A DNA stretch of 64,000 bases. Origin: Isoetes taiwanensis (taxonomy: Eukaryota; Streptophyta; Lycopodiopsida; Isoetales; Isoetaceae). This document shows positions 1 to 64,000 of this stretch, piece by piece. Positions within the stretch are counted from its first letter, which is position 1. Every line of letters begins with the position of its first letter. The stretch lies in the NCBI GenBank assembly GCA_021234155.1, contig JAJEKV010000147.1, forward strand, positions 1,241,910 through 1,305,909, written 5' to 3'. Both the position numbers and the translations under genes were made by a program. The notes under the pieces were generated by a model. It was given only the letters and a program-made list of their open reading frames with translations. It did no database searches and had not been told where the DNA came from.

Positions 1-899
1 TTCTTTGCTTTTGATGCTATGTATTATACTTCATTGGATTATATTGTTCTTGTCTAGTGTTGCACCATAGGTTCTTGTGTCTTTGAGTTGTTATCTTTGT
101 TATTTAAGATTGCAAAATTTTCTATGCATGTAGAGGCAGCTATGAGATCCCCACTTAGTCACGAGAACTAACCTCTTAAGTGCATGTGCAGTGAGTGAGC
201 ATGGTGATGCTTGGGTTAGTAGCCGCGGTGCAGTTGGAGGTTGACATTAAGTTATTGGGAGAGCCTAAATGTTAAACTGCTAAGTTGGATGACGTACCTT
301 TTGAGCATGTATTGAGGATATAGTTTCCTCTAGATGCTATTGCATTGATAATTTATCTTTGATTATGTTTGAGTAAGAAGATTCAATTCTTCGCCAACAC
401 TATCAAATTTGACAAGTTTTTCATATCAACCTAGATTTAGAGTTGAATTGACAAGATCCCGAGTTGCCAAGAGGCTCAACTCGGCAGGCTCGTCGCATCT
501 TTTCAGCAGGCCTTCAAGCGTTGCGGGCCCATTGCCACTGTGTAGGCCCAGTGAGGGAGATGAGAATAATTCATATTGACCACTTTCTGAAAGTAGACAA
601 TGTGGCGGTCAAGCGCTGCCTTCTTGACAAAATAAACATAAATGACCAAAACATGCATTGCATCTGGACATGATAGATAGGCAGGCAGGCAAGTAGGTAG
701 GTAAAGTTTTTATTGTGTCCGCGTGGACTATAAAGTTGGGCCATCGAACGGGTACATAGCAAATGGCATAAGCCTAAATGCAACCTAGGGACTAAGCCCC
801 ATCACAAAATACAATAACAGATACAAGAAATTTATTGTGGCGGCCAAGGCCGCCATGAACATTTCTCTTCCTCGACAACTCTTGCTCAAAAAGACGCAT
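1..899. other. no gene recognised
   Basis: I see no supported gene, RNA or element end here. Open frames are short (70 codons or fewer) and resemble nothing I know. A short GGCA/GGTA-rich tract lies near 668-702. Confidence 0.5.
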
Positions 900-1165
900 G
901 GAATCTAACTGATGGTGTCTTCAGAATACACAGGATTTGAATGTTCATGTGTTTGTAGAATAGGTGGATGTTGCGCATTGCGATCATGAGTTTATCACCA
1001 ATGATACACCTAGAGAACACATGGAATGGTACACCTAGAGAACACATGGAATCTAACTGATGGTGTCTTGAGAACACATGAGATTTGAACCTGTGCTATT
1101 TCCTTGTGTTCATATGCCCGTAGGATAGGTGGATGTTGTGCATTGCGGCCATAAGATTATTATCA
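900..1165. repeat. diverged direct repeat pair (~115 bp units)
   Basis: A block starting GAATCTAACTGATGGTGTCTT at about 900-1015 is repeated with changes at about 1049-1165. Both copies go on to 'ataggtggatgttg(c/t)gcattgcg'. A smaller repeat, 'tacacctagagaacacatggaat', is doubled between them. No coding content was seen. Confidence 0.6.
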
Positions 1166-1511
1166 ATGATGATGTGGGTTTTGAGCCTGGGTGGAGAACA
1201 TCCATACTCAACGAACTGACTACTAGGTTACCACTGCGATGGTTTTTTTTGTTTTCTTTATATAAATTTTTTTATTTTTTTATTTTGGATACCACCCAAT
1301 GGTAGCCAGTGGGTTTTGAGTCTGGGTGGAGAACATCCATATCCAACGACCTAACCATTAGGTTACCACTGCGATAGTTTTTTGAATTCTTTATCTTATA
1401 GTAAATCTCTCTTTTGTACCGTCTGATGGTAGCCAATGGGTTTTGAGCCTGGCTAGGGGCTGCCCCATAACCAATGACCTGACCACTAAACAACCATCGC
1501 GATGGCCACAT
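1165..1511 (-). repeat. tandem tRNA-like SINE heads (three copies)
   Basis: Three related units of about 120-140 bp begin near 1165, 1310 and 1435. Read on the minus strand, each starts with a tRNA-like head: an A-box-like TGGTAACCTAGTNGTYAG, then about 30 bp later a B-box-like CCAGGCTCAAAACCC. The unit ends in an A-rich stretch (about 1225-1280 on the complementary strand). Polymerase III boxes followed by an A-rich tail are the hallmarks of tRNA-derived SINEs. The third copy is the most diverged. SINE origin is inferred from the boxes; I did not fold the heads. Confidence 0.55.
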
Positions 1512-2042
1512 ACTTGACTCTATTGATAGTAATATTTAGGCAAGAATCTCATGGTGATTAGACAACATTCCACCTAGCCCACGGGCTGAAAAGAAAGTGG
1601 ATTCTTTTTTTATTGTCTGGTATCTCATTGAACTAGTATCTTATGTAATAGAGTTAGGATACTCTAGATCGCCGTAATGAATATTACCAACATAGAGATA
1701 AGTAAAAGGATGCATCTTATTTATCCATACTGAAAAATATGAAGAGATAGACATGGATAAGAGGACGCAAGTTATTTATAGTTGAACTCTTTCGATGTGG
1801 TGTGATCCACATCGTCATGTCAGGAGATCTAACATGTGCAAATGTGATGATTGATACGTAAACAACATTAGATGCATTTTGATCACAATCTACAAATCAG
1901 AATAACGTAGTGAATGTATCTTGATGACACTGCGATTTCAAATAGAATGGTTCATCCATCATTTTTTCAATTTGGGTAGTATAGGTATTATAACCTTTAG
2001 TGGAATCAATTTCTGATCAACAATAAAAACGAATGTACCTGA

Positions 2043-4130
2043 TCATAAAAATAGTTCCTTGTATACAATGTTCGTAGTGGATTTTGTAGTATAGAGGAGC
2101 ATTAATATATCTTTCCTATTTCGAACATGAGTGAAGGCCGTATATAGTTGACCATGTGCAAAGACATTTGTACGAAGATCAATGACGATACGATCTAACA
2201 TGAGACCCTGGCCGCTATTAAACGTACTCAAATATGATAATCGAAGGGGTAATTGACATCTGTGAATAGTCCATGGATGTTTTTCTGGTTGTAGAAAAAA
2301 TCTATTCTATAAATCGTCGCCCAATAGTCTCATCATTACAAATTTTTCATGCATGGATTTAATTACAACCCTCACATTCTTCACAAAACCCTTTTCCATG
2401 TCCAATCTTTTCATTATGTGGCATATTGCCCCTACCTTAAGCCTCAATTTATGCTTAGGGAACCCAGAGTGTGTAAAGTTATTCAAGAAGTCTGAAGTCG
2501 CATATGGATGATCATCTATGAGCTCATCTTGTTCAGTGACATCATCATGACTATAATATGGCTATATATCAACAAACCGCATTAGCTCTAGATAATCTGC
2601 ATTGCGTACTGGCTGGTTCAACCTTAACACTTGGAAAACCCTCCACAATACTGATGATTTTATAGGTGCATTGAATGCTGCAATCCTTCCCCCTCCCTTA
2701 ACAACGGGAGCAACCTGCCTCAAATCCCCACATGCTACCAAATGTTTCCCCCTAAAAAAAAGATTTTTTTTACATAATCATTACAATGCATAATTCGCAC
2801 TTTCTATAACAGCCTTATTAGCCACTGGAAATTCGTTCGAAATACTAACTTTGGCCTTAATGAACACTCGTGCCGCTCCCGAGTCTTCTCCAACATTGAG
2901 TGAATTCCAACATTATTTTCAATCACTGGAATCTGGAATAACGAATGTGTTGTTCGTCCTTCAGGGTACAAACACGCTGAAAGTGTTGTTGTAGTGTTGT
3001 TGCCATGTATGAAGAAACATAAATAATCTAAAAGATATGTTTTCGCTGTGCCAGCTTTTCCATCCAAAAAGATAGCCTCATTACTTTGTGGAGACTCTAA
3101 GCATTGCCTTAAAAACCTATATATGTCCAACTGATTATCTGTCATAGTGCTTGACATTTGCATTGCATCATTTAAGTATGATGCATAATCAGAAAATTTT
3201 TCCATTTCATGCATTACATCTCTTGCGATGCATCATTGCAATTGAAGACCAATGTCACGATGCTAGTGTCATGTTGAATAAATTTGTTAATTAAATATAG
3301 AGATTCATTAAAAGCGATTGAGTCATCATTTCGATATTCATCCATTAAGTCAAGACTCATGTGTACCCAAAACTTGGTCCATAGATCAATTGCTGGTCCT
3401 TGGTCAAATAACAAAATTGCAAAAAGAAAACAAAGCTGTATAGGACTAAGTGAGAGAGAAACTACCTCCTCCATAACTAACATTGCCCCATTGTGTGCTG
3501 CAAGCAAACCCCCAGCTTCTGCAGCTTGTTGATATGTTTGGTAATGCTGGTTATTAACGATCTTCAATTCATCCCATGTCCTTGCGAACCGATGTAATAA
3601 TATTTGACTTAAATAAAATGCCTCGCCGACTTTAGGCAGTAGTAAACGTATCCTACATATCAATGGTTGCTTTGTCCTCTTCTTAATGATGTTTCGTGTG
3701 AAGACTTCTTGCTCTTGTTCCACGTAAGTTCCATTATCTGCCAATAATCTATTATTACGTGGCATCAATGTATATTGTTCATAATATTGGATGTATGTAC
3801 ACGTGTCAAACATTGAATCCAAAAAGGCCGTAAAAAATAACGATCCAACAATGATTTCGTATTTAACCGTGGCAAGTGCAGAGGCAACCTATAACAACAG
3901 GAGATTTATTTGTTATATCATAAGACATAATCCGCCAAGATGCTTCCATGGCTGACAGGTAGCGAGCCTTTAAACAATCTTGTATTTCATTTCTATGACA
4001 TGATCTTGGAACATGTTTACGAGAGGTATCCTCAGAATCATGTCCTGCAATGCTCTCTTCGTTAATAACGTGTGTATTTTGTGGAATACCAACTCTTTCA
4101 TCACTAGAAATCAACGGTGATTCTATAGCT
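2043..4130 (-). pseudogene. Helitron Rep/helicase C-terminal half, decayed
   Basis: This is the 3' half of a Helitron transposase gene, read leftward in several frames. From the 5' side, 3863-4114 carries the 'RYLSAMEASWRI' segment typical of Helitron Rep/helicase proteins. Next, 3214-3822 has 'RIRLLLPKVGEAFYLSQILL' and the 'GLL...LCFLFAILL' region. Then 2804-3214 holds a PIF1-type Walker A, GKAGTAKT, where GxAGTGKT is usual. Between 2804 and 2240, split frames still read 'VACGDLRQVAPVV', a PIF1 motif. Finally 2043-2231 carries the C-terminal 'VFAHGQLYTAFTHVR...NIVYKE' block. Frameshifts and stops make it non-functional. The right side is cut at 4130 by another element. I did not confirm the 3' hairpin and CTRR end. 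Confidence 0.85.
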
Positions 4131-4166
4131 GGGTAAAAGAAAGCTAGGGTGTTTAAAAAAATGCCC
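4131..4166 (+). repeat. left terminus of RING-gene DNA element
   Basis: The sequence beginning GGGTAAAAGAAAGCTAGGG marks the point where Helitron coding similarity stops. The same start, GGGTAAAAGCACGCTGTGG, occurs inverted at 52419-52452, upstream of a related gene on the opposite strand. About 26 of 35 positions agree by eye. I read it as the terminal inverted repeat of one transposon family. The opposite end here was lost to the retrotransposon at about 5.59 kb. Confidence 0.5.
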
Positions 4167-4410
4167 TTACATTATGTATAATGTAGGACATGTAGGCACC
4201 CGTTTTTGTTATTTTTTTTTATTTTAGTTACTTGGGATATGTAATCATTAGGAGTAGCCACGTCAGCAATTCAAAATTATAAGTGGCAGTGGCAACCAGA
4301 ATGGACCTTCATTGCAATTTTTCGGAGGGAGATTGCGAAGTGTTTCCTGTTTAGGAAAAAAAATTGCCGCCGTTCCAATTTTTTGTGTTTGTGAGTGATC
4401 AACGAACTAA

Positions 4411-5585
4411 TTCGACTGTAACTTATTCTTCTTCCTCGAAATCCTTGCCCAAATCCAAGCAATAGACACCTTTGCCTCCCGGAAGTCACCCAGATTAAAC
4501 AAGAATTTGAAAATAGTCGATTCTAGCAAGAAAGCCGAAAAAAACAAGAGGAAGGTTCAAGCTTCTGAGGAACCAGGGCCAAAAAGAAGACTTATTTGTG
4601 AAGAACCCACTGTTGTGGAAGCAAAGCATGTAAGATGTGTCAATGCAGATGAAATTTTTCCAGATTTACAACAGATAATGGACGAGCAGTGGGGGCCCAA
4701 AGACATACGGGGGTTCAAAGAATCTAGCGTGAAGCCAGAGTGGGCCAAGAACTTCTACAAACGTTATGAAATTGTTTTTGGTAAGCGGGAGGTCACAAAT
4801 CGCCATGTACCTGAGTACTTTGCTCGTGCATTTGCCCTTCAATTGACAGGTAAAAAAGTAGATTGGGATACTTTTAAAGTTTTGGCCAAAGATTTGGCAA
4901 AGGGAGGAGCAAAAGAATCTGCTATTACAGAAGAAATTGGGACCTCTAAATCCACATCCAAGGTTCCTAAATTTCAGCAAGGATTTTACCCTAAGGAAGA
5001 GCTTGAATTTGCAGAAACTCTGTTGCAGCAGTGTCATGGAGAATTAATTAGCAGCAAATCCAAGGTTGAAGAACTAAAAATTCAGCAGGCAGAATTACGT
5101 GACAATATAAATAAGATTTCAGGAAGATAGGATGCACATGAAGAGGACCTAGCACAGATACAAGAAGACATCAATAGTGTTCTCGACGACCTTCAAGCGA
5201 AATAAGAGAGACTGGCGGGGAGGTTGACCTTTGATGAGGGATAGAACCGGAAGGAAGAAATGTTTGAAGAGAATTCAGGAGCCATTGGAGAAAGCCATTC
5301 GGAAAAGGAGGTATGTGAAAAGAGGATTGCGTAACTTGAGGAGGCTCACAAAGTTCGGTTTGAGTGTCTTTGCAGACGGCTTGATGATATGCATAAGTAC
5401 ATGATGCATTCTGCAGCGATTCTCCTTCAGCCCAAAACAAGCTTAGTGATCTCTCCAGCTGAAGAAAAATTCATATCTGTGCATGGATGTGTGTTTTGTA
5501 GTAATGGCTTTGCTAATAATGAACCTATCCTAGTTGCTCCATGCGAGCATTCATTTCATATCTTCTGTTTCTCATATTCTATTTC
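4411..5585 (+). pseudogene. transposon coiled-coil/RING gene, in-frame stops, 3' truncated
   Basis: One frame runs about 390 codons with no frameshift but four stop codons, near 5128, 5203, 5242 and 5329. The first stretch is lysine-rich and basic. A middle block, 'WAKNFYKRYEIVFGKRE' followed by 'VDWDTF', resembles the second exon of the minus-strand gene at 51690-52041. A long E/K/L/Q-rich segment suggests a coiled coil. A RING-like finger follows: CVFC, then CEHSFHIFC, matching C-x2-C and C-x-H-x2-H-x2-C. The last metal pair is missing because retrotransposon sequence begins near 5590. There is no ATG; the frame is open from 4411, so the true start or first exon is unknown. RING proteins often act as ubiquitin ligases; the role here is unknown. 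Confidence 0.6.
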
Positions 5586-5589
5586 TGCT

Positions 5590-6081
5590 GGACTATCCTG
5601 CCCAAGAGCATGCAACACTAGTAGAAACTTTTCTATGACATTACTCAAGCAAAGTTCTCGGGCCTTCCCTTCAGCAACCCACTTCTGCAGGTTTTCCTGT
5701 ATCAACCCCAGGGTGTTCCGGAACCTGGCTTGTTCAGCCCTTATCTCGTTCAGTTCCCCAGTTAAACGATTGATATGACCTACATTTTCGTCGGGTAAAT
5801 TCTCACCTACCGGACCCCGCTCAGTACTTGCTCCCGGAGCATTCCCAGCATTTTCATTATCAGTATTAGCTGCACTTGCAACATTTACATGATCAGCACC
5901 TACAGGAATGGCTGCTTCAGAAGCAGCTTCTAGGGGTGCTCCCCCCATCCAACTCGAACTCGAGCAATTCATCGTCTAAATGAATGTCCTCGAGGGCGGG
6001 TATTATGCCCTCTTCAGGTGGATGCACTTCATGCAATCCGTCAATAGGTCTAGCTGGCATATCAGGCACAGGTTCAGCCAT
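5590..6081 (-). pseudogene. LTR retrotransposon gag, N-terminal fragment
   Basis: Translation starts at the ATG at 6081, only three bases past the primer-binding site. It opens 'MAEPVPDMPARPIDG' and shifts frame near 5960 into a stretch continuing 'APLEAASEAAIPVGADH'. The acidic start and a heptad-like segment 'LTGELNEIRAEQARF' fit the N-terminus of a plant retrotransposon gag. The element is cut at about 5590, so capsid, zinc knuckle and pol are absent. Gag identity rests on position after the PBS rather than on a conserved domain. Confidence 0.6.
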
Positions 6082-6084
6082 TGG

Positions 6085-6096
6085 GCTCTGATACCA
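6085..6096 (-). other. retrotransposon primer-binding site (tRNA-iMet)
   Basis: Minus-strand TGGTATCAGAGC is the standard plant primer-binding site complementary to the 3' end of initiator tRNA-Met. It lies one base inside the LTR end at 6098, which fixes the orientation as leftward. Confidence 0.9.
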
Positions 6097-6097
6097 C

Positions 6098-7028
6098 TGT
6101 TACAGCACAAAAAATTTTCCCAATGAAACAATCCTTGCCCGCATAGTAAACGCCGACTAGTTTCCACCCATGCCTCCGATCCCAGATCCCCCTCGCTAAT
6201 CACGTTGGTTGCTTCCACAGGAAGCCTTCTCAACAGACTGGATTCGTCCAGAACCCTGCCCTAGATTAATATCAGTCGGCTGCCCAACTCAATCCGGCTC
6301 CTGGCAGTAACAATCTACCTTGGGGCCACAATCACAGCCTCGGGCTGCAAATCCGAGCTCAAAGCCCAAGTCTTGAATCAAACAGAATGTTCTGATAGCA
6401 TAATCGGCTCTTCTTTTCCAAAGACCCAATTTCGATGCCCAACCCAATTCTTCCTCCCGGCTTTATAATCCGCCTTCTGAAGTTCACTGACAGTCCCCTA
6501 TGCCCAAAACTGGCCAGCTTAGCCTTTTACCCGATCCGAATCCATGCTCTATAGCTCAACTAATCGATCTGGCAGCCGGATCTTGATACAATTCGTTTCC
6601 TTCTGTTATATGGTTCAAAGAACCCATCCAACCATTCGATGCCATGTGTCCCTTTTAATAAACATTTATAACCATAGCTAACTAATTATTCTTCTATGTT
6701 AATACATTTGGCCCCTAGTGCCTATATAAGTTCCATTAACATTAATACAATAATGTTAACCATGCACCCACATGGATTTTTTGCCTCCGCAACCCCGCTA
6801 GCTCTTTCCGCGCTAATATTTAGTAATATTAGTGCCCCCCCAGCAAACCATTACCCGATGCTAACCATTATTACCACTTATCCCGCATTCCGTCACCATA
6901 GACTGATTACAGTCAACATGACCTATTAAATCACAACTGCACGGCAATCGCGACCAACAGTACCCCCGTGCTCATGGACGCCCGTCAAGGGCCCGATTCC
7001 GGCTATGCCCTTGGGAGCACCTGTAACA
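6098..7028 (-). mobile_element. 5' LTR of a truncated LTR retrotransposon (931 bp)
   Basis: The segment is bounded by TGTTACAG and CTGTAACA, an 8-bp inverted repeat with the canonical TG...CA ends, and is followed on the minus strand by the PBS. The internal region survives only to about 5590; the 3' LTR is absent from this window. I did not assign it to Copia or Gypsy because pol is missing. Confidence 0.8.
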
Positions 7029-7046
7029 CATATCCATTTCCAAATC

Positions 7047-7361
7047 CAAGGGGGATTCACTTGTGTTATGCATATAAACCATCTGAATGTATGCTAAGGG
7101 GTTTTTTATTGCCTATTTCGTACTTATAATAAGGGGTATTTACCATTAATTTCACTTGTCTAGTTGTATTTTAGGGAGTATAAACCATCTGAATGTATGC
7201 TAAGGGGTTTTTTATTGCCTATTTCGTACTTATAATAAGGGGTATTTACCATTAATTTCACTTGTCCAGTTGTATTTAAGGGTATATCAAGCCAGTTTTT
7301 TGCGTATGATAAGGGGGTTTTGCCTGACCCTAGGGATGCGGATGCCATATGAATCCCCTGG
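7047..7361. mobile_element. MULE-like MITE with internal tandem duplication
   Basis: The ends are CAAGGGGGATTCAC and, inverted, CCAGGGGATTCA. The 9-bp flanks (7038-7046 and 7362-7370) agree at 7 of 9 positions. A second member with the same ends lies at 18601-18845. Within it a 106-bp unit (from 7073) is repeated in tandem (from 7179). A 9-bp target duplication is characteristic of Mutator-like elements. No transposase is encoded; the 62-codon minus-strand frame across the repeat is likely incidental. Confidence 0.6.
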
Positions 7362-7370
7362 GTTCAAATC

Positions 7371-9460
7371 ATACCCAATCATCTTCTGGAACCTATAGGG
7401 CCCAACCATCTGAAGGAAGCAACTCATCCTGAATTGCTAGAAGCCCGTACATGGACTTGACAAAGTCGGAAGGATCAATCTTTGGGTTACATTGCCATAT
7501 CTATCCTCTGCCTTGTGGGGGATGGCACTGTTAGTAAAGGTTATAGTTCAATGTACCAGTAAATCATTTAAACACTTATAAAAGATAAAAACCGAATGTT
7601 TGTATGTACAAACTGCATTCATGAGTAATATCTAAGACTCCGTCCTTTTACAAATTAATTGAGAAACTTGAAGTTGATCATCAAATTACATTAAAATATC
7701 AATCTTAGACATGCAATGCTTGTGGTTTCAATGATGTCAATCAATCTAGTCTAGTTTTGATCTCGACTTAAAAATAATCTTTTCTTAGTAAATATGGTTC
7801 TCATGAATTGTGAAGAATAATACTGATTATAGCTTTAGACAGAATAATAGAAAGAAAACTTAAAAACTTTATTGAGAATTTAGATGTATTGCACTAGTTC
7901 TTTTAACCATTTAACCGGATCCACCTCCGAAAGGCTAGAAGGCTATCTCACTGGTTTTTCACCACCACTGGTTTTCACAATTCCAGTCTCCAATGAACTG
8001 GCTAAAAAATTCTGGATGAGGTTGTGGCGGCTCAAAATCACCGCTGGCTGACATTCATAAGCTCAGCATCTGACTGTTTATGTCAGAAAAAGGGGTTTTT
8101 TTCGCATTGATTCTGATTCAGGAACTTGGGGTTTGGATCCATGGTTCATCCAGGTGATCTTCAATTTTTTTGTATGTAATCTGGCAGAAAAGCTATTTCT
8201 CAGTCTCTTTTACTTTTACTGCTATGTTGCTTTATGTTAAGCCAGGTTGTGTAGAGTAGTAAGGTTGGTTATGGCTTGTTCTAAGGTTAACCAGCTTTAT
8301 GGTAATTGTAAGAGGATTCATTGATGCTTTTATCCCATGATCTGATTCTTAAGTCTATCAATTTGTTGGACACCTTTGACGTTAATGCTTTTTAATGGGA
8401 GATGATAGCTACATTAAAATTACGTAAATTAATCTTCTTGTTGGATATCCTAAATATTTTTTGGATCTTTAGTTTACCTAGCAAAGTATGATGCTGGATC
8501 AGAAATTATAGAATCAAGTGGCGAGAGGCTTTGATTTTTATTGAATGAAGTTTATAGAGGGTCAATCTAGAGAACAGACTATATGGAATGCATGGCAATC
8601 TAGAGGTTTCTCCAACAATGCACCATATTTTTTTGGTAGTCTAGCTGTTGGTTGGGCTGGTTTATAGGGGTTCCTATTCGTGGCGAGCTACGAGAACTGG
8701 ACAGTCTCGATTACGGAAATACAATTGCAGCATTATCTATATAACTCTTTCTAGTTGATATTTTTTTTTCTGTTCCTCTTGATTGCTTATGAATTGCTTA
8801 GTAAATTGGAGACTCTTCTTGTGCTGAATCTATATCTGGCCGCAAAGGGTAACAGGGCTTGCTATGGCGACATGGGCATCTTGGATTTGTTGCAGAAAAG
8901 GTAACAGTTATTCCTCAAGAAGATGATGATTTTTCCATGTAGTAACATAAAGCTGGAAAAGATGAGCATCTCTTTTCCACGTACTTGACTTTTACAGGGG
9001 CTTCTATTTGTTGTTGCAGTTTTCTTTTTCTTTTTTGTTTCCCTGGGGATTTTTCTTGTGCTAAAATACTTCCAGTGTGATTCATGTGCAATCATGTGTG
9101 TGCTATAATTTTCAATCATATGAACACAAATATATTGTCTTAACTTTCAAAAAAAAGGGGTATATCTGCTATTGTAGAAATTCTTTTGAGATGAGTTTGA
9201 AATGGATCAAGAATTTAGAGTACCCATAAGCAATCTATTCTATGGATTTTAGCTCAATTGTTCTTAAGAAGTTGAAAAGTACCTGCACAATGTGCATTTT
9301 ATTTGAAGAAGATTGTCGTTTCCTTTAAATGGACAGTCAGAGGGTGAAATCTTAGAGAGAGGGGTTGCAAGAAACCTAGAAAGAGGGCATGGCAAGAAAC
9401 TCTAGATGGGGAACATGGGTTGTAGGAAATTTAGAGAGAGAATGTGGGCAAGAAGCTAGA
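7371..9460. other. no gene recognised
   Basis: AT-rich DNA without a supportable coding region on either strand. Purine-rich imperfect repeats (GAGAGAG..GGCAAGAAAC) occupy about 9350-9465, ending in four AAATG units at about 9462-9481. Confidence 0.5.
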
Positions 9461-9476
9461 GAAATGAAATGAAATG

Positions 9477-9727
9477 AAATGCAATGGTTCTCTTCTTATA
9501 TAGAAGAGAACCATCATTCTAGGGATAGGGACGCCAGTTTTGGCGCCAGCTCTGCTTTTGGATCCAAGCTTTCTTTGGCACAAGCCTGCTATAGCGCAGG
9601 CTTTCTTTGGCACAAGCCTGCTATAGCGCATGCTTTCTTTGGCCTTTTCTCCCATAAAAGCCTTGTGTCTTCCTGCATTCCTCATCGGCGTTTCCTCTGA
9701 GCTGAATCTTGTTGTTGTACGGAGTTC
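9477..9727 (+). repeat. 248-bp near-identical direct repeat, copy 1
   Basis: This block, starting aatgcaatggttctcttctt, is repeated at 16634-16884 with one difference that I can see (GGCG versus GGCA in 'ctcatcggc'). It opens with a 12-bp hairpin (ATGGTTCTCTTC / GAAGAGAACCAT) and contains two copies of a ~32-bp tandem unit, 'gctttctttggcacaagcct...'. It does not end in CA and has no PBS next to it, so it is not a standard LTR. Confidence 0.75.
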
Positions 9728-10107
9728 TCTTGAGCTCCTTTCCATTCCACTCATCTTTGGCTCCACAAGTTTTTCTCTCTTTACCCAATACATATTTCAA
9801 CCCCATTCATTCTTTCTGCCCAACGTGTTTTTGTTTCAATCATCTCTATTCAGAGTTTTTACTTGTTTTGATCTATTAGATTTCATAGCCTTTGCTTTCG
9901 GGCGATTTGGGTTTTTGCTTTTCAGCTTTTGATTTGTTGAGGAAGCGATTCTGCTTTTGATTCGTTGAGGAAGCGATTCTCCAGTCTGACTCTAGCTTTT
10001 TGGCTTTTGGCGATGTCTCGACTTGCTGCTGGCCGTTTTCGTTTCAACCAAGTCCTCTGGACAATCTAGGCGGCCCGAGCACCTTTGGACATCGCGGGTT
10101 ATCCGCA

Positions 10108-10279
10108 GATTCATTCTTTAAATTATACCCATATCCGAGGCGGTCGCGCCGCTTGGTTTTACTGCTGCAATGTATGGGTTTGAGTTTCGTGAAGATTCAT
10201 TCTTTAAATTATACCCATATCCGAGGCGGTCTTGTTGCTTGGTTTTACTGCAAATGTCTGGTTTGAGTTTCAGTGAAGG
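10108..10279 (+). repeat. 86-bp tandem duplication
   Basis: Two adjacent units start with gattcattctttaaattat (10108 and 10194). They differ at about a dozen positions, for example GGTCGCGCCGC versus GGTCTTGTTGC. Confidence 0.75.
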
Positions 10280-13200
10280 TAGGCAGATCAACCTACGGTA
10301 TTTGTCTGCCAATTCCGGCCCTGTCTTCTGTTGTGCCATCCTCTCGATTACGGCATGCATCAGGACAGTTAGGTGGTTGCTAATAAAGTTGATTCAGTTA
10401 TGAAATCATAAACCTTTTCAATGTTGTTGTGTTAGCTTGTTGGTATATGCTTCTGCTTGTTGTCATGGAGACCAGGGTTCAAATCTCGATTTGCACATGT
10501 ATGTTTCAGATTTTTTGTATTTCATTTGTAGACGGAGTATATTGTATTTGAAAATATGGTTCGAGATGCACCAAGGTTCAAATCCCGATTTGCACAGGTA
10601 TGTTTCAAATGTAATATACTTGAAAACATGGTTCGAGATTTGTTACTGTGTGGTTCGAATTTTTGTATTTTGATATTGAAGAAGGTTTTCATTTCTCTTC
10701 GAATTTGCCTTAGTGAACATTGATCTCATGTGAGGATGCCTCATTGGATTGTCCCTTAAATCTAGTTTCTTATGTTCTTGCCTCATTATGATGAGTCTAG
10801 TTGCTTCTTATATACATGTTTGTGTTTTCTCATCATTGTGTAAGTTGGAAACTCATGGTTACCATTCATTTCTTCGTCCTGGTTTGCATGGACCATTATA
10901 GGTTACACAAGATTGAGACCTTAGACTTGTATGCCCCTTTTTTAAACATTTTTGTCATCTCTTAACGACAAAATTGAATTTTCATAGGCTTTATATGATT
11001 GTCATCATGATTTTGGCTCGTCAATTTTCAAGTCTTTGAACCATTGTCGTTGTAATGGGTTATACTAAACATTTTTTGCGTGAAGCGTCATGGTTTTTGG
11101 ATTATCATTATCTCAAATTGTTTCATTATTCCATTATCATAGTTTATATAGGTGACATCATGTGGTGGGGCTTGCCTCATGTGGTTTTGCATGAATCATG
11201 ATATCGGTTGTGGTTTCTCATGGTCTCGATGTAATTTTACTAGTTTGCAAGTGGTTTACACATATTCACCAGTTGTTTGCCACGTTGGGCCTTTTCTATA
11301 TGAAGGTTTCATGACTATGTCATCTTTCTACCCTTTCTTTCACTTTATTTCCTTATTTGTTTGCTTGGGGTTCTCGCATTTTAGAACCCATTCGTCTTTG
11401 TTGACCTGTGTAGCATGATTGGGTATGGTATTTTAACATATGGTGGTAATGTCTTCGTCCCATAGTAGTTTGAGTTGTCCGTCAGTTTTTTATGTCCGAT
11501 GATGTATTTTGTGGATACAAGTGCTATGTGCTTGATGCTAATGGTTGAATTGATTTGCATGTTATGACTTGATTATTGTGTCCTAAGGGTTTCAGTCTAA
11601 GGGATAGTTCGTGTTTTGGTATTGCATTGCATATGTCTCTTCTCCTCTTGCATGGTTGTCATGGTTGCATTAGTTGTTTGGTGTTATTTGTGGTCTAGAG
11701 TCACAAGTTGGTTGGCTAGTCGTACATGTTTGTTGGATGTTCCTGATATGGCATAAGTTCCCTTGCTAAGTTTTCATTATTTCCATCCGCCCCATTTTTG
11801 CACCATCGATAGAAGTTTCTTTGTTCCCACTACTTTGATTCCGTTTTTCTTCAAGTCATCTTTGGCCCTGTGCTTTATTATCCTGTCAGGTTCCATAGGT
11901 CGCAATTAAAACATTAATAACCAAATGTCTTGGTGCATATTGTTAGACATTAATAACAAAAGGTCCCGTGCATAGGTCGTTTGTGCCTAGGTTGAGTTGG
12001 TCCGCCTAATCGACACCTCATCTTTCCCTTATTGTTTTGATGCCCATTGTGCCCTTTTATTTTTTGTTATAAACGTTAGCCATTATTAACACAAAGGTCT
12101 TGGTGCAGTGCATAGGTCGTTGTGCTTGGGTCCATTGTGCCCCCCCCTCCTTCCCCAAAAAGAGCATTTTCAGGTTTGCGTTGTCTTTTCTTTGGTTGCC
12201 TTGGATGTGCTTGAACTTGGAGTCTAGAGTCAGTCTTTGTTTTGCTTCGTTGCTTTCTTGGTTGTCTGGTTCTTGCATGGGTCGTGTTAGGTTCGCTGCA
12301 TGGTATTTTTGGTTGGTTTCTGATTTTTTGCTCGTTTGGTCGGTGTGCTGCTTGGATATATGATGCATTGTCGTCTAGGAGTTTTTTCCTGCGTTGGGTT
12401 TTGTCCTTTATGTCGATCTTTAGGTAGTTTTCAGGTTGTTGTTTTTCTTTTAATGGTATGCGCTTTCTTTGTTCTTTCTTTCAGCTTTTTGGGTTGGTCG
12501 ATTTATGGTGTCCATCCTCATTGGCTCTATTTTTCTGTATCTAGATTAACCATCTTACGTGTCAAATCCTTTTTTGGCTTTCTTACTTGCGTGTATTTGT
12601 AAATGTATAAATGATGGGTTATTGCTCATTTTTGCAGAGTCGTCTGGTTCTTTTCTTGGGTCGGTTTGCATTTAGCTTTGTATAATTGTCGTGGTTGTAT
12701 GTTTCCTTGGGTGGCATCCTAGTGATAGTTTCTCTCTTTGGTGGTCTATTTTATGTCCTTTTGCTCTCTCTTTCGGATTTGCAGGTTTGAAACCCCGTCT
12801 TGTTTTGTAAGTTACGTAGTGGGTAAAAGTAAGGTTGTTAGATGTTGATTTTATCAGGTTCTCTTGGGCCGGTTGGTGTTTAGATTAGTATATTTTGTCG
12901 AGTTGATGGTTTTTCCTTTGGTGGCCCGACCATGTATGGTTCCCTCCTTTTTTGCAAATGTTGGTTTTAGTTGCGGGGTTCTTGGGTGGAAAAGATTCGA
13001 GCTATGGGTTCGGTTGGGGATGGCATCTCGGTAGATCTTGATAAGAATCATTTTTTGACTTGGCGACTAGAGGGGGGTCAATGTCCGCTTCTTGGTATTT
13101 TTCCTCGTCTTGTCATTATGAAGGGGTGGTGCCATCTCTAGTCGACATTGATGGGGATCGTTGTAACCTCTTTGTCCACGTAGTTCAACAAGGGACTAAC

Positions 13201-15052
13201 TACTTTGTATGTTGTTTTTAGTTTTGCATCTAGTTGCATTCATTGCATTTTGGGCAATTCCTCACTATATCCGGTATTTAATCAACACATGCCGGTTGCC
13301 CCCTTTTGTTGACATTTTGGCACTTGACCTAAGGACTTTAGCGCGAGTTGTCGGGCGAGTCAGGTATTTCTAGTATCTTGTTTATAACCTTCTCCATTTG
13401 GATATTCTGGCATTTTTTCTACTCATGAACTTTTCCTTAGCTGCATTCGTCATGAGTTTGGTGATTCATGTTAGTTCATGCCATGTTGCTTTTCGTTATT
13501 CTCGACACTTTCAAATCTCGTAGACACGGTTGTGGTCCATAACGTCTCTATTTTCTACCGCAATTAGTCCTTTTAATGCGCTTTGCTTCCATACTTAGAT
13601 GTGGTCCCTTTTTGCTGAGGATCTCAGGTTTCCCCATCGTTGGTTTATTGGTACCATTTGTGGTGGTCGCTTACATTTGGTCGTTTTGCAGGAGTTTTTA
13701 CAATTGGTGGTATTTGCTAGAATCATTTGGCTCGTGTATACATGGCTTTTTGCCGATTACCATATCTCGGTTTTACATTTTGTATGGGTTGAGCTATTGC
13801 ATTCTTGCTGCATTGGTGCTTGTGACATTTAGTTGCAAATCTTCTTTTATATTCCTTTAGGTGGCTAGTTCCATGTACTTGTGATGACCACCTAGCCATG
13901 TGCCCCTAGCCATGTACTTGTGATGACCACCTAGCCATGCACTCGTTCCCTTTACTACATGATGTCCATTATTCCTTTTTGTCGACTTTTGTTCCAGTTG
14001 TCTCGTTGAGCTCTTATGGTGTCCCTTGAGTCCTAGCTCTTGCAGTCCGGGTTGTGCTTGAGTAGCTTCCATACGTCGTTACGGTGCTCTGCTTGTCCGA
14101 GTTGTCCTGAGTTTTCCCATCTGTCTGATTGCTCTTAGCATTCTTGGCTCATGATTTCTCAGCAGTAGTTTGTTCACTTGCACATGCATGATTTGTTCCT
14201 CTCACTCGTGCTTTTTCCCGGGTCTTTTCAGTTGTAGTTTGTTCGATTGCCCAATTTATTTCCCTCGTCTTTCCATTTCAGAGCGGTTTTCTAATGCCTT
14301 TTTTCTTTATCCCATTTCTCCATCCATTTCATTTGTTTTGCTTTCTTTTTTTGCTCTAAGATTCTTGAGCTTTGTTTCTAGGTGAGATAAGTGCATGCTT
14401 GTTTCTCATATTCTTTTGGATGCCCTGATGAGGGCCCATACTCTTCTCTTTTATCATTGATTCTTAGTTTCTCATGAATGCCTTCGAGGGCTTTATTTGC
14501 ATTTGTGGCCTTAGCTCCTTTGTCCTAATTTGCTCTGTTCCTCTATTCCTAATCTCTTATTCCATCCATTTCATTATAATCTTGCATTCCTTTCTTTTTT
14601 CATTTTGCATTTTGTCCCTTTCCTCTTTGTTTGTTCATTTTATCTCTTGAAACGTCTTTGCTCTTCTATTGTCTTGACTCCCTCCTTTGCCCGCCTCTTG
14701 ACTCATCATAGTGCTTTTTGCCCTAGTGGTGTCCATTCATTATGTTGTTTTACTATGTTGACCCCAGTTGTTTCATCCACCTTGCTTAGCCTTTTTTATT
14801 CTTGTTGGTTTCAGTGACCGGTTTACCCTCGTCAACCAAATTTGCAAGTTGTTCACCGAGTTGTTCTCTTAACTCATGCTTCTTCCGACGATGTCATATA
14901 GCACCCATCTTTCTCCATCTTTCTCTCACCATAATGGGTTCTTTGGTCCAGTCCTCTAGATTGTTCTTGAGTCTCAAGGTCCCTATCGTTGTTTCTACGT
15001 TGAAAATTCGCTTGGATCGGTTATGCATGTGGGTATACATTCATGAATTTTA

Positions 15053-15400
15053 GTCCTTGCTATTTATTGTTGTTGCTCTATTTGTTCTTTTACTCTAATA
15101 TTCTCATATGTTCTTAGTGGTTCTCATGGATGCCCTTATGAGGGCCTATACTCGCTCTTCGTCATAGATTCTTGGTGTCTCATTAGTGCCTTTGAGGGCC
15201 TTTTAGTTATTTCCATTTTTGTCCTTGCTATTTCTTATTGTTGCTCTATTTGTTCTTTTACTCCAATATTCTCATATGTTCTCAGTGGTTCTCATGGATG
15301 CCCTTATGAGGGCCTATACTCGCTCTTTGTCATGGATTCTTAGTGTCTCATTAGTGCCTTTGCGGGCCTTTAGTTATTTCCTTTTTGTGCCCTCGACCAT
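15053..15400 (+). repeat. 178-bp tandem duplication, third partial copy at 14426
   Basis: Units start at 15053 and 15231 and share 'ggatgcccttatgagggcctatactcgctctt' with few changes. A more diverged copy of the 'gatgccctgatgagggccc' part lies at about 14426-14500. No coding role was seen. Confidence 0.7.
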
Positions 15401-16595
15401 TTTGTCTCGTTTGCTTTGGTTCTCTGTTCTCGATCCCTTTTTCTATCCATTTCATTCTGGTCTCCTGTTTGTCCTTTTTCACCCTATGTTTGTTCCTTTC
15501 CTCTTGTTTCCATTTTATCCCTCGAGATACATCTTTGTTCTGCTATTGTCTTGATTCCCTCCTTTGTCTTCCCCTTGATTTGACGTAGTTCTTCTTGCCT
15601 TGTTGGTCCAGTCGTCAGGCCTTTTCTTTGTTGACCTCTTACAAAGTAAAGGAGTTGTTTGGTATTCCCTTTTTCCCGCAACATTCTCCCATTTGGCCTG
15701 CATTTTTAAGTTTCAAAATGCGGTTGCATCTTCGCAAATTCATGCATGTTGTAGTGGTTATTGTGGTCCGTTGTCTTGCATTCTTAAATGGTATGTGTTC
15801 TTGTTTCAGGTTACACTCAGTTTTCTTCATCCATTCTTTTTCTTGGCCTTGATCCCATCCTCATTTGTCTCTCGTGGCATCGCTCTACCGGTGTTCTCAA
15901 TTGCATATAATTGTTCTGTCACCTTATGAAACCTTTTTGTTCTTGTGTCTCAGGGTCCCTATTGTCTTGTTCCCGTAGGTCATGTTGTTTCTATTTTTTG
16001 AAAGTTTGTTTGAACTGGTTATGCATGTAGTGTATATGTTTAGGTTTTAGTCCTTGTTTGTTGTAGTGTTTTGTCATTATGGTATTCATTGTAGTTCACT
16101 GATGATATGTTGATTCATGAATTTTGGTTCCAGGGGCTCTTTGTTAGCTTGTTGACTATGTCCGGTCTCGATGTCTTCTCTTTTTATGCATTCCATGGTG
16201 CATAGTTTTTGGTCTTTTTTCTTATTATGGGGTTTGCATTGTCTTCACGAAAATTTGCTTGAGTCTGTTCTGCATGGAAAACATAAGTTAGGTATGTTTG
16301 TTCTTACTTCCATAGCGTCTTGTCGTTAGATATTCTCTGTAGTTTGTTGGTACGTTGGTTCTACAATTTGATTTCATGTGCTTTGGTGGTGGCCATTGAT
16401 CTTGTTTGTGTTCGATTTTCATGCCTTCTTTGCCTTATGCGGTCCAGTTGTCTTAGGGTTTATTGCGCCCCTTCCCCTCGATTTGCAGTGTGCATCCCAC
16501 CTCATCTTATGATCGTTACACTTTCCTAGCAGTGTGCCTTACAATCTCTCGTGGTCTCAATGTATGATAGGGTTTGAGGGAGGTTCCTCTTTGTG

Positions 16596-16637
16596 TCGGA
16601 TGTTGATATTTGTGCATAAGGACCTTTCCCTAGAATG
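16596..16637 (+). repeat. 42-bp perfect direct repeat, copy 1 (copy 2 at 17779-17820)
   Basis: The 42-bp sequence starting tcggatgttgatatttgtgc is identical at 16596-16637 and 17779-17820. Copy 1 runs straight into the 248-bp repeat; copy 2 runs into the 3' tail of LINE-A. The arrangement suggests rearrangement at a shared AATG rather than independent insertion. Confidence 0.8.
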
Positions 16638-16884
16638 CAATGGTTCTCTTCTTATATAGAAGAGAACCATCATTCTAGGGATAGGGACGCCAGTTTTGGC
16701 GCCAGCTCTGCTTTTGGATCCAAGCTTTCTTTGGCACAAGCCTGCTATAGCGCAGGCTTTCTTTGGCACAAGCCTGCTATAGCGCATGCTTTCTTTGGCC
16801 TTTTCTCCCATAAAAGCCTTGTGTCTTCCTGCATTCCTCATCGGCATTTCCTCTGAGCTGAATCTTGTTGTTGTACGGAGTTCC
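16634..16884 (+). repeat. 248-bp near-identical direct repeat, copy 2
   Basis: Partner of 9477-9727, 7.16 kb away. It is followed by a C run (CCCCCCCTCCC) that the first copy lacks. Confidence 0.75.
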
Positions 16885-17017
16885 CCCCCTCCCACCTCTT
16901 ACTCTCTTATATGGATTTTACTTTTTTCAGTGTTGGCCGATGGGCTTTTGCATTTTTCCCAGCGTAGCACATGGCGCTTCTGGAGGGCACCAAGGGGAAG
17001 CCCCCCTGGGTCGGGCC

Positions 17018-17445
17018 TATATTTTTCTTATCTCGGCGTAGCCCCGTGGCTTCCGAGGATCATTATGGATCATCTCTTCAATTTTCGATGTTATGCTCTT
17101 GTATTTCTATTCCGACTTTATAGTTTGCTGACTCTTGACCCGTGGATGGCTTCTAGCACATTTGATAGTCGCATATGGTTCGGTCTTGCAGTTTGGAGCT
17201 CACTCATGTGCATGTAGCTGCTTTTTATATGATTCTGGTTCGAGCTTATATTTTCCGATCTCGGCGTAGCCTCATGGTTTCCGGGGATCCTCATGGATCA
17301 TCTTTTCCATTTTGATATTGTGCTCTTGTATTTCTAGTCCCACTTTGTAGCTTGCTTACTCTTGGCCCGTAGATGGCTCCTAACACAGTTGACAATCACA
17401 TGTGGTTTGGTCTTGCAGTTTGGAGCTCTTTGATGTGCATGGGAC
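17018..17445 (+). repeat. ~229-bp diverged tandem duplication
   Basis: Both units contain 'atctcggcgtagcc...ggatcat...ctcttgtatttcta...ggtcttgcagtttggagct'. Unit 1 starts near 17018 and unit 2 near 17247. Confidence 0.65.
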
Positions 17446-17877
17446 TGTTTTTTATACAAGTGGCCAGGTGGGTCGCATGGAGCTGTATCTTAAAGGGGCG
17501 GATTTGAGTCACTGCTTGGATGGGTGGCGCGACCTGATTTTTGCAGTTGTTGCAGTTTTGGGAGCATTACCGTACAACGGCCTTCTAGATGTTCTACGTG
17601 GGGGCTTGTACTTATTGTATATCATTATCTTATATATCGGGTGGTCTAACCCGAGGTTGTGTTTGTTGATTTTACCCATTTGGGGTTCATCATTTTGTTC
17701 CCCTCTTCACTCATTTTGGGATTCATCAGTTTGTTTCCCTATGGGTCATTGTACTATTTTTTCATTCAGCTCAATGGATCGGATGTTGATATTTGTGCAT
17801 AAGGACCTTTCCCTAGAATGAAATGAAATGTTTATTAATCACGTCTGTGAGACCATCAGGTCTAGAAGACGTTCACA

Positions 17878-18600
17878 CTATACACATTCAAAGTTATAAA
17901 AAATATCATCTAATGCATCCTTAGACAGGAGTGCATTAGCCTCTTCCTCCTCGTTCTCATCTATAAGAACTTTATCATGCAGCTTCTTTAAGCAAATATC
18001 TCTATGCTTGAGGACATCCACAAGGAATCTACCCATTGAAAAGGCAGCAATATTAAAGAATTCTAACAATGTATTTGAGGAAATCCCAAATTTGCTTCTA
18101 ATGTTGGCATATGCAGGACAATGGAGAATCACATGGGGTTCATCCTCTATCTCATCAGCATCACATAGTTTGCATACTCTTGCTTCTCGTGGTATATTGC
18201 CCCATCTTCCTACCTCCACCCCAAGTCTATGGGAGCTGAACCGCATTCTGCTAATGGTGTGCCTCATTTTCATTGACACTCCCTCCTTCAAATATGATGC
18301 CTCCTGCAGGATTGGGTTCATCATCCTTCTATAGAATTCCTTTTTCACTTCTGGAACATTCCACAACTTCTGTAGAGCATGCTCCCTGACCCATTCTCTA
18401 AGCCTACTTCTGTTGTTGCTGAGCGCATTTATATCTAATCTCCACTTGTGCATCCAAACTACTACGTCAGCATACCACCCTTTCTCTTTGCTTGCCTCTA
18501 ATGCCAAGCGCGGCAAACTATCAACTTCCATCTCAAATTGTACTTTGCATAAGTACAACAATGTTTTAAGCAACGCTTCTACCTCTAAGAGGAGCATCCC
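17878..18600 (-). pseudogene. LINE-A C-terminal region with Cys/His finger
   Basis: This open stretch continues the LINE-A polyprotein after the MITE at 18601. It contains 'RVCKLCDADEIEDEPHVILHCPAY', with C-x2-C ... H-x4-C spacing as in the zinc-binding region that follows reverse transcriptase in many plant LINEs. The stop is at 17878, about 60 bp before the tail. Removing the MITE and one copy of its 9-bp duplication joins 'AECGML' smoothly to 'LLEVEAL', so this is coding sequence split by insertion. Confidence 0.75.
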
Positions 18601-18845
18601 CAAGGGGATTCACTCATGTATAAGGGGGATATGCCATCTGCGTGCATGGGGTGGCAAAAAACCCCCCTGTATACGGATCTTTAAAAGCAAATTTTGACCC
18701 CTTTCGAATAAAAATTACCTAGGATAGTGCAAAAAATACCAGAAAAAGGACCCCCTGTCGACCGTATATGTACGAAAATGGGTCCAAAAAACCCCCTCCC
18801 CGTGCATGCAGATGGGTTATACGCCCAAAACTGTGAACCCCCCTT
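18601..18845. mobile_element. 245-bp MULE-like MITE in LINE-A
   Basis: It is flanked by a perfect 9-bp duplication GAGCATCCC (18592-18600 and 18846-18854). The ends are CAAGGGGATTCAC and, inverted, AAGGGGGGTTCAC, nearly those of the element at 7047-7361. A 9-bp target duplication points to Mutator-like mobilisation. It has no coding capacity. Confidence 0.8.
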
Positions 18846-18854
18846 GAGCATCCC

Positions 18855-20271
18855 ACATTCGGCCAATAACATATCATAAGGCGTCTGCATTTTCGTACCT
18901 AGTTCTGTATGAAAAAATTTCTTCTAAACCTTTTCAACCTTTTTCCACATCTCCAATGAAAGCCCGGGCCCCCAAACCTCACATCCATAGCGCACAACGG
19001 ATTGCACAAGAGAGCTATATAACATTTTCTTGATACTAAAATCCCATATTTCAGCATTTCTACACCTCTGCAATGCAAACAATGCTTTTAAGCCACCGCT
19101 GACTCGTTGCTCTACTGCCTGATTCCAGTGGAAGCCTTTATCAACAATCAGCCCAAGATATTTATATACACTTGCAATTTCTATAGTTTCACCTTTATAA
19201 TACCATGCAAGGTGATCCACTTTATTGGCCCCAAAAATAATGATTCTCATTTTATTCATATTCACTACCATACCTTTTGCATCGCAAAATTTCGCCAAGG
19301 CATCTAAGTGCTTCTGCATTCCCCCCACATCTCTAGACAATATCACAATATCATCTGCATACAATAGGAGTAATATAACAAATCCACTTAGGGACGCACC
19401 TTCTCCTCCATTTCTGGCTATCCATTCCTCTAACTCGTCTATAAATAGACCAAATAAAGTCGGAGATAATGGGCAGCCTTGCTTTACCCCAATATTGCTA
19501 TCCACTAAGCTCTGGCATTTTTCAAAAAAGGGAAACGATAATTGAACCCATACCTTATCATATAGCATCTTGACTGCAAGCTCATATTCCATAGGGACTC
19601 CAAGCTTGTCCATGCGCTGCCAGAGATTACTCTTTGCACCTTATCAAAGGCCTTTGTGAAATCAACAAATAATGCATTACCAATGACAGAGTCCATCAAT
19701 GCTCTAAAGGTGACCAGATGATCTGTAGTGGATTTTTTGCGACGGAAACCAGCTTGGCCCTTAGCTTTAACCTTAGATTCCTCCGCCCAGCCACTAATTT
19801 TAGCATCAAGCATGGTAGCAAAAAGCTTCGAATATAAGCTACTAATCATTATCATTCTATAATTATTTGGGTCTGATTCATCACCTGCTTTATGCAACGG
19901 TTTGACTCTATTTATCTACCATGATTGCGGGAATCCCTCATGTAATGATGCATTAAACATCGAGACAAGCACATTAGCAACAGAAGGGCCTGCCCATTTA
20001 AACATTTCTACTGTTAGCCCCAAGGCGTCTGCCGCTTTTCCATTAGAAAGCTTTTCAAGTCCTTTAAGGACATCCTCAACAGTAAATACAAGGATGTTAA
20101 ACCCAACTGCATGCCCAGCGGCCTCATCCAGCCCATGCACATGATAAAGCTCTTGCACCTGCTTCCATAAATCAGCCACATCAAGCATCGCATTCATTGG
20201 TTTCTTAGGCTTGAGCCTTAGCCAAAACTTCTTGGGATCTGAAATCAAATTCGTAACCATATCTTCACACC
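18855..20271 (-). pseudogene. LINE-A reverse transcriptase
   Basis: The upstream linker with 'FWLRLKPKKP' is at 19916-20271. Reverse transcriptase follows in two frames. In 19505-19897: 'NYRMIMISSLYSKLFATML' and motif A 'FVDFTKAFDKV'. In 18924-19613: motif B 'GVKQGCPLSPTLF', motif C 'YADDIVILS' and the thumb start 'YKYLGLIVD'. The catalytic aspartates (FVDF and YADD) are intact, but frameshifts near 19900 and 19610 break the gene. LINE-B is inserted immediately upstream at 20272. Confidence 0.88.
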
Positions 20272-20435
20272 TTTTTTTTTTTTTGAAGAACTGTGTCATC
20301 AATATATTAAAAGAATGGTAATGTTACAAAGCAAGTGAGGAGGAAGGAGAACTGCCCCAAAGAGATAGCGATACCTCGACACTCCACAACAAACTCACAG
20401 AAAAATTGCAACTCTACTGCTGTACAAACCGACCA

Positions 20436-22694
20436 TCACCATCTACAACACCCAAAAAGTCCAGCCAAATGGAAAACCTCTGCTCTACTAATCCCGGGAA
20501 CACCAGAAAGCTTTGAAATAGCTTGTACCTGAGTCGAAGAATCAGAGAGGCTAGGCTGCTGAATCCCCTGAAAGATCCACAACCGCCGCCGCTTCCAAAT
20601 CAGCCACACCAACCAAGCCACGCACAGATGCAAGGCTTGCTGCCGCAAGAGCGGCCAAGCACCAGGATACACATGAAGCGACAAGAATCGGCTAGTCAAT
20701 CTCACCAAACAGGCCCTAACCCAATCCCGGGCACCGCAAGTGAGGGCATAAAACTAGACAATGCTCCACAGTCTCACGATGAAGGCCACAACAGGGGCAG
20801 AGAGGGCTCACACCCGGCCTAAACTGACTCACAAGGGCATTCACCCTGATACAGTAGTGCACCACCTGCCACAGAAGCACTCTAAACTTCGGTGGGGGAA
20901 GTGAGCTCCATGTCCACGTCCAACCAGAGCGCCATCGAGAACCCGAAAGCTGCAGAGACCACTTTCCTGAAGGGGGCAGTGTGTCATGAATAGCCAGCAC
21001 CCGGTAACAAGACCGCACAAAACAAGAAGACACAATCCAAACCTGCACCACCACATCATCCTGAGGAACTATAGGTATGTATAGCGGAATACTCCCCCAA
21101 GACTTGTTCCCGGATAGCCCTCCACACGCCCCTTAGGGCTAAAAGCGAGCTCGAAAGAACTCCCACGAAGCTAGCTGACCACCCCAATACCAATCCTCCA
21201 AGGTGAGCACAACAGCTCGCCTCCAATGGGCCTGCGTCCGAGCATGCACGGTGGCAGCCAAGGGCAAGTGCGCAGGGGGTAGAGGAACCCACAAGAAAGG
21301 AGAAGAGTGGTGATAAACTGAGGCATAATCTAGCTGGAAGAGCACACGCACATGATCCCAAGCCCGCAACACCCCCGTGAGAAAAGGGGATGCATGTGGG
21401 AAAGGCCGGAGACCATACAACAGTGCCCAGGGCAACTCCACATGCACAGACGGCTTCCCAAACGCCACACAATGGCGAAGAGATCGCAACAACAGCCACC
21501 CCGCACCGGAGAAGATGCTCCATCCTGCAGAATGCTCCAAACAAACTTGGAGACCAACACCTTACTATGCAGTGCCAAATCCAGAATGGCCAAGCCCCCA
21601 TCCTCCCGGGCGGAGACACTTCCACCAAGCCACTTTAACAACCGCCCCTTCATCATCCCCGCCCCACACAAAATTTCGAACAATCTTATCCAAAGCCTGT
21701 ATCTTACCCTCAGGAGCTAACATCGCAGATGCTGTATACACATGAGTGCTACAAAGTACTGACTTGGCAATAGTGATCCTACCTGCCATGGACAACTTGT
21801 TACCCTTCCACCAATTGAGGTGTTTCTGCAACCCCTGCAAAATCTCATCCCACACCCTCCCCATGGAAACATCCCCTCCAAAGGGAATACCCAACAGCTT
21901 AGTACACACATTACCTGGAAGCACCTTCCAAGGGAATAGAGCCAAACAAGGGGAGGCGAGTCAATCAGGGCCCATAATGCGGAGCATTTACCCCAATTCA
22001 GAAGAATGCCCGAGGCCAAGGAGAAAGTATCCAGCAAACCCTTCACATTCCGCAAATTCCTCTCTTCTGCCACCAAGAAGAGGAAAGTGTCATCGGCAAA
22101 CTGGTTAATAATCTGGCTGGCACCATCCCCGCATCCAAGCCCATCCACCACCCCCTCCTCCACTGCAGCCCAAACACAAACGAGGCAAAGGCCTCCGCCA
22201 CAATCGTAAACAAAAACGGCGCCAAAGGGCACCCCTGATGCACCCCTCTGCCTAAGGAGAAAAAGGCGGAGGATTCACCCTGGCACACCACTGTAGCCCG
22301 TGCTGACCTATGCAGCTTCATGACTGTCTCTGTAAAGCGTGGACCACAGCCCAACGCTAACATCATGGCAGACAAGAACTCCCAACGGACACTATTGTAA
22401 GCTTTGGCAAAGTCAAGCTTAAGATAGGCAATGCCTTGACCTGTTCTCCTGGCCCAATAAAGGCCCTCATAAGCTGCGGCAACATTAGTCAAAATGTTCC
22501 TCCCAGGGACAAACCCAGACTGCACCTTACTAATGGAAGAAGTCAACACCGGCTTCAACTTCTCTGCCAAGGCTTTCGCAATAATCTTATACACGGAGGA
22601 CAACAAGGAGATAGGCCTCCAATCATTAATAATAGAAGGCTGCTTAACCTTAGGAATCAAGGAAATGCATGCGGTATTCAAGATCCTATCTATT
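20436..22694 (-). pseudogene. LINE-B reverse transcriptase and zf-RVT domain
   Basis: Frames 22043-22708, 21717-22232, 21565-21945 and 20436-21059 together encode the L1-type reverse transcriptase. I see 'DWRPISLLSSVYKI' and 'SGFVPGRNI', motif A 'LDFAKAYNSV', motif B 'GVHQGCPLAPFLF', motif C 'QFADDTFLFLV', and the post-catalytic 'LLGIPFGG...NWWKGNKLSMAGR'. The zf-RVT zinc-binding segment, 'FRVLLWQVVHYCIRVNAL' then 'CPCCG...EHCLVLC', follows. At least three frameshifts are present. The first residues that belong to the 11-kb insert rather than to the LINE lie upstream of 'DRILNTACISLIPK'. Confidence 0.9.
22691..22694. repeat. left target-site duplication TATT
   Basis: TATT at 22691-22694 matches TATT at 33738-33741. 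If the element is taken one base shorter at each end, TTA (22693-22695 and 33737-33739) is an equally valid 3-bp duplication, of the TWA type used by PIF/Harbinger. Both readings restore the LINE-B frame. Confidence 0.65.
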
Positions 22695-22713
22695 AAGCAT
22701 GATTTCATTAATT
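22695..22713 (+). repeat. left terminal inverted repeat (19 bp)
   Basis: AAGCATGATTTCATTAATT is an exact inverse of 33719-33737. The next bases (AGAG versus GGAT) diverge, though a looser AT-rich resemblance continues. Confidence 0.85.
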
Positions 22714-25209
22714 AGAGAAATTTGGAATTCTCGTTTAGCATGAAATAGGTTAGTGGGTAGCCATATAGTGCAGAAACTACTACCAACTGAGTAAAAGTTG
22801 GCGTTTTTTTGCACAAATTCTGCAAATGATTCATTGTTCTTCGGAAATATAATTTTTACAGCTCATGCAAAGGTCCATCGCGAGTAGAATGTAGTAGGAG
22901 GGAATGCTCAAACTTATCGCAAGAATTGCGAACGCGATGTTTCGCAGCTGAAAGGAGACAAAATAATGAGCCTTTTATTAAAATCATATGAGAGCATTGC
23001 ATTAAAAGAAGGTACCGAGGAGCAAGCATACCACAAAAATTTCAGTATTTAAAGCCATATATTTACTACAGAGGATCGCGGTCGCGATTATTTTTAGCAT
23101 TAAACATATGGTAAAAGATATGGTTAAAGACAAAAAGATTTGGTAATACATATTCCTGAAACCAAAATTTCCATTGAAGGAAGTAATATACAACATTCAT
23201 TATTCTGATTGTGTTTCAGATACTTGATCAGGTATCACACCCATTTCATTGGCCATGCGGAAGACATGCTCTCTACCCAATTCCATAGCTTGTGTTGTGT
23301 CCATCTCTGAATAACCTGTGACCTCTGGAATCTGAACACCCATGGCGTTTGCGATGCGCTGCAGATGTGAATCAGGCTCCCATTTTTCACTCATCCCACT
23401 ATTGCCTTTGCTCCCCCCGCCTATAAGTTCCTTCTCCCGATTCAAGAGCAATCTGCTGTGGATGAAAGAGCTTCGCTTCTTCTTGTGTACACGATGCTCT
23501 TGTGTCCCAAATGACCTCATCTTGGTCTGTTTCCATGTCTTTGTTAGTGCGCTTCCATGTCTTTGGTGGTCTGTTTCCATGTGTTCTCATGCCGTATTCA
23601 AACTTCGTTACTTTGTCAAGAAAGGCATGTACCCATCAAGCTTCTCATTAAGTGCACTCAATTTTTGAAAAGTGGGCTCGGGGCTTCTATACCTTTTTCC
23701 GTCTCTTCAATTCTTGCATTCTCTCTTCAGTAGGACTTAGCATCGAGGTTTTCCAAAATGGAATCCAACTTTGATAGATCGTGTTTTGGGTGATCTTGAT
23801 GTTGGGCGTATTTGGATCGGGCTCAACATTCTCTGCTTTCTCCTCTTCTTCAAACCCCCGTGCTTTGATTGGCCATTTTCTCAAAGCGTTTCCAAGAACA
23901 CCCTCGAAAAGCGGCACACTTTACCTTTTGAAGGCCACGCTCTTTTTGCCTTGCATAAGAGCAACACGAGAAGTCTGTCGGCCGAAAAGAAATCGAACGC
24001 AAACCATCGGTCGGCACCACCGCTCAACAACAATATGGTAGGCATCACGAGGTTTTCAGGTGGCATTTCAATACAAGATCTCCTTCCATTGCCGCCCATT
24101 TGAATCTTGGTTTTCCTGTGAAAAGAGTCTGAAATTTCTTTTTTATCTTCTCATCGGCATCCTCATTACCTGTTAGCGGCATTGGAGGCAATGGTGTTGA
24201 CTTAGGAGCCTTGTCGTGTGGAGATAGGCGAAGCTCCAGCTCTGGTTGCACAGGTGCTACACGAACATCACTCCTGTTAATGCACATATGACTAATATAG
24301 TACTGATGTTCTTTCACCCTTCGTTTGCTCTCCCATCCCATTTCTTCATAAGAACCTAAAGATAGGTGGCCACCGCCTCGAATTTGCTTCCATTTGTACA
24401 AGCAATTGGGCAAATTCACGCAGGCGCATGATAATAACCAAGTGATAAACTTTGGCATTCGTCATGGTAGCTATCCTTGTAAATAGATCTGTGTATTTCT
24501 TGCAATCCCATACCTTGTTCATCCCTCGGATGTCAATAAATATCAATGTCGCATTCTCTGACACTTGGGAGGAAGTAGGGATGCCATCCTTTGTCACTGC
24601 TATGACAATATTTTTCTTTTCCTTTCTTTTTCTAGCCTCTTCTGGCTTTAGAATATTCCTGATTGGCTCCAGAAAGGCTACAGGTAGGTTACCTAGTGTA
24701 TGGTCCTTGTTATAGTTAGCCTTCACGCATACTCAGACGGCGATTATCGATATATCCGGTATTCTCTGCTTGATCAAATCGGGGAAAAAGCCTGGAAGCA
24801 ATTCCTCCCAGCTATCGAAATCCTTTTGCAGCAAATTTGTGGCATAAGATAAAATTTCGCGCCTCATAAAAGTGAGGGTTCTGATGTCAGTTGCCCGTTG
24901 TTTGCAATCAAATCTCCCGCTATACCCTGACTGCACCTTTAAATAGGTCTTGCCTTCTATAATCTCATCGAGCAGCTGTGACACCTCTGCATTCGACATA
25001 CCTCGTAGCAACCGGAGCCAGGTCTTGTTAAAGAAGTCTTTGGATGGCTTGTCCGGAAACTCACCATGGTCGTCACTGAGTTTACGACTCACCCACAGAC
25101 CGGCAACTTCCATTAACTTTTTGAAAACCTTCTCATCCATAAAGATGAATTGTTTTTCATCCTTAAGCTCCTGCACTTTCAAAGTGGTCGTTGCAATTTC
25201 ATGAAAATC

Positions 25210-25273
25210 CTGCAGAAGCAAAGGTCATTAAGATCGCGGTCGCGATGTTGGCGAGCAGAAAGTGAATAAATAC
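25210..25273 (-). other. 64-bp intron containing a CG palindrome
   Basis: Donor AAG|GTATTT and acceptor CTGCAG|GATTTT bound a 64-bp intron in the ParB-like gene. The palindrome GATCGCGGTCGCGAT fills 25232-25246. Confidence 0.6.
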
Positions 25274-27074
25274 CTTCCAAGCAGAAGTCGTAGCCGTTCC
25301 TATCGGTCCTTGTGGAGGACAGCCATAAGCCTTGTGCTGATGACGAAGTTGTTGCAGTTTTTCAATCAGTGGCTCTCTGTAGACGGTGTTTGCAATTACT
25401 TCGTTGCATTGAATACTCAACTCTATATATTCCTTGTCAGTGAGATTTCCATTTAGCACTCTCGATCTTCTTCTAGCATATACTTTAGCAAATTCTAGTT
25501 GCTGCTCCCGGTTGCCGACGACCGAACAAAGGAGTTGTGCCGCGCAAATACTGTGGTTGCCAGAAATAATGTAAAATTTCTTGCCCTTCAAATCTTCTGG
25601 ATTGCTCCATGTCACCCTCCTCCTGAAAGATAGACAACCATCAAGTCAAATCTACATAACGAGTGTCCAAAAGATTAAGAATTAGTTACCTGGTAATAGG
25701 GTCAAACGGCACTACGTCAGCAGGTGTGAGGACCTCTGTCGGGTATGTCTTGAAGCTTTTAACCAGAGTTTGAACATGGTCATTTGATCGCATTATGTGT
25801 GTCAAGTTTGCTGGTGCAGGTTCACAATCAAAAATAGAAATCTTTGTAAACCAATTAACCCCTAAGGGGTAAAACCTTTTGAACTGTTCAAGCTTCTGAG
25901 TGGTTTGCTCTGCCATCTTGCGTTCCTCTTCCGGATTGAACTTCAACTCGACTGGAATGGCAGGTGCGTGGGGCCATGTCAATGCTAGTCTAGAGGAGGC
26001 ATCCGTGGCGAGGGGGTTTGAGAATCGGCGGGCTGCGGGCTATCGTCAGCAGGTGTCAGATTTCTAAGGTTAATTTTGAAAGGAGGGAGTTTTTTTGCAA
26101 TAAATCCACCAGATGTAGTGCTATCTGGGGCCTTCAAAGCAAGAGGAAGAGTAGGGTTAATAATACCGGAGGGGTTTATCGTGCATTGTGGTTCTTCAAC
26201 AACCTTTTTTGGTGCTGACGTCTCTCCCAAAGTAGCAATAGGCTTCACACTCTTTTTCTTGGCCACAGCTCTTAGCCAATTGGTGTCCATCACAGAGGGC
26301 TTTCAAAGCACAGCTCGGAGGCTTCTTGTCTGTAGACAAACCATTTCTGCATGCCAAGAACCCTACCAATATGTCTCTGTTTCCCTTTATTCCTGACAAA
26401 GAGAGAGATTCATAGGATGGCAACAACCAGCCATAACCCTTAGCTGATGTGGGGACGTTTTTCCCTCAATGGGTACGGCTTGTTCATTTTGGTTGGGCAT
26501 CAAAGACGGATCATAATTGCGCCATTTCAAAATGTACTCCAGGAACTGCAATGCTTGTGTGTCCTCAATGCTGCATATGATAGCATCTTGCACATTGTTC
26601 TTCGTGCCTTCCCACATTGCCACCACTATGCCAACTTGTTCAACGTCCTCAGGTTTCTTTCGGTCATCAAGCAGAACAGCCGCGGTCCTTTTTCGCGATC
26701 ACCTTTAATGTCGCGGTATGGCTTGTGCAATCTCAATACACCATTTCCTTTCATTGGAAGGGGTTATAATACGGATGGGTTCGACATCCGGTCCTCAAAA
26801 CAGCAGCAAGTCTTTGTAAACAAAAGTCTGCGGGTGAGTGCGATAGGGCGCATAATGTTGTGCAACGAAAAGTATAAACTCATCAGAGAAACGCGACGCG
26901 ATCCTTCCAAGCAACTAAAATAGCACTCCACACTATCGCGCCGCGTGTTGTGTAGCGACTAAGCACGGCAAGAATACAATACCACTCGCTCACGAACATC
27001 GCGGTTAGCGATCCTAGTGACCTACTACACTACTAGTCATGAACATCGCAAGAAAGAAAACCTATGCTCAGCAA

Positions 27075-27222
27075 GACCGCGGCCGCGATCTTGTTGAGCA
27101 GCCACAGCTATCAAAACATTACAAAACCTAGCAAGCAAGACCGCGGCCGCGATCTTGCTGAGCAGCTATAGTTATGAAAACATTACAAGTTCTAGTAGGC
27201 AAGATCGCGGCCGCGATCTTGC
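27075..27222. repeat. 64-bp tandem repeat with CG-rich palindromes (three copies)
   Basis: Palindromic cores lie at 27075-27090, 27139-27154 and 27203-27218, exactly 64 bp apart. Between them is the repeated 'ttgctgagcagc...aaaacattacaa' spacer. The third is a perfect 24-bp palindrome (27199-27222) centred on GCGGCCGC. The first two carry GACC in place of GATC. The array lies in the presumed first intron of the ParB-like gene. Confidence 0.85.
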
Positions 27223-27412
27223 TGAGCTGAAATGTTAGAAATTACCTTCTCTGAGGGAGTCCTTAGGTGCCATGGGATCGCGGGCGCCGGCTGTGTACGA
27301 AATTCCAGTCGTTTTGGGGAGGCTCGAGAAGGCGCTCCGAACTCGAAGGCGCTAGGCGCTGAAGAAATCGCGGTCGGCGAAGAGTTGAATTTTGTTTTGA
27401 GATGTTCTGAGT

Positions 27413-27436
27413 TTGAATTTATAGAACGCGGCCGCG
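27413..27436 (-). promoter_or_regulatory. candidate promoter: TATA box next to CG palindrome
   Basis: On the minus strand, TTCTATAAATTC (about 27413-27424) sits directly downstream of CCGCGGCCGCG (27425-27436). It is about 140 bp upstream of the putative ATG at 27273 of the ParB-like gene. Promoter function is inferred from position and motif. Confidence 0.45.
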
Positions 27437-28676
27437 GAATTTAATTGCCCGCCCATCATAATGGTGCGTGAAAACTCGTGCCAGCCATGATGGCGCCAGA
27501 CGTCTTGGCGCGTTAATTACACACGGAAGTATTAATTACCTGCCGCCCGGCCGTATTTATTACCGGCCATAAATGCGTTCGTGCGAATATACCCGTCCGA
27601 AAAAGCAAGGAATCCGTACAGAAGGTCTTCATCGACTTGGACGTCCGCGTTCAATTTCCTCCCGTAATGTCAATTCATTAAAGGTACCTGACACATTATG
27701 CAGCCATAAATGCTCCAAATAAAAACTGGATTACGGACGGACAGTGACAGTCAAATTTGAATTCGATAACAAACATTTCAAGTGAAAGCGGGAAAAGCCA
27801 ATCCAAATTTGATTGTTTTGCAAGATCTTCGAGACGCTGGAGCTGCGCCTAAGCTGGGCCAAGTTCGGGCAAGGATTTGCTGCAGAATCCCGCTTCCATT
27901 GAAGGCGCTGACGAGGGCGCTGATAATCCGCTTGCACTCCGCCACTACACATTTGGATTTCTTCCACTGCATCGAGTTCAGGGTTTCGGGCGAGGTAAAA
28001 GGCCTATTCTGATGCATATCACTCAGTGAAGTGAACTCAAAGTTTATGTTGCACTGAAATTCAATTATAACTACAACCTCCGAGTCTCTACACTAACATC
28101 ACTATGTATTGCATGGTTTGATAAGATACCTGCTGATACTTTGGTGCAACTATGTAAAAATAGATGTTCTAAGCAAACCTGTGCACTCTGGTGTGTTTAT
28201 TATACAATGTAAACGTGTTTCAAGTATATGCTTTCTTTCTCCATGTGGATGATACAAAACACTGTTTTGATGACACTGCAGCTTCTGACGGGACAAGTAG
28301 ACGTTGACGCCACCATATTCTGTGAGGTATGAGTAATGCTTTAGTCTGTAAGTTAATCGTTTAACTATTGTGCTCGACGAGATCGCGGTCGCGTTACCTT
28401 CAACCATCAAGAACTCGCAGCTATCGATAACTATGAGTTGAAACCACTTGCTAACCTCGACATGTGATTTGCACATGAGTTCTTATCGAAACAGCTAGTG
28501 TGAATGCTTGCAAAAAGCGCGACCGCGTTCTTGCCCATGCTCGATAAGATCGCGGTGGCGAAAGTCCTGAACATTTTTTAATTTCTCAGTTGCTATTTTT
28601 TGTAGTACTTTATGATCACAGTTCTTTTTGCTTACGAGGATCGCGGCCGCGATATTCACGACCTCTTGTTTGCAGG
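27437..28676. promoter_or_regulatory. intergenic/leader region between divergent transposon genes
   Basis: The leftward ParB-like gene and the rightward DUF8039 ORF diverge from here, so promoters for both are expected. Variants of the CG palindrome occur at 28381-28394, 28517-28530, 28548-28561 and 28639-28653. The last lies about 20 bp upstream of a good splice acceptor (TTGTTTGCAG, ending at 28675), so at least part of this stretch is probably intron. Confidence 0.4.
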
Positions 28677-29243
28677 ATGGCAGATGTAATTCCGCTATAT
28701 CTGTTGGGGAAAAAGGTGGCAGAGGGAAGAGTCCACAATTTCGAGCGCCATCACAATTCGATTGTCCCGGAGGGTATGGTTGTTGTTTCAATTGTGAATG
28801 TTTTGTATGGACATTTGCCGCTACCAATTCCCGAGCTGGAAATAGAAAAAATTGGTGAAGCTGTGGGGACTTTTGTGTTGTGGTACAAGAAGGACATTGC
28901 TGCTCAACTTGTTAGAGAGGAGGAAGCTTGCACCCCACCAGGTCAGATAAAACGCATAAACTGGCAGGACAGAGGCAATGAGGGGTTAGCCAGTAATGAG
29001 ACGAATCATGTGCAAGGGCTTTCTAGAGATGAGTTAGTTGAGAAGGCATGCACACTCATGCATGAATGCTGCCACATGGCTTATGGCCATGGTGTTATCG
29101 TTTTTGCCGATCCAAACCATGCTGTGTCTGACGTGAAGTTAGGGGAAGGCTCGATAGCTGCTACTATCATGAGCATATTTCCAATGCCTGAAAAGATCTC
29201 TATCTGTTTGCCAAGCACGTGCGAAAATGCCCCAACCGCATGA
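28677..29243 (+). CDS. DUF8039-like transposon protein (partial)
   Basis: The ATG lies one base after a splice acceptor. The first about 75 residues read 'LLGKKVAEGRVHN...LPIPELEIEKIGEAVGTFVLW'. That matches the pattern I know from DUF8039 domains in plant CACTA-type transposon proteins: KVAEGR, a short loop, PIPxxEI, xxGxAxGxFVxWxK. The rest, including 'MHECCHMAYGHGVIVF', is unfamiliar. A second frame, 29227-29436, overlaps the end and may be its continuation after a frameshift. The DUF7869 gene follows on the same strand, so the two may be exons of one transcript. DUF8039 has no known biochemical function. Confidence 0.45.
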   Translation: MADVIPLYLLGKKVAEGRVHNFERHHNSIVPEGMVVVSIVNVLYGHLPLPIPELEIEKIGEAVGTFVLWYKKDIAAQLVREEEACTPPGQIKRINWQDRGNEGLASNETNHVQGLSRDELVEKACTLMHECCHMAYGHGVIVFADPNHAVSDVKLGEGSIAATIMSIFPMPEKISICLPSTCENAPTA

Positions 29244-29449
29244 CCTTGTGAGATGGCCCATAGCCTTCGTGCTCGTTGATAACATTCCGGTTTCTACTCT
29301 GTGGTTCGCGGTGAAGGAGAAGGATGTGGAGAATGAACCTTACTCCATTAGACCGAAATTGGCATCACCAAAAAGAGACCTTACAAAGATGGTCAATCGG
29401 AGACCCGGGACACGTCCCCCTGACGACCAAATGTGAAAGAAAAACTAGT

Positions 29450-31812
29450 GCTGAGGCTATTCTAGACTTCAGGTCATCACTGTCTTCTGCATGAAACGAT
29501 GTTGTGCAAATTTTACATCCCAGGAGATAGCTTGCATGAGAACCTTTTACTGGAACATGAAGTCCTCGGAGCGCACAACCTTTGCATATAACATGCTAGA
29601 TCTTTGCTCAGAAAATGGTGTAGTCCGCAAACCCGATGTTGAATAACAAAAAAAAAAGGCGTGAAAGCATGGCATAAAGCCTATGGCATACCCATTTCCA
29701 CTTTTTACAAGTGGAAGAAGCTCTTCAATGACGGCCACAGAATTGCTGAGCACGGAAATACTGGGTCTAAGAAGCCAAGGTCTCATACTTTGGTCGGGTA
29801 TCTTTATTATATCTATGTTCATAGATGAAAACGCGAGACGATGCCACACCGCCGAAAATTACGAGCGAGGGTAGCGAACAAAATGTTAAGAGGCTACCTT
29901 CAGTCTTGACTAAGAAGGATATACACCAAGAAGTAGATATTACCGCTACGAGATGACAGGGCAAGCATATTTCTCCTTCGGTCCTTTACCCGCTTGGAAA
30001 GAGAATCATTCGTGAGGTAGCAATAGCTAAGAGGATAGCATTTTCTAAGTGTAACACCAGTATTGTCATAAAGGAAAAGCTTGCTAAGACCAGAGATCCA
30101 AATGAAAGAAGGGTACTTGCAATAGAGAGAAAATCGCATATGATGGGCCAGATTTCATGCGGGGAGCCTTTATCGGGTCCCTGGAGAGCTTTGTGTCATG
30201 AGATCTCCTCGAGCACGCTTTAACCATTATACATGATAAGATGGATCAGAATAAGACCATGGTCCCTCGTCTAGAGAAGCTAGCAAAGTCTCAGATGGAG
30301 GGGTGAACGAATCAAGGTCGATTGTTACGAGGTGCTCTCATGCACGGCCATGGTATAGGTGCCTTGGGCCACTTCTCCACTTTGGACCTCGGCCCGATGA
30401 TTCTAATTTTCATGTGGGATCCTTGAATCATACCTTGAAGACACTGGAGAATAAATCTGAAGATAATTGGGGCCATTTGAGAGATACAGATCGTCCTGAA
30501 AGCAGCTGGGGTGCAGCAATTTTAAACACAGATAACTTTAGGACAAAAATGATGAATGGCAGTAGAAATGATTTTATGTCCCCTATCAAAGGCCCCATGG
30601 TAGCGAACAAGTTGCCTAGGAGGCTTTACTTGCAGCTAGATAATTGCTCAGGTCAGAATAAGAATAGATATATTTTCTCTTACTTGTCATACTTGGTTTG
30701 GTTAGGTGTCTTTGATCAAGTGCAGCTGGGATTCATGATGGTTGGACACACCCACGATGACATAGATGCCCTATTTGGAAACTACTCTACTCTAATGAGA
30801 AGATCAGATGCATTGACTATTCCGGAGCTTATGCAACTCTTCAGGCAGTGTAGTTCAAAGGCTCCTTCACCTTACCTTGTGACAGAGGTTCCTAATTGGA
30901 AGGAATTCGTGAAAGGTTTTATCCTTGATAAGAAGGACCGTTTATGTGGTCACTTGGAACCTCTACTCTTCAAGTTTTGCATGAAGGATGGATGGCCACT
31001 AATGTTCTACAAGATGAGGCCAGGGCATAGGGAGTGGCTCCCTGAAAAGGGAATCAGAATGTGGAAGGAGGATGCCCAAGGTTTACCTATGATTCCGAGA
31101 GGGTCACCTAAGGTCGTGCAGCCATATGGGAGCTTGAAAGATATAGGTGCATTAAGAGCTTCTATTGCCAAGTACATGATGCACTGGGCAGCTATTTCTA
31201 GAGCTGGCGATAAGTCATGGTCCAACACATATATGAATGAAGTTATTGACTCTTCGTCCCACCTTGCCGCAAGTGCTTGGGGACGTCGCAGCCCGGTAGA
31301 GTTGTCATTCAGATTTCGCCCAAAGACCGGGCAAAGTGCATTGGAAGAACCCGAAAGAGTGTTTGTGGATGAGCACATTGAAGCATCTCATTACGTTGGG
31401 CCTTTCTCGGGTAGACCCAAGAACCCAGTTGAAATATTCGACCCCTACCAAGATGTCAAGAAAGGAATGCTCTTGCTAATCAGACCACATGATAACGCCT
31501 CGACGTGGATGGCTTTTGCGAAGAGGACCCAATAGAGGACCCTAATCTCCCACATTACGAAGAGGTGTTTGTCTCTGGTTTGAGCTTTGGCGAAAAGGGA
31601 ACCTCATATACAATGCAAGATAGGGATTGCTCGGAGCAAGAATTGGAGACCCAATCCTAATGACCCCAAGACGCTACCAACATTTGAAAACAATAGACTA
31701 TGGTTGGGGCCGTGAGACCAGGCCATTGTCGATGGTGATCCCCAGTAGTGTGGGGGCTCAGTTGCAAGAATTAGTGGCTAAAGAAGCTAAGGACGATGAT
31801 GAGAACTCTTGA
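29450..31812 (+). pseudogene. DUF7869 transposase-like gene
   Basis: The N-terminal part is in broken frames: 'SQEIACMRTFYWNM' near 29530, 'YGIPISTFYKWKKLF' near 29690, and 'FSKCNTSIVIKEKLAKTRDP' with 'HDKMDQNKTMVPRLEKLAKS' between 30030 and 30300. The main frame 30303-31535 (410 codons) carries 'LQLDNCSGQNKNRYIFSYLS' and then 'GHTHDDIDALFG', hallmarks of the DUF7869 family found in many eukaryotic transposon-like genes. The C-terminus is in 31627-31812, 'PRRYQHLKTIDYGW'. The conserved Asp residues and HxxDD suggest a DDE/RNase H-fold nuclease, which is inference. Stops and frameshifts upstream of 30303 make this copy defective. Confidence 0.75.
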
Positions 31813-31937
31813 GGTATGCAATGCTCTTTTACATAATTACTATATCATTCATAACATGCAAGTTACAATAGACTAGTTATTATTCATTACGCTCTGCGTT
31901 TTCATCTCAACACAAGAGCTCTTACACTATACAATGC

Positions 31938-32188
31938 TAAACAGTTGATTCATTCATCTTCGGGATCTCAGAGTAGTGATCCCCGATATCTCATAGCTCA
32001 TTCGCCCGAAGCCAAATCGGATGGATCATTACAACTAATTGACGCAGGCAACGAATCTCGGCCAAAAGCTTTTCTTCGCGGTAGGGATCAAGAAGAAGAT
32101 ACACGCCTAGGCAACCAACAAGATCGAGTGGCTCATTGAGCACTTGATCGCCTCGATGTGGTGAACCCGATGAAGGCGAAAAATCCAT
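31938..32188 (-). pseudogene. small transposon gene, copy 1 (frameshifted)
   Basis: The ATG at 32188 lies in the same CTCCCATGG context as the other copies. The frame reads 'MDFSPSSGSPHRGDQ...LLLDPYREEKLL' and stops early at 31991. In another frame the conserved C-terminal 'YEISGIT' persists to about 31945. So the copy has lost frame relative to the intact 33218-33460 gene. The shared parts are the initiator region, an LDP motif and the C-terminus. No known family was recognised. Confidence 0.5.
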
Positions 32189-32220
32189 GGGAGAAGAATG
32201 AACTTTAGCCCCGTGAGAAG

Positions 32221-32230
32221 CTTTTATAGT
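32221..32230 (-). promoter_or_regulatory. TATA box of small gene copy 1
   Basis: Minus-strand ACTATAAAAG lies about 35-40 bp upstream of the ATG at 32188, at the same spacing as in the other two copies. Confidence 0.6.
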
Positions 32231-32603
32231 GAAGTAGAATTATTGAGGTGAATTATTGGGGTAGACTTCAAATACCATTATTGCTCGTGTATAAGACCGT
32301 TGTATAAATACAAGTATAATACATCTTTCGTATGGATATATGTATGCTTTTAAAACGTGTGCTTGAGTAATTCAGTGTGGTTGAAATTAGGAACCGCTTT
32401 CTGAGAATCCATTCACGAGAATTGCTTGCTAAAGAGGCATCCGAGGATGGAGATGAAACTTGAGTCTTACAGTACATTAAAGCATTTCACAATAGACTAT
32501 TTATTATCCATAACATCACTACAATAGACTATTTATTATTCATTACGTCTTGCATTTTTCATCTTAACACAAGAGCTCTTACACTATAACATGTTGAACA
32601 ATT

Positions 32604-32845
32604 GATTCATTCATCTTCGGGATCCAGAGTAGTGATCCCCGATATCTCATAGCTCATGCGCGTGAAGCCAAATCAGATCGATCATCACACCTAATTGACG
32701 CACAAATAATCTCAGCGCCCAAAGCTTTTCTTCGCAGGTAGGGATCAAGAAGAAGATGCCTGTCTAGGCAACCAACAAGATCAGAGTGGCTCATTGAGCA
32801 CTTGATCGCCTCGATGTGGTGAACTGATGAAGGCGAAAAATCCAT
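32604..32845 (-). pseudogene. small transposon gene, copy 2 (frameshifted)
   Basis: From the ATG at 32845 the frame reads 'MDFSPSSVHHIEAIKCSMSH' and 'LLLDPYLRRKA', aligning with 'SEHIRSFKCYLSY' and 'NLDPWLQSKA' of copy 3. It shifts frame before the C-terminus. The C-terminal 'YEISGITTLDPEDE' followed by a stop is still readable near 32610-32655 in another frame and parallels 'YELNSITSFDVDDE' in copy 3. Confidence 0.55.
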
Positions 32846-32880
32846 GGGAGATGAATGAACTTTAGCCCCGAAGTGAGAAG

Positions 32881-32890
32881 TTTTTATAGT
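32881..32890 (-). promoter_or_regulatory. TATA box of small gene copy 2
   Basis: Minus-strand ACTATAAAAA lies about 36-45 bp upstream of the ATG at 32845. Confidence 0.6.
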
Positions 32891-33217
32891 GAGGTAGAAT
32901 TATTGGGGTGGACTTTACCCCAATTATTGCTTGCGATGTATAAGATCATTTGTATACATACAAGTATAATACATCTTTTAGTATGGATATGTTTTGTGGA
33001 TTCATGATGGCGTAAGTTTTTGTGCTTTAGTAATTCAAGTGTGATTGAAAAGCTTGCGGATATAGTGGAAGTCGAAGAGCACAACCCTACACTACACTTT
33101 CAGGTATGATATATCAAACAATATTCATTGTGCTATTACATCCTTACATAGTTTATAGGTGCTCATACCATTATTATATCATAAACAGATACAGTAGTCA
33201 TCACTGATAACATTGAT

Positions 33218-33460
33218 TCACTCATCATCAACATCAAAGCTCGTGATGCTATTCAGCTCATAGATCTCCTGATCAGGAAGCCAGTAAATGTGGACTTTAA
33301 CACGAGTGAGCTTCCCCGCAGCACTAGCGTGACCATCAGCCTTAGATTGGAGCCATGGATCAAGATTAACACCATTTCTTGCGCATTCATTCAGATCGTT
33401 GTAGCTCAAGTAGCACTTGAAAGATCGGATGTGCTCGGACGGGGGCATCGAGGAAGCCAT
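33218..33460 (-). CDS. small transposon gene, copy 3 (intact, 80 residues)
   Basis: The ATG at 33460 is chosen over the longer open frame because all three copies share CATCTCCCATGG and a TATA box just upstream. The product starts 'MASSMPPSEHIRSFKCYLSY', has a central 'NLDPWLQSKADGHASAAGKL', a hydrophobic/basic stretch 'RVKVHIYWLP', and an acidic end 'SFDVDDE'. There is no signal peptide or membrane segment. I recognise no family. The conservation of both ends in two decayed paralogues argues that the frame is real. It is the gene closest to the element's right end. Confidence 0.5.
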   Translation of the reverse strand: MASSMPPSEHIRSFKCYLSYNDLNECARNGVNLDPWLQSKADGHASAAGKLTRVKVHIYWLPDQEIYELNSITSFDVDDE

Positions 33461-33495
33461 GGGAGATGAATGATCTCTACCCCCGAGTCGAGCTG

Positions 33496-33505
33496 TTTTT
33501 ATAGT
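33496..33505 (-). promoter_or_regulatory. TATA box of small gene copy 3
   Basis: Minus-strand CACTATAAAAAC lies 36-43 bp upstream of the ATG at 33460. With transcription starting about 30 bp downstream of TATA, the leader would be only about 10-15 nt (inference). Confidence 0.6.
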
Positions 33506-33718
33506 GAAGTGAAAATTATTGATGTGAATTATTGGTGTAGAATGTAGGGCCATTATTGGGCTTCTACAAGTATCATGTACACGTACAAGTATAACACATA
33601 ATTTGTACGTATATGTGTTAATTGCCTCATGTTTGTTGGGCTCGAGAACTAGGTGAAAGTATTCGTGCTTGAGCAAATAAGGTGTGCTGAAAATTCTCAA
33701 AATTGCGTTATTTTATCC

Positions 33719-33737
33719 AATTAATGAAATCATGCTT
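33719..33737 (-). repeat. right terminal inverted repeat (19 bp)
   Basis: Exact inverse of 22695-22713. It is followed by the TATT duplication (33738-33741) and then LINE-B coding sequence. Confidence 0.85.
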
Positions 33738-35474
33738 TATTTGAGAAGACTGCAGCAACTCAAGATACACCTGGTACACAGACTCACCAGCCCACTCCCA
33801 ATAAGTCTGAAAGAACTCCACAAGGATGCCATCCAGCCCAGGACATTTATCCTTGGCCATGCACATATATGCCTCCGCTAAATCCTCTTTGGAGAGCTCC
33901 TGCTCCAAACTCTCACGCTGATGAGGCAGAATAGATGGCTTAACAGCCCCTAAAAAGCTCCTGCATCCCCTGCTCATAGGGAAGAGTGCACTATGCAAAA
34001 AACCCTGAGAAACGAGCATGCACATACCTCTGCAAATCAGCGGGATCCTCTAAAGTCCGGCCATCAGGCAAAGCAAGGGACGTCATAGATCTTTGCATAT
34101 ATCGCCACGCTTAGCCGCTCTCGAAGAACACCGACGAACTTGTGTCCCCTTCCTTCAACCAGGTAAGGGCTGCCTTCACACGCAGCCCTCCTGCACTTTA
34201 ACCTCTGCTCCAGCAGCAATAATACGCCGCAACACCGCATTCTCCCCTAATGCCATCGGGGCTGCGCTTCGAATCTTCTCCAACTCCCCGATAGCGACCA
34301 TGCAACTCCTGCTTTTGCCGCCTTTGCGACACGCTGCCTACCAAAGACCTTGGCAAAATGCTTCACCCTGGCTAACGCAGTCACCATACCAGACATACCC
34401 TTCCGAGATGAAAAGGTATCAAGCCACAACTCCCGGCATTTGGCCGAAATCTGATCGGCCGGTCGGGTGTTCAAACGGAACACCGCCCTAGAGGGCCGAG
34501 AGGCAATCGCACCACCGACAAAAAACCCGAGGGTAATGATCGAAAATGGAGGTAGACGAATGTTATTCCGGTGCAAAGAGGCACACCATCCAGTGCGCAT
34601 GGGGAAGCATAGCACCGGTCATGCCTAGCATACGCCCGGCCCGCACCAATATGCCTATTACAATAGGTGAAAGACAAGTCCTCAGGGACCTCAACCAAGG
34701 CCAAATCTTGCAACAAACGAGACCACTGGTCCCTCTCAAACCCATGCACAACCTAGATTTCAGAACCAGAGCGATCCTCTACTCGCTCTACCATATTAAA
34801 GTCCCCTAACAGCAACCAAGCGACCTGCAACCCACCAAGGGCTCGCAACTTATTTCGGACTGTGGCCCATAAAGCACCACGCTGAGAAGGCTGATTAGGG
34901 GCATAAACATTAACAATCCCCCACTCTTACCCTCCCTCCAACCACTTAATTATTGCCCACCGACCAAACCTGTTGGCTGCAGAGTACGTGACCTGCACAT
35001 CCATCCTCCAAGCAATAAGAGTACCCCCACTAGTCCGCCCAGAAGAAGAAGCAATAGAGGCAAACTGCCTACCAATCATATTCATGAGCCTGGACATATC
35101 ACCCCTGTGACACTTATGCTCCTGAATGCAAACAATATCAGGACGCAACTGCCGAAGTGCCAAAGAAACACGGGCCCTCTTACTACTAGAGGACCGCACC
35201 CCCCGCACATTCCAACTAAGGATCAACCTATTCATCTCGGAGGAGAAGTGTCTAGCCCCACATGCCTACCCACTAGGCCATCAGCCCACTCCACAGAGTC
35301 ATCATCTAGCGCCAGAGGATTAATCACAGCAATGTGACCCACAGCCGCTCTACGTGACATTCCACTTCCAACACGTGTTGGAAGTCCCCCAGGCACCTCC
35401 ATAGAGTCATGGGCCACACTAGTCTCTAACTCCAACTGGGCTGCTCCAGTCTCTACCTCCAACCGGGCTGCTCC
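33738..35474 (-). pseudogene. LINE-B endonuclease and linker (5' part)
   Basis: ORF2 begins with 'MNRLILSWNVRGVRS' (35235), the typical start of an exonuclease-endonuclease-phosphatase domain. It continues 'DIVCIQEHKC', 'VNVYAPNQP' and 'LLGDFNMVERVEDRSG' in shifting frames. The linker to reverse transcriptase includes 'MAKDKCPGLDGILVEFFQTY' (33708-34025), as in plant L1 elements, and runs up to the insertion at 33738. The stretch 35232-35462 may be the end of ORF1. The LINE is 5' truncated at about 35474, where it meets LINE-A. Confidence 0.82.
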
Positions 35475-36639
35475 AGCAAGAATGCTTTCTTTTTGGATTT
35501 TATCAGCTGAATATATGCTTTCTTAACCATCCTTTTATTTGCTCCCTTAGCTGATTTGAATTCATGTCTCTTTTGCTTACATTCTATGTCAAACCATCCG
35601 TTACATGGAAGCCCCAATAGTCTTCTTCTAGAAACAAAGCACTGCTCAGCTGCAGAGAGTACTAGAGAAGTCAGTTGTTCACTTATCCCAAGTGCATCAT
35701 GTGGCCATTCATTTTGCGCAATTTTATCCTCACAAACTTTTCCATACGTCTCAGCTTTAAACCTAGACATAGGAATTTGCCTATTCTGCATGGGGATATC
35801 ATTGTGTGTGCACAATCTGATTACATGTATTTCTACAAGCAAGGGAACATGGTCCGACTCAGTACGTATATCCCCTACATATATCCTTGCAATACTATCA
35901 GCAAAATCAGCACTGGCTATTATAAAGTCCACTACACTCGCATCTTTACAAGTACATTTTCCTGAGCCCGGATATTTTGCAGCACCATTATACAATACCA
36001 AATTGAGTCCACTGCACATGTTTAGTAAATGATATCCCTGAGGTTTAGGCCAACGAGATTTATCTGCAGATATACGGTTCCATCTACTGACAGCCAGCTC
36101 CTGGTCATCCTTTCCATCTAGATAGGATCTCCACTTGAGCTGCTAATAGCTGCTTGCTTATTTGCTATGTGACCATTAAAATCGTCAAGTAAAAGGATAT
36201 TTCCATGCGGCATTAGCTCTATTATGTCCTGTTCCAAATAAAAGAAAGGATCGTCCCTATCAAGATTTTCTGTATCATAGGTAGGCGATTCCCTTGGCGG
36301 GAAATAGCAGCCTGCAACATATGTCTTCCCTTTTTTACCAGGTAATTCAATCCAGATATATTGTTTAGAGGCCTTGTGTTTAAGAATTGGCACTGTTTGT
36401 AAAAAATCATTCCGAACATAAGATGCAATGCCTCCAAATCCCCTAAGTCTCCATCCTTTAACATTCCAAACAGAATACATACAAGTGAATCCTACAATGT
36501 CCGGCAATCCTTTTTCTTCATGCTCACATGTCTCTAAGAAAAAAATAACATCAAAATCTAGCAAGACATCATCCATAGTGGAAATCTTAGTAGCAGTTAG
36601 TGTATTTACATTCCACGATCCTAGCCTGATGGTCTCAAA
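35475..36639 (-). pseudogene. LINE-A endonuclease domain (5' part)
   Basis: The domain starts 'RLGSWNVNTLTATK' near 36625 and continues in 36118-36576 with 'VIFFLETCEH', 'GFGGIASYVRN', 'YVAGCYFPPRES' and 'ILLLDDFNGHI'. The frame 35453-36019 adds 'VVDFIIASADF' and 'ESDHVPLLVEI', the SDH motif of EEP nucleases. The catalytic pattern (E, DFN, SDH) is present. A frameshift separates the two frames near 36050. The downstream linker is interrupted by LINE-B and resumes at 20271. Confidence 0.85.
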
Positions 36640-36649
36640 TCCCTAGCTA

Positions 36650-38310
36650 TTTGTTACTATCACCTTACCACAAGAAAGGAGGCAAGGTGCTAGAAAGAAA
36701 CTACTGTTTTCTAGAGTACCTAGTGTAAACCTAACCACAACTAGGTGAACCTAGTGTAAATAAACCCAACCACGACAAGATGAATCTACATGAATTCATA
36801 CACCTAGATGCTACTTGTGTCTTTCTGAGAGGCCAATAACTATAATTTATCAGCTTATAGCAATGAAAGATTAAGTAAAAATAAAAGATTAAACACAACA
36901 AATGATCGAATACAATAGAAGATCCATTTCGGTCGTTTTTTATATCATAACCATATTACTTTCAATGTAGTTTTCAACGTATATTCTCTATCTATCTACC
37001 TACCTACCTATCTATGTACCTACATGCCTACCTATCTATCTATCTTCTAATTCTGCTTTATTTAGCTTCCTTCCTCCGATACGAGGAGTCACTCTCAACA
37101 TCTGCACCAACATCAAAGAGAGCTTCAAAGTAAGTAGTCATTTTCGTGTTGCCTTCAAAATTAAGTAGTCAATTTCATGTTGTAGATTAGGAATAAGCAC
37201 AATATACGAATATCTAGCATAGTAACATAGAGTTCCAGGGGGCTTTGATATAATGATTTAAGACCATAGACTATATCTCTAAAACAATTGAATGGACTAT
37301 GATAAAAAAAATATATAGACTCAATAGAAAAAACAAATATGTTAGCTTGCTGGTTGCATTGGTTAAGCATTTTTTTAGGATATTGAATTATTCTGATAGA
37401 GGTTCGAGTCTCCGCATTTCATATTCTAAAACCTTAGGTGAATCCGTATAGAGATGAGCCCTTATTTCATATTCCAAAACCTTAGGCAAACCTGTATTTC
37501 ATATTTCAAAATCATAGGTGACCCCAATCATAAATGACCATAATCGAAATGAGAGATGCTCAGAGGCCCTATCAATGATCTGGTCATAGAACCTATTTCA
37601 AAATTATAGGTGGCCCCAATCATAAATGATCATAATCAAAATGAGAGATGCTCGGAGGCCATAACAATGATCTGGTCATAGAACCCACTTCCAACTGGGC
37701 AGATTGCTGAAAATAGTCTGCTAAAGCTAGAAAATATAAGCTCCAACTGGATAGATTTTTAAAAGGTTTGCTAAAACCAGAAAACCCAATCCGGATGGAC
37801 AGAAGGCATGGCATGAAACTGCACAACTTAGCTTTTAAAAACCTAAAAATTCAAAGAAAGAAGCTTAATCTTGCTTTAACAGATGTGTTACATGCAAAGC
37901 TCTGCTTGAAACACATAACTGTCGCAAAGCTAATAAATCTGGCATTTTCCTATTCCTAAGCATGTTACCCATTCTTGTCAAGTTAAACCTTTTTGTAGAT
38001 TGATGCAGAGATATGGCCACTGTAATCTTTTTTGCTATAAATCAATGTTGTGAACATAGCTCGAAGGTGAAAAAACAGAGAATGGGGAAAAGAAGTGCAA
38101 CTAATATTTGGGGGGGAGGGAGGGGGGGAGCTCAATTTGTTTAAAACTTTCGAATTTAATGGCATAATTTCATCTTGCAAATGCAGGGGCAAGAATGATA
38201 GTAGGACCATGGATGAATGGGCATGGGGCCTTCCAGATAATCCATAGCAGCTATGGGTCTATGGATGAATGGGCATGGGTCATCTGAGATAACCCATTGA
38301 AGATATCCAC
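36650..38310. other. no gene recognised; short repeats
   Basis: AT-rich DNA. It contains a TATC/TACC microsatellite (about 36979-37046) and a diverged tandem duplication of about 93 bp (units near 37508 and 37600, sharing 'ccccaatcataaatga...gagagatgctc'). A C/G run (GGGGGGGAGGGAGGGGGGG) is near 38110. Open frames are short and unconvincing. Confidence 0.5.
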
Positions 38311-38311
38311 A

Positions 38312-38470
38312 ATATCCTCATTTTATCCGTGAGCAAGTAACCAATGGAGTAATTGATTTATAATTCTCCTCAACTTAAGGCATGCTTGCTGATCTACTGA
38401 CAAAGACACTTGCTCATGACAAATTTCAACATGATCGAGGGTTGTTGCAAACCATTTATCATTGGATCCA
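38312..38470 (+). pseudogene. Copia-type RNase H terminal fragment
   Basis: One frame reads 'PHFIREQVTNGVIDL', a stop, then 'FSST', a stop, then 'GMLADLLTKTLAHDKFQHDR'. The ADxxTK motif with its preceding residues is the characteristic end of Copia reverse transcriptase/RNase H polyproteins. Only the last about 45 codons remain, with two stops. A 3' LTR may follow but was not delimited. Confidence 0.75.
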
Positions 38471-39590
38471 GGCTGAAGCAGGAGTGATGAAATGTATCAG
38501 CCTTAGAATCCTAGGTGTTGAGAAGCCATCCACATGGCAGTTGTGTCATATAAATTTGCATATGTCCAATGCATAGAACGACTTTTGTAATTTTCTTTGT
38601 TATCATCAATTATGCACAAGCATTCTAGCATGTGTTTTCTATCTATCTTATTATTAATGGTATGAGCATAATGGAGATCCCAATTTCCATTCTGCAATGT
38701 TGGGGTAGATACATAGCACTAGCACAATGCAGTTCAATGCAATGTTGGGGTAGATGCACAATGCAGTTCAATGCAGTCTAGCGACCCAATTACCATTTTG
38801 GATACAAGGTCTAGTTGTTAATGGCAAGGTGTGCTCATTCATTTTGTGAAAATGGACTATATGTGGGTGCTACTTGTTAACTTGTAAAATACAATTAGTC
38901 GAAGTATATAACTTGGACACCATGAACTCTCAAAAGCAAAAGGTGGTTGTTCTATGGCATACGGTAAGTCTATAAGAACGTTATATCACACCAAGGACTA
39001 TGCTAACTTTATTGTTTGATAGCCCATTAATTACCATTCTAAGCAAGAATGGTAATCCCCATTTTTGGTGTGTTTTGCAATGCGTTTAGCACTGTGTGAT
39101 GTTGCTCTTTGATTCGTGGAATAAAGAGCGTACAATTCCTGAATAAAATTAGTGACCTGAGCATCTTTGGTCACCAATTCTATGCAAGAATGGTACCTCA
39201 GTTTTCGTGATTGGGCCCAAAATTCTGGGTCCCAATTTTTTGGACTTGATTCTATCCCTGACGCTGCCGATCTGCTCATATATACAGTGAAATCAAGCCG
39301 GCTTAGCGCAGACAGAACAGATCGAGCAAGAAATTGGCCCTAATCTATTACAATGGCGCAGGATTCTTGCACCCGGATTTTTGTAACGTAAACTCCTGCT
39401 GCGGACCGATTAATAAAATGTTAAACACATACACATAACAGTCGGACAAAAAAGAATGCGAGAGCAAAATGTAGTGTATTTCTTTGCAACTCAGATTATA
39501 CATTTGAACCGATATCAAAATAATTTGAAGAAATAGGGGCCTAAAAAGCAAGTCCCAAAAAGGTTAATGCCACTTTTGTATTTGTTGAAA
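38471..39590. other. no gene recognised
   Basis: A short direct repeat, 'aatgttggggtagat(a/g)ca', occurs at about 38696 and 38741. The stretch just below 39598 is presumably the 3' UTR and downstream region of the OSR-like gene. Nothing else can be supported. Confidence 0.4.
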
Positions 39591-39597
39591 GAAGGAA

Positions 39598-39804
39598 TTA
39601 AACAGGAGGGGGAGGAGGTATGGTTGGGGGCGTGAAAAGGGCAAGGAGAAAAAGGGGAAGGAACGTCAACAAAGGAAGCCACAGTAAAGGAAGGGGTGGA
39701 GGAGGCAATGGAGGAAGAAAAGGAGGAATTGCAAGGATTAAAAAAGCTAGTATAATAAGCAAGGCAACACGAACCCGATGCTCCCGCGCCTCCATCGTCG
39801 GCAT
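39598..39804 (-). CDS. ARGOS/OSR-type small membrane protein
   Basis: A 68-residue product with start ATG at 39804; a second in-frame ATG three codons later would give 65 residues. It has two hydrophobic segments, 'VALLIILAFLILAI' and 'LPLLTFLPLFLLALF', around the signature PPFLPPLPPPP. A Pro-rich helix-loop-helix with LPPLPPPP is the hallmark of the plant OSR domain (ARGOS, ARL, OSR1/2). Those ER-membrane proteins promote organ growth and dampen ethylene response. The N-terminus is short next to ARGOS but fits OSR-like members. A splice acceptor (TTCGCAG at 39823) sits 18 bp upstream, so the 5' UTR probably has an intron. The extra C-terminal 'TPPTIPPPPPV' is Pro-rich. It is surrounded by transposons; expression is unverified. 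Confidence 0.7.
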   Translation of the reverse strand: MPTMEAREHRVRVALLIILAFLILAIPPFLPPLPPPPLPLLWLPLLTFLPLFLLALFTPPTIPPPPPV

Positions 39805-39824
39805 GACCTCCCCTTGTCCCGCCT

Positions 39825-41340
39825 GCGAAAGAAGAAGAGAGCATTCTTAACATCCACTAGAGACCAACTTTCTTCGAACCATTGTCCTCTGAAATAAAAT
39901 AAACAACGTCATGTTTAGGGTTCATGCACCTTCTTTTCCCTTTGCCTTTTCGTACCCACTTGAACTGCATTTCATGTGTTCATTCCCCTTCCACTTGATT
40001 ATTCACCACATGCAGTCAAAAATGTCCTCCAATGTACCCTCTTGTTGCCCCATGCTTGCACATTCCCATCATACTAGCAAACAGCCTTCGTCGCCTTCTA
40101 CCCGCATCTTTGCATTTAACCGTTCCCACTTTGGTCTATATATGTTTGGCTGACAACTATACATTTTACACTATACGTCTGGCTAGCAAGATATGTTTTT
40201 TTTCTATGGAAAATTTGTTAGGAGTCAATTATGGTGGTTCAAATGTGAAAGCGACACAAATATCGTGGTCCCATGTAGGATAAATCAACCATGGATCTCC
40301 TTGTCTTTGTCTTATTTTGGTCTTTCGATGTGATTTAAAGAAGCAGTCTGATTTAGATGTTTTACCAAGCAAGAAACATTGGGCCACTAATATGCAATGA
40401 ATGAGGTGTCAATTGGTAGGTTACAGATGCATGTTTAGCTTCTTCTTCCTCGCAGTTGTGTTTAAGACATGAATGCAGCCCCTAAGGTTATGTTAGAGTT
40501 CGCAAGTTCAAGTGAGTGGTGTAGGTATAGAGGACAACTCTTTCTCAAGTCCATGGACATGGCTTCCTAAACCAATAAGTGGATTTGGGCCACTCGGAAG
40601 GGAACTTTGGACACCCTCCATTTCGGGTGGTCATAACTAGATGTAGAAGTGGATTTTTTGGTCGACTAAGTTATTCTGGAAAGCTCAGCCCAAGAAAATT
40701 CCAGAGACGGTTTGATATGCCACATTTAGAGCATTTTTGCACTTAAGTGCATTGCCACAACAACCCCAGCTCCAAAAGCATTATATAATTGAAGATAGAA
40801 TATATGCTCCAAAAGCATTATATGGTTTTAACTTTGTGAACATTGACATTATCTTTGTTGGTGCATGTGAGATATCAAAGCTACATTTTGAACTTATCAT
40901 AGTAGTTTGATTACAACAACGAAAAGGTTGCCTATTAGTAGCTCCTGAAAAAGTTATTTGGTAATCCCATCGATCCGAGACATCGGATCGCCATTCTAGA
41001 ATGGGACGAGCATGCATGTTTTGCATGCATGCGGGCGGCGCATGCCCGTTCTGGTTGGGAGTTCGCTATTTTAGGCGCGTTTCTGCTTCGACTTCTCATC
41101 GGCGCTTCCTCTTCTCTCTCAGCAGTACCTTATTCTCTTTGAACCCACCCTCCCCCCCTTCTTTGTTATTGTATTTTTATCGCGTGGCACGCGCGTAATC
41201 AGCCCCTCCACTCTGGGAGGTTTGGTTTGTCTTGTTGTTTTGTTGGTGATGTGCAGGTACAGGTTAGCGAGCGGCATCTGTTTCGACTTTTCCATTCGTG
41301 GGTTTTGGGGAGCGATTTTTATGCCTTACGTTTGTCCAAG
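39825..41340. other. upstream region of OSR-like gene; no other gene
   Basis: Presumed promoter and 5' intron of the minus-strand OSR-like gene occupy the left part. A GCATGC-rich palindromic stretch lies at about 41011-41046. No supportable coding region was seen. Confidence 0.4.
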
Positions 41341-41345
41341 CCCCT

Positions 41346-41426
41346 TGCCGAAGGCTTATCACTAGGGTTTTTCCTCGAAAACCCGAAAGGGCGGGGTTTT
41401 TTAATCCCGGTGATAAGCTTTCGGCA
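41346..41426. repeat. 81-bp imperfect hairpin
   Basis: Arms TGCCGAAGGCTTATCACTAG (from 41346) and CCCGGTGATAAGCTTTCGGC (from 41406) pair over about 21 bp with two or three mismatches. The 38-bp loop holds a second inverted pair, AAAACCCGAAAGGGCGGGGTTTT. It could be a foldback remnant or a structured RNA; there is nothing else to support a gene. Confidence 0.6.
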
Positions 41427-43292
41427 GGTACACTAGCTCAGTCTCTATTAGCATTGTATTTTGTTGGGGTCCAAATGATATAATTGGATTTTCCCTTTAT
41501 TTTTTATGGGTAGTTCGCATGTGTGCGGCTACCCACTATCCACCATTGTAGAAAATCTGCTGAGATGAATGAGAAGCAACTCTAAGTAATCCTGGACAAC
41601 AATAGATCTATTGTGTTCTTTCTTTGGGTCTTATAGGCCGTTTTTGTGTCCATGAAATAAAACTCAATATAATTCCTGGAAATAGATGTATAACACTATA
41701 AAAAACCTTATCTTAATAAGCTTGTCCAGGCAAATGGCAGTCACCTTACATGTTAGCATGCCATGGATTGGTTGTGAGACTCTTGTAGAAGCTATCAAGT
41801 TCAAAATTTGGTGCATATTCCAGTATTAGTTTCAAGTCCAGGGCCTCCATAGTCTTTTCTGCTCTTGTTTTGGCTCTTACTCCAATCATGTCTTCTAAAG
41901 TTGAGGACCTAGTGCCGTGCATTTAGTTTTTTAGGGTTCTTTGTTCCCCCGGTGAAAAGCAGCATTGGAGGAAGACCACTTTATGTTTTACTGGGTTCAA
42001 GATATATATTTCATGGTTGCCCAATCAAATAGTCTAGCTTGTAGGAATTAGATGTTTTGGGACAACTGTACTGTGCGAAAAATGCTTATTTCATATATAG
42101 TGCATTCAATATTTGCACGCTTACCTCAATATTTGCAAGCTTATCAAATAAAAAATACCACAAAAGGAACACAATCATAGAGCAATGTTGCACACTGTTT
42201 CTGATGCATGCCATATAAGCCTTCTCCAATAGCTACTTCAAACCCGTGTAGATATACCTACATAAACATCCTTTGGAATATTTAGTATTCTTTATAAGAG
42301 ATTGATTTTTTGGAAGGTTTTGGCTAAAATCTAAAAACCCTATAATCTCTAGCCACTGAATAGTAAATAAATGATAGTCCAACAATTGAGGATGGCATGA
42401 AGAAAGAAAATTTACTTGAGTTTTTGGGGGATAAAACATTGGAAAATTTTATAGGTGAAGAATTAAAGGATTTGGAAGCCAAGAGCATCGTCATTAGGAG
42501 CCTCTGGGACCCTATGCAGACTGTGAAACTCTCTACCAGCAATGACTGCCTAGCAACCAAGAATAGTTGTCTTGCAATGTCTGTACCACGCCGTGCAGAT
42601 TCTGAAACAAGTGATAAAATCAGCCAGAGAGATCTTGAAAAAGGTATTAGGTGTTCGCCCAAGAAACTTGCAAAAGGCAAAGAAGTAGAGGGCAGAGATC
42701 GATTACAATAGTGCGAAATGGGTTTCTTATAAGAGGGCTAAAAGATTCGATGCAATTTTCAGATGAACAGATAGAAAAGATTCAAAAATTTTGGATTGAG
42801 AACACCAGAGTGTCTCCTAACACAAAGGGATTGGAGAGAAATGTAAGAGAAGAACATGTTGCCCACTATCTGGAGAAATCAAAGGTTAGTTTATAAATTC
42901 AGTTGTTCATGTTTTCTTAGTTATAGTGCTTAGTGTGGTGGTGCATGTGGTGGTTATTGTGTTGAACAGTGATTATGGTGTACTGTATGCAACATGTGAA
43001 TTGTGTGTAGTTGACTCTGAAATGCAGCTAAATAATATTTAATGTTGGGAATATTAGAACATGACAGAATTGTATTACAAGTACTATATTCGTTTAACTG
43101 GGTCAGTGGGTCTATGTGTACAGTCTAAAAATATTTGAGAATGACAGATAACTAATCCTAAAAGTTTAGTTGAATAGACAAATTTATGTCAGATGAAAGT
43201 ACATCTCTCTTTGAAAGCTTATAGTATATTAGAAAAAAGGCACTATGTTACAAAATTTGGCTTTTCATTGAAAGCTCTGTACACGAAAAATA

Positions 43293-43832
43293 TTACCCAT
43301 GCATTTCCTGAGCAGCAAGAAATGCTGGTATTACTGGATCCACTGGTGGTGCATCCAAAATGACTGTTTTCTGCACTAAAGCACCCAAGCTTTGTGCAAT
43401 CATCCCAGAGGTGCATAAGATCAGGTTCGCCAATGCTTCCTGCATCCCCTCGTAGCAAGAATGCATCCCTGCCAATAATTCCTGATGTTGCCAATTCAAA
43501 GTGAGCAAGTGCCGAATAACCCATGCTATACATGTCTTTGCAGCAGCATGTAACATAAGGTCAGAGACCTTGTCTGAAAGCTCTCTTTTCATCATTCCGA
43601 ACCCAAAAATAGCCATTGATGACCCAGCATCCAGTCTGTTGAATGGGTTTAGGGTGGCTTCGAATTGAGCAAAGAAGGTGGATTTAGGCATATCCACCTT
43701 CAGAGACTGGTCACGAGCCTTGGTTAAAACAAACCGAAGGCCATCCTCACTCACTCTAGCAAGGCCGTAATTGTCCCTGAGCCTGTTAGCCATTGCCGGA
43801 ATAAACTTGAAAGCTTGAGAACGAAACGCCAA
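43293..43832 (-). CDS. unrecognised 179-codon frame inside an intron
   Basis: An ORF of ordinary amino-acid composition, unlike the biased frames around it. It reads 'LARVSEDGLRFVLTKARDQS', 'KSTFFAQFEATLNPFNRLDA' and a helical, Ala/Leu-rich second half. It lies antisense in the presumed long intron of the transposase-like gene. It may be an exon of another element gene or a fragment of a nested element. No family recognised. Confidence 0.35.
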   Translation of the reverse strand: MAFRSQAFKFIPAMANRLRDNYGLARVSEDGLRFVLTKARDQSLKVDMPKSTFFAQFEATLNPFNRLDAGSSMAIFGFGMMKRELSDKVSDLMLHAAAKTCIAWVIRHLLTLNWQHQELLAGMHSCYEGMQEALANLILCTSGMIAQSLGALVQKTVILDAPPVDPVIPAFLAAQEMHG

Positions 43833-43984
43833 AAATCTAGTGCAGGGACGATTTAGTGTAGTAAAGAGGTAGATCTTTTAATATTAGGAACGGTATGTAA
43901 TTATTATCGGGGTACGAATTTCAAAAATGTTATGAGAGCAGGCTAGGCAAATTTTTTATGGCAGACCAAATAGGATCAAAGTGA

Positions 43985-45040
43985 TGTGATGTGTGGTGTG
44001 GTGTGGTGTGGAGTGGGGTGTGTGATATTTATGGTGTCATGTGGGTGTGTGCATATTAAATGTATGATATGTGTGGATTCATGATTTTATTTATTCTCCC
44101 CCCATCCCACTCCCCCCAGCCCACCCCACTCCACCACACACCCCCTTCTCCCTCAATCCCTCCCCCCCCACAATCCCCCATCACCACATTCACCACATTC
44201 TTCATTACCACCACACTAGAAGCCCACCATCTCCCGCCACCACACTCCACCATATTCATCACCACCACTACATTTCACTACACAATCTCTCATCACCACA
44301 GTTCACCACATTTGTCACCACCACCACACCACATAACACCCCACCATCTATCCTACCACTACATTTCATCCACCATAGACTACCACCATATCTTTGCCAC
44401 CACCACATTTATCACCACATTTCAAACACACCATCAAGCACACCATCTCCCACCACCATATGCATCACATTCTGCATTATCACCACATTTGAAGCCCACC
44501 ACCACACTCCACCACAGTCCACCATGTCCCACACCACACCTCATCATCTCCCACCACTACATTCTACCATCTCCCACCACCACACCCCACCATGTTCCAC
44601 ACCACACTCCACCATCTCCCACCGCCACACCCCACCATGTCCCACACCACACCCCACCATCTCCCACCACCACATTCCACCATGTCCCACCACCACACTC
44701 CACCATCTCCCACCACCACACTTCACCACCCTGCACAATGTCCCAGCACTCTTTGTTACCACCACATATTTGGTGTATGGTATGTGTGGTGGATGGTGTA
44801 TAGCGTGTAGAATGTGTGGTGTAGAGTGTGTGGTGCATGGTATGTGCTATGTGATGTGTGGTGTGGCATGAGTTTAGTATCGTCTGTTTAATTGGTTATG
44901 ATGTGTGTGGTGCTTGGTGTGGTGTGGTGTAGTGTATGGTAATGTACACAGCACTAAGGTGCTCGGTCTTGTAAATATGATGAGTGTGGGGCATGATATG
45001 GTGCACGGTGTGGTGTGATATACACATCCTAACAGTTTAA
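43985..45040. repeat. TGTGG/CCACA minisatellite with inverted halves
   Basis: GTGTGGTGTGG-rich flanks (43985-44060 and 44770-45035) surround a CACCACACYCCACCATCTCCC-rich core (44100-44750). The same strand therefore carries both complementary versions, so long hairpins are possible. It lies in the presumed intron of the transposase-like gene. Open frames across it (His/Pro/Thr or Gly/Val/Trp-rich) come from the repeat and are not genes. Confidence 0.85.
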
Positions 45041-47718
45041 TGTTCATTTCATGCAGATGCTATTGTTCAAGAGGTTCAAGGACCAACATCCACAAATTAA
45101 GATTCGTCTTCGAGCTTTTGAGAAGCTATTGGTTTGATGTGAAATTGAAGGACTTCAATAGTTGTTGTTGCATTCAGCATGTGAGGATGTAAATGCTAGT
45201 GGATGGACTCAATGGGATGAGAACCAAACATCCGAAGAATTGCACTTGCACCGGTGATGTATATAGATTACATGAACTTGGTCAATGTAGGGCACACCAG
45301 CATAAAATTACAAGTACAGGAAGTCTGTGGAGATCTATATTGTGTCCAAAGAGTGAATTAGATGAGTTTCACAAGAAGGCGTGCATCCTTGGAGATTGTG
45401 AGCTGTGTGGAATCAAGAAGTTTCAGACTTGTCCATGGAAGAAAATGGCAGTAACAGGAAAGTGAAATGGGAGTATATTAACTATGAAAAAGACGTCTTG
45501 AGTTCTGGAAATTGAGTCATCAGTACAATGAGACAGAACCCAAGGAGCTTCTAGATAAACTGAAAGAGCATCTAAAAATCTTTCCACTGCATAATTTCAG
45601 GTACTAATGGCAGGCAAAACAATTTAAGGAGCTTCTAGAGAATCTCCCCGCATATGCATGTCTTTCAATAGTGGATTTTGCAGAGAACTATACATTCAGG
45701 GAACAAGAGGAGGTGCAGTCGATGTGTTGGGTCAATAATCAGATTACCATTTTGGTTTAAATAACATATCAGTATGACTCAGTGGCAGATGGGATTATCA
45801 ACGAAACACATTACTATGTATCAGATGATGGGGAGCACGATACTTTGTTCGTGCAACACTACTTCATGAAGCACCACAAATATCTGGAGCAGAAAGAAAG
45901 GGTATCAAAGGGACATTATATGTTTTCAGATGATGCAGCATCTCAATTCAAGGCTCCTAGACTATTTTACTTTGTGGCTAGATACACAAATGACACTGAA
46001 GTCTATATGATGTGGAATTTTTTTGGTTCTAACCACGGGAAAGGTGAACATGATGGCAAGGCTGCTGAGTTGAAGAGATGGTTAAGACAACTACAATTAA
46101 AATACAGTAGCATAAAATTGGGTAATGCTCATGTAGTGGTAGAAGTTACTGAAGAGATGTTTACTTGTGGAACATCCGAGTGGATGAACACAACTGAAAC
46201 CAGCAAGAGGAAAAATATAAAAAAGTTCTTTGGGAAGTCAAAGCGAAGGATATAGATAGAAAGAAAGCATGGGGTGCAGAAAGGATTTTGGACACTAGGC
46301 AGATCCATTGTCTACATGCATTCAATCCTGAATCTCCATTGCAGTTGCACACGAGAGAACTTTCATGCTTCTGCAGCTATTGCTTGGATGGTATATGTTG
46401 AAAATATGGTATGTAATGTTACCATATTCATGAAATAGAAGGAGATCTATAAGGGTTTTTCTACCCTAAGGTTGCAATTTACTTAAGGGTTTCATACCCT
46501 AAGGTTATAAGGTTGCAAAGAGCATGGTCGACCAAACATAGTAGATAATGGCCTATATTTTATAAGGTCATTAAGTGATATGATTAAATAAATCAAGTTT
46601 TAGAATGTGATGTGCTGGACGAATAAGAAAATAACAGTTAAATATCGAAGAGTCGGTCATGACTTGACCGACTGCTACAGATACGGCAAGATCTCTACTT
46701 ATTGAAGCAGAACGAAGATCTATCTATTCGAAGGAGTCGAATCAAGCCTGGTTCCAGAAAGGAGAACCTTTTGCATGGTTTTCAGCTGCTTATCTATTCA
46801 AATGGTGAATTGAATTGAAGATATGAAATGACTTTATTACTATGATTTTCTCTAATGGTTGGAGATGATAAATATCTTCCATAAGGTCATTACATTGAAT
46901 TGAAGTTGGTTGTCTTGTTCTTACATTGTAGAGGTTGATTAATATATGATCTTGGATTTGAGCACTATTTTCTAACAGTATGTGGGATAGTTATATGAAC
47001 AAGGACTATGTTGATGATTGGAAACTTCAAGTTATTGTACCATCCTCCAATGTGCATGCTGACATTGAAGAAGAAACGTAAATCCAGCAGGTCCTTGTTC
47101 TCCTCCAATCCCATGATGTTAGCAGAGGCACTTAGAGTTGGTGATAATTTTGCTGTCATTGCTCCGAAAGGGAATGATGATGGTGCTGAATTTTGGATTC
47201 TGATATGCATAAAACCAAAATGGATATTGGAGAAAGACTTCCAACTCAATGGAACATGGTACCTCGCCGGTGATAGTGTCGTAAAAGGTATGTATTACAA
47301 GAAGGGCACGAGATCAACGGTCAGCTATGATCTTTGCAGTAAAGACGCCTTAGGCATAGTATTCACAACATAGATCGGTGCAATCAGACTTCACATGCCA
47401 CCAACTAAACGTCAAAACAGGACTGTATATAGGCTGGATCCTTTAGACGAGGAGAAAATTTTATAAAATTTTCTGATGAGGATGGAATATAAAATCATTC
47501 TGTAATATTCAGAACTCATTTGAAGTTTTGTGCCTCAGCTGTGAAAATGAGTTTGTCTTAATTTCTTTTGAAGACATGAATTCTTTTGAACACTTGATGC
47601 CTCATTTTGTGACAAAGAACATATAATTGAATATGAATTTTCATTCAAATGAATCGAGGTTACAGTAACAATTATGTACATAAGAAAGATATACAGTGAT
47701 TTGAAAGTACGAGGTGAC

Positions 47719-50700
47719 TCATGCACCTACGTACTTCCCAATACATATGTTCCTCTCAGTTCCAGCTTTTGTTGCTTCTAATCTTAAAATTTCAAGCATG
47801 AACACTCTAACATCAACTAGATCCTGGTCTGAAATGTCCACAACCTGCAGTTAACCACACTTTGTCAATAACGGAGTTTGGTTTGTCTGCTGGATTTGAG
47901 TTAACTTACTAGATTAGGCAACAATATATTCACTCCTTTCAAGTACCCCCGCAGAAATTTGTGCATAAACGAACATACAGCAGGGTTACATGAATGACCA
48001 TCGGTTTGAAGAGGCGTTCTGGAAATTTTCACAACATCTAAGGTCGTAAAACTGAAATTATTATGTCCAAGCAATTTCAGGAACCTGCATTCAAAGTTTG
48101 TTGACATTATGTGACAACAGCAAAATGCAATGAGCAAGCACTAACCTCTCAATATGTCTGCTTCTGCCATGCAAGCCCATGCTATCAAAGTGATATGTTC
48201 CTGGTTTATATCTCTGTGCGAGACACGCGCGGCTTACGATCAAAAAATTAGGTCCAGTGATGTCTATCACAAGCAGGAACAAACAATAGCGCTTATCCAG
48301 ATTCACATGTTTCCTTATTGTTTTGTAACTATTTGTGTCTTTAGACAATGTTGAGTGAAAAAGAGGGTCAAAGAAATGAAAGGGATGGCTCATTCCTTGG
48401 AGCATCAAGTAGTATTCCATGTATCTACAAACATATGCATATGATGGCACAATCCTGATGATCATAAATCAGATGAAAGTATCACCTTGAGAAAAGGAAG
48501 ATCAATTGATCATTGAACCATGCGTATCAGCTTCTAAAATTTTGATGTCGGTGGAGCTAATCACGACAGTTTCAGTTCCACTCAGTAACACTTCCAAATA
48601 TGTATGTGAGATAGACAGGGACTGCCGAAGCTCTATCATCTCTAGTTCTAAACACACACGAGAACATATTCTCACAATCCATTCAAATATTTTAAATTGA
48701 AAAAGTTCAACACATATCATAGAAAATTTTTACTTATATTGACTTTCAAAGAGTTTTACAAGATTCATTTATGAAAATACTTGTCGAGTATTTTCATGCA
48801 GTTGTGCGACTCTTCAGAATCCCACATGTTCTACATTTGATTTTCCTTCACATAAGCAGGTACACTTTCTGCAGCCAGAAGTCCTTCCAGCCATGGTTTG
48901 AGTTGCTCCAAAAGGAAATTGGAATCCAATCTGTCCGGCGCAAAACTATTTGGACATATATGGTGTTTGGCTGGTTGGCAGAACCCTTATATCTGCTATC
49001 ATCTATCAACAATGTATTTTTCACTTGGTATTTCCAGTATTTCTGGTACATTTTGAACAGATCTTTAAGGAAAATTGGCTTATTAACCACTTTTAACTTT
49101 GTGTTGGTGCAGTCATCCTGATTCCAAATAAAAAGAAATCTACCCTTATATTCCTGTAGCAACTTTCTCACCAACAAGTCGACATTACTTTTAGCCATCT
49201 TGGACCACAATGCAATCCCAAATTTTGAAAAAATACCATTCTAAGAACTCCTATAATCCAGGCCTGGAAACTGCTGCCTTTTGAAGGTTCAATTTCTAGA
49301 GGGTCACTTCTAGCTCGGTCGAGGCAGGGATCCTCTCTTTCAAGTCATAAAACTTGCCCAAAACCCCATTAAAATCTAGAACAAGGAAAATTCAGTTAAC
49401 CCTTGGTTTTTCTTGGTTGAGGAGGTATTGGAATTGATGAGCAGGCTACATTTTGTTCAGGATCTGGGGTTTCTTTGTCAACTTCATCACCTGCATCCGC
49501 CTGTGGCTCATGTTCGGCAGTAAAACTTTTATCTGGTGCAGGATCTGGTGCAGAAAGAGTCTCAAAGGAATTAATTTCCTCTTCGTGATGGCTTGTAGTA
49601 GCATTTATCTCTGTAACATAATTGAGATGAGGAAGACCAAAGAAAAATACGAAACAAATAAATCATGTATGTGGCATTGGTACTTACTTGACACGACTGC
49701 ATTCAGTTCACTATCCAAATTTCGTTTTGGATTCTTCCCGCTGTCAGCAGCTGGGATTGACTTTGAAGTATCCAATGGGGTGAATTCTAGGTGCACCCGG
49801 GAGGTATCTTATAGTCTCATAACTGATCGAGGCGTGGATAACTATTGGATATCCTTGGTCTCAGATTTCTGCAATTCTGCAAACACTAAGTCAATAGACC
49901 TGTGACAACATTAGTAAACATTAGTTAAGGTACTTACTTGTGTTTATTGGTTCTTGTGGTACCACTCGAACACTAAAAGCCAAAAGCCATGTCTCAGATA
50001 TAATGTGGGTACAACTGGGGCTGCAGCAGGTTCTAGAGCGTCTATAAAACAAATCCAATATCAATAGAGTCTGCAAACGAGGTTAGAGATGATAATGTTT
50101 ACCTCAAATGGTGTGACAGACATGGAATGTGATACTGGTGACTGCATTTTGCTATCACAACTGGCAACAATTTACCCTCCCATTTCAGACATCGTCCACA
50201 ATATGGACAACCTTCATCACCCTCTTCTTCTGCCTCAGGAAGCATTGGAAGTGCAGGATCTAAAGGAGTGTCATGGCCACTACGTTCAAGAGAAATCTCA
50301 AATCTTTGCATTCGAGGTTGCAGCTCCAGCAGTAAAGCTTCACATGCCTTTAGCTCAATTTCAGTTTCTGCTAGTTCCTTATTCAATTGATTTAGCCCAG
50401 GCAACACTGTATCATTCAGCTTTTCATCCTTTAGTTCGTTTACAATCCGAACACCCTCTGCTGCTTTCGGATTTGCCATCATTTCTATCCTCATTTGCTT
50501 GCAATCGTTGCTTGCATCTATCAAACCTAGCTGATGTTGCATCCAACCATTCCTTCACAAGTCTGCCGTAGTCTACAAAACAAAACACTCCATATATGTC
50601 AGCATAAAGTCACATACTGATTGAAGACCACAATCACAGGTCCCCCACCACATAAAACAAGGTAACTCTCTACATACCGCATCACACAACACAGTACACA

Positions 50701-52223
50701 CCACACAACACGCTGGATGCACTACACAACATAGGCTGCACTATCACCACTACTGGCGGCACAAAACCTACACCATACCACATAACATAGTACACATAGT
50801 ACACACCACACAATACGCTGCACATACCATACAATATTCACCACTATTGGTGGCACAAAACCTACACCACATCACATACCACACAACATAGTACACACCA
50901 CACAACACATGCACACGCCATACAACATTCACCACTATTGGCGGCACAAAACCTACACCACACCACACACCACACAGTACATACCACACAACATGGTGCA
51001 TACACAACACAACATTCACCACTATTGGCGCACAATAACCTAAACCACACCACACACCACACCACACAGTATATACCACACAACACGATGCATACACCAT
51101 ACAACATAGGCTGCACTATCACCACTATTGGCGGCACAATAACCTACAACACACCACACAACACAGTACATACCACACAACATAGGTTGCACTATCATCA
51201 TTATTGACGGCACAATAACCTACAACACACCACACTGGTACACCACACCTCACGTGCTACTACTATCACCTCACATATGCCACACGCCACAATGTAGCAG
51301 CACTATTAGCACCATTAGCAGCACAACACCCCACTCCACCACGACGGAGACACACCACACCACAAATGCTGGCATTATTCTCATCACTACACCACAAACA
51401 ACATGCCAACAACTCACCGCTCACCAGACCACACATTCCTCATCTATCATTGTGGCAGCCATTGCACGAAATGCCCCACAGATGGCATCGTAAAGGCACA
51501 AAATGACAATACAGCCAATATGATGCAAAATGGTAGTAGACATACCTGATTCTTGAAGTGGATTTGAGGTTACCTTTTCTGTGTTGATAGAAACAATCTA
51601 GGTCAAGTTTGAGATTTTTTTCTATTGTAATATACTTAATAATTGAACATACTTGCAATGACATATTTTGGTCTCAAAACATTGCTCTACTTTTCTGTTT
51701 TGATTGTGAGTTCAGATTGAATATATGGCCTAGAGAAACCTGATTTGGTTTTTTCCCTATCATCTTCATCATCCCTGTCACTTTTACTATTTTCTTCCTG
51801 CTCAGGTTGGATTTGCCTATGCTTTCTCTTGGGTTTAGAAGAACTGGCCTCTGCTTTCTCATCGGGAGTTCTATAATAATCCAAGAAGCTCTTCCAATTA
51901 ACAGCCTCCCCCTTTATATGCAGATAATAAGCCACTGCCCAGGTTCCAGGAGCCATTCCACCCAATGTATGTGGCTTCCATGTAATTCTTTTGTAAATTT
52001 GCATGAACTCTTTATATTGTTCATTGCTCAGATTCTTCAACCTGTACAAAAAAACATATGCCTTAGTTTTTCAGTTTGAACAAACATTTGGGGGAAAATA
52101 CATGTAACCAGACTTATTTGGAACTTCGTCACCCCAAAGCTTCTTTAGATCTTCATGGGGCACAATCTCTTGTTTGAGGAGAGATTTCATCGTGTAACCA
52201 GTGGCATTCAATTCTGACTCCAT
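47719..52223 (-). pseudogene. multi-exon transposon gene: RING, FCP1-like HAD, Ulp1-like protease
   Basis: Read leftward. The start ATG at 52223 gives 'MESELNATGYTMKSLLKQEI', then an intron, then exon 2 from 52041 ('YKEFMQIYKRITWKPHTLGG', 'VNWKSFL', and a K/E/D-rich tail), related to the gene at 4411-5585. The frame 50099-50542 is a coiled coil ending in a RING-like finger, CPYCGRC...CSHQYHIPC. Between 49390 and 48848 is an FCP1-like HAD phosphatase: 'LVLDFNGVL' (motif I), 'MAKSNVDLLVRKLL', 'CTNT', 'PIFLKDL' and 'NTLLIDDS' (motif IV), with stops near 49290 and 49250. Next come 'LLVIDI' and 'YHFDSMGLHGRS' (48145-48345), then 'PLQTDGHSC' (exon 47910-48084), which follow the Ulp1/C48 Asp and Gln-Cys pattern. 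I could not identify the catalytic His. The last exon, 47719-47844, ends 'CIGKYVGA'. Confidence 0.6.
50640..51440. repeat. ACACCACACAACA minisatellite with ~90-110-bp higher-order units
   Basis: CACCACACAACAC-rich DNA is punctuated about every 90-110 bp by 'caccactattgg(c/t)ggcacaaaacctaca' (50750, 50838, 50930, 51020, 51118, 51195). It lies in a presumed intron of the minus-strand RING/HAD/Ulp1 gene. On that gene's sense strand it reads TGTGTGGTGTGGT. Confidence 0.85.
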
Positions 52224-52418
52224 TAGGGTTCAATCGACAAGAAGTGGCAAAAAAACAGAAGAAGAGGTGATTATTTCTTAATTCGAAATGAGGGACAATG
52301 ACGTGGCATAAAATTCAAAATAACTGATGCTCATTAATTCGCACTCCTGCAATCTCCGCTTCGGTATGCACCACCCGATTCTACCACAAAGAAGGTGCAA
52401 AAATGTGGCGTCAAAATA

Positions 52419-52452
52419 CGCATTTTTGATACACCACAGCGTGCTTTTACCC
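52419..52452 (-). repeat. right terminus of the 42-52 kb DNA element
   Basis: Read on the minus strand it begins GGGTAAAAGCACGCTGTGG and resembles the terminus at 4131-4166. It lies about 200-230 bp upstream of the ATG at 52223, as the 4131 end lies about 280 bp upstream of its related frame. The left partner near 42 kb was not found with confidence. Confidence 0.5.
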
Positions 52453-52864
52453 TTCTGTAGACTGAATTCTTATGTTAATGGCACCAGTTCAATGTCCTAA
52501 GGTTGAGAGTTTTCAATCTTTTATTGCACTTCTTGAACACTATCATCTGGCAACTCATTATCTGGACATCTTAAGCTTGGACAAATGATGTCCCTGTTAT
52601 CTACTATCTTGTTCTCCTCATGCATTTTAACTTGTAAAACAGTTCGTGGGATTGTTTGTAATTCTGCTAACTGAGAGGCAATAACTTTCTTGGAGGATCA
52701 GAAGAGATGGTGAGATCAATGAGGTCAGGGAGAGCTTTAGAAACATAAGCATCAGGATCATGGGGCAAAGGTAAGGGATGGATATTATGACTGGGTCTCA
52801 CGGAGCTCGATTTAATTATATTATTATTATTACATTTGAAGGGACGTGAAGTAGGGAGGGAGGC

Positions 52865-54545
52865 TTTTTTTTTTTTTTTTTTTAAGGCAAGATATTTAAA
52901 TTTTATTAATAAATAATGGTATACAACCTTATTTATAAGCCTCACAGTAGGCCAGATAGGAAATATTTGCATTTTTCAAATCAAACAACTATGACAACTT
53001 TGGGTAGACAAAAGAGAGGATTAGTACTCTGTTTGAATTCCCGCTCAACCTCTTCCCTCCCAAAGCCTAGTACTAGGGGGCTCCTACCTCGTTCCTGTGT
53101 GTAGTACTAAAGATAACAGCCTCGCTCTTCCCGCTCTAGGAAGTACTATAGGAGCATGGCTTCTTACTTTCCTGCATCCCTTCACGTCCATCACAATGTT
53201 GCATAGCCATTTGTTGCGCCCAGTTTAGAGTCTAGAACCGCTAACATTTCTTCAAAGGGACTTTGGCATTTGGCTCAATAGTATCCGCACAAAACTCATC
53301 GGATAAGTCAGTTAGGATATTGAAGCTATTAGAACATACAATTTTCTCAATGATATCATCATTGTCCATCTTATCCTGATGATCCAACATGGAGGTTACC
53401 TTGGAGGTTACCTTGGATCCTGAATAATAGACATCAGAAGCTTTTTGTTGATGATGCATGCCATTAGAAATATGATTAGACATATTTTCCATTTGGTCTT
53501 TCTTTTTCTTTAATTAATGGAATCTCGTTCTCACTTGCTGAGAGTGTCTTCTTTGAGTGAGTTGCATTTGTCTTAACTGAGAAAGGCTGAATCACAATGC
53601 CCTTGTTAGGCTTAATTCTGCTATGAGTATCATATGACAGTCTGGAATGCTATTTTGAGTTTCCCAAAATGCAATTGAGAGTGTTATGTAACTCAGAAGT
53701 GTCAACTGTCATTAAGTTTTTCCCTTTCAAGACCCTCCTATTGTGCTCAATATTATTGAGCAATTTGTTCTTGTCTCAAATTGTCTTGATTGGCAGGTTT
53801 ATTAACTGAAATGTCAATGGTCTTGTGACAAGATCCAACTCCAGAGCCTCTGTATAAGACTGAGATCTTGACTGGTGGCTGAGTTAGTGAGGAAGATCAA
53901 TATGCTTGAGTTTTCTCAGTTGGAAAATTTATATTTTCCTTTGCAAGTTTTTTTTGCTGAATCCTTCTGAAGTATTTTTAGTATTGCTTGGATAAGTGCA
54001 ATAAGAACTATTTTGTGTTGTTGTAGCCACAACCTTATTCCCCTCGGGCCTAAATTCAGTGTCCTCTTTAGCCTAAGCCATTGGCTGTTGAGTCTCACCA
54101 ACACATCCTGAATCAATAAAGTACCTAGAATTGCATATTTGGCAAAGACTTGGAAGACCATTCCATCTTAGTTATAAGGTAGCTAAAGACCCAAAGAAGT
54201 CAGTGAAAGGTAAAGAAGTTGGCACAGGTTTGAAAAAATCAATCTGGACAAAGCATTTAGGAGGCCTGTATGGAGAGTACTCAGTTGCAATATAGGAGCC
54301 AATGGAATTGAAAATAGAGGAGAAACATTTTTTATGCCAATATATGGGACTAAGGTCACTCATAGAAATTGAGGCAATGCATAATTTATCAAGCTCCTTT
54401 AGAGGCAAGTTAGGGCTCCATTTTAAAAAGTACAATTTATAAGAGTCACAAGAGAATCGGCCAGTTTTGAGGAGGAAATTGGTTGTTCTGGAGCTGCCAC
54501 ATTCAATCAGCAAATAAGGGAAGTCCTTTATGAAGTTTTAAAAGC
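52865..54545 (-). mobile_element. LINE fragment: ORF1 (DUF4283-like) plus poly(A) end
   Basis: A 19-base T run at 52865-52883 is the poly(A) tail of a minus-strand element. Upstream, 54172-54513 encodes 'YKLYFLKWSPNLPLKEL', 'YWHKKCFSSIFNSIGSYIAT' and 'PPKCFVQIDF', matching the DUF4283-type ORF1 core of plant LINEs. A degenerate zinc knuckle, 'CQICNSRYFIDSGC', follows near 54140. ORF2 is missing between about 53.2 kb and the tail, so the copy is internally deleted. Frameshifts occur. Confidence 0.65.
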
Positions 54546-54867
54546 TGGTCCCAAATTCTGATAAGACGACGATGTGAAGATGACGATCAAATTCTGACAC
54601 ATCGTCGTCTTCATTCCTTTTAATATTTGATGTATGCCAACCATCTTCTAATCCTTCTTGCAATATACTTTCAGGAACTCATGCTATAATAGTCCAGTTT
54701 CATTGCTCAACAACTAATTGCTCCGTTTTTTAATCCTATCTATTATCTTCTATTCCTTCTTACAATATCCCTTTAGAGACTCATGTCTTAGTAGTTCAGT
54801 TTCATTAATGTCTACAACAGGTAATTGCTTATTGATCCTTTCAATGTTCGATGCATGTTACTCAATG

Positions 54868-55109
54868 TCCTGTGGTAAGACGTTAAACTGCCATACCCAA
54901 GGTCACGGGTTCAACGCCTCGTTGTGAAAGTGGCCATGCAATGTAAAGTTGGTGGGGGAAGGACCCACTTCAGCAATGTAAAGTGGTGGGGGCAGGACCC
55001 ATCTGGGTGTATTGTAAAGTGTCACATGTCCGATAGGACGCTGCCTTGTGGCGTGACGTTAAAATCTCTTCTTCTTCTTCTTCTTCTTCTTCTTCTTCTT
55101 CTTCTTCTA
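54868..55109 (+). mobile_element. tRNA-derived SINE with (TTC)n tail
   Basis: The head contains an A-box-like TGTGGTAAGACGTTAA (54871-54886) and a B-box GGGTTCAACGCC (54907-54918). The body has a short internal repeat, 'caatgtaaag(t)tggtgggggaaggaccca'. It ends in a TTC microsatellite at about 55068-55109. Pol III boxes with a simple-repeat tail fit a SINE. Confidence 0.65.
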
Positions 55110-56823
55110 ATACAATATACTTTTAGTTGCATATTACCAATGCGCATACAAGCACACTGTCTGAAGGAAGTCCAATTTACTGAGTGTTCTTGTTAATTTA
55201 AAATTGCATCAGCATAAATTCTTCATCACCACGACCAGGCACTTGTGAATTTGGTTGGACTGTTTGAACTAGTATTCTTTGTATTCGTTTTTTAAACTTT
55301 TCAATAACATTATTGGTATACGTGATTACGGCATTCTATGCACTAAAAACTATCATGTCTAAATGTATACCATCTGCTAATATTCATATTCCTTATTACA
55401 TTAGATCACATTCTCTATACAAATAAGGTATAAGGGATAGCATGAAAGTGATTCTCGCCCTCCCAATCATTACCCCGCAACAATTGAGCCGCCATCTTTT
55501 ATGTTGATAACTATATTGGCAACATTATGAGCACAAGCAATATGGAAGCACTCATTCCATACTAGACTTGTTAATTTTGTATCAGACGAGTTCGACAGAC
55601 TCGTGTCTTTTGAAGGTTTATGGTTGGATAGTAGACACTTGATCATTTTCCCATACATAGACAGTCCTCAAAGTTAACAACCTAAGATGCACGTTCAATG
55701 TTATGTATCCTACAAAATAACAAATTAGTGGATTGGAATAGTACTTGCTACCTCAAGAACAAAGTGCCATACCATTTTATTTGCATAACGCCAATGCATA
55801 AATGGCCAAATTGACTCTATTGGGCCTGTTTTACATGCATGATTCTACGAACATTTGTTTCTATGTGCCCTAAAATAACGCTTCCACCCGACAAAGTCGA
55901 TTACACTGAACATCTTATTCTTGGAGTAAATTTGATGCCAATAATCTCTTTAACATCTCCAATTTCCATACCTTCAACGAAACTCAAAATGTCATCCGCA
56001 ATATGGGGTATAATGATGTATTTTACATTAGATTCTCGGAAAGCGGCACTACATTTGGATTGAGCCACCCGAGTTTACTAATCACATGTAATTAATTAAA
56101 CCTTTCTTGTCCATATTATTATCTACGTTATGACGATTGCAGGATTTGAAGCTTTGGTGTATCACACGTACTTGAGGGAAAGAGAAACAGAGGGTGCGTG
56201 TGTGCTACATATTTCAATGCAAATCACAAGAAGGGTAGGGAGGATGGGTTGGAAGAGTATATTATAAAGAAAGAAACAAAAAGGAGAGAACTGAAAGATG
56301 GCTAATATAGACAAAAACTAGAAATGAGAATTATATAGTAGAAACACTTCTACAAGCCTGCTAGGTGTCAAAAATTCTATAATTTTCTAAAGCTCTCTAG
56401 GTATCGCAGTCTCTTCGATCAAGAAATACATTTCTCTTCTAATCTCAAAACGAAGATAAATGGTCGCTTCTTGCTTGATTCGAGTCATAAAGAGACACAT
56501 GCTGAAACTGAGGCAGAAATAGGTGAAACTGGTGGATATGGTGGCCTATTGATGTATTCAGAGCCTTAAAGTGTCAAAGGATTAATCAAATGGAGATCCA
56601 TAAGTATAACAATCCACTATTCGGCCAAATATGGTATCTATAAAAGTATGCAATGATGATAAATCATTCCAAGACAAACTAAAGCATGCCAAGAGCAGCT
56701 AAGGAGCCATTATATGCCAATGGAAAATGGTCACAGTATTCACCCTACCATATTTAGAGTCTAAGTGTGAGAGAAAGGCATAATCAACTGGTGAGTAACT
56801 CAATGTCCAACTCAAAGACCACT
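55110..56823. other. no gene recognised
   Basis: AT-rich sequence with only short open frames (74 codons or fewer) of no recognised similarity. Confidence 0.5.
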
Positions 56824-56831
56824 TTACACCT

Positions 56832-57643
56832 AATGGCAACGAACCCTCAAGGATAATAACATTGGCAATGCAAAGGTTTGATTAAGGCCAATGTATACCG
56901 ACGACTGAGGTACACTGCCCTAGCACCGTCATGTGAGTTTTAAGCTTGTCGTCGCTTGTCCCTTAGAAGTACAATTTACACTAGGAAGGACTCAAAACAT
57001 TCCTCCTCTTCAATGGCAGAAGGTGTGGTCTTGGGCATGGGACAAGCTACTTCATCCTAAAGTGGCAGTTCTTTGGTGGCAGATTCTTCATAGGTGTCTG
57101 CGGGTTAACGTGCTTGTCCATAAGTTCAACCCTAGAATATCAAATCAGTGTCCAGTATGCAAGCGTGGATCTGAGACCATTGAGCATTGCTTTTTCATGT
57201 GTGAACACCTTAGACAGGTATGGGACTGGTTGTTTTCCCTTTTTCAGGTTTCACTAACAAGTCAACAACTGCTTTTGGCAATTTACCCAAGTACCTGGAC
57301 AGAGTTACAGGGCCAGGCTTTTCATCTAGCAGCAGGATGGTTGCTTTGGACTATCTGGAAAAGACGAAGATTGGTAATCTTCAAAGGTCTGGATGTGGCA
57401 GATAATCGTGTTCTCCAAGAAGCTCAAGGTTACATTGTAAAGTCGTATCATTGTTCTTCACTTGCCCCTCGCAAGAGGCGATTGATTTTTGAGGAGTATT
57501 TGGATGTGCACTCTTATGCTTAGGCAGGTTGCTTCACTCGGTGGGTCTCTGCTTATCCGCTGAGATTTTATTCCTGTCTCTGCATTTATACTTGTATTTG
57601 ACTCTTTGATTGAATAAAGTCTGACGTCCTTCAACAAAAAAAA
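56832..57643 (+). mobile_element. 5'-truncated LINE (zf-RVT end), plus strand
   Basis: The frame 56933-57523 encodes the C-terminus of an L1-type ORF2: 'HPKVAVLWWQILHRCLRVNV', then CPVC...EHCFFMC (zf-RVT), and 'FHLAAGWLLWTIWKRRRLVI'. It closely resembles the LINE-B C-terminus at 20436-21059. A 3' UTR with 'GATTGAATAAAGTCTGACG' and a short A run follows. TTACACCT flanks both sides (56824-56831 and 57644-57651), a candidate target duplication. No reverse transcriptase core is present, as expected of 5' truncation. Confidence 0.75.
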
Positions 57644-57651
57644 TTACACCT

Positions 57652-60600
57652 GAAGCAATTCACACTCTCAAACCCCGATAAACACCTAGTATGTATTGCT
57701 ACCAACATATAAAGAGCCAAAACCATTGCAAATATTTTGACATAATTTCCTATATAGTGACCCAACAACACGTGCAACCTTAGCAAAAATGGTGAACAAT
57801 GCAGACTCTACCAAATTTTTACTTTTGACAACTACAACCTGCATCCAAGACTACATGAGAATTGCAGTTATTCAATAGAAAACAAGCAACTTGGGTTTTA
57901 TAATACATTGAAAAGGCTTGAGAATGTCTCACAATTAGTTACAACAAAACTTATCAACATCATAACCAGGAACTTGACATTTCCAGTTTTTTTGTTCAAC
58001 AAATAGCTTTGGCCACCAACAATGTAGCAGTTTACAAACGGAACTACTGGGGCAACTTCCTGTAACAATAAGCACCATGCACAAGTGTTGTACTCTGACA
58101 AAGTAATAAAATAAATCTGATATGAAGCGTTTGGGAAACCAAATGAACTAGTGAAATGCATAGACTTAGACTCTTTCCAAGTTAAAAAGCAAATCTACTA
58201 CACATTTGGGAACTAGGGAACTAGTGATGTACATCCTCTTCCTAGTCAAGAAAGCCAAATCTAATACATAGGATTTGGAAACTAGTGAAATTCATTAGGT
58301 CAGAAAGCAGTTACAAGCAAATTTAAAACCTCCCGTACAACTTACGAGTAAGGGATGCTCAAACCAATTTTTACACAGAAGCACAAACCCTTGTTAAAGA
58401 TTCTGCGAATCTCCATTGTTAGACTGAGTAAAGCCTTTGAATTGTCTCCAGAACCATATGAGACATGGCCCACTTCAAAACACTATAGGTAAAAACAATT
58501 ACATGCAATAGTTAATCTATTGTGAAGTCACCTTTGAAAGTGTATTCACGTTTGTCTCTTCAAAGCTTATGGCCTCCCACTTTAAAGTCTAAGGTTAGCC
58601 ACTATATGCATGCAATGCATTGCAGATACATATTCAATACCTATTACCACATATATTTATCACTACTTCAACTTCAAATTAATTCATAAAGCATTCCCCT
58701 TCATTCAACTACCATAGCGTGCATTTGTCTTCATTTGTACTTTTCTAAGCCCTTTGTTCTACTTTGGCTTTCCTGCCTGAGTATTGGCCATCTCTTGCAT
58801 TCCAAGAATTGGTAGACAGTTTGAACCCTATTTATTCTTCTTGCTATGATGGTCTGTCTTGAAGCTATAATTGTCGCTTTTGTTCCTCAGTCATTGAACA
58901 TGTCTGCATATTGCCTGCTTCATATTCTGCTCCACTATAGTGCACCACACGGTAGCATAATAGACACTACACCTTTTTCCCAAGCCTAGACTTTTTTTTG
59001 AAGGAACTCGGGAGCTGCTCCTTGTATTTGTGCAGCTATCTTACTTTTACAGCACATATGCTTATTGTCCATCAATGATGATATTTGAACTAAGTAGCAA
59101 AGTACAACAATATATAGTGCATTATATGTACGAGAGTTTTAAGCCCAATCCAGACCTATGGCCCACTATATGCATGGAAACAAGAGTTTTAAGCACAATA
59201 TACAATAGCCATGGCAATTCACATCATAGTAGCAATACATTCTCTAGGCTACCTCCATGAATGTTTTTGTTTGCATCCTCATTATTGCAATGATCTTCTA
59301 CATCCAAGATTTTCAAAATGTTAAGTTGCACCTAGAGTACTACACCTTCCAAGTGACATTGCATAATAATGGATATGCTATCTCATCTTAACAAAGCATT
59401 ACAATCTATACTTGCATGTCCCAAAATTAAGCCAGAATGCCAGAATAAGTGACATGTTACCTATTTTCAGGAATGTTGTCATCTTCATAAATAAAAGACT
59501 CCATGACAGAAGTTGTGTGCAAGCAGATAGAAATCGTGTTTGAACTCCTGCCAGATCCTATACCATATTGCAATAGAACATGCATTAGATTGATTGTAGT
59601 TTCAGTTTTTATTCCAATAACTTGAAACATTTAAAAAATCCAAAGAATGGTCGTTCTCCCTATGCACCATGCAAGGCAGTACCTACAACAACATCAGATT
59701 CTAAACCATCAACAACTTCTCTGGAAGCAGCATTATTGGGTTCTGCATTGAGAACAGTATCAAATGCAATATTCCACTTCCCATTATAAAATTTCCACTC
59801 ACATTATATTTGTTTGCTCCTTTGAAAAGATTACTAACCCTGCTTCTGTTATTCATCAAACCATTATCCAAAGGGGAAAAGGAGTCTCTCAGAGGATGTA
59901 CCCTCTACACCTTGGCCAAAGGAGTATCTAAATCCTCATCTCTGCACTTAAAACTGAGTGATTCTAGATAATCATAGAGGCTATCGGGTAAAGCAATATC
60001 ATCGTCGTCATCTGGCAATGTTTTTGTACTAAGATGAAACCAGTGTAGAAATAAAGATGATCTAGAAAGGTAAAGCGCCAAAGCTGAAACTCTAGGTCAA
60101 TTGCCAGAACAAACTGTTGAAGGGCCTCCTCATTAAAACTCCAATAAAAATAGGTCGCAGTGATAATATTCTAGGAAAATACATAATCTGGATGTAGTTG
60201 TCTTTGCGTGCAGGGGACGCTGCCATCCATCTAGAAACATTAACGCACACAAAAAATTACAATTGCTTACAAAAGAATGGATGTGAAGGACACAATTGTG
60301 AGAGAGATAAAATACAATTCATTGTTTTGCAATTAAGAGGAATTCAAGTTCCTAAAATCATGAGCCATGCCTATATAATTGGAATTAAAATTGAGGCCGA
60401 GGAAATGCCTATATAATTGGAATTAGAATTGATGCCGAGGAAGTCCCTGCTAAGAATTGACGCTAAAGCTCTAGTTGATACAAAATTGCAGCCCCTTTCT
60501 TTGGTGCAAAGACTTGCAAGACTATGGATGAAGTGGAAAATTTTGTTGATGTAGTGTTTGCCAAAAGTTTAGACATGCAATGTTGCCCGTCAAACTGCGT

Positions 60601-61390
60601 CAAACTGAGCAGGGTGCCAAAATCATGAAAATTTTTGCCAACTTGGTGCCTGCCAAAAGTTTAGACAAGCAATGTTGCCTGTCAGAACTAGATAGGGTGC
60701 CAAAATTGTGACTACACTTTGGGCACCTTAGGTGTAACAGGGTGCAACTAAAAAATGTACAGGTAGTTTTTTTTTTTTTTAAAAAAGGAAATCCCACTGA
60801 TATCATAAAGTCTTAAAACAAAAACATCTGACCAAAGACCACTCTGAACATAAAAACTACATGTGTCAAGGTTAAAGGTCAGATATCTCTACAATTGTAA
60901 CCTCAACTTCTACTCCAGGTTCTATGGTTATTGAAGTAATTTGCTTCACCACTTGAGGAGCGCTGTGCAAGTCAATCAGCTGTACAGATAGAGTTTTTAC
61001 CATCTAAGGAGACTAAATTGGCCCGGCCAATTTAGATTATATGCAAGTACAAATCGTTTTAGATTATATGCAAAGTACAAATTGTCTCCCGTTTTAGATT
61101 ATATGCAAGTACATATATTCTATCTATACTTGATCTTCGCAAATGGTTGGTAGGATCGACCTACCCCAAATCTATTTCTTAAGACCTTATACAAGACTTT
61201 GCCGTGAAATAATAATCGTTTAATTAGACTACACATAATGATTTAAATAATTAGACTACACATAATGATTTAAAAAGGATGCGCAGACAAGTTTGAGAAA
61301 CAGATAAAACTGAAAACTGCCGGAAGTAGAACACAAAAAATAACAGAAGGAAGGAACTCTTCAATTTCATTAATACAACAAAATGTCCCA
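57652..61390. other. no gene recognised; short tandem repeats and a LINE tail
   Basis: Sparse AT-rich DNA. A 37-bp duplication ('atgcctatataattggaatta...') is near 60368-60441. A ~92-bp diverged repeat ('gccaaaagtttagaca(t/a)gcaatgttgcc') is near 60556 and 60647. A LINE-type minus-strand 3' tail (T run about 60769-60780) is followed by 'aaaaaaggaaatcccactgatatc'. 'gattatatgcaa(a)gtaca' repeats lie near 61035-61110. No coding region is supported. Confidence 0.45.
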
Positions 61391-61518
61391 TATTGCAAGG
61401 ACTACTCAATACTCAATTATTATTTTTTGGTTTTCAAAAAATAAGTCGAGGGTTAACAAAATATAGAAAATATGAGCCTGTAGGCATTCAGGATGCAATG
61501 CATAACAACTGCAACTCA

Positions 61519-63411
<1,893 letters not shown>

Positions 63412-64000
63412 TGTGATCTCGACTTGCTGAAAGCTGAAACAAACAAGATACACATTATCAAAACATGTTGGAGATTGCAAATCAGCAAGCAGATCTCTAA
63501 CTACAACACAGCTGACGACAAAACTCAAAATGCAAATGCAAAAGCGCATTTATAAGGTGAAGAATGCAGATGCAAGGGCGCATGAACAAAATATTGCCGA
63601 AAAGAAAAGTTAACAAGAATACGAAGCAAGGAACGATCCGGTACGTAATAAGAGCAGGCATTTTTGCGACATTTTACCAGATAAAGTCCGGCGAGTACAA
63701 TACCTAAGAAGAACTAAATTATCTGGATCTAATCTAGACAAGGAAAACCAGAACACAGAGATTCGTGCAAAGGAAGAACTCGAACCTCGAAAATAAACCA
63801 GAAGTCGGTGCCTCCGGTATAGAGCCGACGAGATGGGAGGGAAGAAGAAGGGCTCTTCCTTTTCTACTAAGCCCCGGAACACACGGGTCCTTGACGTACC
63901 TGATGGGCCCTTTCTCAGATCTGAGATCTGGCCATCCACGTACCGACGGCAGATCTCGTTCAGCATTCCAGCCCAAAATCTCAGTCGTCCAATACACGTG
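63412..64000 (-). promoter_or_regulatory. SAHH 5' UTR, probable leader intron and promoter
   Basis: A pyrimidine-rich acceptor TTTGTTTCAG ends at 63434, so 63412-63433 is the last part of the leader and an upstream non-coding exon is likely. A donor such as CGAG|GTTCGAG near 63785 is a candidate. CTATA near 63818-63823 might be the core promoter. None of these can be confirmed without transcripts. Confidence 0.45.

Follow-up and report, generated by a model that had tools for sequence, protein, structure and literature searches.

The locus raises two questions: which kind of element has split a reverse transcriptase gene in the window (the whole stretch of DNA analysed, 64,000 nucleotides), and what the genes inside that element may do for it.

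Boundaries of the element

The insert measures 11,043 bp and is bordered by perfect 19-bp inverted ends, each of which occurs once within the window (Table 1). Its left flank encodes a reverse transcriptase (RVT_1, E 4.6e-24). Joining the flanks minus one TATT gives a single open frame of ~160 codons over the junction (...LLQSSQ-I-DRILNTA...), whereas retaining both TATT copies breaks the reverse transcriptase frame. The ends, the insert length and the rejoined frame had been claimed in a preliminary description of the locus, and all were seen again, the last with one TATT removed. The view that this is a complete-ended DNA transposon is supported by the ends, the duplication and the many same-ended copies in the genome. 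The window copy is decayed, with frame changes in both of its larger genes.

Table 1. Features of the inserted element and its target site, in window coordinates.
Feature	Coordinates	Strand	Remark
Target-site duplication TATT, left copy	22691..22694	.	4-bp duplication in 14/16 two-ended copies
Left terminal inverted repeat	22695..22713	+	AAGCATGATTTCATTAATT
Left-subterminal palindrome site, degenerate	22924..22939	.	4 mismatches
Left-subterminal palindrome	23074..23089	.	1 mismatch
ParB-like + N6/N4-methyltransferase-like gene	23200..26824	-	Several exons; broken in window copy
ParB-methylase pieces with matches in relatives	26824-26009, 26003-25689, 25624-25205, 25215-24391, 24413-23700	-	
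ParB-methylase likely tail	23586-23200	-	
Palindrome in probable short intron of ParB-methylase gene	25232..25247	.	1 mismatch
Palindromes upstream of ParB-methylase gene	27075..27291	.	27075, 27139, 27203 (64-bp spacing); weaker site 27276
Palindrome sites just upstream of probable transposase ATG	28381..28654	.	28381, 28515, 28548, 28639 (1-3 mismatches)
DUF7869 transposase-like gene	28678..31812	+	Probable ATG 28678; broken in window copy
Right-end small gene, repeat copy 1	31991..32188	-	ORF of 65 aa, preceded by a TATA-like box
Right-end small gene, repeat copy 2	32654..32845	-	ORF of 63 aa, preceded by a TATA-like box
Right-end small gene, repeat copy 3	33218..33460	-	80-aa ORF
Right terminal inverted repeat	33719..33737	-	
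Target-site duplication TATT, right copy	33738..33741	.	

A large transposon family

The preliminary description had proposed a search of the same genome for these ends. With at most two mismatches, the 19-mer occurs 2,288 times (1132 + 1156) in the 1.66-Gb host genome, against eight occurrences (7 + 1) of the reversed sequence used as a control; the window element is thus one decayed copy of a large transposon family. Seven further copies (10.2–14.0 kb), chosen for exact, paired ends, were read whole, and alignment places the DUF7869 and ParB-like genes between the ends in six of them. The copy E912a has lost its middle, including the transposase core, and Pfam searches with its replacement ORFs gave no useful match. 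One of eight loci inspected (L048) had no end with at most four mismatches. A third-position test among close copies gave a null result, E911 and the last small genes lying outside the test.

Perfect 4-bp target duplications flank 14 of the 16 two-ended copies, namely seven of eight in the first set (window copy counted in), six of seven in the second and the single copy of the third. The second set came from 14 ends tried, for seven of which a partner end with at most two mismatches was found and for seven of which none was found at that threshold. The duplications are mostly AT-rich and of 14 different sequences. Where ‘TATT (or TTA)’ had been offered for the window site, the 4-bp TATT therefore stands, and TTA falls to the variable 4-bp duplications in other copies.

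Superfamily assignment

PIF/Harbinger elements create a 3-bp TWA duplication; CACTA (EnSpm) elements have ends beginning with CACTA and a 3-bp duplication; hAT and MULE elements duplicate 8 bp and 9 bp, respectively; and piggyBac elements duplicate TTAA only. Because the duplications here are variable and 4 bp long, the TTA/Harbinger targeting that the preliminary description had allowed for is refuted: TTA can be read at the window site alone, fourteen copies carry 14 different 4-bp sequences, and we consider a PIF/Harbinger relative extremely improbable. piggyBac is ruled out by TTAA being just one among the 14 duplications, CACTA by ends that read AAGCATG and by the 4-bp duplication, and hAT and MULE by duplication length, in agreement with the earlier remark that the ends resemble none of these last four.

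The family fits the Sola superfamily. It combines perfect terminal inverted repeats with AT-rich 4-bp target duplications, which the available text on Sola2 also reports (PMC3627910), and it carries, on the other strand from the transposase, a gene with ParB-like (by motif) and methyltransferase parts, an arrangement known from a published brown-algal Sola1 element (PMC12477816, available text). Since a comparable Sola1 element had thus been published, the earlier label ‘unrecognised type’ was wrong or unsupported. That the family belongs to another superfamily and shares its 4-bp duplications with Sola by coincidence seems rather unlikely to us: the likeness to Sola is one of description, and DUF7869 is not named in the literature searched, but the duplications and the opposite-strand gene are both reported in Sola.

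The transposase-like gene

The rightward gene had been described as DUF7869 transposase-like, and a Pfam match (E 4.6e-38) bears this out. It encodes an N-terminal region, an HTH-like stretch and an RNase-H-like core with IHDKMD / LQLDN / GHTHDDID, and a putative RNase-H/DDE-like fold is predicted for the protein. Foldseek with the transposase model returned no significant match, and no transposase relatives were encoded in the viral contigs searched. A PDB search with A4 gave short doubtful matches only. The DUF8039 label given earlier to an adjoining ORF finds no support, with no Pfam match for the N-terminal part of the transposase-like gene up to E 1 for the window piece or up to E 5 for two long relatives, in a library that may lack that model. 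Under the Sola assignment, DUF7869 would probably be a transposase of the Sola type.

The ParB-methylase gene

The leftward ParB-like gene noted earlier was found again, together with its motif (G-x-H in FFIISGNHSIFAAQ), which lies ahead of a methyltransferase-like domain. The ParB label is given by this motif alone and the ParB fold is putative: searches for the region in Pfam, NCBIfam, PHROGs, PDB and phage proteins found nothing, and its structure model was too poor for searching. A homologous-protein search with the ParB-like exon found a single relative, P0058, which in turn had two unrelated matches (E 2) among phage proteins. A protein search with a 370-aa ORF found nothing. Among the matches listed (at least 150 ParB-like and at least 98 transposase matches), at least 18 pairs of the two genes lie within 15 kb, and 18 of 18 are divergent; the family thereby withstands the refuting conditions set in the preliminary description.

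Judged by its sequence, the gene product carries a beta-class N6/N4 DNA-methyltransferase-like domain without DPPY. The best match of this domain is a phage enzyme (E 1e-5), and its Pfam match is below cut-off (E 0.062). Gordonia phage Francois gp66, a beta-class N6/N4 methylase, has a homologous domain (27% over 123 aa). SAM motif I is kept (DFFSxGT in the three of nine ORF pieces that reach that region). The catalytic DPPY-type motif IV, present in the phage methylases, is absent from the transposon proteins: no [DNSE]PP[YFWHL] occurs in nine ORF pieces from five copies, and the phage DPPY aligns opposite PNCLY. The domain is under purifying selection, which indicates that some function is retained.

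That the protein is a DNA methyltransferase, active or altered, which puts a mark on the element (e.g. 6mA or 4mC), as opposed to one that only binds, would agree with the phage homology and with motif I, and the authors of the algal study predict 4mC or 6mA for their ParB-methyltransferase protein (PMC12477816, available text); given the missing motif IV and the PNCLY found in its place, we hold this to be quite unlikely.

Palindromes

A CpG-rich 16-bp palindrome, GATCGCGRYCGCGATC, has 720 exact sites genome-wide against one for the control. Palindromes are kept at the left end, in the probable intron and ahead of both genes, even where the DNA around them fails to align between copies, and the left-subterminal site ~230 bp from the end was found again in other copies. 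They are good candidates for binding sites of the ParB-methylase protein. Neither they nor the methyltransferase domain had been noticed in the preliminary description.

In CACTA or hAT elements, subterminal repeats are bound by the transposase. The palindromes could likewise be bound by the transposase and serve transposition, as sites ~230 and 340–390 bp from the left end might suggest. We find this doubtful, since the majority of sites sit ahead of genes or within the probable intron, no site with at most three mismatches occurs near the window copy's right end, and only E912a among eight copies has a right-end site (position 10335, 3 mismatches).

Proposed mechanism

The reading that we regard as probable is that the window holds a decayed copy of a Sola-type cut-and-paste element, with a DUF7869 transposase and a self-targeting ParB-methylase accessory factor that binds the palindromes. 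The DUF7869 protein, with its predicted RNase-H (DDE/D) core, would recognise the AAGCATGATTTCATTAATT ends and insert the element at AT-rich sites through a staggered cut of 4 bp. The ParB-methylase protein, which is encoded divergently, would bind GATCGCGRYCGCGATC at the left end, in the probable intron and before both genes, and would thereby control how the element that encodes it is transcribed or silenced, in the way that VANC acts on Arabidopsis VANDAL elements. We infer catalysis by DUF7869, the identity of the palindrome-binding protein and the effect of binding. More tentatively, and short of calling it likely, we suggest that a prokaryote-type ParB plus methylase whose methylation has been lost might have turned into a sequence-specific factor, one that would find its own element through parS-like CpG-rich palindromes and lift host silencing, as an independent counterpart of VANC assembled from bacterial parts.

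Comparison with known systems

VANDALs are MULEs, unlike the Sola-like family described here. As far as the available text goes, each of the two encodes an accessory protein and has a short motif that is found mainly in noncoding DNA; the VANDAL motif lies in introns and upstream of VANA and is gained and lost through tandem repeats, resembling the palindromes, although it differs from them in sequence, and VANC binding is experimental whereas binding here is predicted (PMC5735166).

Amoebozoan Sola2 elements share AT-rich 4-bp duplications, short inverted repeats, a large transposase and accessory genes that vary by family, according to the available text; their accessory gene is a Fanzor, unlike here, and the likeness is one of description, not of transposase sequence (PMC3627910). 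Sola1-1_Ec32, a giant Sola-1 element of Ectocarpus, is likewise large and pairs a transposase with an opposite-strand ParB-like/N4C/N6A DNA-methyltransferase gene (PMC12477816). In the available description, by which and not by sequence the two were compared, it belongs to a family of 21.5 kb (9–14 kb here), its 1104-aa protein is predicted to methylate (no DPPY here), its host is Ectocarpus (probably a plant here), and the palindrome system and right-end small gene set the present family apart. The same text suggests that the algal accessory proteins bind and modify their own elements.

A ParB and methyltransferase gene opposite a transposase is hence of a known kind, on the available text of PMC12477816; apparently new are the probable plant host, the missing DPPY, the 80-aa right-end gene and the 16-bp palindrome. 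The family thus supplies a concrete candidate binding site in its exact genomic palindromes, the probable plant host offers many long open frames, and the lack of DPPY in this variant may allow binding to be told apart from methylation.

Small genes at the right end

The ‘tandem small genes’ noted earlier at the right end are three diverged repeats spaced ~610–660 bp apart, each with a TATA-like box ahead of its ATG; the repeats stand, and the full 80-aa ORF is retained by the last one only. That ORF is 90% identical in a copy from a distant subfamily.

Ends, copy number and target sites

The two inverted 19-bp ends identified in the preliminary description occur nowhere else in the window, and the length between their outer limits is 11,043 bp. 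As that description had also claimed, excision restores the interrupted reverse transcriptase: when the flanks are joined minus one TATT, an open frame of ~160 codons spans the junction, and retention of both TATT copies breaks the frame. RVT_1 is recognised in the left flank (E 4.6e-24). Searched across the same genome (1.66 Gb; 1,110 contigs), the 19-bp end has 1132 forward and 1156 reverse matches with ≤2 mismatches (reversed-sequence control: 7 and 1), revealing many further copies, of which seven complete ones, selected for exact ends in inverted pairs among 100 places listed, were read. These are 10.2–14.0 kb long. Over aligned columns, all but E912a share 80–94% identity with the window copy; E912a, a copy with a replaced middle, shares 75%. 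Around diverged ParB-like genes, seven of eight genomic stretches show an end with 1–4 mismatches; none was found in the eighth, L048.

Two copies have unusual structures. Within the full-length E912a (stretches L015 and L016), ~4.7 kb of foreign sequence has been substituted, and E320 (L009 and L010; 14.0 kb), with perfect ends and a 4-bp duplication, has right-end material that is partly repeated.

Target duplications in eight copies, including the window copy, are TATT, ATTT, TTTA, TACA, AAAA, ATAA, and TTAA, one copy (E917) having none. A partner end (≤2 mismatches) is present for seven of 14 further ends tried, with perfect duplications at six (TGTT, TAAC, TAGA, TATA, AGTA, and TTTC) and none at C208. 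The distant subfamily copy assembled from stretches L052 and L055 (9,180 bp; two mismatches in the left end) is flanked by AAGC. Because 14 of 16 two-ended copies have perfect 4-bp duplications and each sequence was seen once (A or T at 48 of 56 bases), the duplication is 4 bp long and variable; of the two options initially proposed, TATT stands and TTA does not.

The best reading of the element is Sola-type. Sola1 of Physcomitrella is listed in a plant review (PMC9033089). In literature searches with coverage mostly outside subscription journals, DUF7869 was not mentioned, and searches for ParB with transposon or methyltransferase and for lycophytes with Sola showed no land-plant protein of the ParB-methylase kind among the matches listed; priority of the finding is uncertain.

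Coordinates of the ends and neighbouring features
Feature	Location	Strand	Remarks
Left 19-bp end	22695-22713		
Right 19-bp end	33719-33737		inverted relative to left end
LINE remains	18927-19640, 22043-22711	-	RVT_1 twice
LINE remains	56924-57520	+	zf-RVT domain
S-adenosyl-L-homocysteine hydrolase	61522-63549	-	two long matching ORFs; E 1.4e-102 and 9.5e-84
gag-like ORF	L049:7981-9054	-	CCHC zinc knuckle

Gene pairing, selection and decay

The ParB-like and DUF7869 transposase genes, initially described as carried together, are indeed linked: 18 pairs lie within 15 kb among the matches listed (0.27 expected), all 18 divergent, the remaining 80 transposase matches being without a partner among the ParB-like matches listed. 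Third-position excess was found in eight of 10 between-subfamily comparisons, reaching 0.63 (p 4e-16) in the transposase core, 0.55 in the transposase N-terminal half (a different pair), and 0.51–0.59 (p 1e-5 to 9e-24) in pieces of the ParB-methylase gene; it was not significant for the N-terminus of the window transposase (24% identity; poor alignment) or, between subfamilies, for the small gene. No such excess is seen between close copies, the result expected if these are decaying. The copy in the window has itself decayed: each of its two genes is split over several frames, although some of the breaks may be exon boundaries.

At the right end are three minus-strand repeats, each with a TATA-like box and an ATG, the last retaining an 80-aa ORF that is 90% identical to that of L052 (DNA 91%); transposase DNA of the same two copies is 74% identical. 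Overall, the right end of L052+L055 is ~81% identical to the window copy and its genes ~71–74%, and this greater closeness of the right end suggests strong constraint or exchange of ends between subfamilies.

The ParB-like, methyltransferase-like gene

The ParB-like stretch of the leftward gene (FYIISGNHSICAAQLL; upstream exon VQTLVKSFKTYPTEVLTPADVVPFDP) has one homologue, P0058 (60%). Profile libraries, a PDB sequence search, and a phage search did not confirm ParB, and no usable model was obtained. In longer-framed copies, the ParB-like stretch runs on into VLDFFSGGTASRVALMQGKRSVAFEFDD. When the version of this region in L053, a distant copy, was searched against phages, 52 records matched (48 of Gordonia phages), and all 40 matches listed are annotated as DNA methyltransferase (best E 1e-5, others up to 1 and beyond); all seven plasmid matches are likewise DNA methyltransferases, albeit at E 0.6–0.8. 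Pfam PF01555 matches the region below cut-off (E 0.062) and two phage relatives at 1e-21 to 1e-22. When the element protein is aligned with two phage enzymes, their DPPY lies opposite its PNCLY, and none of nine ORF pieces, drawn from five copies, contains a DPPY-like motif, which suggests that the protein may bind without methylating.

The replacement ORF of E912a, for which Pfam gave no useful match, contains YVLGGNHSFKARRQLYKE, resembling by eye a second, different ParB-like motif.

Palindromes as candidate binding sites

The putative site of the ParB-methylase protein is a 16-bp palindrome of noncoding element DNA. Matches to GATCGCGGNCGCGATC in the window (≤3 mismatches; 0.26 expected) number 17 over both strands and fall at 10 places, every one inside the element. 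The genome contains 720 exact GATCGCGRYCGCGATC sites (control: 1). Of the 50 sites listed, at least 40 are no more than 12 kb from an end, ParB-like match, or transposase match in the feature lists, which are incomplete; after shifts of 40–100 kb, 0–2 are (some right shifts may exit the contig). Measured from the left end, palindromes recur at ~230 and 340–390 bp; they also recur within what is probably a short intron and before both the ParB-methylase and transposase genes. These positions are found in L052 too, although BLAST aligns none of its intergenic DNA with the window copy. Older copies retain fewer (E917 has one site at ≤3 mismatches), and site number appears to vary in ~64-bp units.

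We infer that the ParB-methylase protein may be a self-recognition factor acting via the palindromes, with a most likely effect on transcription or silencing. This proposed route is likened to that of VANC, which acts via motifs in noncoding and intronic DNA (PMC5735166).

Neighbouring sequences

The zf-RVT domain is typical of plant LINEs, and its occurrence in a LINE of the window makes a plant the probable host. The S-adenosyl-L-homocysteine hydrolase ORFs are probably a host gene. In stretch L049, the gag-like ORF, recognised by eye, adjoins an element and is probably a retrotransposon neighbour.
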